Shown: one piece after another, positions 1 to 60,505 of the stretch
Layout of the letters: each line of letters begins with the position of its first letter
How positions within the stretch are numbered: position 1 is the stretch's first letter
Origin: Candidatus Gastranaerophilales bacterium
GTDB taxonomy: Bacteria; Cyanobacteriota; Vampirovibrionia; Gastranaerophilales; Gastranaerophilaceae
Direction: 5' to 3'
Assembly: GCA_944322975.1 (NCBI GenBank)
Contig: CALUQS010000018.1
Location: forward strand, 1 to 60,505
DNA: 60,505 bases
The notes under the pieces: model-generated
What the model was told of the DNA's origin: nothing
The model's database searches: none
Seen by the model: only the letters and a program-made list of their open reading frames with translations
Made by a program: the position numbers and the translations under genes

Positions 1-2
1 AT

Positions 3-395
3 GACAATGCAATTTTTGACCCCAAATTTTCTGAATACTGGAAGTTTTGCGAGGTTATGAAAAATCCTATTTTTGACAGCCCTAACTGTAGAATGGATAG
101 TATGCTTGAAAAAGCTAAAAAAGTTTCAACAAAAGATATAAACAAAATGAAACTCTCATATTATAAAAATAAATTAAAACTTGCCGCAAAAAAGATGTTT
201 TCTGTTTACAACGAAAATAATCACAAAATATTTAAAATACTCGGATTAAAAATTAAGTTCAAATACCAAAAATTTTCTTTAAAAAAAGCGCTTGAGGACT
301 TAAAAAATCTGGAAATAAATAACAAAAACACTATAAATAATCTCAAAAATGAAATAAAAAACGAGATTGTAAAAATAAATAAAGAAACAGACTAG
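3..395 (+). CDS. C-terminal fragment of an unidentified surface-polysaccharide protein (cut by left edge)
   Basis: The frame is open from the first bases of the window to TAG at 393-395, so the start lies upstream. The visible 130 residues are lysine-rich. They contain the stretch IFKILGLKIKFK, which I have seen near the ends of bacterial glycosyltransferases and FkbM-type proteins, followed by a helical, coiled-coil-like tail (LKNLEINNKNTINNLKNEIK). No catalytic motif is visible. The next gene (FkbM) lies in the same reading frame and the frame stays open between them, so the TAG may split one original protein. Function unknown; a role in glycan assembly is inferred only from neighbours. Confidence 0.55.
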   Translation, partial: DNAIFDPKFSEYWKFCEVMKNPIFDSPNCRMDSMLEKAKKVSTKDINKMKLSYYKNKLKLAAKKMFSVYNENNHKIFKILGLKIKFKYQKFSLKKALEDLKNLEINNKNTINNLKNEIKNEIVKINKETD

Positions 396-464
396 ATAAA
401 AAAAGAGCTCTGCACTATAAAATCCTGTATAAGTACAAACTGTTATCTTTCAGGATTTGAAAAG

Positions 465-1358
465 ATGTTTGGCAAATATCTTTCAGACTACCCCTGTCTT
501 GGAAAACAACTGCAAAACCTCTTAGAATGCTTTGATTCTGATGACAAAACAAAAATTATATCAGACTTAAATAATACCTACGTCAGATACAAGTCTAACG
601 GAAAAATAACTTTTAATGATTTAATAGATTCACAGACAAAGCTTTTTATAGAAAAAAGAGATAAATATATGTCTCAAAAGGTGAAAAACGGTGACTACTG
701 GCAATTAGACAATTACAAACTTCCTGTTGATTTCTTTTTAAGTGAAGTTTTGTATTCAAAACTCGGACTCGATGATTTAAATAAAGACGTTTTTAATAAC
801 AGAGATATTATAGACGCAGGAGCCTGTATAGGTGATTCTTCAATTGTTTTATCAGACTACACCAACAAAAAAGTCTATGCTTTTGAACCGGAAGAAAAAA
901 ATTTCAGCCTGATGAAAAAAACAATAGAGCTAAACCAAAAACACAATATTGTTCCGGTAAAATGCGGACTGGGTGACAAAGAAGAAACCTTGTTTTTGAA
1001 TGAGAACTATAATCCCAATAATATCGGCGGGGCTTATATATCAGATGAAAATATTAAAAACGGAGAAACAGCCTATATTATCCCGTTAGATAAATACGTA
1101 AAAGAAAACAATCTTAACGTAGGGTTAATAAAAATAGACGTTGAGGGCTTTGAACAAAATGTATTGAACGGCGCTTATGAAACAATAAAAAGATGCCGCC
1201 CAACCTTGCTTGTTTCAATTTATCACAAACCTGAAGATTTCTTTAAACTAGCCCCAATGATTAAGCAATGGAATCTTGGGTATAAATTGAAATATGTCCC
1301 GCTATATACCTATAACGACTTTTTAGTGGAAACTATTGTTATAGCAGAACCTGTATAA
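465..1358 (+). CDS. FkbM family SAM-dependent methyltransferase
   Basis: 297 aa. Residues 115-124 (IIDAGACIGD) form the glycine-rich SAM-binding motif I, E141 in YAFEPEE is the ribose-binding acidic residue, and 221-230 (LIKIDVEGFE) plus SIYH at 251-254 are the FkbM family signatures. FkbM enzymes O-methylate sugars or other small acceptors; in a polysaccharide cluster a sugar of the surface glycan is the likely target. The first 110 residues are not typical of the family core. ATG 465 follows AGGA with suitable spacing. The frame upstream is open back to the TAG at 393-395, so the protein may once have been longer. The acceptor sugar cannot be told from sequence. Confidence 0.85.
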   Translation: MFGKYLSDYPCLGKQLQNLLECFDSDDKTKIISDLNNTYVRYKSNGKITFNDLIDSQTKLFIEKRDKYMSQKVKNGDYWQLDNYKLPVDFFLSEVLYSKLGLDDLNKDVFNNRDIIDAGACIGDSSIVLSDYTNKKVYAFEPEEKNFSLMKKTIELNQKHNIVPVKCGLGDKEETLFLNENYNPNNIGGAYISDENIKNGETAYIIPLDKYVKENNLNVGLIKIDVEGFEQNVLNGAYETIKRCRPTLLVSIYHKPEDFFKLAPMIKQWNLGYKLKYVPLYTYNDFLVETIVIAEPV

Positions 1359-1376
1359 ACCAAAAAGAGGAGAATA

Positions 1377-2480
1377 ATGAAAACACTGAGTCTTGTAATA
1401 CCTGTATACAACGAAGAAAAAACACTCAGAAACATTGTAGACGAGGTTTTAAAAATACAAACTGACGAAATAAAACTCGAACTTGTGCTTGTTGATGACT
1501 GTTCAAGTGATGACAGCTATAATATCGCGCAAAATATCGCAAAAGAAATTCCCTGTGTAAAAGTGTTTAAACACGAAAAAAACATGGGCAAAGGTGCTGC
1601 GCTAAGAACAGGATTTCTTGCTGCAACCGGCGATTATATCGGCATTCAAGATGCAGATTTGGAATATGACCCAAAGGACTATTTAAAACTGATAAAGCCG
1701 CTGATGGAAGACAAAGCGGATGTGGTATACGGCAGCAGATACCTAAAACCGGACACAAGAAGAATTCTGTATTTCTGGCACACATTTATGAACAAAGGGC
1801 TCACCCTTTTAACAAATATGTACACAAACCTTGATATTACAGATATGGAAACCTGCTATAAACTCTTTAAAAGAGAGGTTATACAAACAATTGCACCAAA
1901 ATTAAAAGAAAATCGCTTTGGTTTTGAACCGGAAGTAACAGTATATGTCGCCCAGGGTAAATACAGGGTATACGAATGCGCAATAGCTTATAACCCCAGA
2001 ACTTTTGAAGAAGGGAAAAAGATAGGTGCAAAAGACGGGCTGCGTGCGTTGTATTGCATACTCCACTACGGAGCGCACACTGCGCCGATTCCTATGCAGT
2101 TTATTCTCTACCTTTTCATCGGCGGTGTTAGTGCGTTAGCCAACATATTCCTGTTTTTGCTTTTCATAAATTCTGACCTAAGCTTGTTTTTAAGCGTTGG
2201 CGCTGCCTTTGTAATCTCAGCAATGATAAACTATATTCTTTGCATATTGCTGCTGTTTCGCCACAAAGCTCACTGGAGTGCTTTTGGTGAAATTATGACT
2301 TATATTGTGACCCTTGTCATTATGGGCTCAATAGATTACGGGTGCACTTACGGACTTATTGCAATCGGATTAAGCAATTTCTGGGCAAAAGCAATTTCAA
2401 GCGTTATAGGAGTTATCGGTAATTTTCTGTTAAGAAAATATTTCGTATTTTTAGAATCGGAGAAAAAACAAAATGTATAA
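1377..2480 (+). CDS. Family 2 glycosyltransferase fused to a GtrA-like membrane domain
   Basis: 367 aa in two parts. Residues 4-230 are a DPM1/GtrB-type GT-A domain: LVIPVYNEEKTL, LVLVDDCSSDD around 37-47, GKGAALRTGF 71-80 and the metal-binding DAD at 92-94. Residues 241-360 hold four hydrophobic segments of GtrA type. Such enzymes load a sugar from a nucleotide donor onto undecaprenyl phosphate, and GtrA proteins are thought to flip the product across the inner membrane. The fusion joins both steps. RBS GAGGAG precedes ATG 1377. The stop overlaps the next gene by 8 bp, so the two are translationally coupled and the downstream GT39-like protein is a plausible user of the lipid-linked sugar. 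Confidence 0.88.
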   Translation: MKTLSLVIPVYNEEKTLRNIVDEVLKIQTDEIKLELVLVDDCSSDDSYNIAQNIAKEIPCVKVFKHEKNMGKGAALRTGFLAATGDYIGIQDADLEYDPKDYLKLIKPLMEDKADVVYGSRYLKPDTRRILYFWHTFMNKGLTLLTNMYTNLDITDMETCYKLFKREVIQTIAPKLKENRFGFEPEVTVYVAQGKYRVYECAIAYNPRTFEEGKKIGAKDGLRALYCILHYGAHTAPIPMQFILYLFIGGVSALANIFLFLLFINSDLSLFLSVGAAFVISAMINYILCILLLFRHKAHWSAFGEIMTYIVTLVIMGSIDYGCTYGLIAIGLSNFWAKAISSVIGVIGNFLLRKYFVFLESEKKQNV

Positions 2481-4005
2481 AATAAATAAAGAGTTAGTTT
2501 TGGAAAAATTAAAAAAAATAAATTTAACATACCTGATTACAGGGCTTATAATCCTTTGCGGGATAATTTTAAGGTTAAAGGTCTATTTTTATAATCAATC
2601 GTTTTATGGAGATGAGGGCAGTTTAGGCTTTAATATATTACAAAAATCATATCTGCAACTTTTTGAACCATTAGATATATTGCAGGTTGCCCCCCCGTTT
2701 TTCATGATTGTGTGCAAATTCATTCTCAATATTTCACATCAGATTGATAATTTTGAAATGAGAGATATGATGCTCAGATTATTTCCTTGCTTATGTTCGA
2801 TAATATCATTGCCGTTATTCTCATACCTTATTCATAAAATGTTCAATAATCGTTATATGACTTGGATTTGCAGTGCAATGCTTGCATTTAATGCTGTAGC
2901 TATTAATTATACTCAAGTATTCAAACAATATACATGTGAAATAATGTTCACAATAATTCTGCTAATTGTATTTCACTCCTTAAACATAAAAACAGTTTCT
3001 TATAAAAATTGTTGGTTATATTCTCTGCTTTTAGTAATCGCACCTTGGTTTTCAAATCCGGCATGGTTTGTTATGGCAGGTGGTTTTTTAGTAATTATCC
3101 TTGATATGATAAAAAATAAATATTACGAAAAACTAAAACTAGGTATTTTATTCATTCCTGTCTCTATCAACTTTTTAATCTGGCTATTTATATACTACAA
3201 TCCAGTACATAAAGAACTATATAGAGGAATGTTTGATTATTGGAATAATGTCAAACCTGCATTTTTATCATTACATAACTTTTCACACATGTTTGTTGAT
3301 AAAATGCAAAATTTTATAGTATTTCCATACTCTAAACTACTATTTGTGTTCTTAATTGGTAGTATTATAATCTTATTTGCCAACAAAGAATTCAAAAATA
3401 GTTGTAAGTACTTGGTGTTAATTCCTATTTTATTATGCATAATCGCAAGCTTTTTAAAACACTACCCTTTTGAGCGACGAGTAATATTATTTTTGTTACC
3501 AATATTTATAATTTTATATGCTCAAATAACTTTATTATTAAAAAATAATAAAATCACAACATTTATTCTATGTCTGTTTTTAATATTTATAAGCATAGAT
3601 AAAATTTCTTATTCAGCAAAAAGATATACCTTTTTAAAAACAAATTTTAGAAATAGTGCCTATATATTAAAAAATTATGCACCTGATTTTTCTAATGTTT
3701 TTATTACTTTAGATACACCATATAAATATTATTTTAACTATAATATCAAGCATAATAATAAACTTTTTTATGAAAGGTACAACCAAAATTTTGAAGATTC
3801 AACATTTCCTCAAAAATTAAAAAAATTACCCATAAATGATTATTGGATAGAACACAATTATCATGTAAATCACTATAACTTCGGGCCCAAACTCAAAGAG
3901 TACCTTTACAACGACCCTCATTTAAAGGTCATTCAAGAATGGACAGCGCCATACGACGAAAACATATACCTCATCCACTTCAAAAAAATTAAAGATTACC
4001 ATTAA
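2473..4005 (+). CDS. Polytopic GT-C (GT39/ArnT-like) glycosyltransferase
   Basis: 510 aa with about ten hydrophobic segments. After the first one, residues 46-50 read GDEGS, matching the acidic DE motif in the first periplasmic loop of GT-C enzymes such as PMT and ArnT, which take sugars from polyprenyl phosphate donors. The C-terminal 120 residues are soluble and unrecognised. The gene starts inside the upstream GT2-GtrA gene (ATG 2473), so that enzyme may make its donor. The coding sequence is more AT-rich than ugd just after it and has long A/T runs in its second half, which suggests acquisition as part of a variable surface cluster. Acceptor unknown. Confidence 0.7.
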   Translation: MYKINKELVLEKLKKINLTYLITGLIILCGIILRLKVYFYNQSFYGDEGSLGFNILQKSYLQLFEPLDILQVAPPFFMIVCKFILNISHQIDNFEMRDMMLRLFPCLCSIISLPLFSYLIHKMFNNRYMTWICSAMLAFNAVAINYTQVFKQYTCEIMFTIILLIVFHSLNIKTVSYKNCWLYSLLLVIAPWFSNPAWFVMAGGFLVIILDMIKNKYYEKLKLGILFIPVSINFLIWLFIYYNPVHKELYRGMFDYWNNVKPAFLSLHNFSHMFVDKMQNFIVFPYSKLLFVFLIGSIIILFANKEFKNSCKYLVLIPILLCIIASFLKHYPFERRVILFLLPIFIILYAQITLLLKNNKITTFILCLFLIFISIDKISYSAKRYTFLKTNFRNSAYILKNYAPDFSNVFITLDTPYKYYFNYNIKHNNKLFYERYNQNFEDSTFPQKLKKLPINDYWIEHNYHVNHYNFGPKLKEYLYNDPHLKVIQEWTAPYDENIYLIHFKKIKDYH

Positions 4006-4060
4006 ACAACAATTTTTTCTTGTGCTAAAATAAAGTAAACGATAAACAGGAGTAAACAAC

Positions 4061-5389
4061 ATGAAAATATGCGTTATAGGAACAGGTTACGTGGGTCTGG
4101 TTGCGGGCACATGCCTGGCTGAGATGGGCAATGACGTTATCTGCGTCGACAAAGACACAGACAAACTCGCCAAGTTAGAACAGGGAATTATCCCGATATA
4201 CGAACCCGGATTAGAAGAACTCATTAAAGTTAATGTTTCTGAAAACAGATTGTCCTTCACAAACGACCTTGATTCTGCCGTAAAAAAATCGCTGGTTTGC
4301 TTTATTGCAGTAGGAACCCCTCAGGGCGAAGACGGTTCTGCTGACTTGCAGTATGTTTATGATGTAGCAAAATCAATCGGAAAAGCTTTAAACGGCTATA
4401 AAGTTATAATCGACAAGTCCACTGTCCCTGTCGGCACAGCAGAAAAAGTTACAGAGATAATCAAATCTCAAACAAACGAAGAATTTGATGTTGTCTCTAA
4501 CCCTGAGTTTTTAAAACAGGGCGCCGCTGTTGACGATTTTCTAAAACCGGACAGAGTTGTTATCGGCTCAAACTCTCACAGAGCAACAGAAATCATGCAG
4601 GAACTTTACGCACCGTTTTTGAGAACAGGCAACCCCGTTATTATCATGGACGTTAAGTCGGCAGAAATGACAAAATATGCGGCTAATTCCTTCTTGGCTG
4701 TAAAAATTTCTTACGCCAACGAAATCGCTAATATTTGCGAAAAAGTAGGCGCTGACGCTGAAATGGTAAGAATCGGCATGTGCGCCGACAAACGTATCGG
4801 CTCACAGTTCTTATTCCCCGGGCTTGGATATGGCGGAAGCTGTTTTCCTAAAGACGTTAAAGCATTGTTAAAAACAGCTAAAGACTTTGGCTGCGACTAC
4901 CAGCTTTTAGAATCTGCAGACAAGGTTAACAAACTGCAAAGACAAATATTTATTGACAAAATCATTAAACGTTTCGGCGAAAACCTGTCAGGCAAAACAT
5001 TTGCAATATGGGGCCTCGCTTTTAAACCCAAAACAAATGATATGAGAGAAGCACCTGCTATCACTATCATCAACGCCCTTTTACAAAGAGGAGCAAAGGT
5101 TCAGGCATATGACCCGAAAGCCTTTGATTGCGCGGAAATGATTTTCGGCAGCAAGATAACTTACGCAAAATCAGCATACGACGCACTTAAAGAAGCCGAT
5201 GCTCTCTTGCTTTTAACAGAATGGAACGAATTCAGACGTCCGGACTTTGACAGAATCAAAGACCTGTTAAAAACACCTGTTATCTTCGACGGAAGAAATC
5301 AATATGACGCCAAAAGGCTTATTCAAAGAGGTTTTGAATACACATGCGTCGGGAAAAACACAAACAGCAAACATCCGGTGTGCTGTTAA
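4061..5389 (+). CDS. ugd: UDP-glucose 6-dehydrogenase
   Basis: 442 aa, normal length. It oxidises UDP-glucose to UDP-glucuronate with two NAD+. GTGYVGL at 7-13 binds NAD, NPEFLKQG at 148-155 and K205/N209 line the active site, and C261 in GGSCFPKD is the catalytic cysteine. The C-terminal UDP-binding domain includes WGLAFKPKTNDMREAP. RBS CAGGAG lies before ATG 4061. It ends the surface-polysaccharide cluster and probably supplies uronic acid precursors for capsule or LPS. A strong terminator follows directly. Confidence 0.96.
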   Translation: MKICVIGTGYVGLVAGTCLAEMGNDVICVDKDTDKLAKLEQGIIPIYEPGLEELIKVNVSENRLSFTNDLDSAVKKSLVCFIAVGTPQGEDGSADLQYVYDVAKSIGKALNGYKVIIDKSTVPVGTAEKVTEIIKSQTNEEFDVVSNPEFLKQGAAVDDFLKPDRVVIGSNSHRATEIMQELYAPFLRTGNPVIIMDVKSAEMTKYAANSFLAVKISYANEIANICEKVGADAEMVRIGMCADKRIGSQFLFPGLGYGGSCFPKDVKALLKTAKDFGCDYQLLESADKVNKLQRQIFIDKIIKRFGENLSGKTFAIWGLAFKPKTNDMREAPAITIINALLQRGAKVQAYDPKAFDCAEMIFGSKITYAKSAYDALKEADALLLLTEWNEFRRPDFDRIKDLLKTPVIFDGRNQYDAKRLIQRGFEYTCVGKNTNSKHPVCC

Positions 5390-5403
5390 TAAAACAAAGA
5401 TTA

Positions 5404-5434
5404 AAAAAGCTCTCTTATTTAGAGAGCTTTTTAT
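5404..5434 (+). terminator. Rho-independent terminator after ugd
   Basis: An 11-bp stem (AAAAAGCTCTC / GAGAGCTTTTT) with a 7-nt loop and a T run, 14 bp after the ugd stop. It closes the polysaccharide operon. Confidence 0.85.
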
Positions 5435-5533
5435 TATACCTTGGCGAAAAAATTAAAACTGCGCATATATTAAGCATATTATCCTCATTTCGTATGATAC
5501 GATTAATGTATAATCAGGTATAATTAAGGTATT

Positions 5534-8500
5534 ATGTTACAAGAAGCTACAAAAATTATTCAGTCGGCATTTCACGACAGTTTTATTAAAAGATTAAGTT
5601 TATATTTACATGACTGCGTAAGAGAAGAAGTTCAAAGCTCTACATTTCGCAACCTGAAACAGGACAAAGACAACAAATGGATTTTTATAAAAGGCGATGA
5701 AGCTCTGTTCACCAAATTTGATGAACCCTTGCATTTAGACGGTTCTGACAGCGATTTAACAGAGCTGATGATTCAAAGCGAAATGAGTCAGAAGGATAAA
5801 TACCTTATCTACGGTCATTTGTTTCTTGTCGGGAAAAACTCCCGTACCAAAAGAAGTAATGAATTTTTGACCCCGCTTTTATATGCACCCTGCAAGCTCG
5901 AAAGAGAAGGTATGAGTATTACATGCACTCTTCAAGACGATGTGTTGTCACTGAACACCGGTGCACTCACTGCATTAATGAGAAAAAGCGACGATGAAGA
6001 CGAAATGGAACATATGTTAGACGGACTTCTGGAAGTAGTTCCGGAATTGCCGCTTACTCAGGAAAAATTGGATATCTTTTTAACTACGCTGAAATCCATT
6101 TTGCCGGATGTTGAAATCTCGTTAAATCACGAAGACGACGCGAATGAAAATTATGTAAAAGACGACGCTGCGGATAATTTTTATCACAAAATTGATTCAG
6201 AAAATATAGACGATTTTATAGAAGACACAAATGCGCCAAAACCTGTTATGAAACTCGATAAAGTTTCTATAACAAGCCAGAGTGCAGTTATTTTGACAAA
6301 ACGTCCGTCTATTACAGCCGGTGTGTTGCATGAACTTACACAAATAGCGGAAAAGCCCAGCGGCGTATTTAGAGAAACAGCCCTGTCCGTAGTAAATGAA
6401 GAATACCTGAGAGGGACAGGCAAGCTGTTTGAAAAATCCGGCAAAGAACCAAAAGATATGACGGATTTTTGTGCGGTAACTCCGCTGTCTTTAAGCGATT
6501 CTCAGGCAGATGTTATAAAAAAAATTGAACAAAATACGCTGCTTGCAGTTTACGGCCCGCCCGGAACGGGAAAATCTCAAACAATAGTAAACCTTGTCGC
6601 GCACCTAGTTGCTAACGGAAAGACAGTGCTTGTTGCCTCAAGAATGGACAAGGCAGTAGACGTTGTAGCCCAAAGACTCAACGAACTCGGAGCCCCTTTT
6701 CTGGCACTCAGAGCCGGCAGACTTAATTATCAAAAGCAGCTCAGCTTCCAGCTGCAAGACCTTATTGCAAACAAAATCGACATTGATACAGGCTACGACG
6801 ATGCCATACTCGTTGATGTTGATGATATGTACGAACTTTTAGGAGCAATAAGAGAGCTTGAAAATAAATGCGAAAAAATACTTGAGCTTGAAAAAGAATG
6901 GCATGCAATTATAAAGAAAAAAACTTCTTTAGAAACTGATTTGGGAGAAAAAGAGTTTATAAAACACAACCTTAAAAAAGACGAGGTTGATGAAATAAAA
7001 AAAGTACTTTCAAGCATAGAAAAAAATCTGGAAAAATCAGGATTATTCACCTCAATTGCTAACACGATGTCGGCAATGAAACTGAAAAAAATCCTCGGTG
7101 TAAACAGCCTGCCGTCAGATCCGGATTCTATAATGCGTCTTTCTCTGGAACTTCAGATATCAGAGATGGAATGCAATGCAAGAATGACAGAAACAAGGAT
7201 TCACAAAATAGGTAATATTCACCAGCTACTCTCGCAAATCAAAGACCTAAAGAAAAAACAACGCTCACTTGCTGTTGATATTCTAAAAAACAAACGAAGA
7301 GAATCACTCAAAGGACTTTTAAGAGATCAGGTAAAACGCCAGAGACTCATTATTCATACAAAAGCTATTGTTGAAAGAAAGAAAAACCTCCAGAACAGAC
7401 TTCTGGAAGAAGAGGATTTTAACCCTCTTCTAGAAGCGTTCCCCTGCTGGTGTCTGACTACTTATGCAGTATCAGGCTCTTTACCGATGAAACCGGGGCT
7501 TTTTGACGTCGCTATTATAGATGAGGCGTCTCAATGCGATATTGCAAGCTGTTTTCCGATACTGTTCAGAGCTAAAAAAGCAGTAATTGTCGGCGATGAC
7601 AAACAACTGCCGCATCTTTCCTTCTTAGAAAAAGCAAAGGAACAGTCCTTCTTAAGCCAGTACAATATTCCCGATAAATACCAGCTTATGTGGAGATTCC
7701 GCACAAACTCCATGTTTGACCTTGCAAATTACTATTCAACAAACCCTGTTTTGCTTGATGAACACTTCAGAAGCAGCTACCCTATTATTCAATTCAGCAA
7801 TCAGGAGTTTTACGGTAACAGAATACGTATAATGACAAAAAATGCAGGAACTGATGATGTATTAGAACTGCATATTGTAACAGACGGCAAAGTAGATTCC
7901 GACGCAACACGCAACATGCCGGAGGTCGAGGCGGTTTTAAAAAGAGTGCACGAACTCATACTAGCCGATGAAGGAAACGACGAACACCCTGTATCAATAG
8001 GGATAATCTCGCCATTTAGAGGTCAGGTAGATTTAATATCCAAAGCCCTGAGACAGGTGCTGACAGAATCAACCATAAGAAAACACCAGATAGAAGTAGG
8101 CACGGCACACACTTTTCAGGGGGATGAAAGAGATGTGATGATACTTTCATGGGCTGTGGCAGAAAACAGTTTTGTCCAGAGCCTGACCTTCCTGCAAAAG
8201 CCTAATCTTTTTAACGTTGCAATAACACGTGCGCGCAAAAAACTAATATGTTTCATCTCAAGAGAGCCCAAAGGGCTGCCGCCGGGGTTGTTAAAAGATT
8301 ATCTGGAATATATCCAAAAATATCTTGACTGTGCAAAAGATGATGAATTTCAGAAAAACAAATATAAAAACGATTTTGAAAAAGAGGTTGCTCAGGTCTT
8401 AATTATGGAGGGACTTGAAGTACACGCAGGCGTTGAAGCCGCCGGTGTATTACCCGACCTGCTTGTTAAAGACCCTGAAACAGAGGTAGAAATAGTCGTT

Positions 8501-8668
8501 GAAATCGACGGCGTTGATGATAACGTTAAAGAAAAAATGAACGACACAAAAAAACAAACTATTCTTGAGCGCGCAGGCTATAAAGTCACAAGAATCTCTT
8601 ACCGCGAATGGCAGCACAGTTCACAGGCATGTGTTGACAGAGTTAAAAGACTTATTACAGAAATTTAA
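5534..8668 (+). CDS. Large SF1 (Upf1-like) helicase with C-terminal PD-(D/E)XK/Vsr-like nuclease domain
   Basis: 1044 aa. Walker A is GPPGTGKS at 341-348, followed by motif Ia; Walker B is IIDEASQ at 661-667; then GDDKQLPHLSF (motif III), GTAHTFQGDERDV (motif V) and NVAITRARKKL (motif VI). This is the COG1112/AAA_11-12 type of SF1B helicase. Residues 420-620 are a helical insertion. The last 110 residues hold PDLL (D975) and VVEIDG (E990, D992) followed by a basic helix, the layout of DUF559/Vsr-like nucleases. Residues 1-300 are unrecognised. It is a single-gene transcription unit between two terminator-like hairpins. Helicases joined to such nucleases are known from anti-phage proteins (for example Hhe), but a repair or RNA role is also possible. 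Confidence 0.85.
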   Translation: MLQEATKIIQSAFHDSFIKRLSLYLHDCVREEVQSSTFRNLKQDKDNKWIFIKGDEALFTKFDEPLHLDGSDSDLTELMIQSEMSQKDKYLIYGHLFLVGKNSRTKRSNEFLTPLLYAPCKLEREGMSITCTLQDDVLSLNTGALTALMRKSDDEDEMEHMLDGLLEVVPELPLTQEKLDIFLTTLKSILPDVEISLNHEDDANENYVKDDAADNFYHKIDSENIDDFIEDTNAPKPVMKLDKVSITSQSAVILTKRPSITAGVLHELTQIAEKPSGVFRETALSVVNEEYLRGTGKLFEKSGKEPKDMTDFCAVTPLSLSDSQADVIKKIEQNTLLAVYGPPGTGKSQTIVNLVAHLVANGKTVLVASRMDKAVDVVAQRLNELGAPFLALRAGRLNYQKQLSFQLQDLIANKIDIDTGYDDAILVDVDDMYELLGAIRELENKCEKILELEKEWHAIIKKKTSLETDLGEKEFIKHNLKKDEVDEIKKVLSSIEKNLEKSGLFTSIANTMSAMKLKKILGVNSLPSDPDSIMRLSLELQISEMECNARMTETRIHKIGNIHQLLSQIKDLKKKQRSLAVDILKNKRRESLKGLLRDQVKRQRLIIHTKAIVERKKNLQNRLLEEEDFNPLLEAFPCWCLTTYAVSGSLPMKPGLFDVAIIDEASQCDIASCFPILFRAKKAVIVGDDKQLPHLSFLEKAKEQSFLSQYNIPDKYQLMWRFRTNSMFDLANYYSTNPVLLDEHFRSSYPIIQFSNQEFYGNRIRIMTKNAGTDDVLELHIVTDGKVDSDATRNMPEVEAVLKRVHELILADEGNDEHPVSIGIISPFRGQVDLISKALRQVLTESTIRKHQIEVGTAHTFQGDERDVMILSWAVAENSFVQSLTFLQKPNLFNVAITRARKKLICFISREPKGLPPGLLKDYLEYIQKYLDCAKDDEFQKNKYKNDFEKEVAQVLIMEGLEVHAGVEAAGVLPDLLVKDPETEVEIVVEIDGVDDNVKEKMNDTKKQTILERAGYKVTRISYREWQHSSQACVDRVKRLITEI

Positions 8669-8697
8669 GCAAATTTGTCAGATTTAGCCGTATTTGA

Positions 8698-8733
8698 GTA
8701 AAACAGATTGCAATATTTTATCACCTGTTTTAC
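8698..8733. terminator. Hairpin between the convergent helicase and ald genes
   Basis: Perfect 9-bp inverted repeat GTAAAACAG / CTGTTTTAC with an 18-nt loop, placed between two convergent stops. The T tracts are weak, so a bidirectional terminator is likely but not certain. Confidence 0.4.
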
Positions 8734-8741
8734 ACAATTTC

Positions 8742-9863
8742 TTAAAATCCTATTAACATAGATAATTCTGAATACGGTTTTTCCAGAGTCTTTGCAACAT
8801 CAGAATTTGTAAGTTTGCCCTGAAAAGTATTAACGCCTTTATAAAGTTCGGGTGTCGATTTTACAGCAGCTATAAAACCTTTGCTAACAAGTTTAAGGAT
8901 ATATGGCAAAATATAATTGTTTAAAGATATAGTTGCTGTTCTTGCTACACAGCTGGGGATATTAGGCACTGCATAATGTACAACACCATATTTTTCAAAA
9001 ACAGGTTTATCTAAAGATGTAGGTTCTTTTATTGTTTCAATAATTCCGCCTTCATCAATAGACACATCCACAATAACCGAGCCTTTTTTCATCGTCTGAA
9101 CCATATAATCTTTTACAAGAACAGGGGTCTTTTCAGAACGTGCAAGCACAGCACCAATGACAATATCCGCCTCTTTTATAAATTTTTCAAGGTTATAATC
9201 ATTGCATATAACGGTATTAATTTTTCCGGCAAATTCTTTATCAATTTCTCTCAACTTGTTAGGACAAATATCCATCACAACAACATTTGCACCTAGCCCG
9301 TATGCAACTTTTGCCGCATTAGACCCCACAACACCTGCACCAATAATAAGTACAGTAGAAGGATATACACCAGGAACTGCGCCTAAAAGCTTACCAACTC
9401 CGCCAAAATCACAGCCTAAATATCTTCCTGCTATATGTACCGACATCTTTCCGGCGATTTCACTCATGGGAGAAAGCAAAGGCAGAGAACCATCTTCTTT
9501 TTCTATGGTTTCATATGCTATTGCAGTAATTTTTTTCTTCAAAAGAACATCCAGCAAATCAGGTTCAACCGCAAGGTGAAAATATGTGACCACAGTCTGC
9601 CCGTTTTTAAGCATATCATATTCAGATTTTTGAAGTTCTTTTACTTTGACAATAACTTCTGATTTTTCATAAATCTCCTGAGCAGAATCAAGTATCCCGG
9701 CACCTGCACTCACGTACATTTCATCACTAAAACCTATTTTTTCACCCGCACCTTTTTGAATATACACAACATTATCGTTATCTATCAAGGTTTTAACAGA
9801 CGACGGTATTAATGATACCCTGTTTTCACACGGTTTAACTTCTTTAGGCACACCAATAATCAT
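8742..9863 (-). CDS. ald: Alanine dehydrogenase
   Basis: 373 aa, full length. It interconverts L-alanine and pyruvate plus ammonia with NAD. MIIGVPKEVKPCENRV is the usual start; R15, K75 and H96 fall at the known substrate-binding and catalytic positions, and GAGVVGSNAA at 176-185 is the NAD fold. A perfect AGGAGGT precedes ATG 9863. It lies 26 bp after pyrF on the same strand, so the two may be cotranscribed, although they have no direct pathway link. Confidence 0.96.
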   Translation of the reverse strand: MIIGVPKEVKPCENRVSLIPSSVKTLIDNDNVVYIQKGAGEKIGFSDEMYVSAGAGILDSAQEIYEKSEVIVKVKELQKSEYDMLKNGQTVVTYFHLAVEPDLLDVLLKKKITAIAYETIEKEDGSLPLLSPMSEIAGKMSVHIAGRYLGCDFGGVGKLLGAVPGVYPSTVLIIGAGVVGSNAAKVAYGLGANVVVMDICPNKLREIDKEFAGKINTVICNDYNLEKFIKEADIVIGAVLARSEKTPVLVKDYMVQTMKKGSVIVDVSIDEGGIIETIKEPTSLDKPVFEKYGVVHYAVPNIPSCVARTATISLNNYILPYILKLVSKGFIAAVKSTPELYKGVNTFQGKLTNSDVAKTLEKPYSELSMLIGF

Positions 9864-9889
9864 TAATACCTCCTGTTTATTAAAATTAA

Positions 9890-10654
9890 CTATACTTCTA
9901 TTATTTTAGATGCTTCTTCTATTTCGTCAATAATCAAATTTGCAGCAGCAATCGGGTCTTCTGCTGCGGTAATAGGTCTGCCGACAACCATATAATCTAC
10001 GCCGGCACGTATAGCATCCGCAGGCGTAACAACTCTTATCTGGTCATTAACCACAGACCATGTAGGGCGAATTGCCGGACACAGAATAATAAACTCATCA
10101 GAAAACTCTTTTCTTATTTTTTTTGCTTCAGAGGCACTGGCAATAACACCGTCAATTTTAGACTCCTGAGCCAGATACGTAAGATGGGAAACATACTCAT
10201 CAATATTCATTCTAACATTTAATTCTTCAGTCAAAGTACGCTGTCCAAAACTTGAAAGCAACGTCACACCAAGTATAGTAGGAGTAGGCTGGTTAAATTT
10301 TTTAGCTGTTTCTCTTGCCACTTTTGCAGTAGTCTTAAGCATTTTAGACCCGCCGGCAAGATGGGCGCTGAAAGTAGTGATGCCCCTTTTAACAAGAGTT
10401 GATGCCGCTTTAGCAACAGTTGAAGGAATATCATGGAACTTGGCATCAAAATATACATTTGCCCCGTTATTTTTAATCAAATCTATAGCATCATATCCGC
10501 ACGCCAAAAACAACTGCGGTCCTACTTTAAAACATCCGACATAGTCTTTTAAGAGTTTAACAAGTCTTTCCACTTCTTCAAGCGAATCAGTATCCAATGC
10601 AAGAACGATTCTGTCTTTTGCTGATAAATTTTTGTTATTAAAGGCGATGCCCAA
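9890..10654 (-). CDS. pyrF: Orotidine 5'-phosphate decarboxylase
   Basis: 254 aa. Last step of UMP synthesis (OMP to UMP). The catalytic D-x-K-x-x-D motif is seen in YFDAKFHDIPSTV, the N-terminal strand is VLALDTDS, and VVGRPIT near the C-terminus binds phosphate. It fits the group I length (about 230-245 aa). The frame begins with TTG at 10654 and no ATG lies before the conserved DRIVLALD strand, so the start is a TTG. It heads a unit with ald. Confidence 0.94.
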   Translation of the reverse strand: MGIAFNNKNLSAKDRIVLALDTDSLEEVERLVKLLKDYVGCFKVGPQLFLACGYDAIDLIKNNGANVYFDAKFHDIPSTVAKAASTLVKRGITTFSAHLAGGSKMLKTTAKVARETAKKFNQPTPTILGVTLLSSFGQRTLTEELNVRMNIDEYVSHLTYLAQESKIDGVIASASEAKKIRKEFSDEFIILCPAIRPTWSVVNDQIRVVTPADAIRAGVDYMVVGRPITAAEDPIAAANLIIDEIEEASKIIEV

Positions 10655-10839
10655 TGCGATAAAATACTATGGCTCTTCGAATATATCATTTTAATACACT
10701 CATTGCAAGTATCGAGTATGACAATAAGGCTAAACTAAATACTAATTGGACACACAAGCCGCAAAGAAACATTGTATTTATATATTTTATTTGTTAGAAT
10801 ACAGCTGTATATGTTTATTTACATAACGGATTAGTAGAA

Positions 10840-12927
10840 ATGTCAGAGTTTGAAATGCCAAAAAAATTTAAGAATCCTAAAAAAAACGGCCCGTTTAAAC
10901 AGCTGTTTATAATGCTTTTTTCTTTTATGCTCGCCGGTTTTATCGGAGTAAATATGTACCTGGCTTCACAGCCGCCTATTCAGCATCTGGAAGATTTTAA
11001 ACCTAATGTTGTAACAAAAATTTATTCGGCAGACGATGAAGTTATTAAAACATTTACAGCATATAAATTTGAAAAAGTAGATATAGAAAATGTTCCGCAA
11101 TATATAAAAGATGCAATTATTGCTACAGAAGACAAAAACTTTTATCACCATCACGGTTATGACCCTATAGGGGTTGCTCGTTCTATGGTAGTAAACATTA
11201 TGACAGGCGACCTTAAACAGGGCGCAAGCACAATTACACAGCAGCTTGCAAGAATACTGTTTTTAAGCAACGAAAAAACATTTGACAGAAAAATAAAAGA
11301 GTTCATTGTAGCAGCCAGAATAGAAAAAACAATCTCAAAAGACCAGATACTCGAAATGTATCTTAACAATGTTTATCTGGGTTCCGGCGCATACGGTGTT
11401 GCAGGGGCAGCGCAAATTTATTTTAACAAGCCGCTAAAAGATTTGACACTCGCAGAATCAGCCTTGATAGCAGGTTTGCCGCAGGCGCCTTCAGTTTATT
11501 CTCCATACAACAACAAAAAACTGGCACTGCAAAGACGTGATCAGGTGCTCGGCAGAATGCTGAAAATGAGATACATAACAAAAGAACAGTACGAGGCTGC
11601 CAAAAAAGAGAAATTACACCTTAATCCTAACCCCAGCGTATATTCACTCAACAGAGCACCGTATTTTGTTGATTACGCAATGAATGAACTTGAGGAACTG
11701 GGTTTTGACGAGACTGAAATTTCTCAAGGGGGGTATAAAATTGTAACAACCCTCAATTATAAAGCACAAAAAGCTGCAGAAAATGCTGTTGTAAGCGCAC
11801 TAGGCACCGGCGGAAACAGACAGGCAGCTGTATTTTCTTTTTCACCGATTACAGGAGAAATTTATGTTTATGTCGGCGGCAAAAACTATTATAAAAGCCA
11901 ATACGACAGGGTAACTCAATCCATAAGACCACCAGGGTCAGCTTTTAAACCCTTTGTTTATGCTGCAGCCATTGAAAAAGGCTGGGGGCCAAATGATATG
12001 CTTGAAGACACACCTGTCAACATAAACGGATGGCGCCCTCATAACTACAACAATAAATACAGAGGGAAACTGCCTTTATATATGGGATTAACACTTTCCT
12101 CCAACGTAATGGCTGCCAGACTAATAAAAGACGTAGGTGTCCGTTCTGTAATAGGCGTTGCCCGTTCTATGGGAATCACAACCCCGCTAGAATATGATAT
12201 GACTATTGCTCTCGGGTCTAACGGCGTAAAATTATACGAGATGACAGTTGCGTACGGTGCTTTTGCCAACGGAGGGTTCAAGGTAAAACCCTATGCAGTC
12301 GAAAGAGTAGAAACCTCCCGCGGAAAAGTTATTTATCAGGCACCAAAAACCAGAGTAATGAAAGTGCTCAATCTTAATACCGCATCAGTTGTAACTGCTA
12401 TGTTAAAAACCGTTATAGAAAGAGGTACTGCACGTGCAGCCAATATAGGAGTTCCTTCAGCAGGCAAAACAGGTACAACTGACGATAGCAAAGATGCCTC
12501 CTTTTACGGCTACACACCTGACGTAGTAACAGGTGTGTGGGTAGGCAATGACGATAACTCCAAAATGGGCAGTGTTTACGGAAGTACAATACCTGCTTCG
12601 GTTTGGAAATCAACAATGAAAGTACTTGTTGAAAAATTCGGCAAATCAAAATTTGACTATCCTGAGATAGATTTGAAAAGATACGGTTCGGTTGACACAA
12701 AAACTATTACAGATGAAGAAGCTCTTGAAGCAGAAAAACAAAACGAATCGAACGAGACCAATGCTGCAGGAGATAGTCAAACACAATCTCAAAATCAACC
12801 GAATCCGGTTTCTTTTAACAACACATTCCTTGAACCAACGGAAAAACAACAGCAACAAAAACCTGCACTAAAACCGATTGCTCCGTTAAACCCGCCGGTT
12901 CCTCCATTGCCCAGAATGTCTAATTAA
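10840..12927 (+). CDS. Class A penicillin-binding protein 1A family (transglycosylase/transpeptidase)
   Basis: 695 aa, bifunctional peptidoglycan polymerase anchored in the inner membrane. One transmembrane helix at 21-41; GT51 domain about 55-235 with E97 in ATEDKNFYHH and QGASTITQQLARIL; transpeptidase domain about 320-600 with S367-x-x-K in PGSAFKPF, S420-S-N422, and K543-T-G545. The last 70 residues are Q/N/P-rich and low in complexity. It stands alone, divergent from pyrF-ald, and ends at a strong terminator. Likely the main elongation-type class A PBP; which paralogue it is cannot be told here. Confidence 0.95.
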   Translation: MSEFEMPKKFKNPKKNGPFKQLFIMLFSFMLAGFIGVNMYLASQPPIQHLEDFKPNVVTKIYSADDEVIKTFTAYKFEKVDIENVPQYIKDAIIATEDKNFYHHHGYDPIGVARSMVVNIMTGDLKQGASTITQQLARILFLSNEKTFDRKIKEFIVAARIEKTISKDQILEMYLNNVYLGSGAYGVAGAAQIYFNKPLKDLTLAESALIAGLPQAPSVYSPYNNKKLALQRRDQVLGRMLKMRYITKEQYEAAKKEKLHLNPNPSVYSLNRAPYFVDYAMNELEELGFDETEISQGGYKIVTTLNYKAQKAAENAVVSALGTGGNRQAAVFSFSPITGEIYVYVGGKNYYKSQYDRVTQSIRPPGSAFKPFVYAAAIEKGWGPNDMLEDTPVNINGWRPHNYNNKYRGKLPLYMGLTLSSNVMAARLIKDVGVRSVIGVARSMGITTPLEYDMTIALGSNGVKLYEMTVAYGAFANGGFKVKPYAVERVETSRGKVIYQAPKTRVMKVLNLNTASVVTAMLKTVIERGTARAANIGVPSAGKTGTTDDSKDASFYGYTPDVVTGVWVGNDDNSKMGSVYGSTIPASVWKSTMKVLVEKFGKSKFDYPEIDLKRYGSVDTKTITDEEALEAEKQNESNETNAAGDSQTQSQNQPNPVSFNNTFLEPTEKQQQQKPALKPIAPLNPPVPPLPRMSN

Positions 12928-12960
12928 CAATATATTAACATTTGTTTAGATACACAAAAT

Positions 12961-12992
12961 AAAACAGCAAAAATAAATATTTTTGCTGTTTT
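12961..12992. terminator. Terminator after the PBP gene
   Basis: Perfect 14-bp stem (AAAACAGCAAAAAT / ATTTTTGCTGTTTT) with a 4-nt loop. It is symmetrical. The ATG at 12993 touches the stem, which argues that the next gene starts further in. Confidence 0.85.
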
Positions 12993-13016
12993 ATGCTAAA
13001 AAGAAAGTTAAAAGCA

Positions 13017-13457
13017 ATGATTAATAAAATAAATAACAATATATCTTTTAAAGGTGTATATTTTTTTCCGAATATCAACAATATGAGCGAAAAAAACAAA
13101 TCTAAAGCAGGAGTTTTCGCAAAAATTGCCAGAGAAACTTTCCCCTGTAATGATATTTTTCTTGGGGCAGATGAATGCGGTGAGCTTTATATGAGAGTGC
13201 AAAAATCTAACCCGCTGCATTTATTAATGGATGAAGAAATTGCACGACGACTAAACATCAGCCCAATTCAACTGGCACACTTAATAAACCTGCTGACAGA
13301 TTTAAAATCAGCACAAAACAAAATAAGGGGCATTCAAGAGCCATATGTGCTTGATAAAACCGAACATATAGACGACCTGGATGAATTAGATTTAACCTAT
13401 CAATTTTGCAGGGTAATAGATTTATTTAATAAAACACACAAAGAGTTAGAAAACTAA
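13017..13457 (+). CDS. Hypothetical protein with N-terminal ISFKG motif
   Basis: 146 aa from ATG 13017. The frame also has ATG 12993, but that one abuts the terminator stem and has no ribosome-binding site; neither start has a strong SD. Residues 9-13 read ISFKG, a motif shared with other unrelated proteins here. The rest is mostly helical and acidic (HIDDLDELDLTY), with no catalytic motif, signal peptide or membrane segment. I do not recognise the family. It may be transcribed by read-through from the PBP gene or from a promoter I cannot see. Confidence 0.6.
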   Translation: MINKINNNISFKGVYFFPNINNMSEKNKSKAGVFAKIARETFPCNDIFLGADECGELYMRVQKSNPLHLLMDEEIARRLNISPIQLAHLINLLTDLKSAQNKIRGIQEPYVLDKTEHIDDLDELDLTYQFCRVIDLFNKTHKELEN

Positions 13458-13490
13458 TATATAAGAAAATACAGCCAAAAACGTTAAAAA

Positions 13491-13540
13491 ACAAAGACAT
13501 CAAAGATATGATAAACCTTGACGTCTTTGTTCTATTTTTG
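13491..13540. terminator. Bidirectional terminator between convergent genes
   Basis: ACAAAGAC pairs with GTCTTTGT, extended inward by TCAA/TTGA across one mismatch. TCTATTTTTG follows on the plus strand and a T run follows on the minus strand. It serves the gene ending at 13457 and the pilin-like gene ending at 13551. Confidence 0.7.
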
Positions 13541-13550
13541 TAATACTATA

Positions 13551-14222
13551 TTAAAAACTCGGGCAATTAGACGAAGAGCCTACAAAAGATGAACAGCTTG
13601 AATACGAGCCGGCATCTCTAAACCAGGGCATTTTACCCTGTTGAATTGTATACGCAGTACAAGCATAAGTGCTATTTGTATCGTTACAGCCATCGCCCAT
13701 GGCAAACACACCGAAAGCAGAAGCTTTACAAGATTTATGTCCTACTATAAAACCATGGATATCAATACCTACGGTATTTGGCTGTTGTGCACCGTTTGTA
13801 TCAATAAGGATATCTCCGCCTTTTGAACAGCCGTTTGATGAGGCTTTAAACTGCCATGCCATACCGTCAGCAGTCCAAAAAGTCGGTGAAAATGTTCCGG
13901 CACTTGACCCGCCGACTGTAACCATAGCCCATGACGATTGAGACGGATCCGGATTCGGTATCTCATTGAGTACTTCTTTATACCATTTTAGAACTTTAGA
14001 ATCTGTTAAACTCCAAAAATTTGAATGCGTATGACGTACCTCAACAGCCTGTGTAGCGTTGCTTGCGGCAGAATATGCTTTTTTTGCTGCAGCAACATAT
14101 TTTGCCTCGTCAGAGTTGTCTTTAATTGTCGGAACAGTTAACGCCGCAATTACACCTATAATCATAAGTGTAACGAGGGTTTCTGCAAGGGTAAATGCTT
14201 TAATTTTTTTTGTTCTTTTCAT
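13551..14222 (-). CDS. Type IV pilin-like / pseudopilin protein
   Basis: 223 aa. The N-terminus is a class III signal: short basic leader (MKRTKKIKA), then F10-T-L-A-E14 and a 20-residue hydrophobic helix ending in proline (VPTI). E14 is the +5 glutamate. Residue -1 is alanine, not the usual glycine. The C-terminal domain is Gly/Ser-rich with several cysteines near the end. Such proteins are cut by a prepilin peptidase and assemble into pili or secretion pseudopili. It lies 22 bp after the HDOD gene, possibly at the end of that operon. PilT is encoded about 35 kb away. Pilus type and role are unknown. Confidence 0.85.
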   Translation of the reverse strand: MKRTKKIKAFTLAETLVTLMIIGVIAALTVPTIKDNSDEAKYVAAAKKAYSAASNATQAVEVRHTHSNFWSLTDSKVLKWYKEVLNEIPNPDPSQSSWAMVTVGGSSAGTFSPTFWTADGMAWQFKASSNGCSKGGDILIDTNGAQQPNTVGIDIHGFIVGHKSCKASAFGVFAMGDGCNDTNSTYACTAYTIQQGKMPWFRDAGSYSSCSSFVGSSSNCPSF

Positions 14223-14244
14223 AATCTATCCAATCTTTATTATA

Positions 14245-15045
14245 TTAACCTGCATTTAGTGTAGCAAACAGAGAATTTGCTTTTTCGAGAATTTCATCTC
14301 TGTAACTCATAACGTCATGTGTTTCCAGACCCAGCTGCTCTTTGACAAGCTCTTCATCATAAATGTCCGGCTCATCATGCGACAGCGCATTAGCAAGATA
14401 AACAAGCGTAGCAACTTCCGGCATTGATGACGACATCGGGTCGTGATGATATTTTATGCAATTTGCCAGCATAACGGATAATTTCCATTTTTTAGCCAGC
14501 AAAAAACCTAACTCGGCGTGATTTGTATGGAATACTTCATTTTCAGATTCTATTATATCAGTACCATATTTGACCATATCCCGCACCCTGTTATAAGAAA
14601 CAGGGTCACATATATTTAACAAAATTTTGCCTATATCATGTAAAAACCCCATAGTAAAAGCATCGCCGCTGTCAGCCAAATCAATTTTTTCAGCAAGCAT
14701 TTCACACGCTATAGCGCATCTAAGAGAATGTTTCCACATTTCTTTACCGCCGTGTGAGGTAAGCATCGGTTTCATTGCAACCGTGATTATAATATTTTTT
14801 GTTTGAGACATGCCAAGAAGCGCAAGCGCTTTTGATACTGAGGTTATTTCTTGAGCAAACCCGTAATAAGCAGAATTAACAAGTTTTAGAACCTGAGAAG
14901 TCAGCGCCTGATCATAAGCCATTATCTCGCCAAGTTCTTTAGTCCCAGACTGATCATCTTTAATAATACCCAATGCCTTAACTATAACGTTTGGCATTGC
15001 AGGAATATCTTTAATTTTATCTATTAGCTCTTGTGGATTTGTCAT
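14245..15045 (-). CDS. HDOD domain signalling protein
   Basis: 266 aa from ATG 15045, preceded by AAGGTGA; an upstream in-frame start would overlap ftsX and lacks this site. HDOD spans about 10-210: DIPAMPNVIVKAL, QVLKLVNSAYYGF, TSVSKALALLGM, then an HD-like segment (FTMGFLHDIGKILL and HHD). HDOD proteins are cytoplasmic regulators, often in two-component or cyclic-dinucleotide networks; most have no shown enzyme activity. The gene follows ftsX by 16 bp, so it is cotranscribed with the division genes. What it senses is unknown. Confidence 0.88.
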   Translation of the reverse strand: MTNPQELIDKIKDIPAMPNVIVKALGIIKDDQSGTKELGEIMAYDQALTSQVLKLVNSAYYGFAQEITSVSKALALLGMSQTKNIIITVAMKPMLTSHGGKEMWKHSLRCAIACEMLAEKIDLADSGDAFTMGFLHDIGKILLNICDPVSYNRVRDMVKYGTDIIESENEVFHTNHAELGFLLAKKWKLSVMLANCIKYHHDPMSSSMPEVATLVYLANALSHDEPDIYDEELVKEQLGLETHDVMSYRDEILEKANSLFATLNAG

Positions 15046-15061
15046 TACTGTCACCTTTTTA

Positions 15062-15982
15062 TTATACCTGTAGATGCTTTTTGATAGAAAGCATACTGCC
15101 TCCTGCCCCAAAACCTACAGCAATGATGAATAATACAAGGATAACAGTATTATTAGCAAGCACCGGAGAGGCAACTACAAAAAATTCATGAACTTTTAAA
15201 AGACCGCCATTTACAGCATTTAAAGGGAACAATGAAATCAGTGCGCCCAGAAAACCGTATATTGCTCCTTGCAAAATTAACGGAATTTTTATATACCAGT
15301 TGCTTACACCCATTAGACGCATAATTTCAATTTCTTCCTTGCGTGATTGGATAACCAACTGTATTGTATTATTTATTATCGTAATTGTCAAAATAGCAAC
15401 AAGAACAACAACAATAAGCGTTATTGAATGTACAACATTATTAAACATTTGCATTTTTTTAGCGATGTCTTGCGCGTAGTTTAAATCTTCAACCCCTGCA
15501 AATGTTTTTATTTTATTAAACACATCGTTTATATTTTCAGGTTTGTCTACTTTAACATGCAATGTATCAGGCAGCGGGTTTTCCATATCAGGTACATCTA
15601 TTTCTCTTTGCATATCTGCCCAGGATTTTTCTTTAGGTATAATTTTTACCCTTTCAACATGTTCAATTGCTTTTATCTCTTTAGATATTGAATCTGTATT
15701 TGCAGATTCTTTTAAATAAACAGAAATTTCAAGAACATTGCCAAGTTCCTGTACAAATGACGTAATAGAAAGCGTGGTACGGAACAACGAGCCAAAAATA
15801 GTCAAAATAGCTGCCATTGTTGTAATAATTGCTATATTAATCCAGCCTGTTCTTTTTATACCATGTATAGTTTCAAGCCCTATACGATAAACTATCCTTA
15901 ATTCTTTAAGCCAGTCTTTTGGTATATGTGCTTTAACTTTCTTTTTTATTATAGATTTTGTTGAATCGTCACTCATTTGCAT
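15062..15982 (-). CDS. ftsX: Cell division protein FtsX (permease-like)
   Basis: 306 aa. Membrane partner of FtsE; together they regulate peptidoglycan hydrolases at the septum. The cytoplasmic N-terminus (about 45 residues) is followed by a first transmembrane helix, a periplasmic domain (about 70-175) and three more helices, including the FtsX-typical LMGVSNWYIKIPLILQG before the third. The start is either ATG of MQMSDD; both lie after GAGAG. The gene follows ftsE by 16 bp. Confidence 0.94.
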   Translation of the reverse strand: MQMSDDSTKSIIKKKVKAHIPKDWLKELRIVYRIGLETIHGIKRTGWINIAIITTMAAILTIFGSLFRTTLSITSFVQELGNVLEISVYLKESANTDSISKEIKAIEHVERVKIIPKEKSWADMQREIDVPDMENPLPDTLHVKVDKPENINDVFNKIKTFAGVEDLNYAQDIAKKMQMFNNVVHSITLIVVVLVAILTITIINNTIQLVIQSRKEEIEIMRLMGVSNWYIKIPLILQGAIYGFLGALISLFPLNAVNGGLLKVHEFFVVASPVLANNTVILVLFIIAVGFGAGGSMLSIKKHLQV

Positions 15983-15998
15983 TTACTCTCAACTAAAA

Positions 15999-16673
15999 TT
16001 ATTCGTATGTGCCTGCCTGAACATCTCTTATTATTTGTCCGTTTTCCAGGGTAAGTACTCTTTTTCTAAAATAATCAACCATTGCATGATCATGGGTAGA
16101 AACAAGAACTGTAATACCTTTTTGGTTAATTTGTTCAAGAATCTGCATAATTTCCATAGAGTTCTTGGGATCCAAATTACCTGTAGGTTCGTCGGCAATC
16201 AACAAAGGCGGACCGTTAACAATAGCACGTGCAATAGATACCCTTTGCTGCTCTCCGCCGGAAAGTTCAGAGGCTTTTGCCTTCATTTTATTTACAAGCC
16301 CGACAACCTTTAAGGCTCCTGTCACCCTTGCTTCTATTTCTCTGGAACTCATCCCCAGTGTTCTTATAACGTATGCGCAATTGTCATATACACTCTGGTT
16401 CATTAACAATTTATAATCCTGAAAAACAATTCCCATACATCTTCTGAGATTTGGCACTTTTTCAGACGGAAGATTGGCTATATTTATACCGCCAATCATA
16501 ACACTGCCGGCAGTTGGTGTTTCTTCTTTATATAGCAGTTTCATCAAAGTAGATTTACCCGCCCCGGAAGAACCGGTAATAAAAACAAATTCCCCGGACA
16601 TTATGTCAAGGTTTACGTTTCTTAGTGCATAATTGTTTTTATATCTTTTTGTTACACCGCGTAACTGTATCAT
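15999..16673 (-). CDS. ftsE: Cell division ATP-binding protein FtsE
   Basis: 224 aa. Walker A GSSGAGKST at 34-42, signature LSGGEQQR, Walker B LLIADEPTGNLD, His switch STHDHAM. FtsE drives FtsX by ATP hydrolysis. I start at ATG 16673, which overlaps the stop of the upstream glycosyltransferase gene by 4 bp (ATGA); a TTG at 16688 is the only earlier option. Coupled to ftsX downstream. Confidence 0.96.
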   Translation of the reverse strand: MIQLRGVTKRYKNNYALRNVNLDIMSGEFVFITGSSGAGKSTLMKLLYKEETPTAGSVMIGGINIANLPSEKVPNLRRCMGIVFQDYKLLMNQSVYDNCAYVIRTLGMSSREIEARVTGALKVVGLVNKMKAKASELSGGEQQRVSIARAIVNGPPLLIADEPTGNLDPKNSMEIMQILEQINQKGITVLVSTHDHAMVDYFRKRVLTLENGQIIRDVQAGTYE

Positions 16674-17431
16674 CTTATTTTTACCCAACTCTCGTGTACA
16701 GTTTCCATTATAACCCGAATAAGGAACAATGGCAAAGCCGGAAAAATACGTTTAAACCTGGCTGGTTCTTTAATAGTACGATAAAGCCATTCCAGCCCGA
16801 GTTTTTGATAAATCACAGGAGCACGCTTTATCTTTCCTGACCATACATCAAAACTTCCGCCTACCCCGATAAATACGGTATGAGGCATTTGTTCTTTCAA
16901 TTTAGAAATAAATATTTCCTGCTTTGGTGCACCAAGTGCCACAAAAATTACTTTAGGAGAAATATTTTTTATTTCTTCCTTTATAATTTCTTCCTGATTT
17001 TCATCAAAATATCCGTTATGTAGGTAAGTTATATTTAAATTTTCAAATTCTTTACGTAGATTTGAAGCAGCTTTTTGAATAACCTCTTCTTTGGCACCTA
17101 CCAGCCCTATTGTATATCCTTCTAGAGCACAGACCCCCATTAGCTTTTTAGAAAATTCAATACCGGGAATATTTTCCTGTTTTATGCCTTTAATTTTTAA
17201 TGCAAGCTTTATACCTACACCATCAGGTATTGATAGGTCAGCTTCGTTTAAAATCCTGCCGAATTCCTGATTTTTACATCCTGTTGATATCATCTCGGGG
17301 TTAATTGTTACAATATGAAGGCCTCTGTTTTCTTTAAGGTGTTGATGAACAAAAATCAACGCCTCATTAAAAGTAAATAAATCAACCTCAAACCCGAGTA
17401 TCGGTTCTGTTATTCTTTGCATCAATTCCAT
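16670..17431 (-). CDS. WecG/TagA/CpsF family glycosyltransferase (GT26)
   Basis: 253 aa from ATG 17431 (a TTG lies 45 bp upstream). Family motifs: TINPEM at 42-47, IPDGVGI at 68-74 with the essential aspartate, and FVALGAPKQE. GT26 enzymes add ManNAc or ManNAcA-type sugars to a lipid-linked GlcNAc in teichoic acid or ECA-like glycan synthesis; the membrane-associated C-terminus is usual. It is the first gene of a likely operon with ftsE, ftsX and HDOD. A promoter TTGATA-17-TATAAT lies only 10 bp before this ATG, so the leader would be 3-4 nt. Confidence 0.88.
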   Translation of the reverse strand: MELMQRITEPILGFEVDLFTFNEALIFVHQHLKENRGLHIVTINPEMISTGCKNQEFGRILNEADLSIPDGVGIKLALKIKGIKQENIPGIEFSKKLMGVCALEGYTIGLVGAKEEVIQKAASNLRKEFENLNITYLHNGYFDENQEEIIKEEIKNISPKVIFVALGAPKQEIFISKLKEQMPHTVFIGVGGSFDVWSGKIKRAPVIYQKLGLEWLYRTIKEPARFKRIFPALPLFLIRVIMETVHESWVKIR

Positions 17432-17441
17432 AATGTATTTA

Positions 17442-17470
17442 ATTATATAAGGCAACGACCTATTTATCAA
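17442..17470 (-). promoter_or_regulatory. Sigma-70-type promoter for the wecG-ftsEX operon
   Basis: On the minus strand, TTGATA (17470-17465), 17-bp spacer, TATAAT (17447-17442). The expected start site is about 17435, 3-4 nt before ATG 17431, with no room for a Shine-Dalgarno sequence. Confidence 0.6.
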
Positions 17471-17532
17471 GACCAACTCTAGTTATTAATAAAGTATGTA
17501 ACTGCAATCTGCATACTAAAAAATAAAAAGGT

Positions 17533-18432
17533 CTAAAACCGGTCGTTTATTTCAACCCTGCACAAAGGCTCATCCGTTTCTTTTTTGAGTTCACACGGCT
17601 TGTCATAGCCGCTGCTTTGCGGACTGTAGGATTTAATATCAAGGGCTGTACCCTGATGCTGGCGTAAAAGAGAATCTCTGATAGAAAACTCATCATAAAA
17701 CGGATACTCCCTGCCGTTAAAAGCTGCGCTCTGGGCGTCATAATATGTTCTTGAGCGGGAGGACATCGGGGTTGAATCAATCGGATACTGCACATAAGCC
17801 GTAAAATATGTGGCATCTGTTGTCGGATAACCAGCCGGCATAACAGTACCTCGTGTTGTTACTATAAAAGGGACAATATCTATTATTCCTTTCTTGTTAA
17901 CAAAAGCACTGTTTGGCCCTTTTTTGCCGTTTAAATCAACCCAGACAATAAAGTAACGCACTGTTAATGATTGTTTTTTGCTTACCCCGTTTTTTACCCT
18001 GACCTGCTGGAGCGGAGAAATATAAAATTTCATTGAATTTGCGGCAATAAATGCAATATTGTCGTCATTAAAAAAGTTGCCGGTCATATAAGCCGGAGCT
18101 GTTTTAAAATTTTGCGCACAGTTATAAAAAATCGTATTTATATACCCTTCGCCCTCGGGCTGAGCAGGGTCTGTTGCAATAAGCCTGCAAAGCTGCTGTG
18201 CTGATTTGTACGGATCCGGATTTCCGTCAGCACCGGGGAAGATTCCGTTAATTTCTCTCAATTTTTCAAAAGAGTTATAAACAGCATCGTCGAGTGATGT
18301 ATAAACTCTTGAATAAGCCAGAGGCACAGCTTTGTATGAAGGGCGTATTGTTTTGTATAAAAGAATTAAAACCAACCCTATTATTGCTATAACAAGAACA
18401 AGTTCCGCAAGATTGTAAGCTTTTTTATTCAT
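17533..18432 (-). CDS. Prepilin-like protein with class III N-terminus
   Basis: 299 aa. MNKKAYNLAE followed by a hydrophobic helix (LVLVIAIIGLVLILL) is a prepilin-type N-terminus with E10 at +5 and, again, alanine rather than glycine at the cleavage position (A5/Y6). The C-terminal 260 residues are a soluble domain with several tyrosines and three late cysteines; no known domain recognised. ATG 18432 overlaps the end of the DUF3326 gene by 8 bp, so it is made from the same mRNA. It may be a minor pilin or secretion pseudopilin. Confidence 0.75.
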   Translation of the reverse strand: MNKKAYNLAELVLVIAIIGLVLILLYKTIRPSYKAVPLAYSRVYTSLDDAVYNSFEKLREINGIFPGADGNPDPYKSAQQLCRLIATDPAQPEGEGYINTIFYNCAQNFKTAPAYMTGNFFNDDNIAFIAANSMKFYISPLQQVRVKNGVSKKQSLTVRYFIVWVDLNGKKGPNSAFVNKKGIIDIVPFIVTTRGTVMPAGYPTTDATYFTAYVQYPIDSTPMSSRSRTYYDAQSAAFNGREYPFYDEFSIRDSLLRQHQGTALDIKSYSPQSSGYDKPCELKKETDEPLCRVEINDRF

Positions 18433-19423
18433 TATTGCCCTTTTCTACTATTCTTATATAATCTTCGTACGTATCTAACTCTGTTACTCCCCGCAATTTA
18501 ATTGCGTTCTTATCTATATCCAAAACTGTTGAATTTTCTTTTATTGCATAAACCGGTATATTTGCCGCTAATGCATCAAGAATTACGCCTGCCCCGAGCG
18601 CGTTATAAGGTACACAAAGCGAATGCAGGTTATTTAAGGTGATGTAATCCGTATCATTGACATTTGTTGTTTTTAAATTAACAAGCAATGGAGCGTTTTT
18701 TAAACCGAACAAAAGGCAGGGCAAAAATGTAGGGGTAATGTATTCCGCGCTGACTTTGGAATTAACAACTTTTCCCGTTATTTCAACATCTTCAAAAGCC
18801 GGAGCATGCACACACGGGCACAATAGATGTTTGGTTAAGTAATGAGAGATTACAGCCTCTACCCCTCCTACAACATCAACGCCGTTTCCGTTTTCGTAAT
18901 CATCTTCGGGCGGCTCGCTAAATGCACACACAACAGCCAGCGCCTGTGCCCCTTGTTGCAAAAGCTTTTTTCCGGCATGCAAAAGAGTTTCCGGATTATT
19001 AACTTTACCTGAAGAAATCCCGCCGGCAGTTGTAAAAAATTCAACCCCCGAAGGCTCTTTTGTTATTTCATATCCGGTAATATCAATGCCGTAAACCGTC
19101 TTTATTGCATTTAGGGTGTTTAAATGGATATTCAAAACCTTCTGACTTATTGCACTGTCAAAGATTACCCCTATTTTATTGTTTACGGAAGGTTCTAGCG
19201 CAATATTGCCTTTAACAAATTCATCTATAGCAAAACCTTCAACATAATACATATTGTCACTGATACCCGAAAACACAGCTGCATTAACAATGTTAGGGTT
19301 AACTATCAAAGGAATACGTCCGGCTATTTTTCGAGCATAAAGACTGGCATCACCCGCATAACCGCCAATTGATGCACCTATTCCGGTAGGTATTATCATT
19401 AATGCCGTATTTTTCTTGCTCAT
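18425..19423 (-). CDS. DUF3326 domain protein
   Basis: 332 aa from ATG 19423, which overlaps the upstream hydrolase stop as ATGA. The N-terminus ALMIIPTGIGASIGGYAGDA, then YVEGFAIDEF and IGVIFDSAI, fits DUF3326, a family I know chiefly from cyanobacteria and plants and whose function is unknown. Near the C-terminus is VPYNALGAGVILDALAA. No membrane segment or signal. It lies between a metallo-hydrolase and a pilin-like gene in a coupled three-gene unit. Its presence supports a cyanobacterial-sister placement. Confidence 0.82.
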   Translation of the reverse strand: MSKKNTALMIIPTGIGASIGGYAGDASLYARKIAGRIPLIVNPNIVNAAVFSGISDNMYYVEGFAIDEFVKGNIALEPSVNNKIGVIFDSAISQKVLNIHLNTLNAIKTVYGIDITGYEITKEPSGVEFFTTAGGISSGKVNNPETLLHAGKKLLQQGAQALAVVCAFSEPPEDDYENGNGVDVVGGVEAVISHYLTKHLLCPCVHAPAFEDVEITGKVVNSKVSAEYITPTFLPCLLFGLKNAPLLVNLKTTNVNDTDYITLNNLHSLCVPYNALGAGVILDALAANIPVYAIKENSTVLDIDKNAIKLRGVTELDTYEDYIRIVEKGNNE

Positions 19424-20100
19424 TTGATTGTTATGGTTTCTCCGGGTCTCATTATTGTACACTTTTTGCCAAGCATTTCTATTTTAGTTTTAAAATCGTT
19501 TGTGTCAGCCTTGATTAAATCAAAAGTGTCATAATGCATAGGTATAACATGTTTTGCCTCAAGCCATTTTGCCGCAGTTATTGCTTCATCAATATCCATT
19601 GTGTAATTTGAACCGACAGGCAAAAGTGCAATATCAGGTTTGTAAATTTCACCGGCTGTTTTCATTTCGCAATTAAGACAGGTATCGCCGGCATGATATA
19701 TTTTTACGCCGTCTATTTCAAACAAAATTGCAGCCGGCATGCCTGCATACCCCCCCTCTGGAGTAGAACTGCTGTGAAAAGCAGGAAGAAATCTTGCACT
19801 GCCCCACGGGAATTTGATTTTTCCGCCCATATTCACGCCGTGAGCTTTTGCACCTTTGCTCATACAGTAGTTGGCAAGTTCAAAAACAGCGAAAACAGAA
19901 GCATTAAACTCTTTTGAAAACGGAATTGCATCCCCTAGATGATCTGAGTGACCGTGGGTTACAAAAATATCAGTAATTTTTGCGCTATTGATATCAAAAA
20001 CAGATTTAGGATTACCTGAAATAAACGGATCAATCAAAATGCCGGCTTGAGAATTACTGATATAAAACGCGCTGTGACCGATATATTGTAGTGCTAACAT
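19420..20100 (-). CDS. UlaG-type metal-dependent hydrolase (MBL fold)
   Basis: 226 aa from ATG 20100, which follows AGAGGA; the longer frame has no such site. THGHSDH at 48-54 is the HxHxDH metal site, with HAGDT and the late VIPMHYDTFD giving further metal ligands. This is the UPF0173/YtkL-type branch of the metallo-beta-lactamase fold. The substrate is not predictable. First gene of a unit with DUF3326 and a pilin-like protein, divergent from the HD-GYP gene. Confidence 0.88.
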   Translation of the reverse strand: MLALQYIGHSAFYISNSQAGILIDPFISGNPKSVFDINSAKITDIFVTHGHSDHLGDAIPFSKEFNASVFAVFELANYCMSKGAKAHGVNMGGKIKFPWGSARFLPAFHSSSTPEGGYAGMPAAILFEIDGVKIYHAGDTCLNCEMKTAGEIYKPDIALLPVGSNYTMDIDEAITAAKWLEAKHVIPMHYDTFDLIKADTNDFKTKIEMLGKKCTIMRPGETITIK

Positions 20101-20177
20101 TACAATTTTCCTCTTTTTATTCAACTAAACATAGTTTATATTATACCAATAATTCTTAAATTCATATAAACAAATTG

Positions 20178-20207
20178 TTGGCAAAAAGCATATTATATGC
20201 ATATAAT
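20178..20207 (+). promoter_or_regulatory. Promoter for the HD-GYP gene; leaderless arrangement
   Basis: TTGGCA (20178-20183), 18-bp spacer, TATAAT (20202-20207), then 6 nt and ATG 20214. The spacer holds the inverted repeat GCATAT-T-ATATGC (20188-20200), a possible operator. Confidence 0.65.
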
Positions 20208-20213
20208 CTTATT

Positions 20214-21233
20214 ATGGAAAAGATTGAGGTAGAAGAATTAGTAAAATTTAAAATGCTCCCCTTTGACCTTTATAACGATAACGGGGACAAACTTGTAAAT
20301 GCCGGCGAAATACTGACTTCAGGGAAACTTTTGCAAATCAGTCAGTATGAAAATTTGTATAAAGACACACCAAAATCACCAAAAACAACACAAAAAAACA
20401 ACAAACCCCGAAATAAAAAAGCAAATGAAAACGATGAAATAATAGACGGATCTGATTCTTTTGAAAAAGAAAAACCCAAAGAAATTATTTTTGATAAAAC
20501 CGTCAATCGTAAATCAAAAATCAAAGCCCAGGCTCAAGTTGATATGAAATCATATTTTGCCACGACAATGTTTGCAATGCAGGAAAATTCCAAACAGGAT
20601 GCAATACAAATGATAGGAGAAATCAAAGACAAAATCCTTGATGATGTACACGCTGTCCTGCCTGATGTAAAATACTGTTCGCAATTAAAACTATTGGGCA
20701 ACTATTATGACTGCCACTCACTTAATACCGCCATACTGGTTACAGCTCTCGGTTATAAACTAAACCTTGATGAAGATTACATTGAAAAGCTTGCAAAAGC
20801 CGCTTTGCTGCATGACATAGGTATGTTAAAACTGCCAAAAGAAATTCTTGAAAAAACAGTACTTTCTCAACAGGATAACAAAATTTTTCAAACTCACACG
20901 CAAATAGGATACAAAATTCTAAAACAAGAAATGGGTATGCCGGAAGATATCTGTCTGGTTGCTCTTGAACACCACGAAAACAACGACGGCTCAGGTTATC
21001 CTTTTAAATTGTCCGGAGAACAAATTAGCGAAATGGCCAGAATGGTTGGCCTATGCAGCTTTTTCGATGATTTGACCTCAAACCGAACCCCGACAAGAAT
21101 AAAAAATACAAAAGAAGCACTTCGGGTTATGCTGGAGGTAGGCTCTAAAAAATTCACCCCCCAGCTTTTATACCAGTTTGTCAACATGTACAATTATAAC
21201 GATTTAGAATCTTACGAAGAAATGGCTCAATAA
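20214..21233 (+). CDS. HD-GYP domain protein (cyclic-di-GMP phosphodiesterase type)
   Basis: 339 aa from ATG 20214. Residues 1-60 are an unrecognised N-terminal domain and 60-115 a charged linker (KPRNKKANENDE). The HD-GYP domain follows with LHDIGMLKLPKEI and the family hallmark HHENNDGSGYP. Such enzymes hydrolyse c-di-GMP and regulate motility, pili or biofilm. The key metal residues are present, so activity is likely. No receiver or membrane domain is visible, so the input is unclear. The stop overlaps the trmFO start by 1 bp (TAATG). Confidence 0.88.
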   Translation: MEKIEVEELVKFKMLPFDLYNDNGDKLVNAGEILTSGKLLQISQYENLYKDTPKSPKTTQKNNKPRNKKANENDEIIDGSDSFEKEKPKEIIFDKTVNRKSKIKAQAQVDMKSYFATTMFAMQENSKQDAIQMIGEIKDKILDDVHAVLPDVKYCSQLKLLGNYYDCHSLNTAILVTALGYKLNLDEDYIEKLAKAALLHDIGMLKLPKEILEKTVLSQQDNKIFQTHTQIGYKILKQEMGMPEDICLVALEHHENNDGSGYPFKLSGEQISEMARMVGLCSFFDDLTSNRTPTRIKNTKEALRVMLEVGSKKFTPQLLYQFVNMYNYNDLESYEEMAQ

Positions 21234-22555
21234 TGAAAGACATCAAAGTAAATGTTATAGGAGCCGGTCTGGCGGGGAGTGAAGCTGCTTTGCAGCTTGC
21301 AAAAGAAGGTATTGATGTTAATTTGTATGAAATGCGTCCACTGAAAAACACAGGTGCACACGTTACAGATAAGCCGGCAGAGTTTGTTTGCAGCAATAGT
21401 CTTGGTTCCAATGATGTTACAAACGCAAGCGGTCTTTTAAAACATGAGATGTCAATATTAGGTTCTTTTCTTATTAATATTGCAAAAGAATCACAGGTTC
21501 CGGCCGGTAATGCGCTTGCTATAGACAGAACCTTATTTTCGCAAAAAGTTGAAGATTTGATTAAACAAAACGGAAAAATAAATATAATAAGAGAAGAAAT
21601 CCTAACAATACCGTCAGATATACCGACAATTATTGCATCCGGTCCGCTAACTTCCGACCCGCTTGCTGAAGATATAAAACGTTTCACGGGCGAAGAACAT
21701 TTGCATTTTTTTGATGCTATTGCCCCGATTGTAGAAAAAGATTCAATTAATTTTGACAGGGCTTTTTACGCAAGCCGTTACGACAAAGGAGAGGCATCTT
21801 ATATTAATTGTCCCTTGAATAAACAGGAATATGAAAAGTTCTACGAAATTTTAATTAACTCACCCAAAATAGAACTTAAAGAATTTGAAAAAAATGCAGC
21901 ATTTTTTGAATCCTGTCTTCCGATAGAAGTTTTGGCGTCACGTGGTGTTGATACACTAAGATTTGGTCCGATGAAACCTGTTGGTCTTGTTGACAAAAGA
22001 ACAGGCATTGAAAATTATGCTGTTGTTCAATTAAGACAGGACAATGTCTCTGCAACTATGTATAATCTTGTAGGGTTCCAGACAAATCTCAAATGGGGGG
22101 CGCAAAAAGAACTTTTGCACTCCATACCCGGACTGGAAAACGCAAACATACTAAGATATGGCGTGATGCATAGAAACACATTTATTAACAGTCCGGCTGT
22201 GCTGGAGCCGTCTTTGCAATGCAAAAAGAGAAAAGATTTATTCTTTGCCGGACAAATAACGGGAACTGAAGGCTATACAGAATCAATAGCGTCAGGAATG
22301 CTTGCAGGAATAAATATGGCGAAATATCTAAAAAACGAAGACTTGATGATATTACCGGATATTACAATGCTGGGTGCTTTGCTTAAATATATTACTCACA
22401 GCAATCAAAAAAATCTTCATCCAATAAACTCTAACTGGGGTATTGTGGCAGAGCTTGATGTCAACAAAAAAATGAGAAAAAACAAAAAACTCAAAAATCA
22501 AATGCTTGCAGAACGCTCGTTAAATTATCTTAATTCGATTTTCCACGTTAATTAA
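21233..22555 (+). CDS. trmFO: Folate-dependent tRNA (uracil-54-C5)-methyltransferase TrmFO
   Basis: 440 aa. It makes m5U54 in the tRNA T-loop using methylenetetrahydrofolate and FADH2. GAGLAGSE at 10-17 binds FAD; YEMRPLKNTGAHVTD, FVCSNSLGSN with the catalytic-region cysteine, and GYTESIASGMLAG near the C-terminus are family hallmarks. Length is normal. Coupled to the HD-GYP gene upstream by a TAATG overlap. Confidence 0.97.
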   Translation: MKDIKVNVIGAGLAGSEAALQLAKEGIDVNLYEMRPLKNTGAHVTDKPAEFVCSNSLGSNDVTNASGLLKHEMSILGSFLINIAKESQVPAGNALAIDRTLFSQKVEDLIKQNGKINIIREEILTIPSDIPTIIASGPLTSDPLAEDIKRFTGEEHLHFFDAIAPIVEKDSINFDRAFYASRYDKGEASYINCPLNKQEYEKFYEILINSPKIELKEFEKNAAFFESCLPIEVLASRGVDTLRFGPMKPVGLVDKRTGIENYAVVQLRQDNVSATMYNLVGFQTNLKWGAQKELLHSIPGLENANILRYGVMHRNTFINSPAVLEPSLQCKKRKDLFFAGQITGTEGYTESIASGMLAGINMAKYLKNEDLMILPDITMLGALLKYITHSNQKNLHPINSNWGIVAELDVNKKMRKNKKLKNQMLAERSLNYLNSIFHVN

Positions 22556-22610
22556 AAAACTAATGCACTTATTTATATGTAGAGTGTATAAAATAATTAC
22601 TGGTTAGTTC

Positions 22611-22629
22611 TATACTGTTATAGTATAAT
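22611..22629 (+). promoter_or_regulatory. -10 box with overlapping inverted repeat before nadK
   Basis: TATAAT (22624-22629) stands 6 nt before ATG 22636. The inverted repeat TATACT-N5-AGTATA (22611-22627) overlaps it. No good -35 is seen. Likely a leaderless promoter with an operator-like site. Confidence 0.5.
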
Positions 22630-22635
22630 TAATTT

Positions 22636-23466
22636 ATGGAAATGCTGTCATTTAAAAACATATCTATTGTTTATAATGAAGATGTAGAAGAATCACTTGC
22701 CGTTGCAAAGCAAACCCGTGAGTGTCTGGCATTGCACGGTCTGGAGTCGCAAATAAACCCGTCAACAACATACGATGACAGTGCTACTCTTGTGATAACA
22801 ATAGGCGGGGATGGTACTCTGCTTAAGGCAGCACGCTTTTATGCGCCCAAAAATGTACCAATACTCGGTATAAATCTTGGCAGACTCGGTTTTTTAGCGC
22901 AGGCGAATATTGACGAAATAGAAACCTCGATAAAAAAGCTAGTTCAAAATGAATACAGAATAGAAAGCAGAATGATGCTTTCCGCATATTGTAACAATGT
23001 TTTGGCGCTAAATGACATTGTTATCAAAGGGGACACTTTTTCAAGAACATCAAAACTCTTTTTGTACATAAACGGGAAAGTAGTCTGTGACTATCTTGCT
23101 GACGGGATAATTATTTCAACCCCTACAGGTTCTACAGCTTACACTCTTTCTGCCGGAGGACCCGTACTTGTTCCGGGGCTTGATGCAATAGTTATTGTAC
23201 CTATTTGCGCCCATACCCTCACAGCAAGACCCCTTGTTATTCCGGCCGGCGAAGAAATAAAAATAACAAGCTGCAATACCTGCAGCCGGCTGAAAATGTC
23301 TGCTGACGGACAGGATACTATTGATATCTCCTCCGACGACTGTATTGTCATAAAAAAGAGCAATACTCAGGCAAAACTTGTAATTTTACAAAAAGCTAAC
23401 AATGATTTTTATTCTATATTAAGACAAAAGCTGCAATGGGGTGTAGCACCGGAGCGTCAGGTATGA
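22636..23466 (+). CDS. nadK: NAD kinase
   Basis: 276 aa. It phosphorylates NAD to NADP. GGDGT at 57-61 is the catalytic/ATP motif; NLGRLGFLA, the NE-like region LNDIVIKGD, and STPTGSTAYTLSAGGP follow in family order. Start is ATG 22636 or 22642. The stop overlaps recN by 4 bp (ATGA), a nadK-recN pairing found in many bacteria. Confidence 0.95.
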   Translation: MEMLSFKNISIVYNEDVEESLAVAKQTRECLALHGLESQINPSTTYDDSATLVITIGGDGTLLKAARFYAPKNVPILGINLGRLGFLAQANIDEIETSIKKLVQNEYRIESRMMLSAYCNNVLALNDIVIKGDTFSRTSKLFLYINGKVVCDYLADGIIISTPTGSTAYTLSAGGPVLVPGLDAIVIVPICAHTLTARPLVIPAGEEIKITSCNTCSRLKMSADGQDTIDISSDDCIVIKKSNTQAKLVILQKANNDFYSILRQKLQWGVAPERQV

Positions 23467-25115
23467 TAAAAACATTACGCATCAAAGATTTTATTATCAT
23501 AGACGAGCTGGAAATAGAATTTGGCAGCGGATTTAATGTCATAACCGGAGAAACCGGCGCCGGCAAAAGTATAATGATTAACGCTATAGATCTTGCTTTC
23601 GGTGCACGTGCAAGTAAAGAGCTTGTTAAAACCGGAAAAACAAAAGCAGTTATTGAACTTACGCTTAATCTTAAAGAATCGTTGCCCCAAAATATTATAG
23701 ATGACTACGCAATAGAAGACTATGGCAACGAGCTGATTATCTCAAGAGAAATAACAGAATCCGGCTCCCGCTCACGTGTCAACGGGGCACTTGTTACCCA
23801 AGACTTGATAAAAACACTGAGAGAAATGCTTATTGATATACACAGTCAACATATGACTTATACGTATATTCAACCAAAACATCACATAAAACTGTTAGAC
23901 AGCTACGGTGACGAAAACCACAAAACAGCTCTTGAACATTACAGGGATTTATACAGAACATACACACAGGTAGTAAAAAAACTGGAAGAGCTTAGTAACA
24001 AATCCCAGCTGGATGAACAACAGATTGAGTTTTTAAAATTTCAGATTGACGAAATTGAATCAGCACAAATAGAAGATTTAGAAGAAGATAAAAAACTGGA
24101 AGAAGAATTGAATGTTCTTGCTAATGCGGAAAAATTAAAAGAGCTAACCTATTGCGCATACTGGACTTTATACGGTGATGACGGATGTATTTTAGACGCA
24201 CTGGGTAAAGTCAAAGCCAATGTATCTAAGGCAGCAGAAACAGACAACGCGCTTTGTGATTACGAAAGCGATTTAATCAATGCACAAGAAACTCTAAGGG
24301 AAATTTCTTCAAACCTGCGAAATTATGCCGAATCAATGGAGCTTGATGAACAGCGAATGGATGAAGTTACCCAGAGAATCGATGTGCTTGAAAAACTAAA
24401 ACGTAAATATGGTTCAACATTGGAACATGTAATGGAATCTTATGAAAAATTCACAAAAGAATATAATTCTATTGAATTTTCACAGGATGAAATAAATGAC
24501 CTAGAACAACAAAAGCTGGAACTGCTTGAAAAAATGAAATCTGCGACAGCTGTTTTGACCTCCTCCAGAAAACAACTTTCAGAGCATTTGGGTTCTGTTA
24601 TGACAAAGCAGCTGGAAAAACTGGATATGCCGAAAGTCAGATTCGAAATAAGCATAACTCCTTGCGATTATTGCCTCAACGGATGTGATAACGTAGAATT
24701 TTTAATTTCAACTAATGTCTCGGAAGAACCGAAACCGCTGGCTAAAATAGCCTCGGGTGGAGAAATTTCACGTGTAATGCTTGCGATAAAGACAATCTTT
24801 GCAAAAGCAGACAATATAGACACAATCATCTTTGACGAAATCGATACGGGAATTTCCGGCAATGCCTGTCAGGCAGTTGCACAGACAATTTCAGAGCTTG
24901 CAAAATCACACCAGATTATCTCAATTACCCACCAGCCCATCATTGCCGCAAAATCCGATCGCCATTTTTATGTCGCAAAAACACAGGATGAACAAACAAC
25001 AGTAAAAGTATACAATCTAAATGAAGAAAATAAAATTAAAGCTATAGCAATGCTTGCTGCAGGTGAGATTACAGAAGACTCGATAAAATTTGCAAAACAA
25101 TTAATAAACGGTTAA
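23463..25115 (+). CDS. recN: DNA repair protein RecN
   Basis: 550 aa from ATG 23463 (MIKTLRIKDF), which overlaps nadK as ATGA. SMC-like repair ATPase: Walker A GETGAGKS at 29-36, long coiled coils about 150-370, signature KIASGGEISRVMLA and Walker B IIFDEIDTGISG. It acts early in double-strand break repair. Length is normal. Confidence 0.96.
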   Translation: MIKTLRIKDFIIIDELEIEFGSGFNVITGETGAGKSIMINAIDLAFGARASKELVKTGKTKAVIELTLNLKESLPQNIIDDYAIEDYGNELIISREITESGSRSRVNGALVTQDLIKTLREMLIDIHSQHMTYTYIQPKHHIKLLDSYGDENHKTALEHYRDLYRTYTQVVKKLEELSNKSQLDEQQIEFLKFQIDEIESAQIEDLEEDKKLEEELNVLANAEKLKELTYCAYWTLYGDDGCILDALGKVKANVSKAAETDNALCDYESDLINAQETLREISSNLRNYAESMELDEQRMDEVTQRIDVLEKLKRKYGSTLEHVMESYEKFTKEYNSIEFSQDEINDLEQQKLELLEKMKSATAVLTSSRKQLSEHLGSVMTKQLEKLDMPKVRFEISITPCDYCLNGCDNVEFLISTNVSEEPKPLAKIASGGEISRVMLAIKTIFAKADNIDTIIFDEIDTGISGNACQAVAQTISELAKSHQIISITHQPIIAAKSDRHFYVAKTQDEQTTVKVYNLNEENKIKAIAMLAAGEITEDSIKFAKQLING

Positions 25116-25156
25116 TATATATATAAATTACTGCGTCACAACATGGGGTTATTAAA

Positions 25157-25333
25157 ATGAAATCCGAACACTTGATTTTTCTTTATGTAATTGCGGTTTT
25201 GTTATATTCAGGCATGCAAATTTTTCATATTCATTTAAGAGTGTTAGACAGTTTTTTTATTATGCTGTGCGGATTGTGTGTGATTGTTTCTCTTGTTTCG
25301 ATTGTAAAAATTCTTGCTGATAACAGAGAATAA
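25157..25333 (+). CDS. Small two-helix membrane protein
   Basis: 58 aa, starting at ATG 25157 after GGGG. Two hydrophobic segments (LIFLYVIAVLLYSGM and SFFIMLCGLCVIVSLVSIV) are joined by a short polar loop (QIFHIHLRVLD). No family recognised. It lies 41 bp after recN and could be cotranscribed. Codon choice looks like the neighbours. Evidence is an intact frame, an RBS-like site and membrane-protein composition only. Confidence 0.5.
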   Translation: MKSEHLIFLYVIAVLLYSGMQIFHIHLRVLDSFFIMLCGLCVIVSLVSIVKILADNRE

Positions 25334-25629
25334 CTAATCGAAATAAGGTCTTGCATTAAATTAAACAAAACAAACATACGTTTTGTCCTTTTGTCTTGCC
25401 TTTATGGCGGTTATACTTTTTGGATATTTGTAAAATAATTTTTAAAAATCGAAAAATATTTTTTGTTTATGTTATTATTGTCTTTGCTAATTACTGCACT
25501 CAGTATTAAATTTTGTAAAATTTCATTCTTTCATAATCTAATGAGATAGCAAGATTTATTTTTAGGGATTTTACAATATATAAAACTGCAAAAAAACAAG
25601 AGAAAGTATATTAATAAGGGGAAATATCC

Positions 25630-28017
25630 ATGGCATCAGTCACTCAGGTATCGCCGTTCATTTTGGACTCTAAAAATTATTTAAAACAACCACAAGCACA
25701 GCCGCTAAATAAAAATTCGGTTAAGTTAAATGTATCAAATCCTAATCTTTTGGAAAATTTTCTTGATTTGATGGCAAATAATAACAAATCCGTAATTTCC
25801 TTCGGCTATTCTCAAACAAAACACGGAACCGACGACAAAGAGTTTGTTCCCTATATTCCGATGAGTGAAACTCTTGTAAAACCATACGGACAGGATTTTG
25901 ATGTAACGGTGTTTGCGCCTACGTTATCTGATTATGCCAAAAGCAAAATATACAACGAATCCGCTTCAAGAATAAATGCAAACCGCCAGTGGCCTAAAAT
26001 AGAAAATATCAATGCCTGGATGGTTACAGCGGAAACAGAAGAATTCAAATCCGACGGAGGTCTTGGTAAAGTTGCGGCTGATTTGCCTAACAGTTTTAAC
26101 AAAAAATTTAATACAGACAAAGATAACTATATGTCCGTAATCACTCCAATGTATGTTAACGGAAAAGAATACAAACTCGAGTATGATTCCGCTACTGACA
26201 AGTATGTATATCACTACGGCAAACGCGGGGATAAACAAATAGACGTTGAATATAAAGGCAAAATAAATGTTCCGATATACGTCGGAGCTCCGCACAATAC
26301 CAGACTTAAAGACATTGATGTAAGAATATTTACAACACAGTTAAAAACCGACAAACCAAAACCAACACCATATATCTTTTTAGAAATTCCGCAATACGGA
26401 CACGATGCAAACAATAATGACACTAACTTTAACCAGTTTTTCAACATAAAAGACAGGGATGAACACGCTACGAACAATAACACACCTTATGCTAACACAG
26501 AGTTTTCCGACCCTGTTTTTCGTATGGCGTTTTTCTCAAAAAGTGTTTACGAACTTATGAAAAGCATAAAAGAAGGTGATTTTAAAGGTTTTGATTCTCC
26601 GAATGTCGTATTGCTAAACGACTGGCATGCCGGTTCGCTTGCAGCAATGATGCATTATACAGCTAATGCAGAGGCTGACACCGGTGCAATTTCTAAAGAA
26701 ACAGGCAGATACTTTGACGAAACTCCTACAATATATATTGTCCACAACTGTGAACATCAGGGTGCGTCAGACGGAAACGACATTTTAAGAACCAATGTTT
26801 TTGCTACCCTGTTCGGCGCTTACGGGGCTGATATTGTGCCCAATGCAAAGAGCTGGGATGAAGCATTTAAAGAAGATAAAAACGCTCTTATGCGATACAC
26901 AAACTTTAACTCCGCAAAAACAGGCTTGTCTCTGGTTGACAGGGTTGTTCCTGTTTCAGACAATTATGCACAGGAGCTTATTCACTCAAATACCAAAGCA
27001 AACGGTATGATGGACTTGATGAAGGCTCGTTTTTACGGACACGGACACACATTAACTCCTATAACAAACGGATATTCAAAATCTCTGGTTGTACCTAATT
27101 TAAAGAATATGGAAAAACTCGCCTCAGCAACAATAAATGATACCAAAGGCAAGGATTTGCCGGAGCTTGATTTTTCAAACTTTAAACTTCTGCCATATGA
27201 TGAAAACTCGCTTGATATCAAGGTTCAAAACAAAAACGCAATAATGAATGTGTTCAAACAACTTATCCAAAGAGAAAGACAGCTGGGGTATAAAGAAACA
27301 CCTGAGCATAGAAAGTATATGATATTTGAAGCCGACAGAACAAATATCAAAGAAGATGACTTTTCAAACACTCCTGTTATAGCTTATGCGGGAAGGGTTG
27401 ACCCTCAAAAAGGGGTGGATTCTATCTTCAAAGAAGCCATGTGGAAATTTGCCGAGCATAACAAAAACACTCCTGAAGAAAAGCTGCCTGTGTTCATAAT
27501 CGGCGGTATAATTTCGCAAAAAGGAACCTATGACAAACTGAAAGAATTTAAACATTATATGACGGAATTTTATCCTAATATAGGTAAACGCATTATTCTT
27601 ATCAACGGTTTTGTCAATACCCATCTTGTTGCCACGGCCGCAGATATGTTCCTTGTTCCGTCAGTATTTGAACCCTGCGGTTTGACACAAATAGAGGCTA
27701 TGGGTAAAGGAGCACTGCCTCTTGCTACCTCAACAGGCGGGCTTGTTGATACAATTAAAGACGGCATCGACGGATTCAGAACAAAAGCCTTCTATGATGA
27801 ATCAGGCGATAAAAAACTGATTTACGGCGGCGGATACTCAAACAACAATGATGCCTTCCTTGAAGTTATAGAAAGAGCACTTGATACTTATTACAATAAG
27901 CCTGATAAATTCAGACAAATGCAAAAAACAGCCATGCAAAACGACTTTAGCTGGGAATGCAAAGGCGGGGCTCTGGACAAGTATATTAACCTGATGAAAA
28001 CAGGGCGTACTTCGTAA
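25630..28017 (+). CDS. Glycogen/starch synthase-like GT5 glycosyltransferase with extended N-terminus
   Basis: 795 aa, far longer than bacterial GlgA (about 480). Residues 1-125 are an extension with ISFG at 56-59. The GT-B core starts at AWMVTAETEEFK; K140-SDGGLGKV replaces the usual K-T-G-G-L-G-D-V ADP-glucose motif. NDWHAGSLAAM, the YAGRVDPQKG hinge, and E681-x7-E689 in EPCGLTQIEAMG are present, so catalysis is likely. Long insertions occur around 190-250 and 480-540. RBS AAGGGGA. It stands alone, with no other glycogen genes nearby. The donor may be ADP- or UDP-glucose. Confidence 0.85.
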   Translation: MASVTQVSPFILDSKNYLKQPQAQPLNKNSVKLNVSNPNLLENFLDLMANNNKSVISFGYSQTKHGTDDKEFVPYIPMSETLVKPYGQDFDVTVFAPTLSDYAKSKIYNESASRINANRQWPKIENINAWMVTAETEEFKSDGGLGKVAADLPNSFNKKFNTDKDNYMSVITPMYVNGKEYKLEYDSATDKYVYHYGKRGDKQIDVEYKGKINVPIYVGAPHNTRLKDIDVRIFTTQLKTDKPKPTPYIFLEIPQYGHDANNNDTNFNQFFNIKDRDEHATNNNTPYANTEFSDPVFRMAFFSKSVYELMKSIKEGDFKGFDSPNVVLLNDWHAGSLAAMMHYTANAEADTGAISKETGRYFDETPTIYIVHNCEHQGASDGNDILRTNVFATLFGAYGADIVPNAKSWDEAFKEDKNALMRYTNFNSAKTGLSLVDRVVPVSDNYAQELIHSNTKANGMMDLMKARFYGHGHTLTPITNGYSKSLVVPNLKNMEKLASATINDTKGKDLPELDFSNFKLLPYDENSLDIKVQNKNAIMNVFKQLIQRERQLGYKETPEHRKYMIFEADRTNIKEDDFSNTPVIAYAGRVDPQKGVDSIFKEAMWKFAEHNKNTPEEKLPVFIIGGIISQKGTYDKLKEFKHYMTEFYPNIGKRIILINGFVNTHLVATAADMFLVPSVFEPCGLTQIEAMGKGALPLATSTGGLVDTIKDGIDGFRTKAFYDESGDKKLIYGGGYSNNNDAFLEVIERALDTYYNKPDKFRQMQKTAMQNDFSWECKGGALDKYINLMKTGRTS

Positions 28018-28125
28018 AATATTTAAGAAAATCCACGATTGCAGCCAGTGTTATGCACTGTAGTAATTATTATTGTCCGGATTAACAAACCCAACAGGGC
28101 TATTTTAATACCTTGCAGGAAAAAA

Positions 28126-29154
28126 TTATATAACTTTCCAGAAAATATAAATAATATAAATTACATAAAATGCCCCGCAGGTAATTAGAATATGAGGACT
28201 AAAAGCTCTGTCTTTAAACAGATTTATAAATAATATAACAGTAGAAAGATAAACAAGTATAATATTTATAACTGATTCCATACCAAACACCCACGGTGTT
28301 AAAAGAATACCAATGGCTGTAGGTATACAGCTTTGAAATACCATTGCTCCTGTAATGTTTCCAAGAGCAAGTGTGTCTTTGCTCTGGCTTACCCACAAAA
28401 CGCTATTGAATTTTTCGGGCAGTTCTGTCGCTATCGGCGCAAGAATAAGACTTAGCACAAGAGGGTTTATACTGAAAAGTTTTGCAAAGAACTGTATCTG
28501 TCCGACAAACATATGCGCAAAGACAATCAATAAAGAGATTGAGACAATTATTTGAATCCAGACAACCAACTTATTGTATTTTTTTAATATCTTCGTAAAA
28601 AGCAATTCATCAAGTTCTTCTCCTTCCATACCTTCGCAATGGGCACAGTTAAGAGTTCTGAAAACGTATAGTATGTAATACGCAAACAATACTACAGCAC
28701 ATGCAAATTTTGCGTATTTGTATGGAATAAAACCTGCAGCAATAGCTATTGTATAACTTATAAAAAAGAATTTTAAATCACGAAACATAACCTCATAATG
28801 AGCATTCATAGCATGTTCACGTTTACCCATTTTCCAAAAAGCAAGTACAGCAAGACCTGTCACAAACATTGCCAGCGTAGAAAGCAAAAACGGAGCACCG
28901 AGTATTGCGCCTATACCTATTTCTTTGCCTACATTAACATCAGTATGCGCCAGATAAGCCCCAAGTATTGCAACTAGAGGAACAATTGTTTCAGGCAAAG
29001 CCGTTCCGACTGCAGCAAGAATACTTCCTACAGCCCCTTCATTTAGTTTATATAATTTGCCCATATGTTCGACAGCGTTTGTAAAAACAACACAACAGCC
29101 AACTATCAAACATAAATTTAACAGTGTTAAAATTCCGTGAATGATTGCTTCCAT
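28126..29154 (-). CDS. Sodium/calcium exchanger family membrane protein
   Basis: 342 aa, about ten hydrophobic segments. The two alpha-repeats of the CaCA family are visible: AAVGTALPETIVPL near residue 50 and APIATELPEKFNSV near 240, each with the acidic cation ligand. A charged cytoplasmic loop (EGMEGEELDELL) separates the halves. It probably exchanges Ca2+ or another cation for Na+ or H+. RBS AGAGGA precedes ATG 29154. Ion specificity cannot be read from sequence. Confidence 0.87.
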   Translation of the reverse strand: MEAIIHGILTLLNLCLIVGCCVVFTNAVEHMGKLYKLNEGAVGSILAAVGTALPETIVPLVAILGAYLAHTDVNVGKEIGIGAILGAPFLLSTLAMFVTGLAVLAFWKMGKREHAMNAHYEVMFRDLKFFFISYTIAIAAGFIPYKYAKFACAVVLFAYYILYVFRTLNCAHCEGMEGEELDELLFTKILKKYNKLVVWIQIIVSISLLIVFAHMFVGQIQFFAKLFSINPLVLSLILAPIATELPEKFNSVLWVSQSKDTLALGNITGAMVFQSCIPTAIGILLTPWVFGMESVINIILVYLSTVILFINLFKDRAFSPHILITCGAFYVIYIIYIFWKVI

Positions 29155-29326
29155 AAATCCTCTTGTAATTTATATGATTAATTATACAAACGGATTATAT
29201 CATAAATTTCAGGTTTTTATTACGTTTAAATTGACTAAACAACAGATTGGCAAATAATTTGTAAGAGAAGGTAAAAATCTGCAGCATAACTTACCCAGTA
29301 CTCTTAATTTTAATTCCTTTAAAAAT

Positions 29327-29452
29327 TTATTTGCCCTGCTGTTTAAGTGCTTTTTCGTACACCAGAGATTTTAAAAAACAGTCTTTTAAAATCCGGTTCA
29401 TTTTAACGTTTTTACCGCATAACAGTTCTTTTTTATCAGAATATTTTTTCAT
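29327..29452 (-). CDS. Small lysine-rich ORF coupled to DAHP synthase
   Basis: 41 aa. Its ATG overlaps the aroF stop (TAATG), a layout that usually means re-initiation by the same ribosome. The peptide is basic (MKKYSDKKELLCGKNVKMN, then ILKDCFLKSLVYEKALKQQGK) with two cysteines. No family recognised. It could be a chance frame; conservation would decide. Confidence 0.4.
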   Translation of the reverse strand: MKKYSDKKELLCGKNVKMNRILKDCFLKSLVYEKALKQQGK

Positions 29453-30516
29453 TACTTAAGTGCCGCCCTTTTTCTTTCTTCCTTCAGCACTTTATTGTCA
29501 TAATCAATTCTTCCTATCATTTTGTTCAAATGTCTTTGAACTTCTTTAAACTGAGGAAGGCTCAGGCTTTGTGCGCCGTCAGAAGAAGCATGGTCAGGGT
29601 CATTGTGGATTTCTATCATCAAACCGTTTGCTCCAGCAACCAGCGCGGCCTTGCTCAAAGGTTCAACAAGGTATCTTCTGCCGGTTCCATGGCTGGGGTC
29701 AGCTATAACCGGAAGATGCGAATATTTTTTGATAATAGGTATTGCAGCAATATCAAGAGTGTTACGTGTAAATGTTGAATCGAACCCTTTAACACCGCGT
29801 TCGCAAAGGATTACCTTATCATTATCGTTAGCCATAATATGTTCTGCTGCAAGCAAAAACTCACGGATTGTAGCAGCAGGCCCTCTTTTAAGAAGAACCG
29901 GTTTGCCGGATTTTCCGACAGCTTTTAAGAGTTTAAAGTTTTGCATGTTTCTTGCCCCGATTTGGATAAGGTCAACATAATCACAAAACATATCTACGTC
30001 CACCGTGTCCATAACTTCAGAAACAACAAGCATGCCTGTTTTTTCAGCAGCTTCTTTTAAATATTTCAGTCCTTTTTCCCCAAGCCCCTGAAAATCATAG
30101 GGAGAAGTTCTGGGTTTAAAAGCACCGCCTCTTAAAAATTCACAGCCCATTTCTTTAGCGGCTGCAGCTATCTCCATAAGTCCATCAAATTCTTTTTCAA
30201 CAGAGCACGGTCCAACCATCATAACAGGTTTTTCCAATCCGCCTATTTTAACCCCGTTTTTAAATTCTATTACGGTATCTTCCTCTTTATACTCCCGGGA
30301 GGCCAGTTTATAAGGCTCTTGTATAAGTTTTACCTCTCTTACACCTTCAAACGACGCAACGGATTGAGGCTCAATAAGCCTTTTATCCCCGATGGCCGCA
30401 AGTACTGTCATTACATCACCGTGGTTTAATATTATTTTAAACCCTTTATTTTCCATGTAGCGTTTTACTGCGTTGATTTGCTCAACAGTCGCTTTAGGTT
30501 CCATTATTATTATCAT
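29452..30516 (-). CDS. aroF: 3-deoxy-7-phosphoheptulonate (DAHP) synthase
   Basis: 354 aa, class I-beta type. Residues 1-75 form a ferredoxin-like regulatory domain (MEPKATVEQINAVKRYM), then the barrel with GPCSVE at 102-107, LRGGAFKPRTSPY, and ADPSHGTGRR. It condenses PEP and erythrose-4-phosphate, the first step of the shikimate pathway; the N-terminal domain gives aromatic amino acid feedback in relatives. It lies 24 bp after the nucleotidyltransferase gene on the same strand. Confidence 0.95.
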   Translation of the reverse strand: MIIIMEPKATVEQINAVKRYMENKGFKIILNHGDVMTVLAAIGDKRLIEPQSVASFEGVREVKLIQEPYKLASREYKEEDTVIEFKNGVKIGGLEKPVMMVGPCSVEKEFDGLMEIAAAAKEMGCEFLRGGAFKPRTSPYDFQGLGEKGLKYLKEAAEKTGMLVVSEVMDTVDVDMFCDYVDLIQIGARNMQNFKLLKAVGKSGKPVLLKRGPAATIREFLLAAEHIMANDNDKVILCERGVKGFDSTFTRNTLDIAAIPIIKKYSHLPVIADPSHGTGRRYLVEPLSKAALVAGANGLMIEIHNDPDHASSDGAQSLSLPQFKEVQRHLNKMIGRIDYDNKVLKEERKRAALK

Positions 30517-30540
30517 GTCCGGCTCTTTCCTTTATTTATT

Positions 30541-31566
30541 TTATACGTTGCAATACTCTATAACTTTTTCGGGTCCTATTATTTCCCATTTTGTGCGGCC
30601 CACAACACTGCTGTTTATTACCGTGTTGTTTGCACATACCACATTTTTCAGCGTAACATTATCCGCAATTTTTACGTTATCCCATAGTATTGTATTTTCT
30701 AAAGTAACATTCTTACCTATTTTACAATTGCGCCCTATAACAACATTGTTTTTTAATTTCACGCTCGAATCAAGGGGAGTGTTTTCTCCTACGACATAAA
30801 GCGCATCGAATTTGCACATTATATCAGGATTTTTTATTAAAACTTTTCGATTCAGTGCATCTATATTTGATTGGATATACTGCTCTATTGTACCTATATC
30901 AGACCAGTAAGAATAAATTCTATATACATTAATTTTTTCTCCGGCTGCAAGCAGTGACGGAAAAACATTTTTTGCAAAATCATATTTTTGCCCTTCCGGT
31001 ATAAAGTCAAAAATACGTTTGTTAAAAACATAAATGCCGGTGTTTATATAGTTGCTTTTTGCTTCAGTAACTGAAGGTTTTTCCTGAAATTCAGCGACCA
31101 GATGCTCTGCCGAAGGCACAACAACCCCGTAGTGACAAACCTCATCGTGCTCTACTGCAGAAATAGCCATTGTTGCAATACAGCCGCTTTCTTTATGCGA
31201 ACGGATAATTTTTTCTAAATCTGCATCATGCAACCCGTCAGCGCTGACAACAAGAAAGTCATCAACATCATCAAAGAAAAACTCACATTTTTTTACTCCG
31301 CCTGCTGTCCCCGATAGAGTTGTTTCGTGAATATATTCAAAATGAATATCAACAGGAGAATTTTTTGAATATCTGTTTTGAATCTGGTCAGCAAGATAAT
31401 GCGTATTTGCAATAACCTCTTCTATTCCATAATCTTTTAGCTTTTGCAAAAGTATATCCATGACAGGTCTGTTTAATACCGGAACAAGGGGTTTAGGTAT
31501 TTTTTGAGTAAGAGGGTCTAGTCTTGAGCCCACACCGGCGGCCATTACCATTGCTTTTTTAATCAA
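30541..31566 (-). CDS. Sugar-phosphate nucleotidyltransferase with left-handed beta-helix tail
   Basis: 341 aa. Residues 1-235 are an NTP_transferase domain with AAGVGSRLDPLTQKIPKPL, which contains the pyrophosphorylase signature. Residues 250-335 carry hexapeptide repeats (VVIGRNCKIGKNVTLENT). It activates a hexose 1-phosphate as a nucleotide sugar; mannose-1-phosphate guanylyltransferase-like or glucose-1-phosphate type cannot be separated. The start is TTG 31566, supported by GGGAGAG at good spacing. First gene of a unit with aroF. Confidence 0.88.
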   Translation of the reverse strand: MIKKAMVMAAGVGSRLDPLTQKIPKPLVPVLNRPVMDILLQKLKDYGIEEVIANTHYLADQIQNRYSKNSPVDIHFEYIHETTLSGTAGGVKKCEFFFDDVDDFLVVSADGLHDADLEKIIRSHKESGCIATMAISAVEHDEVCHYGVVVPSAEHLVAEFQEKPSVTEAKSNYINTGIYVFNKRIFDFIPEGQKYDFAKNVFPSLLAAGEKINVYRIYSYWSDIGTIEQYIQSNIDALNRKVLIKNPDIMCKFDALYVVGENTPLDSSVKLKNNVVIGRNCKIGKNVTLENTILWDNVKIADNVTLKNVVCANNTVINSSVVGRTKWEIIGPEKVIEYCNV

Positions 31567-31719
31567 AATTTTACTCTCCCGTATGTCTTATTCATCAAAC
31601 TTAAACAAGATTGTAGTATAAAACGCCTGTAATGTACATTTATTTAATATATTATTTAACATTTATACACTTTTAGTGTTAATATAATTAAATATTATAC
31701 AATTTTTGAAAGGGAAAAC

Positions 31720-32550
31720 ATGTTAGATTTGTCACAAACTTATGAAATAGTTATATTTTCAATAGGGGACACCAAAGCCGGAACAAAAATGGGAAAACTG
31801 CAACTAAAAAATCTGGCGGATAATTCTCTTTTAAACTGTATTTTATGGGAAGAAACTCTCAACAGATACGACAGCAAAACGTTTAGAACCGGAAACCATA
31901 TTAAAATTCTCGGCGGTTCTTATAACGAAAAATACAACAACTGTCTTATCTCCAGTGTAGAGCTTATAAAAGAAGCCAAATTAGGGCTTGATGAAGCGGA
32001 AAGAAACAAACTCTTTGATTGTATTGTTGAATATGCAAATGAAATTGAACAACAAGAGTTAAAAAAATACGTAACAGAACTTTTGTTTGAATATGAAGAA
32101 AAATTCAAAATTGCCCCTGCCGCAAGACTAATGCATCACAACTATCTCGGAGGGCTTTTGGAGCATACTTTTGAGTGTCTTGAGATTTCAAAATGTCTGA
32201 TGGAAAAATTGTATAAAAAAGTGGACAAATCCAGCGTATATGCGGCATGTATCCTGCATGATTTCGGCAAAATCTTTGAATATAAAATAGATACGGAATC
32301 CGGTCTTATTGAATATGATGAAAATTTTTCAAAAGAATGGCTTACCCACTCACAATGGGGATTCTCAAACTGTATGGCGCACGGATTTAAAACCGTTGCA
32401 AAAATGATTGCAGCCCATCACGGACGCGCAGAATGGGGTGCTATTGTAGACCTTAATGAAAAAGACCTGGAACCTTTATTGTATTTGCTGCACCATATTG
32501 ATGATTTAAGTGCAAAATTCGGCAAAACAGCAATTACTGATCTCGGGTAA
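31720..32550 (+). CDS. YhaM-like OB-fold/HD 3'-5' exoribonuclease
   Basis: 276 aa. Residues 1-85 look like an OB-fold nucleic acid domain (TKMGKLQLKNLADNS, HIKILGGSY). The HD domain has H139-H140, H149, H180-D181 (CILHDFGK) and AHHG near 230. Order and residues match YhaM/CBF1 exonucleases, which trim RNA or ssDNA; relatives are around 314 aa, so this is a shorter member. RBS AAAGGGAAAAC precedes ATG 31720. It is monocistronic with a strong terminator. Confidence 0.83.
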   Translation: MLDLSQTYEIVIFSIGDTKAGTKMGKLQLKNLADNSLLNCILWEETLNRYDSKTFRTGNHIKILGGSYNEKYNNCLISSVELIKEAKLGLDEAERNKLFDCIVEYANEIEQQELKKYVTELLFEYEEKFKIAPAARLMHHNYLGGLLEHTFECLEISKCLMEKLYKKVDKSSVYAACILHDFGKIFEYKIDTESGLIEYDENFSKEWLTHSQWGFSNCMAHGFKTVAKMIAAHHGRAEWGAIVDLNEKDLEPLLYLLHHIDDLSAKFGKTAITDLG

Positions 32551-32587
32551 TACTAACAGATATTATCAGATTAAGAGTTTTTGAGTC

Positions 32588-32622
32588 AAAAAGCGGGTAA
32601 AAAATTTTTACCCGCTTTTTAT
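32588..32622 (+). terminator. Terminator after the YhaM-like gene
   Basis: AAAAAGCGGGTAAAAA pairs with TTTTTACCCGCTTTTT. The GC-rich core GCGGGT/ACCCGC and the T run make it a strong terminator, readable in both directions. Confidence 0.88.
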
Positions 32623-32780
32623 ATTGTGTCTTTTCCCCACAACATTAAATCACATTTTTTATTATCTGTATTTGTCTGTATAAAAGACAGAATATATAAT
32701 ACCGGCAACTTATTTTATATTTAACTTAAAACAAATACAGATTTTTAATTGCCTGTTCGGGTGAGTACTTTTATATTTCT

Positions 32781-33443
32781 TTACAAAGAATTGTTTAAAA
32801 TAATTTCGGTCAATTCATCTGCATTGTCAACAATTATTTGTGCCCCGTTTTGCAGTAAAAAATCACGGTTTTTATACCCCCAGCTAACGCTTATGCACGG
32901 CAAGCCGGCATTTTTTGACGTTTGTATATCGACCTCGGAATCACCGACATATACACAGTTGCCTTCACATCCGAGCTTTTTTATAACCGACAAAACCCCG
33001 TCAGGGCAAGGCTTTTTTCTGATAGTTTCACATTCACCGGCAGCTTGAACAATCAAATCCCCAAAATAACGCAAACACAACTCTTTTACGGCAGAATCAA
33101 ATTTGTTTGAGACAACAGCACACGCTATATTGTTTTGTTTCAAGGTTTCCAGCATTTTTATAACCCCGTCGTAGGGTCTTGTTTTTTCATACATTGTTTT
33201 TGAATAATGGGCTTTAAATATTTTCAGACACTCTTCAAAATTCGGATTATTTACCCCGTCAGGTATTGCTCTTTCTATTAACTTTTCTACGCCATTGCCG
33301 ACAAAATTTCTTATTTGTTCAAGACTACATTCGCGATAGTCAAAATGTTTCAGCGCATAATTTGTGCTTTCGTACAAATTTTCCAGAGTATAAAGCAATG
33401 TTCCGTCAAGGTCAAATATAACGGCTTTTATCTTACAAGACAT
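32781..33443 (-). CDS. HAD-family phosphatase, phosphoglycolate phosphatase type
   Basis: 220 aa. D11-x-D13 in FDLDGTLLYTL is the nucleophile pair, VVSNK holds motif II/III residues, and VGDSEVDIQTSKNAG is motif IV. The cap domain lies between 18 and 90. It resembles Gph, which removes 2-phosphoglycolate, but HAD substrates are hard to predict. Its ATG touches the stop of yihY, so the two are translationally coupled. Confidence 0.88.
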   Translation of the reverse strand: MSCKIKAVIFDLDGTLLYTLENLYESTNYALKHFDYRECSLEQIRNFVGNGVEKLIERAIPDGVNNPNFEECLKIFKAHYSKTMYEKTRPYDGVIKMLETLKQNNIACAVVSNKFDSAVKELCLRYFGDLIVQAAGECETIRKKPCPDGVLSVIKKLGCEGNCVYVGDSEVDIQTSKNAGLPCISVSWGYKNRDFLLQNGAQIIVDNADELTEIILNNSL

Positions 33444-34303
33444 TATTCCTGCCCTTTTTCTTTAAGTTTGCGGTAAGCCTGAGAATTGATTTCACCCCCG
33501 ACAAGCATCATCAAAGAAGAATAATACAGCCAGACCATAAGCATTACAAATGCGCCGATAGAACCGTAAACCCTGTTATAGGTATGCAGGTTGTTAATGT
33601 ATACAGAAAAACACCAAGACCCGAACAACCAGCAAAAACAGAAAAACAATGTTCCTGGCAAGGCCGCTTTGCTTTTTAATTTGTCAGAACCTTCCCACGC
33701 CGGCAGGAGAAAATAGTTTAAATAAGCAGTCAAATACAATGCCACAAAAGCAAAAAACCATCTTCCTATCATAAACACGGCAATAAACAGTGTGGAAAGG
33801 TTAACAAAGTTTAGTGCAAACTGTAAAAAGACTTTTCCAAAAATAACCATGTTGATGATGATAAACATGAAAAATATGTTTACAAAAACCATTAAAACAG
33901 ATATTGTTCTGGTTACTACGAGGTTTCTGTGTTCTTCAATTCCAAGCGCCCTATTCATCCCTTTGATTATACAAAATATTGCATTGGAAGATAAAAATAC
34001 CGTAATTATAAAACCGAAAACAGCTACGACCCCGCCATGCTGAAAAATCAAGACCTCGTTTAAAACTTCTTTTATAAGGTTTACAGAGTCTGTAGGTGCT
34101 ACCGTATCAAGAAAATGAATAATCGGCATAAACTGCGATTTTTTACCGAGCAATGTAAAAAACGACATCATAAAAAGCATAAAAGGGAATATTCCTATTG
34201 CAAACCAAAACCCCATCTCGGCCGCCATTCCCATAAAATCGTCAATAATAATACGATTTATCAAATTTTTTAAATAATTAAATGCCTTTTGAAAGAAGTT
34301 CAT
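33443..34303 (-). CDS. YihY/BrkB family membrane protein
   Basis: 286 aa, six hydrophobic segments, with the family pattern MAAEMGFWFAIGIFPF near 27-42 and YGSIGAFVMLMVWLYYSS near 240. YihY proteins are inner-membrane proteins of uncertain role, sometimes misnamed ribonuclease BN. It lies 5 bp after the NrnA gene and is coupled to the HAD phosphatase downstream. Confidence 0.88.
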   Translation of the reverse strand: MNFFQKAFNYLKNLINRIIIDDFMGMAAEMGFWFAIGIFPFMLFMMSFFTLLGKKSQFMPIIHFLDTVAPTDSVNLIKEVLNEVLIFQHGGVVAVFGFIITVFLSSNAIFCIIKGMNRALGIEEHRNLVVTRTISVLMVFVNIFFMFIIINMVIFGKVFLQFALNFVNLSTLFIAVFMIGRWFFAFVALYLTAYLNYFLLPAWEGSDKLKSKAALPGTLFFCFCWLFGSWCFSVYINNLHTYNRVYGSIGAFVMLMVWLYYSSLMMLVGGEINSQAYRKLKEKGQE

Positions 34304-34308
34304 TTATC

Positions 34309-35280
34309 TTATCCCAATACTTTTTTAATTTCTTCCACCAGTTTATCTTTTGCTATGTTAAGGGGTTTTCGTATAGTACAGCCGGCTGCAAATGTATGAC
34401 CGCCTCCACCAAACACCTGCGCGATTAAGCTTACATCTGTATTTTTACTCCGTAAACTGACTTTAGATGTGTTTTCGTCAACTTCTTTAATTACAAAAGA
34501 TACCTCTGTAGTTTTTATACGGCGTAATTCTTCTACAAGCCCCTCTGTATAATCATTTGTTGCGTGGAATTTTTCCATATCTTTATTTGTAATACAAATC
34601 CCTGCAATTTTATTATCTGCACTAAATTCAGCATTTATCATACAATTTGCGTGCAAAAGCACCATGTTTCTTGGTTTTGATTCATAACAGTATCTGCAAA
34701 TCTCAGCAGGATTAGCCCCGAGGCTGATAAGTTCAGACGCTTTTAAAAGGGTTTGTGCCGTTGTATTTTCATACCGGAACCCCCCTGTGTCTGTTAATAT
34801 AGCTGCATAAAGCGCACAGGCAGTTTTTTTATCTACTTTAAACTTAAGTGCATTAAAAATATCCAGCAAAACCTCGCCGCAGCTGCATGCGTCAGCACGG
34901 ACAAAATTGATTGTCCCAAAATTATTATTTGTCTTGTGATGGTCAATATTCATACGAATATCAATATTTTCAAACAGCGGCAACGAGTCGCCCATCCTAT
35001 CTTTTGCAGCAATATCTACCGATATAACAAGGTCGTATTGTTTGTCCTTATGCATATCAGGGGTCTGGGCAAGCTCAAGATACGGAATAAATTTGTAAAT
35101 TTCCGGGATAATTCCGTTATACACCATATCTATGCAATCTTTTTGGATATTAAAATTGTTTAAAATAACCTGATATAGCGCACTCATCGAACCAAGTGTA
35201 TCTCCGTCGGGATTTACATGCGATATAATCAAGATTTTGTTTGCATTTTGTATGGTGTTTTTAAATAATTCATAATCCAT
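34309..35280 (-). CDS. nrnA: DHH/DHHA1 phosphoesterase, NrnA type (oligoribonuclease/pAp phosphatase)
   Basis: 323 aa from ATG 35280 (MDYELFKNTI). DHH motifs: HVNPDGDTLGS at 21-31, then NIDHHKTNNNFG; DHHA1 domain ends with GGGGHTFAAG. NrnA degrades nano-RNA and dephosphorylates pAp. An upstream in-frame start exists, but a consensus -10 lies exactly 6 nt before ATG 35280, so that ATG would be the first codon of a leaderless mRNA. Followed closely by yihY and the HAD gene. Confidence 0.9.
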   Translation of the reverse strand: MDYELFKNTIQNANKILIISHVNPDGDTLGSMSALYQVILNNFNIQKDCIDMVYNGIIPEIYKFIPYLELAQTPDMHKDKQYDLVISVDIAAKDRMGDSLPLFENIDIRMNIDHHKTNNNFGTINFVRADACSCGEVLLDIFNALKFKVDKKTACALYAAILTDTGGFRYENTTAQTLLKASELISLGANPAEICRYCYESKPRNMVLLHANCMINAEFSADNKIAGICITNKDMEKFHATNDYTEGLVEELRRIKTTEVSFVIKEVDENTSKVSLRSKNTDVSLIAQVFGGGGHTFAAGCTIRKPLNIAKDKLVEEIKKVLG

Positions 35281-35286
35281 AGAGGT

Positions 35287-35315
35287 ATTATAATATAAAA
35301 TTTGAAACTTGTCTG
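35287..35315 (-). promoter_or_regulatory. Promoter for the nrnA-yihY-HAD operon; leaderless arrangement
   Basis: On the minus strand, CAGACA (35315-35310; four of six bases match TTGACA), 17-bp spacer, TATAAT (35292-35287), then 6 nt and ATG 35280. Confidence 0.6.
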
Positions 35316-35512
35316 ATAATTTCATATAGGAATATACACTGTACAATCAAACAGTTAAATTATTGCCGCAAATCTAAAACTTCGCCTGAATATAGTTGTT
35401 ACACTATAAAAACAACTATATGAAAAATCATACGTATACATGATTCCCTGATTTATATAGTAAGTAAAATATTAATATACCATCATTTAATAGACTTATT
35501 AGGGGAAGTCGT

Positions 35513-35533
35513 TTGGATAACCGGTGCAGATGA
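35513..35533 (+). CDS. Possible 6-codon leader ORF ahead of the sigma factor gene
   Basis: TTG at 35513 follows AGGGGA by 6 nt. The frame reads six codons (L/M-D-N-R-C-R) and its TGA overlaps the sigma factor ATG at 35530 as ATGA. The strong RBS sits about 24 nt from that ATG, too far to serve it directly. Translational coupling is inferred. Confidence 0.3.
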   Translation: MDNRCR

Positions 35534-36354
35534 GTGAAGAGTTAGAGTACAATTCTTATAGCAAGATAAAAAGGCTGTCGGATGAAGAGCTGGAAGCTTT
35601 ATGGCAGCAATATCTTATGGATAAATCGCAAAAGGACTTGCGAGATAAACTTATTATCCAGTATATATACCTGACAAGATACGTAATAGGTCGTATAAAA
35701 ATGAATCTGCCTGTAACTTTTACTCTTGAAGATATAACAAGTTACGGAATTGAGGGGCTTATTGGCGCAATTGAAAAATACACTCCGGACAGAGGTGCCC
35801 GGTTTGAAACATACGCTATTATGAGAATAAGAGGCGCGATTATCGATAAAGTAAGGTCTCAAGACTGGATTCCACGTTCTGTAAGACAAAAAATAAAAGA
35901 AATTAATCTTACCGCTGAAAATTTAAAACAGTCACTGGGCAGACCTGCAACCACAACAGAATTGGCTGCAGCAATGAAAATGGATAAAGAAAAAATAGAA
36001 GAATTTTTAGCGGAAGATTCTCAAATCGGCTCAATTTATGAAAGAAAAGGTGTTGCAGAGGAAAGCGTTGAAATTGTAGACACTATTCAAGACGAAAACC
36101 TGCAAAATCCACTGGAAAAACTTGTTGACAGAGATGTAAAGCAGGAGTTGCAAATAGCATTAAAACGTTTACCTGAAAGAGAAAAAATGATAATGGCGCT
36201 TTATTACCATGAAAACATGACCCTCAAAGAAATCGGGGACGCCATTAATATTTCAGAATCAAGAGTATGCCAGCTGCATGCTCAAGCAATTATGAAATTA
36301 AAAAATATTTTAAGCACCAGCAGATCTGACCGTTTGCAAAGAAGTATTGTATAA
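35530..36354 (+). CDS. FliA/WhiG-type sigma factor
   Basis: 274 aa from ATG 35530 (a GTG two codons earlier is possible). Region 2: DLRDKLIIQYIYLTRYVIGRI, then the LEDITSYGIEGLIGAIEKY and FETYAIMRIRGAIIDKVRS blocks typical of sigma-28. Region 3 follows IPRSVRQK; region 4 is RLPEREKMIMALYY with the helix-turn-helix MTLKEIGDAINISESRVCQ. Such factors drive flagellar or developmental genes; no flagellar gene is in this window, and the pilus or pilin-like genes are possible targets. Confidence 0.9.
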   Translation: MSEELEYNSYSKIKRLSDEELEALWQQYLMDKSQKDLRDKLIIQYIYLTRYVIGRIKMNLPVTFTLEDITSYGIEGLIGAIEKYTPDRGARFETYAIMRIRGAIIDKVRSQDWIPRSVRQKIKEINLTAENLKQSLGRPATTTELAAAMKMDKEKIEEFLAEDSQIGSIYERKGVAEESVEIVDTIQDENLQNPLEKLVDRDVKQELQIALKRLPEREKMIMALYYHENMTLKEIGDAINISESRVCQLHAQAIMKLKNILSTSRSDRLQRSIV

Positions 36355-36395
36355 AATTTTATACAATACAAATTGTTTGATACCAAACTATCCGG

Positions 36396-37772
36396 TTAAA
36401 AAGGTAGTTTTCCGTGTTTGCCAAAGCCCTTTGGTAATTTAGGCATTTTTATTTTACCTGACTTTACGCCGTCGGAAATTTTTGTGAATCCCTGCATCAT
36501 TTTTCTCATCTGCTCAAACTGGGAAATAAACTGATTTACCTCTTGCAGCTCCATTCCGCAGCCCTTAGCTATACGTTTTTTTCGGCTGGTGTTAATCACG
36601 GAAGGATTGTCTCTTTCCTCCGGGGTCATACTGCTGATAAAGGCTTCAATTCTTTTCATGTGTTTTTCGCCTTCATTGGCAAGCATTTGTCTGTCGTCTT
36701 TTTTTAATCCCGGAATCGGCAGCATTCCAAGCAGCTGGTCCAGGGAACCGAAATTTTTCATAGTTTTTTGCATATTTAAAAAATCATTATAAGAAAATTC
36801 GGCTTTTCTCATTTTCTTTTCAAGCTCTTCAGCTTTTTTGGCATCAAAATGTTCCTGTGCTTTTTCTACAAGAGAAACAATATCTCCCATCCCCAGGATT
36901 CTTGTAGCCATTCTGTCAGGATAAAAGTCTTGAAGAGCATCTATTTTTTCACCTACACCTGTTAATTTTATCGGTTTTTTAGTGCAATAGACAACACTCA
37001 GCGCTGCACCGCCGCGGGAATCGCCATCAAGTTTTGTCAACACAAGACCGGTAATTTCCAATTGTTCATTAAAGTTTTCCGCAACATTTACCGCCTCTTG
37101 ACCTGTCATTGAATCAATAACAAGCAATTTTTCCTGCGGGTGGAACATCCTGTCTAAAAGCAAAAGCTCAGCCATCATTTGCGTGTCTATTTGCAATCTT
37201 CCTGCTGTATCTAAAATTACAACATTAAACCCCTTATCCTTTGCATATTCCAGCGCCTGTGATGCAATTTGTTGAACATCACTGCATCCTTCAATAGAAA
37301 AAACCTCAGTGCCAATTTGGGCGCCTAATGTTTTCAGCTGTGCAACAGCAGCGGGTCGATATACGTCGCAGGCAACAAGCAGAGGATTTTTGCCTTCTTT
37401 TTTTAGTTTAACAGCAAGTTTTGCACTTGAAGTGGTTTTCCCCGAACCTTGCAAGCCGAGCATCATGATGATTGACGGGTGCCCGTTGAGATTAAGAGGT
37501 TCGTTTTTTTCGCCTAAAAGTTTTACCAGTTCATCATTAACAATTTTTATAAGCTGCTGAGCCGGATTTACGCCCTGTACAACATTTTCACCTTCGGCTC
37601 GTTCTCTTATTGAAGCAACAAAAGCTTTTACAACTCTGAGGTTAACATCAGCCTCTAACAACGCACGGCGAATTTCACGCAGGGCATCTTGCATATTATC
37701 TTCTGTTAATTTGTCGTTGCCCGAGGTTTTTCTTATTATTTCCTGTAATTTATCTGATAAACTGTCAAACAT
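36396..37772 (-). CDS. ffh: Signal recognition particle protein Ffh
   Basis: 458 aa from ATG 37772, preceded by AGGAAAGG. N domain 1-95; GTPase with G1 GLQGSGKTT at 106-114, the DTAGRLQID switch and TKLDGD; M domain from about 300 with the glycine/methionine-rich end (MPKLPKGFGKHGK). It binds 4.5S RNA and signal sequences and delivers ribosomes to FtsY at the membrane. Downstream of rpsP with a terminator in between. Confidence 0.97.
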   Translation of the reverse strand: MFDSLSDKLQEIIRKTSGNDKLTEDNMQDALREIRRALLEADVNLRVVKAFVASIRERAEGENVVQGVNPAQQLIKIVNDELVKLLGEKNEPLNLNGHPSIIMMLGLQGSGKTTSSAKLAVKLKKEGKNPLLVACDVYRPAAVAQLKTLGAQIGTEVFSIEGCSDVQQIASQALEYAKDKGFNVVILDTAGRLQIDTQMMAELLLLDRMFHPQEKLLVIDSMTGQEAVNVAENFNEQLEITGLVLTKLDGDSRGGAALSVVYCTKKPIKLTGVGEKIDALQDFYPDRMATRILGMGDIVSLVEKAQEHFDAKKAEELEKKMRKAEFSYNDFLNMQKTMKNFGSLDQLLGMLPIPGLKKDDRQMLANEGEKHMKRIEAFISSMTPEERDNPSVINTSRKKRIAKGCGMELQEVNQFISQFEQMRKMMQGFTKISDGVKSGKIKMPKLPKGFGKHGKLPF

Positions 37773-37881
37773 TTTTAACCTTTCCTCCGCCATCTGTATT
37801 GATATTAATAGGCTGTTTTGATTATAACACAAAAGTTTTCATCCCGATTTTATTTATCTTATGCAGATAAAACAGCAAAAG

Positions 37882-37906
37882 AAAAACCGCCTTGGTCTCA
37901 AAGCGG
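37882..37906 (-). terminator. Terminator between rpsP and ffh
   Basis: On the minus strand, CCGCTTTG-AGAC-CAAGGCGG (8 bp with one G-T) followed by TTTTTCTTTT. It would limit read-through from rpsP into ffh. Confidence 0.85.
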
Positions 37907-37942
37907 CTTAATAAGTGTTCTTTTCCCCTGTTAAATATATGT

Positions 37943-38341
37943 TTAAGCTTCAGCAGAGGTTTCTTCCTGCGCAGGTGTTTCTTCCTGCTGTGCAGCAGCT
38001 TCTGCGGCTGCAGCTTCGGCCTGAGCTTTTGCTTCTTTTTCTGCTTCAAGCTTAGCTAATGCTTTTTTAGATAATTTCTTTTCTGTTTTTTGTTTATAGT
38101 TCAAAGTGCCGTCTTCATTGCAGTTGTTGATAAGGTATTGAACTGTTTCTGAAGGTTGAGCGCCTTTAGAAATCCATTCTAAAGCAGTAGCTTTGTCTAA
38201 TTTCATTTCTTTTGTTTTAGGATTGTAGTGTCCTAATTCGCAGATAGGTCTGCCTTCTCTTTTTTGTAAATCGTTTATAACAACAATTCTGAAAGTCGGA
38301 TTCTTTTTATATCCGAGTCTTTTTAATCTTATTTTTACCAT
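37943..38341 (-). CDS. rpsP: 30S ribosomal protein S16 with Ala/Glu-rich tail
   Basis: 132 aa from ATG 38341 (MVKIRLKRLGYKKNPTFR), with AGGAG about 12 nt upstream. The core is about 85 aa, as usual (GHYNPKT, ATALEWISKGAQPSETVQ). The extra 45 residues are K/A/E-rich and low in complexity (EAEKEAKAQAEAAAAEAAA). S16 helps 30S assembly. Earlier in-frame starts lack support. Confidence 0.95.
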   Translation of the reverse strand: MVKIRLKRLGYKKNPTFRIVVINDLQKREGRPICELGHYNPKTKEMKLDKATALEWISKGAQPSETVQYLINNCNEDGTLNYKQKTEKKLSKKALAKLEAEKEAKAQAEAAAAEAAAQQEETPAQEETSAEA

Positions 38342-38743
38342 TTTTGGCTTGTTCTCCTGTTTGTTAGTCTTATTATCCGTTCCCTGAGGCAGTCTTTCAG
38401 CCATAAGACCCTTTGCGAGAGGATAATTCCTCAAGGTTTCGGTTAATTAAATCAAACCACAAGCATATTTAAGAATCAACAGAAACTTTCTTCACTTTAA
38501 AGCTGAATTAACATACAAACAATTTCCGTTAAAGTAATCTGCAAAACTTACATTTCTGTAAAACTTTAGTATACTCCTGTTTTTAAAGGGATAAAGCAAT
38601 TTTAAAAACACAATTTATTCTTATATTTCCATAATTATATTTTAAGTTTTGTAACGAATTATCTTCTTTGTGAAATCTGTCAGAATGAAAAAACTTTATA
38701 TATATGTGATTCATGCAGTATAAAAAAGGGTAGGATGATTTAT
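38342..38743. other. 400-bp divergent intergenic region
   Basis: AT-rich spacer between rpsP (minus) and a hypothetical gene (plus). TATACT near 38570 and TATAAA near 38720 are possible -10 boxes without clear -35 partners. No gene, repeat or strong hairpin seen. Confidence 0.4.
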
Positions 38744-39088
38744 ATGAGTGTACCGTATCCAGACAATTTAGGTTATTTTATGTTGAAACTAGTAGAAAAT
38801 CAGGTCAAAAAGACGTTAAACAATGCAGACGAAGTAATGGACGCAATCAAGTCCGCACGGCGCGAAATAAAAGAGCGTATTGAATATTTGGAATCGCAGC
38901 TTTCTGACGATAACGTCCGTGCCGAACGCGAAATCGCCGTCCTAATCAGGCAAGACCAGTATTTTGAAACTCTTGAAGGCAAACAAAAGTCCGAGCTTAA
39001 TGCCATATTTTTTGCCGGCAGAAAACTCAATGACAATTGTATATATCCTGATGTACTCCAGTGGTACCAGCCGCCGGAAGACGAATAA
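38744..39088 (+). CDS. Hypothetical helical protein
   Basis: 114 aa from ATG 38744 (AGGA 10 nt upstream); ATG 38735 is an alternative. Residues 20-75 are highly charged and helical (SARREIKERIEYLESQL, RAEREIAVLIRQ), likely a coiled coil. The end is WYQPPEDE. No signal, membrane segment or catalytic motif. Monocistronic with its own strong terminator, so probably a real, stable unit. I do not recognise the family. Confidence 0.65.
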   Translation: MSVPYPDNLGYFMLKLVENQVKKTLNNADEVMDAIKSARREIKERIEYLESQLSDDNVRAEREIAVLIRQDQYFETLEGKQKSELNAIFFAGRKLNDNCIYPDVLQWYQPPEDE

Positions 39089-39113
39089 AGCTTTTATGTA
39101 ATGACCGGAAGAA

Positions 39114-39149
39114 AAATGTCGGAGAAATAAACTCCGGCATTTCTTTTTT
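39114..39149 (+). terminator. Terminator after the helical hypothetical gene
   Basis: AAATGTCGGAG pairs with CTCCGGCATTT (one G-T), 7-nt loop, then CTTTTTT. Confidence 0.85.
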
Positions 39150-39160
39150 GGGCAATTAAA

Positions 39161-39220
39161 CCTCAGGGCGAGAGGAAAACAACAATCCTCTTTCAGCCAA
39201 TTCTGCTTCGCCCCTTAAGG
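39161..39220. other. Nested inverted repeat, possible structured RNA or terminator
   Basis: Outer arms CCTCAGGGCGAG (39161-39172) and CTTCGCCCCTTAAGG (39206-39220) pair imperfectly. An inner AGAGGA/TCCTCT stem (39171-39191) sits inside. A further perfect hairpin, CTGAAAAT-N4-ATTTTCAG (39231-39250), follows. There is no T run, so a simple terminator for the LysM gene is doubtful. Confidence 0.3.
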
Positions 39221-39246
39221 TTTTAGTTATCTGAAAATATTCATTT

Positions 39247-39825
39247 TCAGCGTGTTATAAGTTCCAAGAATTCTTTCAATCTGCCCTGATGTTCAAATTT
39301 GTTTGCGGGAACAATTACAGACTGCCCTTCGAAAAAAGTCGGGTTACCCCAGTCTTTGTAATGGTGTCCATCGGGAAGTTCTTTCCATTCAAAACCTATA
39401 TCATTGTAGTTTTTTAAAACGCCATCCGGAATATTATATAATTTTTTCAATTCTTCAGCTGTTATGTCCTGCTTTAAATTAATCTGCACATAGCCTGATT
39501 TTTTATTAATTGTTAAATTAGCGACTTCGGCTTTGCGTTCTTTATCTTTTGAATTCGCAAGCGCAATTTTTTCTTCAGAATATTGGGCATTTTTTTGAAC
39601 CTCTTCTTCTGAAAATTCATACTCATCGAGTGCATTGTTTGTGAAATCGTTACTAAATTCAGGTTCCTGATATGGAATAATAAGTTTTTCACCGGCAATA
39701 ATGTTTGTACCTTTTAAATTGTTTGCAGCCTGAAGTTCCGAAACTGAAACCCCGTATTCACTTGCAATTTGACTAAGTGTTTGTCCTTTTTGAATGGTGA
39801 TAGTGTCACCGTTGATTCCTGACAT
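39247..39825 (-). CDS. LysM domain protein without a signal peptide
   Basis: 192 aa from ATG 39825, preceded by AGGAG; a TTG five codons earlier falls inside that RBS. LysM at about 8-52: ITIQKGQTLSQIASEYGVSV, then LKGTNIIAGEKLIIP. LysM binds GlcNAc polymers such as peptidoglycan. Residues 60-105 are acidic, and 105-185 hold an unknown domain (ITAEELKKLYNIPDGVL). No signal peptide or membrane anchor is seen, which is odd for a wall-binding protein and implies another export route or a cytoplasmic role. Confidence 0.78.
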   Translation of the reverse strand: MSGINGDTITIQKGQTLSQIASEYGVSVSELQAANNLKGTNIIAGEKLIIPYQEPEFSNDFTNNALDEYEFSEEEVQKNAQYSEEKIALANSKDKERKAEVANLTINKKSGYVQINLKQDITAEELKKLYNIPDGVLKNYNDIGFEWKELPDGHHYKDWGNPTFFEGQSVIVPANKFEHQGRLKEFLELITR

Positions 39826-39970
39826 ATGTTTTCTCCTCAAAAATAATAGTTCCTCAATATAAGAAAAAATTTTTTCTTAAAAAAATTGACTAACTTTTTT
39901 ATATTGTTAAGAAATTGTTTACAATTTATTAAAAACTAACAAAAAAATATCTGTTGTTTTTTTAGTTATA

Positions 39971-39979
39971 TGGTATAAT
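39971..39979 (+). promoter_or_regulatory. Extended -10 promoter for the four-winged-helix regulator
   Basis: TGGTATAAT gives TGn plus a consensus -10. The -35 is weak. About 60 nt of leader precede a strong AGGAGGT before ATG 40045. Confidence 0.5.
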
Positions 39980-40044
39980 AAGCAATCATAATAATGTAAA
40001 ACACTCGCATCACTAAGGTATGTAAAATCAGGAGGTCATTTAAA

Positions 40045-41298
40045 ATGGCAGATAAATCTGCGTCACAGAATACAAAAGCTCAGGCAAAAGATTCTGCAAA
40101 AAATTTAGCCGGCGGTTTTGAAAAGATAGAAAAATCAGAACTCAAACGTATAGAAATTTCACAACTGCCAAAAGAAATACCTGATTTAAAAAATACGTTT
40201 GAATCAAAAGATTCCATAATAAAAAAATGGCTTACGGACTGGATTGTTTCAGGCATAAAAAAAGGCGGACTAAAGCCAAATTCTCTATTACCCAAAAAGC
40301 AGGATATTGCGTATTATCTCGGTGTGAGTGTAGGGACAGTTCAAAATGCAGTGAGAGGTGTAGAAGATGCAGGTTTTTTAGAGTCAAAACAACGTATCGG
40401 AACAATTATCAAAGAAACCTCCGTATCAAACCCTGTTATCAGAAAGGCTTATTCTAAAAGAGAAAAAGTAATTACCCAAATAAAAAAATATATTATTGAC
40501 AAAAATATTTTAATTGGAGAATCTCTTCCTTCCGCAAGGTTTCTTGCATCAGAAATAGGGAACTCAACTAACACAATAAGACTTGCGCTTGATTTTCTCG
40601 CTGCGCAGGGGGTTATTAAAGCAAAGGCTTTCCGCTCAAATGACTCAAACTGGGTATTAGCAAATATGCCTGTATTTTCGGAAAATGAAAAAGAATTTTT
40701 AGCAACCTCAAAAGAAAACATAACAGCAGACACCCTTGTAAACAAAGTAGAGCAGGAATTAAAAGACTATATACGTGAAAACTACAAAATAGGCGACAGA
40801 CTTCCCGCTCATCAGGAGTTGTCTGAAATCCTTAAAGTGAGTATAAAAACAGTTCATGATGCAATGAAATCGCTTATTGATAACGGCTACCTGCTTGCAA
40901 GAAGAGGCAGATACGGGACAACAATAATAAAAATTCCTGATGATACACCGTCCGATACATTGTTGCAGCCGCTTAGAGAAACATCAATATTTGCGTCGGC
41001 TGCCGAGGCTGCTTTTTACAGTTATCAAAAAATCGAAAACGAAATAAAAAAATTCATAGCATCGAATTACGAAATCGGCGACAAACTGCCGTCAATGGAA
41101 GATTTATCAAAACAGTTTGATGTGTCATCTAACACAATAAGAAAAGCCTTGCAAAACCTGTCCAAACAGGGGATTGTAAATTTTTCCAGAGGAAGATACG
41201 GCGGTACATTTGTTATGGATATTCCGGAAAATAATGTTGAAGAATCATTCCGCTGGCTTGCAGTAAGCCCTGATTATACCATTTCTTATGACAATTAA
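40045..41298 (+). CDS. Transcriptional regulator with four tandem GntR-like winged helices
   Basis: 417 aa. Four similar units of about 68 residues: 56-123 (LPKKQDIAYYLGVSVGTVQN), 138-206 (LPSARFLASEIGNSTNTIRL), 231-297 (LPAHQELSEILKVSIKTVHD) and 326-393 (LPSMEDLSKQFDVSSNTIRK). Each ends in a glycine-containing wing (RRGRYGTT, SRGRYGGT). Normal GntR proteins have one such domain and an effector domain; here no effector domain remains. Residues 1-50 are polar. It may bind a long or repeated operator. Strong AGGAGGT RBS. Divergent from the LysM gene and just upstream of a HExxH protein, both possible targets. Confidence 0.85.
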   Translation: MADKSASQNTKAQAKDSAKNLAGGFEKIEKSELKRIEISQLPKEIPDLKNTFESKDSIIKKWLTDWIVSGIKKGGLKPNSLLPKKQDIAYYLGVSVGTVQNAVRGVEDAGFLESKQRIGTIIKETSVSNPVIRKAYSKREKVITQIKKYIIDKNILIGESLPSARFLASEIGNSTNTIRLALDFLAAQGVIKAKAFRSNDSNWVLANMPVFSENEKEFLATSKENITADTLVNKVEQELKDYIRENYKIGDRLPAHQELSEILKVSIKTVHDAMKSLIDNGYLLARRGRYGTTIIKIPDDTPSDTLLQPLRETSIFASAAEAAFYSYQKIENEIKKFIASNYEIGDKLPSMEDLSKQFDVSSNTIRKALQNLSKQGIVNFSRGRYGGTFVMDIPENNVEESFRWLAVSPDYTISYDN

Positions 41299-41330
41299 CA
41301 CAAAATCCTAAAAAGCGAGAGCAGATTTTT

Positions 41331-42035
41331 ATGACACCTATTTCACCTGTATATGCAAATATAGCATCCTCATTGCGCTTATATTCCAATAAAAAGCCCG
41401 TAAAAGAGCAAAAGCCCAAAGGAATAGATTTTCAAAAAGATTTGCCCTGGGTTAGAGACAATGTTTTGTCAACAGCACTTTCCGAAATAAATGAACTAAC
41501 ATTTTCTCCGGCAGATGTTCAATACGTGCAAAATCTCGGAATCCAGCTTCCTTTTAAATCCGGCAAGGAGTGCGTTGATTTTATTGAAAAAGAAAACATA
41601 AGACTGTATTTTGCAAAGCCTTATGATAGGGGAGTCCACGCACAGTATAGTTTTGATCGCAACGCCATTATGATAAATAAAAAATATCAAAACACAAAAG
41701 ATTTTGCCGTAATGCTTGCAATAGGCGAGGCTATTTTGCATGAAGCAGGGCACGCAAAAGATAAAGACGGACAAAGTTCTGTACAGGAGGAGTTAAACTT
41801 TCTGGGGATGAACGCTGTTGCACACCGTGCTTTTATAAAAAAGTACGGAAAAGTTTTTTCCAACTCAACTGCACCTATTGTAGCTGACGGAGTCAGTATA
41901 TACGAAAAACTGTTTTTTGACCCGGATCCTGATAAAAAACGTTTGATTACCCGCATGAAAGAAAAATACGGAGATTTGCCATCAGGCGACAGGCTACATC
42001 CGCCGGGGAAAATTGCAAGAGCTGTTTTGCAATAA
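41331..42035 (+). CDS. Hypothetical protein with zincin HExxH motif
   Basis: 234 aa. HEAGH at 137-141 inside a helix (IGEAILHEAGHAKDKDG) and E153/E154 downstream suggest a zinc metallopeptidase. Residues 1-40 are a polar, lysine-rich leader with no hydrophobic signal; KPYDRGVHAQYSFDRN and RLHPPGKIARAVL are otherwise unrecognised. It starts 32 bp after the regulator gene and is probably cotranscribed. Substrate unknown; the zinc call rests on one motif. Confidence 0.65.
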   Translation: MTPISPVYANIASSLRLYSNKKPVKEQKPKGIDFQKDLPWVRDNVLSTALSEINELTFSPADVQYVQNLGIQLPFKSGKECVDFIEKENIRLYFAKPYDRGVHAQYSFDRNAIMINKKYQNTKDFAVMLAIGEAILHEAGHAKDKDGQSSVQEELNFLGMNAVAHRAFIKKYGKVFSNSTAPIVADGVSIYEKLFFDPDPDKKRLITRMKEKYGDLPSGDRLHPPGKIARAVLQ

Positions 42036-42245
42036 TTGTTATTCATACACTAAATGTTAAGATGTGTAACGATATAATTTCTAAAAAGAGTTCAATTTGT
42101 AGCAAAAATTTACCTTTACAACTTTTACATTTATAGTAAATTTGATGACAAACCTATAGAAACTGTGCTATAATAAATTTCATAGGTCCAAGGTTTGATA
42201 TATATATTGTGTTTATTTAATTTCAAAATTCAAAAGGAGGCCACC

Positions 42246-42404
42246 ATGTCCACAAAAACTGCATCAAAGGAAGACAAAAAGGTTAAATCAAAATTTAACG
42301 ACGAGTTCGAAAGTTATTTGAAAAAGCAATGCTTAAAAACAACTTTTAACGGACTGGAACTGGAAACATTCAGCTGGTATAAAAAAATGTTAGGTCTTGT
42401 GTAA
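42246..42404 (+). CDS. Small charged protein with very strong RBS
   Basis: 52 aa. AAAGGAGG lies 5 nt before ATG 42246, a near-perfect match to the anti-SD. The protein is K/E-rich (TASKEDKKVKSKFNDEFESY), then LKKQCLKTTFNGLELETFSW. It has its own 210-bp upstream region and its own terminator. No family recognised. The strong translation signals suggest a small, abundant protein. Confidence 0.7.
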   Translation: MSTKTASKEDKKVKSKFNDEFESYLKKQCLKTTFNGLELETFSWYKKMLGLV

Positions 42405-42432
42405 CATTTTTTATACATGAATAATAATTAAC

Positions 42433-42457
42433 AAAGAGGGACAACACCCTCTTTTTT
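42433..42457 (+). terminator. Terminator after the 52-aa gene
   Basis: AAAGAGGG pairs with CCCTCTTT, 6-nt loop, then a T run. Confidence 0.8.
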
Positions 42458-42476
42458 AATATCAGCAAAGATAAAT

Positions 42477-42827
42477 TTAATTAACATACTTTTTAACTGT
42501 ATTTAAAAATTCAACAAGCTGTATCGGTTTTGACACATACTCTGCACATCCGAGGTCTTTTGCTTTATTAACCTCATTTTCCATCGCACAAGCAGAAACA
42601 ACGATTACCGGTGTTTTTTTGTTATTATACGCTTTCAAAAAGTCATAACCTGACACCACCGGCATCTGAATATCAAGTATAATCAGAGAATAATCATTTT
42701 TATTCGCTTTATCAAGCCCTTCCTGCCCGTCTTGGGCTACGTCAACAGAATATGATTGGGACTCGAGTATATCTTTCATTAATTTTAAATTTAATTCGTT
42801 ATCTTCTATTACAAGTATTTTAACCAT
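42477..42827 (-). CDS. Single-domain response regulator receiver
   Basis: 116 aa, CheY/DivK-like. Acidic pair E8/D9, phospho-acceptor D52 (IILDIQMP), S78, K100 (SKPIQL). No output domain, so it acts by protein contact or phosphotransfer. It begins 4 bp after the histidine kinase stop on the same strand and is its likely partner. Confidence 0.92.
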   Translation of the reverse strand: MVKILVIEDNELNLKLMKDILESQSYSVDVAQDGQEGLDKANKNDYSLIILDIQMPVVSGYDFLKAYNNKKTPVIVVSACAMENEVNKAKDLGCAEYVSKPIQLVEFLNTVKKYVN

Positions 42828-42831
42828 TATA

Positions 42832-44139
42832 TTATTTTTCTTTATCGTTATCTTTTTTTTCTTCTTTCGGCTGCAAAAGCGGCATTTTTACATAAAAAGT
42901 GGTACCTTCTCCAAGCACGCTCTCAAACCAAATTTTCCCGTTATGAAGTTCGACCAGCTCTTTTGTAATAGTTAAACCGAGCCCTGTTGAACTTTCCTTT
43001 TTAGAATAGACGTTATTTAACTGGACAAATTTGCCAAAAATTTTGCCCTCGTATTTTTTATCAATCCCGACTCCAGTATCTTTCACCCACAAAAGAACGC
43101 TGTTAGACTGTTTTTTATAGCCGATTTCTATTTGACCGTTGTCAGGGGTAAATTTGATTGCATTGCTCAACAGGTTATACAAAATTTGTTGAATTTTTTG
43201 ATAATCAGCTTCAATTTCAAGAAAATCTTTTGCCTCTTTATTCAAATCGATATGTTTTTTGTTAGCAAGCGGTCTTACTATATTTACGACCTCACTTACG
43301 GAAGTTTGCAAATTAAATTTAGCAAGAGAAAGTTTTATGGCTTTAGCCTCTATTTTTGAGAGCTCTAATATCTCATTAATCATTCCCAGTAAATGTAACC
43401 CCGAAACATGAATATCTGTAACATATTCAGTTTGTTTTTCGTTCAACGGCCCGAACAGTTTCATATTCAAAGCCTCAGAAAAGCCTATTATTGCATTAAG
43501 GGGTGTTCTTAATTCATGAGAAATATTTGCAAGAAATTCGTTTTTAACTTTATCAGCCGCAAGTATTTTTTCATTTTGTTTTTTAATAGTTGCAAAAGCT
43601 TCTGTTTTTTCAACAATACTATCTTGCAAAGCACGCAGCTGGAGTTTAAATACATTAGAAAGTTCGGAATCCTTTATTGAATAAGATATTAATGCCGCAG
43701 TTGCTCTGGCTAACTCTTCATCATGTTTAGTGAACGGGTATGTTGCCGGTCGAGCAATAAGCATAAAACCGAAAACCGTCTCTCTTATATTAAGTTTTGC
43801 AATCAAAAACGCCGAGCCGGTTTGTTGTAGTTTGAGAGCATAAAAGAAAGAAGAGTTTTCATCAAACGTAAAAACATCATTATCGTACAATTTACTTTTT
43901 AAAATTTCAGGAAAATTAATAACAGTAACATCTTCCGAAACAGGCAGATTTTTACAAGAAGACATTTTATATTGGATATTTGCACATCCTGCATTAAGAT
44001 AGCATATATATGCACAGTCAAAATCAACTATATTTTGAAACTGCAATATTGATTTTTCAAAATTTTTATCCAAATCATCGTCTGAGGATAAAATTTCCGG
44101 AATGTTTTCTAAAACCTGTTTAAACTTATTATCACTCAT
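42832..44139 (-). CDS. Soluble sensor histidine kinase (GAF-like sensor, HisKA, HATPase)
   Basis: 435 aa. Residues 20-160 resemble a GAF domain (FGFMLIARPATYPFTKHDEE). A short coiled coil leads to HisKA with H208 in FLANISHELRTPLNAIIGF. HATPase: N326 box (NLLSNAIKFTPDNG), G1 VKDTGVGI, G2 TGLGLTI. No transmembrane segment, so it senses a cytoplasmic signal. Cotranscribed with the receiver. The signal is unknown. Confidence 0.92.
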   Translation of the reverse strand: MSDNKFKQVLENIPEILSSDDDLDKNFEKSILQFQNIVDFDCAYICYLNAGCANIQYKMSSCKNLPVSEDVTVINFPEILKSKLYDNDVFTFDENSSFFYALKLQQTGSAFLIAKLNIRETVFGFMLIARPATYPFTKHDEELARATAALISYSIKDSELSNVFKLQLRALQDSIVEKTEAFATIKKQNEKILAADKVKNEFLANISHELRTPLNAIIGFSEALNMKLFGPLNEKQTEYVTDIHVSGLHLLGMINEILELSKIEAKAIKLSLAKFNLQTSVSEVVNIVRPLANKKHIDLNKEAKDFLEIEADYQKIQQILYNLLSNAIKFTPDNGQIEIGYKKQSNSVLLWVKDTGVGIDKKYEGKIFGKFVQLNNVYSKKESSTGLGLTITKELVELHNGKIWFESVLGEGTTFYVKMPLLQPKEEKKDNDKEK

Positions 44140-44255
44140 ATTAAAATATTATATTGTTTAAAAATTTTTAGTTCAAGTTATTTACATTTTTAACAGCTTT
44201 TGTGCTAATATAAATTTTGCCAAAAACATTAATAACAAATCCAAAGGGAACCATC

Positions 44256-45140
44256 ATGATTCACAAATTAACAAAGCCTGTTGCTCTATACAGGGCTTAT
44301 AGAATCAACCTGAACAAGCACAGAAAAATAAAAAAACTTACACGGGCAATGGAATACGGAACAATGGGTACACTTGCAGCTATGCAAACAGGCTACATGT
44401 TGCGCCAGCCGGTTGTGGAACAATTTATTAAAACTACAACTCAAAAATCAGATCTTGTGATTACAACTCTGCCAAAAGAAGCCGGGTCTGGCACTATTCC
44501 GTTTACTGCAGCAGCTATAGATAGCTTTAGAGATTCTTTACTCCATATAAAAACCAATTTTATAACACCTGTATCCAATTATGTTCTAAAGCCATCATTA
44601 ATAAACAATAAAAAATTAAAAAAGCAGATTATTTTAAAAATTATGAATGATGATAAAAGTCTGCCCCAAAATTTAAATAAAAACAAAATGGCTGAAACAA
44701 TCCTGAACATATCAAATGAACTGGGTGTAGACCCGATTATACTATCGTGCATAATAAAGAAAGAAACCCACTTCAAAAGCGGATTAGACGGAAAAGGCGC
44801 AAAAGGACTAATGCAAATTACCGGGATAACAATTAAGGATATGTATCAAAAAGGACGTGACAAACTATATCACAGTGCATTAAATGATATAAAAAAAGAC
44901 TACCCGACCTCATCATCTCTTTTTGGTGCTTTACAGACAAATGACTCTATCAACATAAAAATCGGCGCAATGGTATATATGATGAAATTAGCCGAAGCCA
45001 AAGGAAATATGTTTAATGCCTTAAAAAAATACAATGCCAGCAGCACAAAAGAAAGCTATGCAAGAGAGGTTTTAGCTAATATTCAAAAATACACAGCAGA
45101 GTATGAAAACCTAAAAAAAGCAAAAGACAAAGCTGTATAA
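44256..45140 (+). CDS. SLT-type lytic transglycosylase-like protein
   Basis: 294 aa from ATG 44256, after AAAGGGA; a TTG upstream is rejected. The SLT domain covers about 145-285: E170 in IKKETHF is the catalytic glutamate, GLMQIT at 184-189 and ALKKYNA follow as in the family. The N-terminus is strongly basic and lacks a classical signal peptide, with one mildly hydrophobic segment at 31-48. It would cleave peptidoglycan glycan strands if exported. Monocistronic. Confidence 0.82.
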   Translation: MIHKLTKPVALYRAYRINLNKHRKIKKLTRAMEYGTMGTLAAMQTGYMLRQPVVEQFIKTTTQKSDLVITTLPKEAGSGTIPFTAAAIDSFRDSLLHIKTNFITPVSNYVLKPSLINNKKLKKQIILKIMNDDKSLPQNLNKNKMAETILNISNELGVDPIILSCIIKKETHFKSGLDGKGAKGLMQITGITIKDMYQKGRDKLYHSALNDIKKDYPTSSSLFGALQTNDSINIKIGAMVYMMKLAEAKGNMFNALKKYNASSTKESYAREVLANIQKYTAEYENLKKAKDKAV

Positions 45141-45258
45141 AATATTAACTTATGTAAAAACATGTTAATTTTTCTTAAAAATACACTAAAAATATTAAAG
45201 TTTTGTTCAAAACTTTCCGATATAAAACATGTGAAGACAAAGAAACGGATGGAAAGAA

Positions 45259-45456
45259 ATGACAATAACAAACTTTTTTTCAAATCAAGACCCGGATTTA
45301 CCCAATTTAAAAAATCTAAAATTACCAAAAATCAAAAAAGGGCTGCCTAAAATCCAGATGACCAAAGATTCTGACTTATTATTCGAAATTGACGGCAAAA
45401 ATATTCTTATGGAAGATGTTGCCGAAAAATTCAGTAACCTTTATTTCAACTCATAA
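45259..45456 (+). CDS. Small hypothetical protein
   Basis: 65 aa from ATG 45259, preceded by GGAAAG. It has a repeating L-K-x-L/P pattern (LPNLKNLKLPKIKKGLPKI) and ends MEDVAEKFSNLYFNS. No known domain. A strong hairpin follows the stop. The frame has sense composition like other genes here, but a chance ORF is not excluded. Confidence 0.5.
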   Translation: MTITNFFSNQDPDLPNLKNLKLPKIKKGLPKIQMTKDSDLLFEIDGKNILMEDVAEKFSNLYFNS

Positions 45457-45457
45457 A

Positions 45458-45495
45458 ACAATACGGCTCAGATAAACTATCTGAGACCGCATTGT
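45458..45495. terminator. Long hairpin between convergent genes
   Basis: CTCAGATA-AAC-TATCTGAG, extended outward by CGG/CCG and ACAAT/ATTGT with small bulges. The T run (TTTTAT) is on the minus-strand side, so it mainly serves the gene ending at 45524. Confidence 0.65.
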
Positions 45496-45523
45496 TCGTT
45501 GAACTGTTGAATCGTTATTATGT

Positions 45524-46180
45524 TTAGGCTGTAATTTGCTGATTAACTGAAGTTGTTTTTTGAGATTCTTCTTTCATTGCATTTTGTGTAGTTTGAAATT
45601 CTTTTAATGCATTATCAAGTATTTTTTTATTTTCTGCTTTTTGTTTTCTCTGGGGAAATAATTTGTCGCCTATTTTATAACCAAGAGTACTGCTTGCAAT
45701 AGATCCTGCAACAAAAGCTACACCCTGCAATATCAACAAAGCTGTTTTGGCTTTTTGATTTTTCATTAAAGACTTAACTTTCGTCATATAGTCAGAGTTA
45801 AAAGCATTGCTCATCAAAGCTTCACCGATAAACATCGAGGTCATACCGAGAGATTCTCTTTTAAGAGCCTGAGACTTATCTTCTGCAACAGCTACCCTGT
45901 ATCCGGCCGCACCTATCAAAAGAGGATTAACATGGTTAGCTGCCCAGGAAGCAGCCTTGCCGGCATGAACAAGCACCTTATGACCGTCTGAAGCACATTT
46001 CATTGCATCTAACGCTGCTGTAGCACCTCTGCCTAAAATATTATCAAGCTGTGCTGCGGTTTTTGCTGCTTTTGTGAACTGACCGACATCTGCAAAAAAT
46101 CTGCCTTTGTCATTTGTTGTCATCACTTTATCAGCGTTTCTGATTCCGAATAATGTTGACCTAACAATTACGTCGTACAT
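45524..46180 (-). CDS. Hypothetical protein with glycine-zipper-like C-terminal segment
   Basis: 218 aa. Start MYDVIVRSTLFGIRNADKV; middle rich in Ala/Gly (GRGATAALDAM, GKAASWAANHVNP); hydrophobic segment ALLILQGVAFVAGSIASSTL at about 145-165 followed by GYKIGDKLF and a basic, glutamine-rich tail. The pattern G-x-x-x-G before a charged tail resembles the end of the protein at 59811-60242. Probably membrane-associated. Family not recognised; it looks lineage-specific. Confidence 0.65.
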   Translation of the reverse strand: MYDVIVRSTLFGIRNADKVMTTNDKGRFFADVGQFTKAAKTAAQLDNILGRGATAALDAMKCASDGHKVLVHAGKAASWAANHVNPLLIGAAGYRVAVAEDKSQALKRESLGMTSMFIGEALMSNAFNSDYMTKVKSLMKNQKAKTALLILQGVAFVAGSIASSTLGYKIGDKLFPQRKQKAENKKILDNALKEFQTTQNAMKEESQKTTSVNQQITA

Positions 46181-46314
46181 GTTTACACCTGTTCACTAAT
46201 CACTTCCATATATATAAAAAATTTTTATATTAAAAAATTGCGTTTTTTTTTATTTTGTTTACATTTGTAATATAATAATTAAAAACATTGTGTTAACAAG
46301 CTTTTAGCGCCATT

Positions 46315-46524
46315 ATGATAAAAAAATTTTTAATATTTTTAATAAATATTTATCAAAAGTTATCCAGACTAAAACCGCCTGTATGCAGATTCTATCCGAC
46401 ATGTTCCGAATATACAAAGCAGGCTGTATTAAAGTACGGGGTGATAAAAGGCTTGTATCTGGGATTTAAACGCATTTTAAAATGTCATCCACTGCATCCG
46501 GGCGGCTATGACCCTTTGCCATAG
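46315..46524 (+). CDS. yidD: Membrane protein insertion efficiency factor YidD
   Basis: 69 aa, normal length. An amphipathic N-terminus ([16 protein letters not shown]) then the hallmark [10 protein letters not shown] and [11 protein letters not shown]. It assists YidC-dependent insertion at the inner membrane. It is here without yidC, rnpA or rpmH, its usual neighbours. Confidence 0.93.
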
Positions 46525-46571
46525 ATGTAAGACTACTCCTGCAACTTTTGAACAATAAATCAAATATTTTG

Positions 46572-47459
46572 CTAAACCCAGTTTTCCAAATCAGGAGTTT
46601 TTTTACGCCAGTCTTTAGACACCTTGACATTAAGCTCAAGAAATACTTTTTTGTCTAACATTTTTTCAAGTTCCAACCGTGCCTGAGTGCCTATTTTTTT
46701 GAGCATTTGTCCTTTTTTGCCAATCATTATACCTTTCTGGCTGTCGTGTTCAACATGTATAACAGCAGAAATTTTGTCTATGTCATCTTTTTCTTCATAC
46801 TTTTCAATGATAACGGCAACGCTGTGAGGGATTTCGTCTTTTGTGTTTAACAGTATTTTTTCCCTAATGATTTCCTGCGCTATCGAACGCATACTTTCAT
46901 CGGTCAAATCCTCCTCATCATAAATAGGAGCGCCTTGCGGAAGTTTGCGCATTATTGAAGAAATAAGAGTATCTATATTTCTCCCTGTCTGCGCAGATAT
47001 CCTTGCTGTCGCAAGATTGGTATCAAACAGCATCTTATAGGTAAGGATGTTTTGTTCTTTTTTTATAGGGTCTTTTATTTTATCAACTTTGTTAAGCACA
47101 ATTATGACAGGAATATTTGTCTTTTTAAGCAGATTTTCAACAATCCATTTGTCTCCCGCACCGGCAGGCTCTGACACATCAACAATAAACAAAATCAAAT
47201 CCGCATCGGGAATTGAGCACTTTGCTTCATCCATCAAAAATTCACCGAGTTTGTCAACGGGTTTGTGGATTCCGGGGGTATCAATAAAGACAATCTGTCC
47301 TTCTGTGTTAGTGTATATACCTTTAATACGTTTGCGTGTTGTTTGTGCCTTGTCTGTGGCAATAACAATTTTTTGCCCTATTATTGTATTGAGCAAGGTT
47401 GACTTGCCGACATTAGGACGACCGATTACCGCAACAAAACCAGATTTAAAATCTTTCAT
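46572..47459 (-). CDS. era: GTPase Era
   Basis: 295 aa. G1 GRPNVGKST at 13-21, G3 DTPGI, G4 NKVD, and the C-terminal KH domain with MIGKKGQMLKKIG. It binds 16S rRNA and aids 30S maturation. Starts 12 bp after prfA on the same strand. Confidence 0.97.
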   Translation of the reverse strand: MKDFKSGFVAVIGRPNVGKSTLLNTIIGQKIVIATDKAQTTRKRIKGIYTNTEGQIVFIDTPGIHKPVDKLGEFLMDEAKCSIPDADLILFIVDVSEPAGAGDKWIVENLLKKTNIPVIIVLNKVDKIKDPIKKEQNILTYKMLFDTNLATARISAQTGRNIDTLISSIMRKLPQGAPIYDEEDLTDESMRSIAQEIIREKILLNTKDEIPHSVAVIIEKYEEKDDIDKISAVIHVEHDSQKGIMIGKKGQMLKKIGTQARLELEKMLDKKVFLELNVKVSKDWRKKTPDLENWV

Positions 47460-47471
47460 AAATTATACCTT

Positions 47472-48554
47472 TTAGTTTATTTCCGCCAGTTTTTCCAGCT
47501 TGAGTTTCTGGTCGTGTTCCATCAAAAGGTTTATCAATTCATCCAAATCACCATCAATAACTGTCCAAACATTGAGGTTTTGATTTATGCGGTGGTCGGT
47601 AAGACGCCCCTGAGGGAAATTGTAAGTTCTGATACGTTCTGACCTATCGCCGGTACCCACCTGTGAACGTCTCAGGTCTGTGATTTCCTTCATTTGTTTC
47701 TGGGTTTCGATATCGTATAATTTTGCTTTCAAAATTTGCAAAGCACGTTCTTTGTTTTGCAGCTGCGAACGTTCCTCCGTACAGAAAATCATAATTCCTG
47801 AAGGTTTGTGGAATACTCTTACCGCTGTTTCCACTTTATTAACGTTTTGTCCGCCGGCACCGCCAGAGCGTGCTGTTGATATTTCTAAATCATTCGGATT
47901 AAGTTCAATTTCCACATCATCAACCTCAGGCATAACAGCGACCGTGGCAGTAGATGTATGGACGCGGCCCTGAGACTCTGTTTGAGGGACACGCTGAACC
48001 CTGTGAACACCTGATTCATATTTGAGTTTTGAATAAATACTGTCGCCTTTAATAGAGATAATAACCTCTGAAACCCCGCCTGCTTCGCAATCGGTTTTAC
48101 TCAGGATTTGCGATTGCCAGCCCTGTTTGTCAGCATAACGCAAATACATTCTCATAAGGTCGCCGGCAAAGATATTCGCCTCATCACCGCCTGCTCCGCC
48201 TCTGATTTCAAGCATAATATCCTTATCGTCCATCGGATCTCTCGGCAGCAAAAGAACTTTCATTCTTTCTTCAAGTTCCTTATTTTTTGCCTCGTTTGAG
48301 TCTATCTCACCATGCAAATACTGTTTCATCTCAGAATCGGTCTCTGATTTTAAGAGTTCTTTAGCGTCCTCTATGGCGTCAGAGTTATCTTTCCACTGAT
48401 GGTAAACCTCTACGGTTTCTTCCATGGCTTTTCTTTGTTTTGACAAATCTCTAAACTTTTCGTAATCAGAAATAACATCAGGATCTGATAATATTTTTCC
48501 GAGTTCAACATATTTTTCTTCTATTTGAAGAATTTTATCTAACATATCTTTCAT
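47472..48554 (-). CDS. prfA: Peptide chain release factor 1
   Basis: 360 aa, normal length. It reads UAA/UAG and releases peptides. GAGGQNVNK carries the GGQ motif; [20 protein letters not shown] fits RF1. The presence of a normal RF1 suggests that TAG is read as stop in this genome, which matters for the in-frame TAG at 393-395. Confidence 0.97.
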
Positions 48555-48662
48555 GGCATGTATATTCCCTATCTGCTTGTTATTTTATAATAACGCAAGC
48601 AAAATTTTTTGCAAAAGCCCCATAAATAAGTTTAAAGTTTGTACGTTTGGCTAAACAAAAGA

Positions 48663-48700
48663 AAAGAAGGCAAACTCAGTATCTAGAATTTGCCTTCTTT
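48663..48700 (-). terminator. Terminator after pilT
   Basis: Perfect 12-bp arms AAAGAAGGCAAA / TTTGCCTTCTTT with a 14-nt loop, followed on the minus strand by TTCTTTTGTTT. Confidence 0.8.
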
Positions 48701-48726
48701 GTAAGTTTTTATAAATTACTTATAAT

Positions 48727-49794
48727 TTATAGATTTATGAGTCTTCTCAATTCATCAGGACGGCTTGTTTTTGCAAGAGCGTCTTCCGCTGAAACAAGAT
48801 TTTTCTTATACAGGTTGGCAAGAGAAGTTTCCAAAGTCTGCATGCAGTGCTGTGCACCGGTTTGGATAGCCGAATACATCTGAGAAGTTTTACCTTCACG
48901 AATAAGGTTGGCAACAGCGCCGTTAACAACCATAACTTCCAATGCCATTACACGACCTTTCTTTTCACCTGTTTCTGTTAATTTAGGCAAAAGGGTCTGC
49001 GAAAATACCGCACAAAGTGAGTTAGAAAGCATAATACGAATCTGCTGCTGCTGCCCCTGCGGGAATACGTCAATAATACGGTCAATAGTCTGGCTTGCCG
49101 ATGAGGTGTGAAGCGTTCCCATAACAAGGTGGCCTGTTTCTGCGGCTGTAATAGCAAGTGAAATTGTTTCAAGGTCACGCAACTCACCTACCAGAATGAT
49201 ATCAGGGTCTTCACGAAGTGCTGATTTAAGAGCGTTAGCAAATGACCTTGTATCCTGACCCAGTTCTCTCTGGTGAACTACACTCTGTTTGGATTTGTGA
49301 ACAAATTCGACAGGATCTTCAATTGTCAAAATGTGTTCGTTGCGGTTTTCATTGATATAATCAATCATAGACGCAAGAGTTGTTGATTTACCGGAACCGG
49401 TAGGACCGGTTACCAGAATCAGGCCTCTGGGTCTTTCTGTAATTTTTCTTACAATCGGAGGTAAACCTAACGATTCAAACGTAGGACACACTGTGTTAAT
49501 TGTTCTGAACGCAGCAGCGTATGTATTGTTATTTTTATAAACGTTAACACGGAATCTGCCAAGACCGTGAATACCGTATGAAAGGTCAAGTTCCCAATCT
49601 TGTTCCAGTTTTCTTCGTTGTTCGTTGTTTAAAATAGGAAATATCAATGTTTCTACATTTTCTGCAGTCAACATTTCATGGTTTGTTCTTATTAATTTTC
49701 CGTCTATACGAAATACCGGCGGCAGGTTTGCAGAAATGTGAATATCACTCGCACCTTGTCCGACAGCGTCTTCCAATAATTCTTCTATCAACAT
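48727..49794 (-). CDS. pilT: Type IV pilus retraction ATPase PilT
   Basis: 355 aa. Walker A GPTGSGKST at 130-138, Asp box EDPVEFVH, Walker B LRDLETI region with DPDIILVGE, His box HTSSASQTIDRI, and the PilT-type AIRNLIRE-like end (GAVANLIREGKTSQM). It powers pilus disassembly for twitching. No pilB or pilC nearby. It would act with the pilin-like proteins encoded elsewhere in the window. Confidence 0.95.
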   Translation of the reverse strand: MLIEELLEDAVGQGASDIHISANLPPVFRIDGKLIRTNHEMLTAENVETLIFPILNNEQRRKLEQDWELDLSYGIHGLGRFRVNVYKNNNTYAAAFRTINTVCPTFESLGLPPIVRKITERPRGLILVTGPTGSGKSTTLASMIDYINENRNEHILTIEDPVEFVHKSKQSVVHQRELGQDTRSFANALKSALREDPDIILVGELRDLETISLAITAAETGHLVMGTLHTSSASQTIDRIIDVFPQGQQQQIRIMLSNSLCAVFSQTLLPKLTETGEKKGRVMALEVMVVNGAVANLIREGKTSQMYSAIQTGAQHCMQTLETSLANLYKKNLVSAEDALAKTSRPDELRRLINL

Positions 49795-49927
49795 AATATT
49801 TAAGCTCCTACTATAAATATTCTCATAACAACCGAGAATAATTTTTTTAATGATATAATAAATATGCTTAACTAAATTTTACAATCTAGACGCGTTATTG
49901 TCAAAATAAATTATGGAGAAACATACT

Positions 49928-50746
49928 ATGAATATAACACCTGTAAAACTCAGGAATTTTGAAATTGGCGGCGATAAACTTACAATACTCGCCGGCCCTT
50001 GCGCTATAGAAAGCAAAGACATACTTTTTACTGTTGCAGAAGCCTTAAAAAAAATCACAACAGAGCTTGATATAAACTATGTTTTTAAGTCTTCTTTTGA
50101 TAAAGCAAACAGAAGCTCCATAAAATCCTTCCGCGGTCCGGGACTGGAAAAAGGACTAGAATTACTTGCACAGGTAAAAAAAGAATTTGACCTGCCGATA
50201 GTTACAGACATACATACCCCTGATCAGGCAGCACCTGTTGGAGAAGTTGCAGACATAATACAAATCCCTGCTTTTTTATGCAGACAGACTGATTTGCTTG
50301 TTGCTGCAGCAAAAACAGGGAAAATTGTAAACATCAAAAAAGGACAATTTTTAGCACCTGCACAGATGAAACCGCTTGCGCAAAAAGTTGTTGATTCCGG
50401 CAATAACAAAGTTCTGTTTACTGACAGAGGAACCAGTTTTGGATATAACAACCTTGTTGTGGATATGAGAGGCATACCAATAATGCAGGAAATGGGATAT
50501 CCTGTAGTTTTTGATGCAACACACAGCGTACAACTGCCTGGCGGAGCCGGTGAATGCTCTTCCGGCGAAAGACAATATGTTTCCACTCTTGCTAAAGCAG
50601 CTACAGCTGCCGGCGCTAAAGCATTATTTTTTGAAATACACCCCGAGCCTGATAAAGCACTTTGTGACGGTCCAAACATGCTTTCTGTCAATATGGCAAA
50701 AGATGTATTTAAGATTTGCAATGAGATATTCAAACTTGTGAATTAA
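49928..50746 (+). CDS. kdsA: 3-deoxy-8-phosphooctulonate (KDO-8-P) synthase
   Basis: 272 aa from ATG 49928 (GGAG 9 nt upstream; the ATG at 49913 lacks an RBS). [41 protein letters not shown] and [11 protein letters not shown] are family hallmarks. It condenses PEP with arabinose-5-phosphate for Kdo, the inner core sugar of LPS, so the cell has or had an LPS outer membrane. Confidence 0.97.
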
Positions 50747-50775
50747 AACAATCAAACATATTACACATTCATAAT

Positions 50776-50794
50776 CAACCAATGAATATGGTTG
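50776..50794 (+). terminator. Possible terminator after kdsA
   Basis: CAACCA-N7-TGGTTG followed by a T-rich but broken tract (TAACCATTTTG). Weak. Confidence 0.4.
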
Positions 50795-50854
50795 TAACCA
50801 TTTTGTTTATTTATAATATAATAATTTTATAAATCTAATATTTGTGAGGGTAAA

Positions 50855-51889
50855 ATGAAAGAAACTTTGGAAAAAATTCATAAAAGTGCGCTTGAAGCTA
50901 TTGAAAAAATTCAGTCCACAGCCGATATTGAAGAGGTTAAAAACACTTATTTAAGCCGTAAGAGCGAACTTAACAACATCAAAAAAAATCTAAAAGACCT
51001 CTCCGTAGAGGATAAAAGGATAGTTGGCTCTTTGTCTAACCAGATTACCGGAGATATCGAAAAAAAACTAAATGAAAAGTTTCAATTCTTTTACAACAAA
51101 GAACTTAACGAAAAACTGGAAAAAGAAAGCATAGATATTACACTCCCAGGGGCATATACGCCTTTTGGAAAAGTACACCCTCTTACCCAAACAGTAGATG
51201 AAATTGTAGAAATTTTTCAGGGGATGGGTTTTTCCCTTGTACACAACGAAAACTCTCCGGAGGTTGAAACAGAATATTTCAATTTTGATATGTTAAACAC
51301 CCCCAAAGACCATCCGGCAAGAGATATGCAGGACACTTTCTATACCCAGGTTGCTAAAAATGTTGTTTTAAGAAGCCAGACCTCGGGAGCACAAATACAT
51401 GAAATGCTTACAAGCAAACCTCCGATAAGGGTAATATCACCCGGGCGTGTTTACAGAAAAGAATCCGTAAGCGCAAGGAAAAACAACCTTTTCCATCAGA
51501 TAGAAGGGCTGCTTGTTGACAAAGATATTACTTTTGCTGATTTAAAAGGAGTTATGAACGAGTTTTTGAGACTGTACTTCGGTTCGGCAAGACCAACCAG
51601 ATTCAGAAGCAGTTTCTTCCCGTTTACAGAACCGTCAGCAGAAGTTGATGTACAGTGTATAATGTGTCACGGCAAAGGCTGTCGCGTATGCTCAGGCACC
51701 GGATGGCTCGAAATCTTAGGCAGCGGAATGGTTGACCCAAATGTATTAAAAAATGTTGGAGTAGACCCTGAAATATATTCCGGTTTTGCCTTTGGTATGG
51801 GGGTTGAACGTCTTGCAATGCTAAAATGGGGCATTGATGATATCAGACTGTTCTTCAACAACGATGTAAGATTTTTAAAACAATTTTAA
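50855..51889 (+). CDS. pheS: Phenylalanyl-tRNA synthetase alpha subunit
   Basis: 344 aa. N-terminal coiled coil 1-90, then the class II core: HPLTQTVDEI, ARDMQDTFY, FHQIEGLLVDK and motif 3 in GMGVERLAMLKWGI. The ligand motif SEVDVQC-like segment (SAEVDVQCIMC) and GWLEILGSGM are present. RBS GTGAGGG. pheT does not follow; a GNAT gene does, so the two subunits are split. Confidence 0.97.
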   Translation: MKETLEKIHKSALEAIEKIQSTADIEEVKNTYLSRKSELNNIKKNLKDLSVEDKRIVGSLSNQITGDIEKKLNEKFQFFYNKELNEKLEKESIDITLPGAYTPFGKVHPLTQTVDEIVEIFQGMGFSLVHNENSPEVETEYFNFDMLNTPKDHPARDMQDTFYTQVAKNVVLRSQTSGAQIHEMLTSKPPIRVISPGRVYRKESVSARKNNLFHQIEGLLVDKDITFADLKGVMNEFLRLYFGSARPTRFRSSFFPFTEPSAEVDVQCIMCHGKGCRVCSGTGWLEILGSGMVDPNVLKNVGVDPEIYSGFAFGMGVERLAMLKWGIDDIRLFFNNDVRFLKQF

Positions 51890-51968
51890 TAAATTTTAAC
51901 ACTTTATCTAAAAAGTAACAAAAAAATATTTTCAGGCGTATTTCTATACAATAACAGGAGAGAAAGCT

Positions 51969-52712
51969 ATGGTTATTTGTGGAATATCCTCTGGAAGCAA
52001 TCATTCTGTGACTTTCGGCTCACAGAATAATCCCGTGTCTAAATTTCAGATAAAAACCGACAAAGGTACTCTGTTTGTAAAAGAATTCAGCGAAAAAGAC
52101 GCACGCTACAACTCTAAAATGTATGAGCTGGCCAAATTTTTCTCGGATAATTTTATAAATAATACAAATGACCCCTCCCTTACACAGTACAAAAAACCCG
52201 AAAACTTTGAAAAATACTTGAACATGATTGACGGGATGACCCGATATTACAAAAAAATGTTTATTCAAGATGACGGGAATCTTACTGTTTTAGAAGCCAG
52301 AAATGCTGTAGGAGAGCTATGTGCCGCCGTCGTTGCACAAACCTTTAACGATGAGCCTTCCGGTTTAAAAGACGAGAAAACCTGCTACATCGATTCTATT
52401 GCAGTTAAAAAGAAATACAGACACAACCATGTCGGACAAATATTGATGAATAAGGCTGTTAACTGTTCTAAAGATGTTTATACCGACGCTTTTCTGGCAT
52501 CCGACAATCTCGCTGTTGACTTTCAGTTAAAAAACGGTTACAGAATAATGGATTACACCAACCCTGATGAAAAGATTGTGATTGATAAAATCAATCAATT
52601 CAGAAAAGATTACCCCGACTATATAACATTTATGGATAAAAAGCTGACTACAGCCAAAAATCATACCCCCTGGTACAAAAGAGTTATTCACTCAAAAGAA
52701 GAGAAAAATTAA
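51969..52712 (+). CDS. GNAT-like acetyltransferase with N-terminal VTFGS motif
   Basis: 247 aa. The GNAT core is about 95-185: CYIDSIAVKKKYRHNHVGQI matches strand 4 and the acetyl-CoA loop (R/Q-x-x-G-x-G/A), though the loop is degenerate. Residues 14-18 (VTFGS) resemble the N-terminal motif of other proteins here. The C-terminal 50 residues are basic. Acceptor unknown. The RBS is GGAGAGAAAGC before ATG 51969. Confidence 0.72.
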   Translation: MVICGISSGSNHSVTFGSQNNPVSKFQIKTDKGTLFVKEFSEKDARYNSKMYELAKFFSDNFINNTNDPSLTQYKKPENFEKYLNMIDGMTRYYKKMFIQDDGNLTVLEARNAVGELCAAVVAQTFNDEPSGLKDEKTCYIDSIAVKKKYRHNHVGQILMNKAVNCSKDVYTDAFLASDNLAVDFQLKNGYRIMDYTNPDEKIVIDKINQFRKDYPDYITFMDKKLTTAKNHTPWYKRVIHSKEEKN

Positions 52713-52724
52713 ATATAAAAATAG

Positions 52725-53666
52725 CTATACAAACTTGCATCCCTGATGGGAATTTCTTAATTCTAATTCTTTGTCAATTTTATTTAATATTTCAAATTTT
52801 TTATTAAGCCATTTTGGTGCAACCTTGATTGCCTGCAATCCGTTACCGCCAAGCCTGTGGATAGTTGTGTCAGGCGGCAAAAGCTCCAGACAGTCACATG
52901 CGGTAACAATGTATTCATCTTCTTGAAGAAGCGTTATTTCCCCATTTTCATACATATCATATAGTTTTGTATTTGGAAAAACGCACAGGCAATGAAATTT
53001 AACCCCGTCAACCTTCAATTGTGCAAGTGCATTGATTGTTTTTAGCATATCTTCTTTTGTTTCTCCCGGAAGCCCCAGAATAATATGCACACACACTTTT
53101 ATTCCGCGTTGTTTTGTCATTTCATAAGCTTTTAAAAAGGTTTTGTAATCGTGCCCCCTGTTAATAAACTTGAGCGTTTTGTCATGTATCGATTGCAGAC
53201 CGTATTCCACCCAGGTCTCATATCTATCGGTGTATGAAACAATCAAATCCAGCTTTTGTTCATCGACACAATCCGGTCTTGTTCCTATTGAGATACCTAC
53301 AACATCTTTATGGCACAGTGAGGCGTCATATATTTTTTTTAATTCATCTACCGGTTTATAGGTGTTTGAATAAGCCTGAAAATAAGACATAAATTTTTGT
53401 GCTTTAAAACGGGAGGAAAGTGTGCTTATTCCTGTTAAAACCTGTTGTTCAACAGACAGATGAGAGTCGTGTGCACGTGAAAAACTTCCCCCGTCATCAC
53501 AAAAAATACAACCGCCCGATGAGATTGTTCCGTCTCTGTTCGGGCAGTTAAAACCTGCATCAAGTGTGATTTTATACACTTTTTTGCCAAATTTGTTTTT
53601 TAAATATTCGCTGAATTGATGGTACCTTTTTGCGGTTACGGGTCTTGGATAAAATATTTCCTGCAT
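52725..53666 (-). CDS. TIGR01212/YhcC family radical SAM protein
   Basis: 313 aa. C41, C53 and C56 (CPNRDG...GGCIFC) form the iron-sulfur motif with the wide first spacing typical of YhcC. Other motifs: GISIGTRPDCV, WVEYGLQSIHDKTL, HIILGLPGETKEDM. Function of the family is not firmly known; it is related to the Elp3/radical SAM group. The zinc-ribbon gene lies 15 bp upstream on the same strand. Confidence 0.92.
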   Translation of the reverse strand: MQEIFYPRPVTAKRYHQFSEYLKNKFGKKVYKITLDAGFNCPNRDGTISSGGCIFCDDGGSFSRAHDSHLSVEQQVLTGISTLSSRFKAQKFMSYFQAYSNTYKPVDELKKIYDASLCHKDVVGISIGTRPDCVDEQKLDLIVSYTDRYETWVEYGLQSIHDKTLKFINRGHDYKTFLKAYEMTKQRGIKVCVHIILGLPGETKEDMLKTINALAQLKVDGVKFHCLCVFPNTKLYDMYENGEITLLQEDEYIVTACDCLELLPPDTTIHRLGGNGLQAIKVAPKWLNKKFEILNKIDKELELRNSHQGCKFV

Positions 53667-53681
53667 AATAAAATAACGACT

Positions 53682-53852
53682 TTATTCAGCGGACTCATCA
53701 TCCGGTAAAACAGGATAAAGGTAGTGTTCTCCGCATTTAGGACATACAACCTCCTGCTGTTTTCCATCTTCAAGTATTGCTACTTCAAACAGTTCTCTGC
53801 AGCTTGATTGTACGCATCTTATTGCCCATGAAGGTCTTACTATTCTTGCCAT
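53682..53852 (-). CDS. Small zinc-ribbon protein
   Basis: 56 aa, start MARIVRPSWAIRCVQ after GGAG. C13, C18, C37 and C40 (CVQSSC and CPKCGEHY) can bind one zinc ion. The end is acidic (LPDDESAE). It is just upstream of the radical SAM gene. No named family recognised; a nucleic acid or protein adaptor role is possible. Confidence 0.7.
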   Translation of the reverse strand: MARIVRPSWAIRCVQSSCRELFEVAILEDGKQQEVVCPKCGEHYLYPVLPDDESAE

Positions 53853-53985
53853 AATTCAATCTCCGTTTATATTTGCAAGATAATTTTATCATAATTTTGC
53901 GGTTAATGCCATAATATATTTTTGCCCTGTTTTTACATATAAATTTTTGATAATATTGAATAATAACTAACAGGCGGTATTAACA

Positions 53986-54681
53986 TTGGATATTATAAAG
54001 TTTTTAAAAAAAGAACTCGCCGGCTGGCATAAATACGAAATAGCGGCAATTTTTATCGTATTTATTATTGTGTTAATAAACGGTATTGTTCTTCACGATA
54101 ACAAAGCTGCCATAGTTTCTGCAATATGCGGTGTGTTGTACACAACACTTGCAGGAAAAGGGAAAATATCCTGTTATTTTTTCGGGCTTTTAGGAACCTC
54201 GTTTTATTCTTATCTGTCTTTAAAAAATGCGCTGTGGGGAAATCTTATCCTTTATGCGTGTTATTATTTTCCTATGCAGGTTACAGGAATTTTTAAATGG
54301 AAAGGGCATCTTAAATCAGATACAGGAGAAATTTATAAAACAAAACTTTCTAAAAAAGAATTTGTTGTGCTGTTTAGCTGTTCAGTCATTGCCTGTATTT
54401 TTGCAATCGTTATCTTATACTATTTTAACGACAAAAGCCCTGTCTTAGACGGGATTACAACAGTTTTGTCAGTGGTTGGCATGTATTTGACGGTAAAAAG
54501 ATGCATTGAACAGTGGGTTGTATGGATTATTGTTAACGGGTTATCATCCATTATGTGGCTGTACCTTATTATACAGGGTACAAAAGCATATTCAACTTTG
54601 CTTATGTGGATTGTATATTTTATACTTGGAATATATTTCTTTTTTGTCTGGAAAAAAGAGTTAGGTCAAAATATAAAATAA
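53986..54681 (+). CDS. pnuC: PnuC-type nicotinamide riboside transporter
   Basis: 231 aa with seven hydrophobic segments. YFPMQVTGIFKWKGHL and the later IEQWVVWIIVNGLSSIMW match PnuC, which takes up nicotinamide riboside by facilitated diffusion. The start is TTG 53986 with GGCGG upstream. With nadK in the same window it serves NAD supply. The next gene begins 4 bp after its stop. Confidence 0.92.
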   Translation: MDIIKFLKKELAGWHKYEIAAIFIVFIIVLINGIVLHDNKAAIVSAICGVLYTTLAGKGKISCYFFGLLGTSFYSYLSLKNALWGNLILYACYYFPMQVTGIFKWKGHLKSDTGEIYKTKLSKKEFVVLFSCSVIACIFAIVILYYFNDKSPVLDGITTVLSVVGMYLTVKRCIEQWVVWIIVNGLSSIMWLYLIIQGTKAYSTLLMWIVYFILGIYFFFVWKKELGQNIK

Positions 54682-54685
54682 TATT

Positions 54686-55621
54686 ATGATAATAAATACC
54701 GGTTCCAGAACTGATACTGTCCAATATTACAGCGAATGGCTTTTAAAAAGATTTCAAGAAGGTTACGTTTATTCAAGAAATCCTTTGTTTCCAAATAAAG
54801 TCACAAGGTATGAATTAAATCCCGATGTTGTGGATTGTGTTATTTTTTGCTCAAAAAACTATGAGCCGATTTTAGGGCGATTGCAGGAAATTACAAGCAA
54901 ATTTAATACTTATTTCTATTATACAATTACTGCCTACGGAAAAGATGTTGAACCTAATGTGCCGGATATAGAAGATAGTATTAAAACCCTAATCAAGTTA
55001 TCTAAAATTGTTGGCTCCAAGAGAATTGCATGGAGATATGATCCGATTCTTTTAACAGACAAATATACAAAAACACTGCATTACGAAACTTTTGATTATA
55101 TGGCTCAAAAACTTTCACCATATATTGACAGGTGTATTTTTAGTTTTGTTGAAATGTATAAAAAATTAAAGACAAATATGCCGGAGATTATTGTATTAAC
55201 AGAAGTTGATAAAAATGAAATAGCAAAGAATATAGGAATAATTGCGCAAAAACATAATATACTTTTGCAAACCTGTGCGACTCTCGAAAATTATGATAAA
55301 TACAACATTTTACAGTCAGGATGTATGACAGCAGAAATTTTAGGTAAAGCAAATGATATAACTTTTGGGAATATAAAACATGCCGGCAATCGTAAAGGCT
55401 GCAGATGTATGGAGAGCCGTAACATAGGAGATTACGACACCTGCCCCAACGGCTGCAAGTATTGTTATGCAAACCAAAATTCCGAAATTGCGAAAAAGAA
55501 TTTTGAAAAACGCAATATTAATTCCGCTCTAATTTTAGGGGAATTAAACTCAACTGACGAAATTACGCAAAGCCGCCAAAAATCATTTTTGGTAAAACAT
55601 AAACAACTGGGTTTATATTAG
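54686..55621 (+). CDS. DUF1848 family protein
   Basis: 311 aa. SRTDTVQYYSEWLLKRF and VDCVIFCSKNYEPIL, then WRYDPILLTDKY, and a cysteine-rich end (KGCRCMESRNIGDYDTCPNG, then CKYCYANQN) are DUF1848 hallmarks. The cysteines may bind a metal cluster. Function unknown. There is no RBS, so translation is probably coupled to pnuC 4 bp upstream; a link to NAD metabolism would be a guess. Confidence 0.87.
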   Translation: MIINTGSRTDTVQYYSEWLLKRFQEGYVYSRNPLFPNKVTRYELNPDVVDCVIFCSKNYEPILGRLQEITSKFNTYFYYTITAYGKDVEPNVPDIEDSIKTLIKLSKIVGSKRIAWRYDPILLTDKYTKTLHYETFDYMAQKLSPYIDRCIFSFVEMYKKLKTNMPEIIVLTEVDKNEIAKNIGIIAQKHNILLQTCATLENYDKYNILQSGCMTAEILGKANDITFGNIKHAGNRKGCRCMESRNIGDYDTCPNGCKYCYANQNSEIAKKNFEKRNINSALILGELNSTDEITQSRQKSFLVKHKQLGLY

Positions 55622-55631
55622 TCTAATAAGA

Positions 55632-55745
55632 TTATTTACATTTTTCTTTGTATTTATTGCCCCAATCAGCAAGCGAAGTTAAGACAGATTTAAGGCTTAA
55701 TCCGGTTTTTGTTAATGAATATTCGACTTCTGGCAGGACTTCTAA
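55632..55745 (-). pseudogene. C-terminal remnant of an HxlR-family regulator
   Basis: On the minus strand the frame reads VLPEVEYSLTKTGLSLKSVL and then TSLADWGNKYKEKCK before a stop, the characteristic end of HxlR winged-helix regulators. Upstream of residue 1 there is a stop and then repeat DNA, so the DNA-binding part is gone. About 37 residues remain. It marks an old insertion or deletion at the repeat cluster. Confidence 0.72.
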
Positions 55746-55767
55746 TTACTTTAAAATCAGCCTTACT

Positions 55768-55812
55768 ACACAAATATTACACAAAAAATAAAAAGCACGC
55801 CCAAGAACTCTG
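55768..55812. repeat. Left copy of a 45-bp imperfect direct repeat
   Basis: ACACAAATATTACACAAAAA followed by ATAAAAA, a CGCCC core and ACTCTG. The second copy is at 56171-56216. The pair encloses about 360 bp of hairpins. Confidence 0.75.
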
Positions 55813-55856
55813 TTTGAAAGTTGACTAAATGTCAAGTTTTGAATGGAGGAAAGTAC

Positions 55857-55910
55857 ATGGGGGCTACCTCTCAGAAACAATACTTAATTGTTTCTTCGGC
55901 AGAGTCGTAA
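55857..55910 (+). CDS. Possible 17-codon ORF over the first hairpin
   Basis: ATG 55857 follows GGAGGAAAGTAC, a strong RBS. The frame reads MGATSQKQYLIVSSAES and stops. It lies exactly over hairpin unit A, so it may be a leader peptide, a gene remnant or chance. Confidence 0.25.
   Translation: MGATSQKQYLIVSSAES
55864..55906 (-). repeat. Hairpin unit A of the CTCTGCC/GAGAGGTAG family
   Basis: CTACCTCTC, stem AGAAACAAT-ACTTA-ATTGTTTCT, TC, GGCAGAGT. Read on the minus strand it gives ACTCTGCCG-stem-GAGAGGTAG. Confidence 0.8.
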
Positions 55911-55933
55911 AATGCTAGACTCGGCGCCACTCG

Positions 55934-55977
55934 CTACCTCTCGTAAATATGCCGCCGGCATATTTACCCGGCAGAGT
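55934..55977 (-). repeat. Hairpin unit B of the same family
   Basis: CTACCTCTC, stem GTAAATATGCC-GCC-GGCATATTTAC, CC, GGCAGAGT. Same flanks as unit A with a different, fully paired 11-bp stem. Confidence 0.8.
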
Positions 55978-56004
55978 GTGTACCACTCCTAGCCTGAGAT
56001 AAGA

Positions 56005-56042
56005 ACTCTAAAAAATGATTAAGTATCATTTTTTAGAGGTAG
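56005..56042 (+). repeat. Hairpin unit E, variant of the same family
   Basis: ACTCT, stem AAAAAATGAT-TAAGT-ATCATTTTTT, AGAGGTAG. The GCCG internal loop is missing, so the CTCT/AGAG flank extends the stem directly. Confidence 0.65.
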
Positions 56043-56049
56043 GCTAAGA

Positions 56050-56066
56050 GAAAAACGAAGTTTTTC
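56050..56066. repeat. Short perfect hairpin in the cluster
   Basis: GAAAAAC-GAA-GTTTTTC. It lacks the family flanks. Confidence 0.5.
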
Positions 56067-56105
56067 CGTGCCGTATAAAATTTACGAGCCATACATATCA
56101 GGATG

Positions 56106-56142
56106 CCCTTCGAGTACAAGCGAGGTCCCACTCAGACATATT
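56106..56142. repeat. 36-bp dispersed repeat, copy 1
   Basis: Contains GTACAAGCGAGGTC, then CACTCAGACATAT. The second copy is at 60291-60326 with few differences. Confidence 0.75.
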
Positions 56143-56170
56143 TTTGACTGATTACACAAACTTGCCGATT

Positions 56171-56216
56171 ACACAAATATTACACAAAAAAATAAAAAAC
56201 GCGCCCGGAGACTCTG
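56171..56216. repeat. Right copy of the 45-bp direct repeat
   Basis: Matches 55768-55812 (ACACAAATATTACACAAAAA and following) and runs into the first 132-bp unit. Confidence 0.75.
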
Positions 56217-56463
56217 CCGAGCAAAACAATCCTGTGAATTGTTTTGCGAGAGGTAGAACCCCCGTATTTTGCGACAGCAAAATATTGGGGTGCGAATCCC
56301 TTATTCTGACAATTTATAGAAAGCAAGAAAACGCGCCCGGAGACTCTGCCGAGCAAAACAATCCTGTGAATTGTTTTGCGAGAGGTAGAACCCCCGTATT
56401 TTGCGACAGCAAAATATTGGGGTTCGAATCCCTTATTCTGACAATTTATAGAAAGCAAGAAAA

Positions 56464-56464
<1 letters not shown>
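56201..56464. repeat. Two tandem 132-bp units carrying tRNA-Arg-derived ends and hairpins
   Basis: Units 56201-56332 and 56333-56464 differ at one visible base (56292 G versus 56424 T). Each starts with GCGCCCGGAG, the complement of the tRNA-Arg 3' end, then a hairpin unit (56211-56256 and 56343-56388; stem GCAAAACAAT-N7-ATTGTTTTGC between ACTCTGCCG and GAGAGGTAG), then AACCCCCG. A second imperfect hairpin follows, then GGGGTTCGAATCCC (exact in the second unit), the inverse of the T-arm. The long frame across it (56144-56638) is not a gene. Confidence 0.85.
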
Positions 56465-56537
<73 letters not shown>

Positions 56538-56550
56538 ATTATTTAATTGT

Positions 56551-56627
56551 CACTTGCGCGTTTGGTAGCCAAACTTTATTGGAATCCGCAAGCTTAACGC
56601 TTGCTTTGTCAACCGGGCTACGGGCGC
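56551..56627 (-). pseudogene. Degenerate tRNA-Arg copy
   Basis: On the minus strand it begins GCGCCCGTAGCCCGGTTG, matching the tRNA-Arg 5' end. A GCAAGC-TTAAC-GCTTGC hairpin interrupts it. An anticodon-arm-like GTTTGGCTACCAAAC follows with three loop bases missing (loop GAA lost). The 3' half is not recognisable. Confidence 0.65.
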
Positions 56628-56673
56628 ATCTGTTTTGAATTATATAATATAAATATTTTTTATCAAGCATATA

Positions 56674-56716
56674 AAAAAGCTCTGTACAAAAACAAAACTT
56701 TTAGACAGAGCTTTTT
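56674..56716. terminator. Bidirectional terminator after the AIM24 gene
   Basis: AAAAAGCTCTGT pairs with ACAGAGCTTTTT across a 19-nt loop, with T runs on both strands. It insulates AIM24 from the tRNA locus. Confidence 0.75.
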
Positions 56717-56733
56717 GTATGGATACAATAATA

Positions 56734-57441
56734 CTATTCTGCTGCATAAACAGGATAAACAAAACTGCCTGGCTGCACTATAACAAAACCGTCGCCTTCA
56801 AATTTCATCTGTATAGAATCCCCGCTGCCTCTGCCTATAAGTGTTTTGACAGAAATATCAGTCTTGAAACTTGTTTTTAATGCTGCTGACCACGCAACAG
56901 TTGAGCTTGGGTCAGTCATAACCTGACATCCTTGAACAACACGCAATGTTAAAGGTTCATACATTGTTGTTACAGCAAGCATACCATCCCCGGAGATTTC
57001 AACATTTGTCAAGCCTCCTGCCATCATTGATGATATTTTCATCAATTTTATATCCCATTTTAATGAGGATTCAAAAGCTAGTATATTACCACCGTTAACT
57101 ATTAAAGAATCATTCTTTAAATTTAATATAGAAATCTTTTTACCCTCATCAGCAATATAAAGTTTGCCAGTACCTTTAGCTTTTACAAGGTTTCCGCTTT
57201 CTCCGGTCACAAACCTTTTCATAACTGTTTTAATACCATGTTCAAAAAGATCTTCCATTGTGAATTTGATATCACCGGTATATGCAATCATTGCACCCTT
57301 TTTTATCCAGGCAAGATTATCAGACAGATTAATTTCCATAATCCTCTGAGTTTCCTGTTCAAAAAAGCCTTCGTTTTTATCTTTTTGAGAAGTAGAATTT
57401 ACAAATTCTTCCAAACTATAACGGACAATTTCTGTTGACAT
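56734..57441 (-). CDS. AIM24 family protein
   Basis: 235 aa. GAMIAYTGDIKF, GTGKLYIADEGKKI, LAFESSLKWDI, and the late GSGDSIQMKFEGDGFVIVQP are typical of AIM24 (TRAP-like beta sandwich). Bacterial members are of unknown function; the yeast protein is mitochondrial. No signal or membrane segment. Monocistronic with its own terminator. Confidence 0.88.
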   Translation of the reverse strand: MSTEIVRYSLEEFVNSTSQKDKNEGFFEQETQRIMEINLSDNLAWIKKGAMIAYTGDIKFTMEDLFEHGIKTVMKRFVTGESGNLVKAKGTGKLYIADEGKKISILNLKNDSLIVNGGNILAFESSLKWDIKLMKISSMMAGGLTNVEISGDGMLAVTTMYEPLTLRVVQGCQVMTDPSSTVAWSAALKTSFKTDISVKTLIGRGSGDSIQMKFEGDGFVIVQPGSFVYPVYAAE

Positions 57442-57561
57442 ATAACACTCCTTCTTTTCTAATCGTTAAATTATAATATATTTATTATAGTCAGTATACA
57501 ACATTTGGCATTTATTTTATGATAAATTAATTAAAGATTTACTTATCAAAAGGGATAAAAA

Positions 57562-58506
57562 ATGAACGATAATTATGAAAAGTTTTTTAATACAGAACCG
57601 GTTGCATTGAAATATGGCGAAAACCCTCACCAAAAGGGTTTCTTCTACAAAACAGAAGGCTCCGCCGATATGGAAAATTTAAGCGATATAGAACTTTCTT
57701 ATAACAATCTGCTTGACATAAACTGTGCCGTAAAAATTGCTGCGGAGTTTTTCGACGTAAATGCAGCCGTAATAGTTAAACATAATACCCCCTCCGGTGT
57801 TGCACTTGGCAAATCATTAAACGAAGCCTACTTAAAAGCTTTTGATACAGACCCGATAAGTACTTTCGGAGCTGTTATCGCTTTTTCAAAACCAATAGAT
57901 AAAGAAATAGCAAAACACGCATCATCTGTTTGTCTTGATGCTGTTATTGCACCTGATTTTGAAGATGGAGCAGAAGAAATACTTAAAAATAACAAAGAAT
58001 TGAGAATTATCAAACTCAATACTTCGCTAAAACAAATAAGAACTATGCAAGAACAGGAAATTCATATTACTCCGTTCGGAACCCTTGTTCAGGAAACAGA
58101 CACCAAAGAACTGGATAAAGACACTTTTAAAGTTGCAACAAAAACAAAACCCGATGCCGAAATGATAGAAGATATGGTTTTTGCATGGAAAATCGCAAAA
58201 CATGTTAAAACAAATGCGGTTGTTATTGCTAAAGATTTTAAAACACTTTCTATAGTCGGCGGTCAGACAAGCCGCATTGATGCAGTAGAAACTGCTCTTA
58301 ACAGAGCCTGCGACGGAGCTAAAAAGGCTGTTATTGCTTGTGACGGTTTTATTCCCTCAATAGACAGTATTCAAGCAGCAGCCCAATGCAGAATATCAGG
58401 GATTATACAAACAGGCGGCGCCCCAAAAGCAAAAGAAATTACAGCCTGCGCCGACAAATATGAAATCGCAATGATTACTACAGGCATAAGACATTACAAA
58501 CATTAA
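57562..58506 (+). CDS. Stand-alone AICAR transformylase (C-terminal PurH domain)
   Basis: 314 aa. It starts at YGENPHQKGFFY, which in full-length PurH (about 515 aa) marks the beginning of the formyltransferase domain. K73-H74 in VKHNTPSGVA and the ending TTGIRHYKH are active-site motifs, and SFTF-like segments are replaced by TSRIDAVETAL. AAGGGA before ATG 57562 shows this is the true start, not a truncation by the assembly. The N-terminal IMP cyclohydrolase (MGS-fold) domain is absent. It would convert AICAR to FAICAR, leaving ring closure to another gene. Confidence 0.88.
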   Translation: MNDNYEKFFNTEPVALKYGENPHQKGFFYKTEGSADMENLSDIELSYNNLLDINCAVKIAAEFFDVNAAVIVKHNTPSGVALGKSLNEAYLKAFDTDPISTFGAVIAFSKPIDKEIAKHASSVCLDAVIAPDFEDGAEEILKNNKELRIIKLNTSLKQIRTMQEQEIHITPFGTLVQETDTKELDKDTFKVATKTKPDAEMIEDMVFAWKIAKHVKTNAVVIAKDFKTLSIVGGQTSRIDAVETALNRACDGAKKAVIACDGFIPSIDSIQAAAQCRISGIIQTGGAPKAKEITACADKYEIAMITTGIRHYKH

Positions 58507-58534
58507 TAACATCATTGCCCAAAAGGATTTTACA

Positions 58535-59716
58535 ATGGACACAGACAAACAGTTACAGGAAAACAAAAAAGCCGTAATCTGGCTTACGTTAGGCCATGGC
58601 ATGGCCGACAGCTATTCAGGGTTTATAAACCCTATTTTGCCGTTTATTGTTGCAAACATAGGCTCTACTCTGGCAATGGCAACATGTGCAATGAGTGCAT
58701 CGCAGTTGTTTTCTTCTATGATGCAGCCTGTTTTTGGTTTTATTGCGGACAAATGGAGAAAAAGATTTTTTATATTCTGGGGCATAATTATGGCGTCAGT
58801 ATTTTTGTCCTTATCCGGACTTGTCCATAACATCTGGCAGCTTGCTTTATGCTTGATTTTAGGCGGAGTCGGTGTGGGATTTTATCACCCGCAGGCAACA
58901 GGTTTTGTTGTACGCTACAGCGGAAAAAATCTTGCAAAAAATATGAGTATATTCATTGCCGCAGGCACAATAGGATATTCAATCGGACCAATTATTTCTT
59001 CAACAATTACACAGTTTTTTGGAATAACAAAAATGCCTTTTGCTGCAACATGGGGAATAATTTTTGCGCTGCTTGGTTTTTTATGTGTTCCTAAGATAAG
59101 CAACCATCCGGCTCCTCAAAATACAACCTCTTTTAAAACAGCTCTATGGGATATTTTTAAAAATAAAACTGTACGAATTTTAATAATGGTATCCGCGCTG
59201 AAATCACTTGTTACCTCAAGCTTTAGCGTATTATTACCCTTCTACTGGAAGGAACTAGGTTACAGTGCGTTTCAGATAGGTATTGCTGTATTTTTATTTT
59301 TGACGGTAGGTGCTCTTGGCACATATTTGAGCAGTAAATATGAAAAGCTTATCGGCTACAAAAATGTGTTTTACACTTCTTTAATCGCACCGTTTATACT
59401 TACAGTAATTTTTGTCAGCCTTTTAAAGCTGGCGCCCGTATTATCTTTTATACTTTTTATTTTAACAGGCTTTGTCACTATGCTTTCTGTATCAATAAAC
59501 ATGGTTATGGCGCAAAAAACAATGCCCCGGTACAAAAGTATGATATCCGGCTTTATCGGCGGTTTCAGCTGGGGTGTTGTAGGGGTGCTGCTGCCTTTAA
59601 TCGGTTTTATTGCCCAGAATATCGGTATTATTAAAGTGCTTGTGATAATTTCATTTATCCCTGTTGTCTTGTCTTATTTTGTAAAATATCTCCCTGAAAA
59701 ACAATATCAAGACTAA
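58535..59716 (+). CDS. MFS transporter, fosmidomycin-resistance (Fsr) like
   Basis: 393 aa with about twelve hydrophobic segments. LGHGMADSYSGFINPILPFI at the first helix, QPVFGFIADKWRKR (MFS motif A) and GVGVGFYHPQATGFV are typical of Fsr-type exporters. Probably exports a small molecule by proton antiport; drug specificity is not proven. It begins 28 bp after the AICAR transformylase gene with AAAAGGA as RBS and may be cotranscribed. Confidence 0.88.
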   Translation: MDTDKQLQENKKAVIWLTLGHGMADSYSGFINPILPFIVANIGSTLAMATCAMSASQLFSSMMQPVFGFIADKWRKRFFIFWGIIMASVFLSLSGLVHNIWQLALCLILGGVGVGFYHPQATGFVVRYSGKNLAKNMSIFIAAGTIGYSIGPIISSTITQFFGITKMPFAATWGIIFALLGFLCVPKISNHPAPQNTTSFKTALWDIFKNKTVRILIMVSALKSLVTSSFSVLLPFYWKELGYSAFQIGIAVFLFLTVGALGTYLSSKYEKLIGYKNVFYTSLIAPFILTVIFVSLLKLAPVLSFILFILTGFVTMLSVSINMVMAQKTMPRYKSMISGFIGGFSWGVVGVLLPLIGFIAQNIGIIKVLVIISFIPVVLSYFVKYLPEKQYQD

Positions 59717-59810
59717 AATAAAGAAAAGAATTGTAAAGATACAGCAATTCAGTAGCAAAAAAATTTTATTACAAATTTATAATGAATGTATACAACATAA
59801 GGAGAATGAC

Positions 59811-60242
59811 ATGCCTATCCCTGCAATATCTTTCGGACAAACAGGAGCAACAACCAACAGCAATAAACAAGAAAAATCAAAAATAGGCGGCTATGCAGGC
59901 TCCGGCGCCGGTACAGCTTTTTCTGCATATAAAATTATTAAAACTATCAAAGCAACCAACAAAAATATGCCGGAGACTATTGAAAGATTAAAAGATATTT
60001 ACCAAAAAGCAGGCGGAGAAGAAATACTGAAAATGACAGAAGAACAGTATGTTTCAGGAGCGGTAAAAGTAGGGAAAGTAGCAGGAGGCATAATGATGGG
60101 TGTCTTGACTGCAATAACTGTCGGGCTTGGCTTCGGATTAGGCAAAATCGTGGATAAAATAATCAACAACAGAAGAGAAAAAGCGGCTGCTAAAACTGAA
60201 GAAAAACCGCAAACAGCACAACAGGACGCCCCAAAAGCATAA
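59811..60242 (+). CDS. Hypothetical protein with N-terminal ISFG motif and glycine-zipper segment
   Basis: 143 aa. MPIPAISFGQ at the start, then GGYAGSGAGTAFSAYKIIK, and a hydrophobic glycine-rich helix (GGIMMGVLTAITVGLGFGLG) at about 92-111 followed by a basic helix and an Ala/Gln-rich tail. RBS AAGGAGA. The zipper plus charged tail resembles the protein at 45524-46180. Probably membrane-inserting; family unknown. Confidence 0.68.
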   Translation: MPIPAISFGQTGATTNSNKQEKSKIGGYAGSGAGTAFSAYKIIKTIKATNKNMPETIERLKDIYQKAGGEEILKMTEEQYVSGAVKVGKVAGGIMMGVLTAITVGLGFGLGKIVDKIINNRREKAAAKTEEKPQTAQQDAPKA

Positions 60243-60290
60243 ATTCTATTAATTTCATATAGTCAACTGACCCCGATATAATAACTGTAC

Positions 60291-60326
60291 GCCCTCTGGT
60301 ACAAGCGAGGTCACACTCAGACATAT
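60291..60326. repeat. 36-bp dispersed repeat, copy 2
   Basis: GTACAAGCGAGGTC, then ACACTCAGACATAT; matches 56106-56142. It stands between a gene end and a terminator, with no hairpin family member beside it. Confidence 0.75.
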
Positions 60327-60330
60327 AAAC

Positions 60331-60377
60331 AAACAAAAACAGGTACAATATTAAAAATTGTTACCTGTTTTTTGTTT
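60331..60377 (+). terminator. Terminator after the last hypothetical gene
   Basis: AAAACAGGTA-CAAT pairs with ATTG-TTACCTGTTTT around a 7-nt loop, followed by a T-rich tract. Confidence 0.8.
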
Positions 60378-60419
60378 TCAGGGTTGATTTTTGGTTTTGT
60401 TTAAAATAATATAATTCAT

Positions 60420-60505
60420 ACGAACCGCAGACAACAGGCGGGGGCTGGCGAAGGGCTGCAAAGGCAGTTGATGCGATGGTTGATGAAACAATCAAAACAA
60501 CGGCT
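60420..60505. other. Unassigned GC-richer edge sequence
   Basis: From about 60420 the composition changes abruptly to GC-rich (GCAGACAACAGGCGGGGGCT). One frame stays open to the edge and could encode the start of a protein (MVDETIKTTA from ATG 60476), but no clear RBS supports it. It may also be the 5' part of an RNA gene. Cut by the window. Confidence 0.3.

Follow-up and report, generated by a model that had tools for sequence, protein, structure and literature searches.

A family of short hairpins in the genome of a Candidatus Gastranaerophilales bacterium is probably a non-autonomous palindromic mobile DNA element of ~41–48 bp, present only in Gastranaerophilales, which replaces a specific hexamer and is moved in trans by a putative enzyme. 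At every resolvable site the unit stands, in one orientation, in place of GGANTC(G) or of GNAGYG, a consensus drawn up after the cases had been seen (GTAGCG, GCAGCG, GCAGTG, GGAGTG and GAAGTG). The sites are the D-arm (plus strand) and the T-arm (minus strand) of partial tRNA copies around an intact tRNA, and two positions in a modular repeat of ~340 nt. Hairpin and hexamer are alternative states of one site; the target word sets the orientation, and the pairing of the stem is conserved. The family has the appearance of a mobile element whose target rule is precise and unusual.

The window, i.e. the whole stretch of 60,505 nt that was analysed, holds four units and a variant where a first-pass annotation had placed them, as re-reading of the sequence bore out (the first unit is given here as 55864–55905). 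The features are as follows.

55850–56138, minus strand: copy of the ~340-nt modular repeat, class B, rearranged; the low boundary is approximate
55864–55905, minus strand: hairpin unit at site 2 of the ~340-nt repeat, standing in place of GAAGTG
55934–55977, minus strand: hairpin unit at site 1 of the ~340-nt repeat, standing in place of GGAGTG
56005–56042, plus strand: hairpin of related form, ACTCT-stem-AGAGGTAG, with no GCCG; it is part of a nested module within the larger repeat
56196–56327, minus strand: 132-nt tandem unit 2 behind tRNA-Arg
56211–56256, plus strand: hairpin unit in the T-arm of a 3'-partial tRNA-Arg copy, replacing GGATTC(G) on the reverse strand
56328–56459, minus strand: 132-nt tandem unit 1 behind tRNA-Arg, laid out as tandem unit 2
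56343–56388, plus strand: hairpin unit in the second tandem 3'-partial tRNA-Arg copy, replacing GGATTC(G) on the reverse strand
56463–56538, minus strand: intact tRNA-Arg(ACG) (ARAGORN, Rfam)
56540–56630, minus strand: 5'-partial copy of tRNA-Arg, lying upstream of the intact gene; its D-arm region holds a different hairpin, AAGCAAGCG..AGCTTGC

The copy of the ~340-nt repeat has its 5' end, TGTCTGAGTGG, at ~56138; after unit 2 the 3' module that normally follows is absent or replaced. The hairpin at 56005–56042, counted earlier as a variant of the family, is indeed present, but it has no GCCG and is part of a different module of the larger repeat. Each 132-nt tandem unit runs in the order spacer, inverted T-arm, hairpin, GGGGGTTC, hairpin unit and tRNA 3' end. 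As the two hairpin units at 56211–56256 and 56343–56388 lie in the two halves of a tandem duplication (132 nt each, 99% identical), they represent a single event. The possibility that the tRNA-like flanks of this 132-nt repeat form a complete tRNA-like gene was also considered; it was rejected, with ARAGORN and Rfam giving tRNA-Arg alone. A direct repeat, TACACAAATATTACACAAAAAATAAAA, occurs at 55767–55794 and 56170–56197, 403 nt apart, and brackets the entire hairpin region.

In G000, the genome of the window, which is 85% complete (113 contigs, 1.78 Mb), the pattern ACTCTGCCG-N10-40-GAGAGGTAG has 18 exact copies, on both strands; the reversed control pattern has no match there. A slightly shorter pattern is present in 42 of 146 related genomes. 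Within the genus it occurs in 21 of 23 genomes (that of the window included), with up to 51 copies; in further families of the same order it is sparse, and 36 genomes from elsewhere in the class gave no match. In a scan of genome contigs, the matches listed were mostly Candidatus Gastranaerophilales records or gut bacteria, and those listed in Prevotella, Planctomyces, Gammaproteobacteria, Akkermansiaceae and others have no paired stem. The one off-taxon match with a paired stem lies in a record labelled Heliobacteriaceae (L228), which may be a misnamed MAG. A phage origin was considered and rejected: none of 11 pattern matches in viral contigs has a paired stem. No convincing member was found outside Gastranaerophilales-type genomes in the collections scanned by pattern, and the family is restricted to this lineage as far as these collections show. 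It should be noted that members were found by a fixed-flank pattern search, which may miss diverged ones, and that the invariance of the flanks is partly by construction, because the copies were chosen by them. A literature search on Gastranaerophilales repeats, tRNA-inserted palindromes and Melainabacteria transposases returned nothing relevant. In a deer rumen MAG (L216:3045-3090 and 4890-4935), units are flanked by CACTAAGG and CTTAGTG and nested in a larger palindrome.

The first-pass annotation had described stems that differ completely and still pair, and had made this observation depend on further copies with paired stems. Both are borne out by the 18 copies and their covarying stems, the family being multi-copy, strongly covarying and lineage-restricted. 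The stems of 72 distinct units contain 723 Watson–Crick pairs and 125 mismatches, whereas shuffles have 363 and 347, respectively. In 31 distinct ungapped units of 47 nt, the covariation score is 0.367; shuffles give 0.110 (sd 0.015), and sliding the partner strand never lifts the score above 0.117. Both sides change at 9 of 12 stem pairs in these units, and 80 double-change cells are seen versus 23 in shuffles; compensatory base changes, the mark of a structured hairpin, are thereby present. A few hairpin tips recur, namely GACTAAATGTC, ATCCWGTGAAT, GCCNGTGGC and ATTAAGTAT. One site can carry different tips in different genomes: at the tRNA-Arg locus, G000, G012 and G010 differ from G019 in the hairpin tip and share the outer stem and the junctions. 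Other genomes have other modules at this locus, and in G005 it is empty. The earlier proposal that CTCT/AGAG in the flanks extends the stem stands in so far as these bases can pair; however, CTGCC/GGTAG pairs equally, and covariation cannot choose between the two, because both arms are invariant in the pattern-selected copies.

Where the units sit is more telling, and here the first-pass annotation was incomplete: it had overlooked the most informative features, namely the association with tRNA genes, the hexamer that is targeted and the host repeat of ~340 nt. Of the 30 tRNAs in the genome of the window, 17 have a partial self-copy within 300 nt (score 12 or more); when each tRNA was compared with the flanks of other tRNAs, such a copy was seen in 2.6% of these cross pairs. 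Pieces on the 5' side always hold the 5' end of the tRNA and those on the 3' side its 3' end; an inverted D- or T-arm is often present as well. Among 126 units collected from the genus and family, 52 have an intact tRNA gene within 400 nt. Of the 22 on the 5' side, 21 point the same way as the tRNA, and of the 30 on the 3' side, 29 point the opposite way, so that orientation is fixed in 50 of the 52 (p ~6e-13, or ~2e-10 with tandem arrays counted once). As to the two exceptions, the flanks are those of another, cut-off tRNA in G016 and are also tRNA-like in G009. The replaced words are GTAGCG, GCAGCG and GCAGTG in the D-arm and, on the other strand, GGATTC(G) and GGAGTC(G) in the T-arm; their length is 6 nt in 17 of 18 resolved cases on the D side and 7 nt in 26 of 27 on the T side (6 if the shared terminal G is assigned to the unit). 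No tRNA-side unit was seen in an anticodon arm. Since the hexamer belongs to the tRNA sequence itself, it is the earlier of the two states in the tRNA pieces. Sorted by context, 51 of the 126 units lie in tRNA pieces, ~51–52 in ~340-nt repeats and 7 in a repeat of G067; ~16, at contig ends or next to tRNAs that escaped detection, have flanks of tRNA-like or repeat sequence, and the context of one, in G032, is ambiguous.

The ~340-nt repeat, with TGTCTGAGTGGGACCTCGC at its 5' end and TTATCGGGGTCAGTTGACTATATGAAAT at its 3' end, is modular, with nested modules, and the genome of the window has dozens of copies, whole or partial. The repeat has two fixed positions for a unit. Site 1 reads GTGGTACAC|GGAGTG|CGAGT when unfilled (12 contexts) and carries many different hairpins when filled; site 2 reads TTTTACG|GAAGTG|ACCCC (14 contexts) and is filled by three hairpins. 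These empty words are of the same type as the D-arm words, GNAGYG, and the unfilled copies of the repeat are empty sites independent of tRNA genes. Behind one conserved gene, read at 20 orthologous loci, the repeat is present in the genome of the window only and absent from the 19 other loci of the genus; it is therefore a recent arrival there. Differences in insertion were seen only between species, none between closely related strains. The repeat also stands at contig ends in the genome of the window (C95, C96, C30, C42, C102 and C107); since the assembly breaks at it, its copy numbers are underestimates.

Of the options raised in the first-pass annotation, i.e. a structured RNA family, a REP/MITE-like element or a transposase or recombinase substrate, the mobile-DNA or recombinase-substrate side is favoured, because a hexamer is exchanged exactly for a hairpin at tRNA arms and at the two repeat sites; structured RNA is less favoured, and a RAYT partner finds no support. 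The unit would be inserted at the DNA level, probably as a folded single strand, by a putative trans-acting enzyme that would both recognise and remove the hexamer. Stem pairing would be kept since the folded hairpin is the presumed substrate of this enzyme, and tips may be exchanged since they would themselves serve as insertion points. Insertions in tRNA genes would survive solely in partial duplicates, since an intact copy is needed; these duplicates would be made before or together with the insertion. The tRNA duplications may, however, stem from another process, because partial copies also exist with other modules. It is only a tentative proposal that a DNA-level system, which swaps GNAGYG or GGANTC(G) for a hairpin in one orientation, has specialised on tRNA D- and T-arms and is coupled to a partial tRNA duplication that keeps an intact copy. 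To our knowledge, an insertion mode in which the target word is consumed and a palindrome delivered matches no transposition chemistry described so far, and we know of no MITE or IS200/IS605 element that behaves by losing a target hexamer.

Four other explanations have to be weighed. It is unlikely, though deserving of serious attention, that the units are structured RNA: the hairpin would be one domain of a non-coding or regulatory transcript (the ~340-nt repeat, as a BOX-like element), pairing would be kept for RNA function, and the copies beside tRNAs would serve in the processing or termination of tRNA transcripts. Such a terminating role would suit the tRNA-Arg of the window, whose trailer has, by eye, no obvious terminator of its own before the unit. 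It does not suit the 3' units at tRNA Met, Phe and Leu and at the tRNA-Arg of G009, which, also by eye, lie beyond a terminator-like hairpin and T-run. The ~340-nt repeat folds far better than its shuffles (z −9.6) and the stems show compensatory changes, both as expected of a functional RNA, and the larger repeat may itself have such a role; however, the units are patchy among congeners and absent from orthologous loci, and the exact exchange of a hexamer is unexpected for an RNA domain. Further, an Rfam search, at the gathering threshold and at E up to 1, matched tRNA alone and gave no covariance-model match, and hence no family, for the units.

That the units are REP sequences mobilised by a RAYT (TnpA-REP) transposase, the partner suggested in the first-pass annotation, is improbable. 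The units do have GTAG at one end of the palindrome, but 3' of it rather than 5', the complementary strand having CTAC 5'. RAYT genes (PF01797, Y1_Tnp, ~178 aa) were found in 5 of the 13 genus genomes searched; none was found in the genome of the window (85% complete), and the number of units does not differ with RAYT presence (Mann–Whitney p 0.88, 13 genomes). In G012 and G002, a RAYT lies beside or inside such units, in the former between two copies of the ~340-nt repeat. Each RAYT is, however, preceded (and in two cases also followed) by GTAGGTTGGG..CCCAAC or GTCGGTTGGGC..GCCCAAC, and this REP of its own, GTAGGTTGGGC..GCCCAAC or GTCG variants, is a palindrome distinct from the units. The G002 gene (L081:1357-1887) has its own GTAG-REP on both sides and sits in the loop of a hairpin unit behind tRNA-Phe copies, an example of hairpin-tip insertion. 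The RAYT is thus a neighbour and an invader of the units. Some RAYT ORFs (L083:1725-1760; inside the ORF of L079 and L080) contain their own REP in inverted form, GTTGGGCAGGTACGCCTAGCCGAC, translated as ..GQV.., and in G009 the RAYT ORF ends soon after such a copy.

A third explanation dispenses with a mobile element: template switching at tRNA-derived inverted repeats would make or remake perfect stems by palindrome-copying mutation. Direct and inverted tRNA pieces beside at least 17 of 30 tRNAs, the tandem arrays and the exchange of tips at one site are in keeping with it, but we consider it highly improbable, as such a process would not supply the ACTCTGCCG and GAGAGGTAG flanks, the few tips that recur at unrelated loci or a replaced word that is always of one type. 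Finally, tRNA-gene T-loops are common integration sites and the partial 3' tRNA copies look like attR, but the units can hardly be integrase att-site remnants of islands or phages, given that 5' ends and D-arms are used equally, that units of ~100 nt have no integrase or cargo, and that viral contigs yield only unpaired chance matches.

A mobile palindrome that replaces a hexamer thus remains the preferred reading, and its relation to known elements can be stated. The units work like REPs or MITEs in being short, palindromic and dispersed, with no gene of their own, and they fit the broad kind of a palindromic mobile repeat, with many copies, conserved ends and filled and empty sites. Classical membership fails, because GTAG is on the wrong side, a cognate RAYT with the same palindrome is missing and target duplication is absent: 6–7 target bases are lost, and none is duplicated directly at the unit ends as in the short target-site duplication of a MITE.

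REPs and REPINs with RAYT are GTAG- and CGTC-tagged palindromes (PMC3733652, PMC2817692, PMC8266576), some families of which occur in Cyanobacteria. The units resemble them as lineage-specific families of short palindromes with many intergenic copies, GTAG at one end and probable movement in trans. Unlike REPs, they have GTAG on the 3' side and almost wholly variable stems, replace a hexamer, lack a cognate RAYT and cluster at tRNA arms and within one repeat. The ~340-nt host repeat is modular, structured and intergenic like the BOX elements of Streptococcus pneumoniae (PMC3049150), but is unrelated to them in sequence and has hairpins nested at fixed hexamer sites. The CGTC-tagged Rickettsia palindromic elements (PMC3733652) are likewise small palindromes invading genes in an AT-rich lineage; these go into reading frames, whereas the units go into tRNA copies and repeats. 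The nearest analogue in behaviour is the double-hairpin or repetitive hairpin-forming elements of fungal and sponge mitochondria, which conserve their shape while their sequence changes and are regarded as mobile (PMC2800124). They belong to an organelle, and the part of the source consulted reports no hexamer or tRNA-arm rule for them.

If the hexamer-for-hairpin rule reflects a real insertion reaction, a putative enzyme consumes its target word and delivers a palindrome, tRNA genes are its preferred landing place and partial tRNA duplication is the price. This would account for the broken self-copies at most tRNA genes of this gut lineage, and the units offer a testable case of how short palindromic repeats can spread with no transposase next to them, a question that also arises for REPs and organellar hairpin elements.

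Other modules were seen in similar places. A second module family (CTTTAGATTTAAA-like, with an inverted D-arm) occurs in 5'-partial tRNA copies (L120, L121, L123, L128, L132 and L146, among others), and 3'-partial copies with other modules were found at L118, L129, L137 and L139. G067, from another genus (L184-L190), has a repeat of its own in which a unit follows GAGTGGC in at least seven places, often with a similar hairpin start adjoining.
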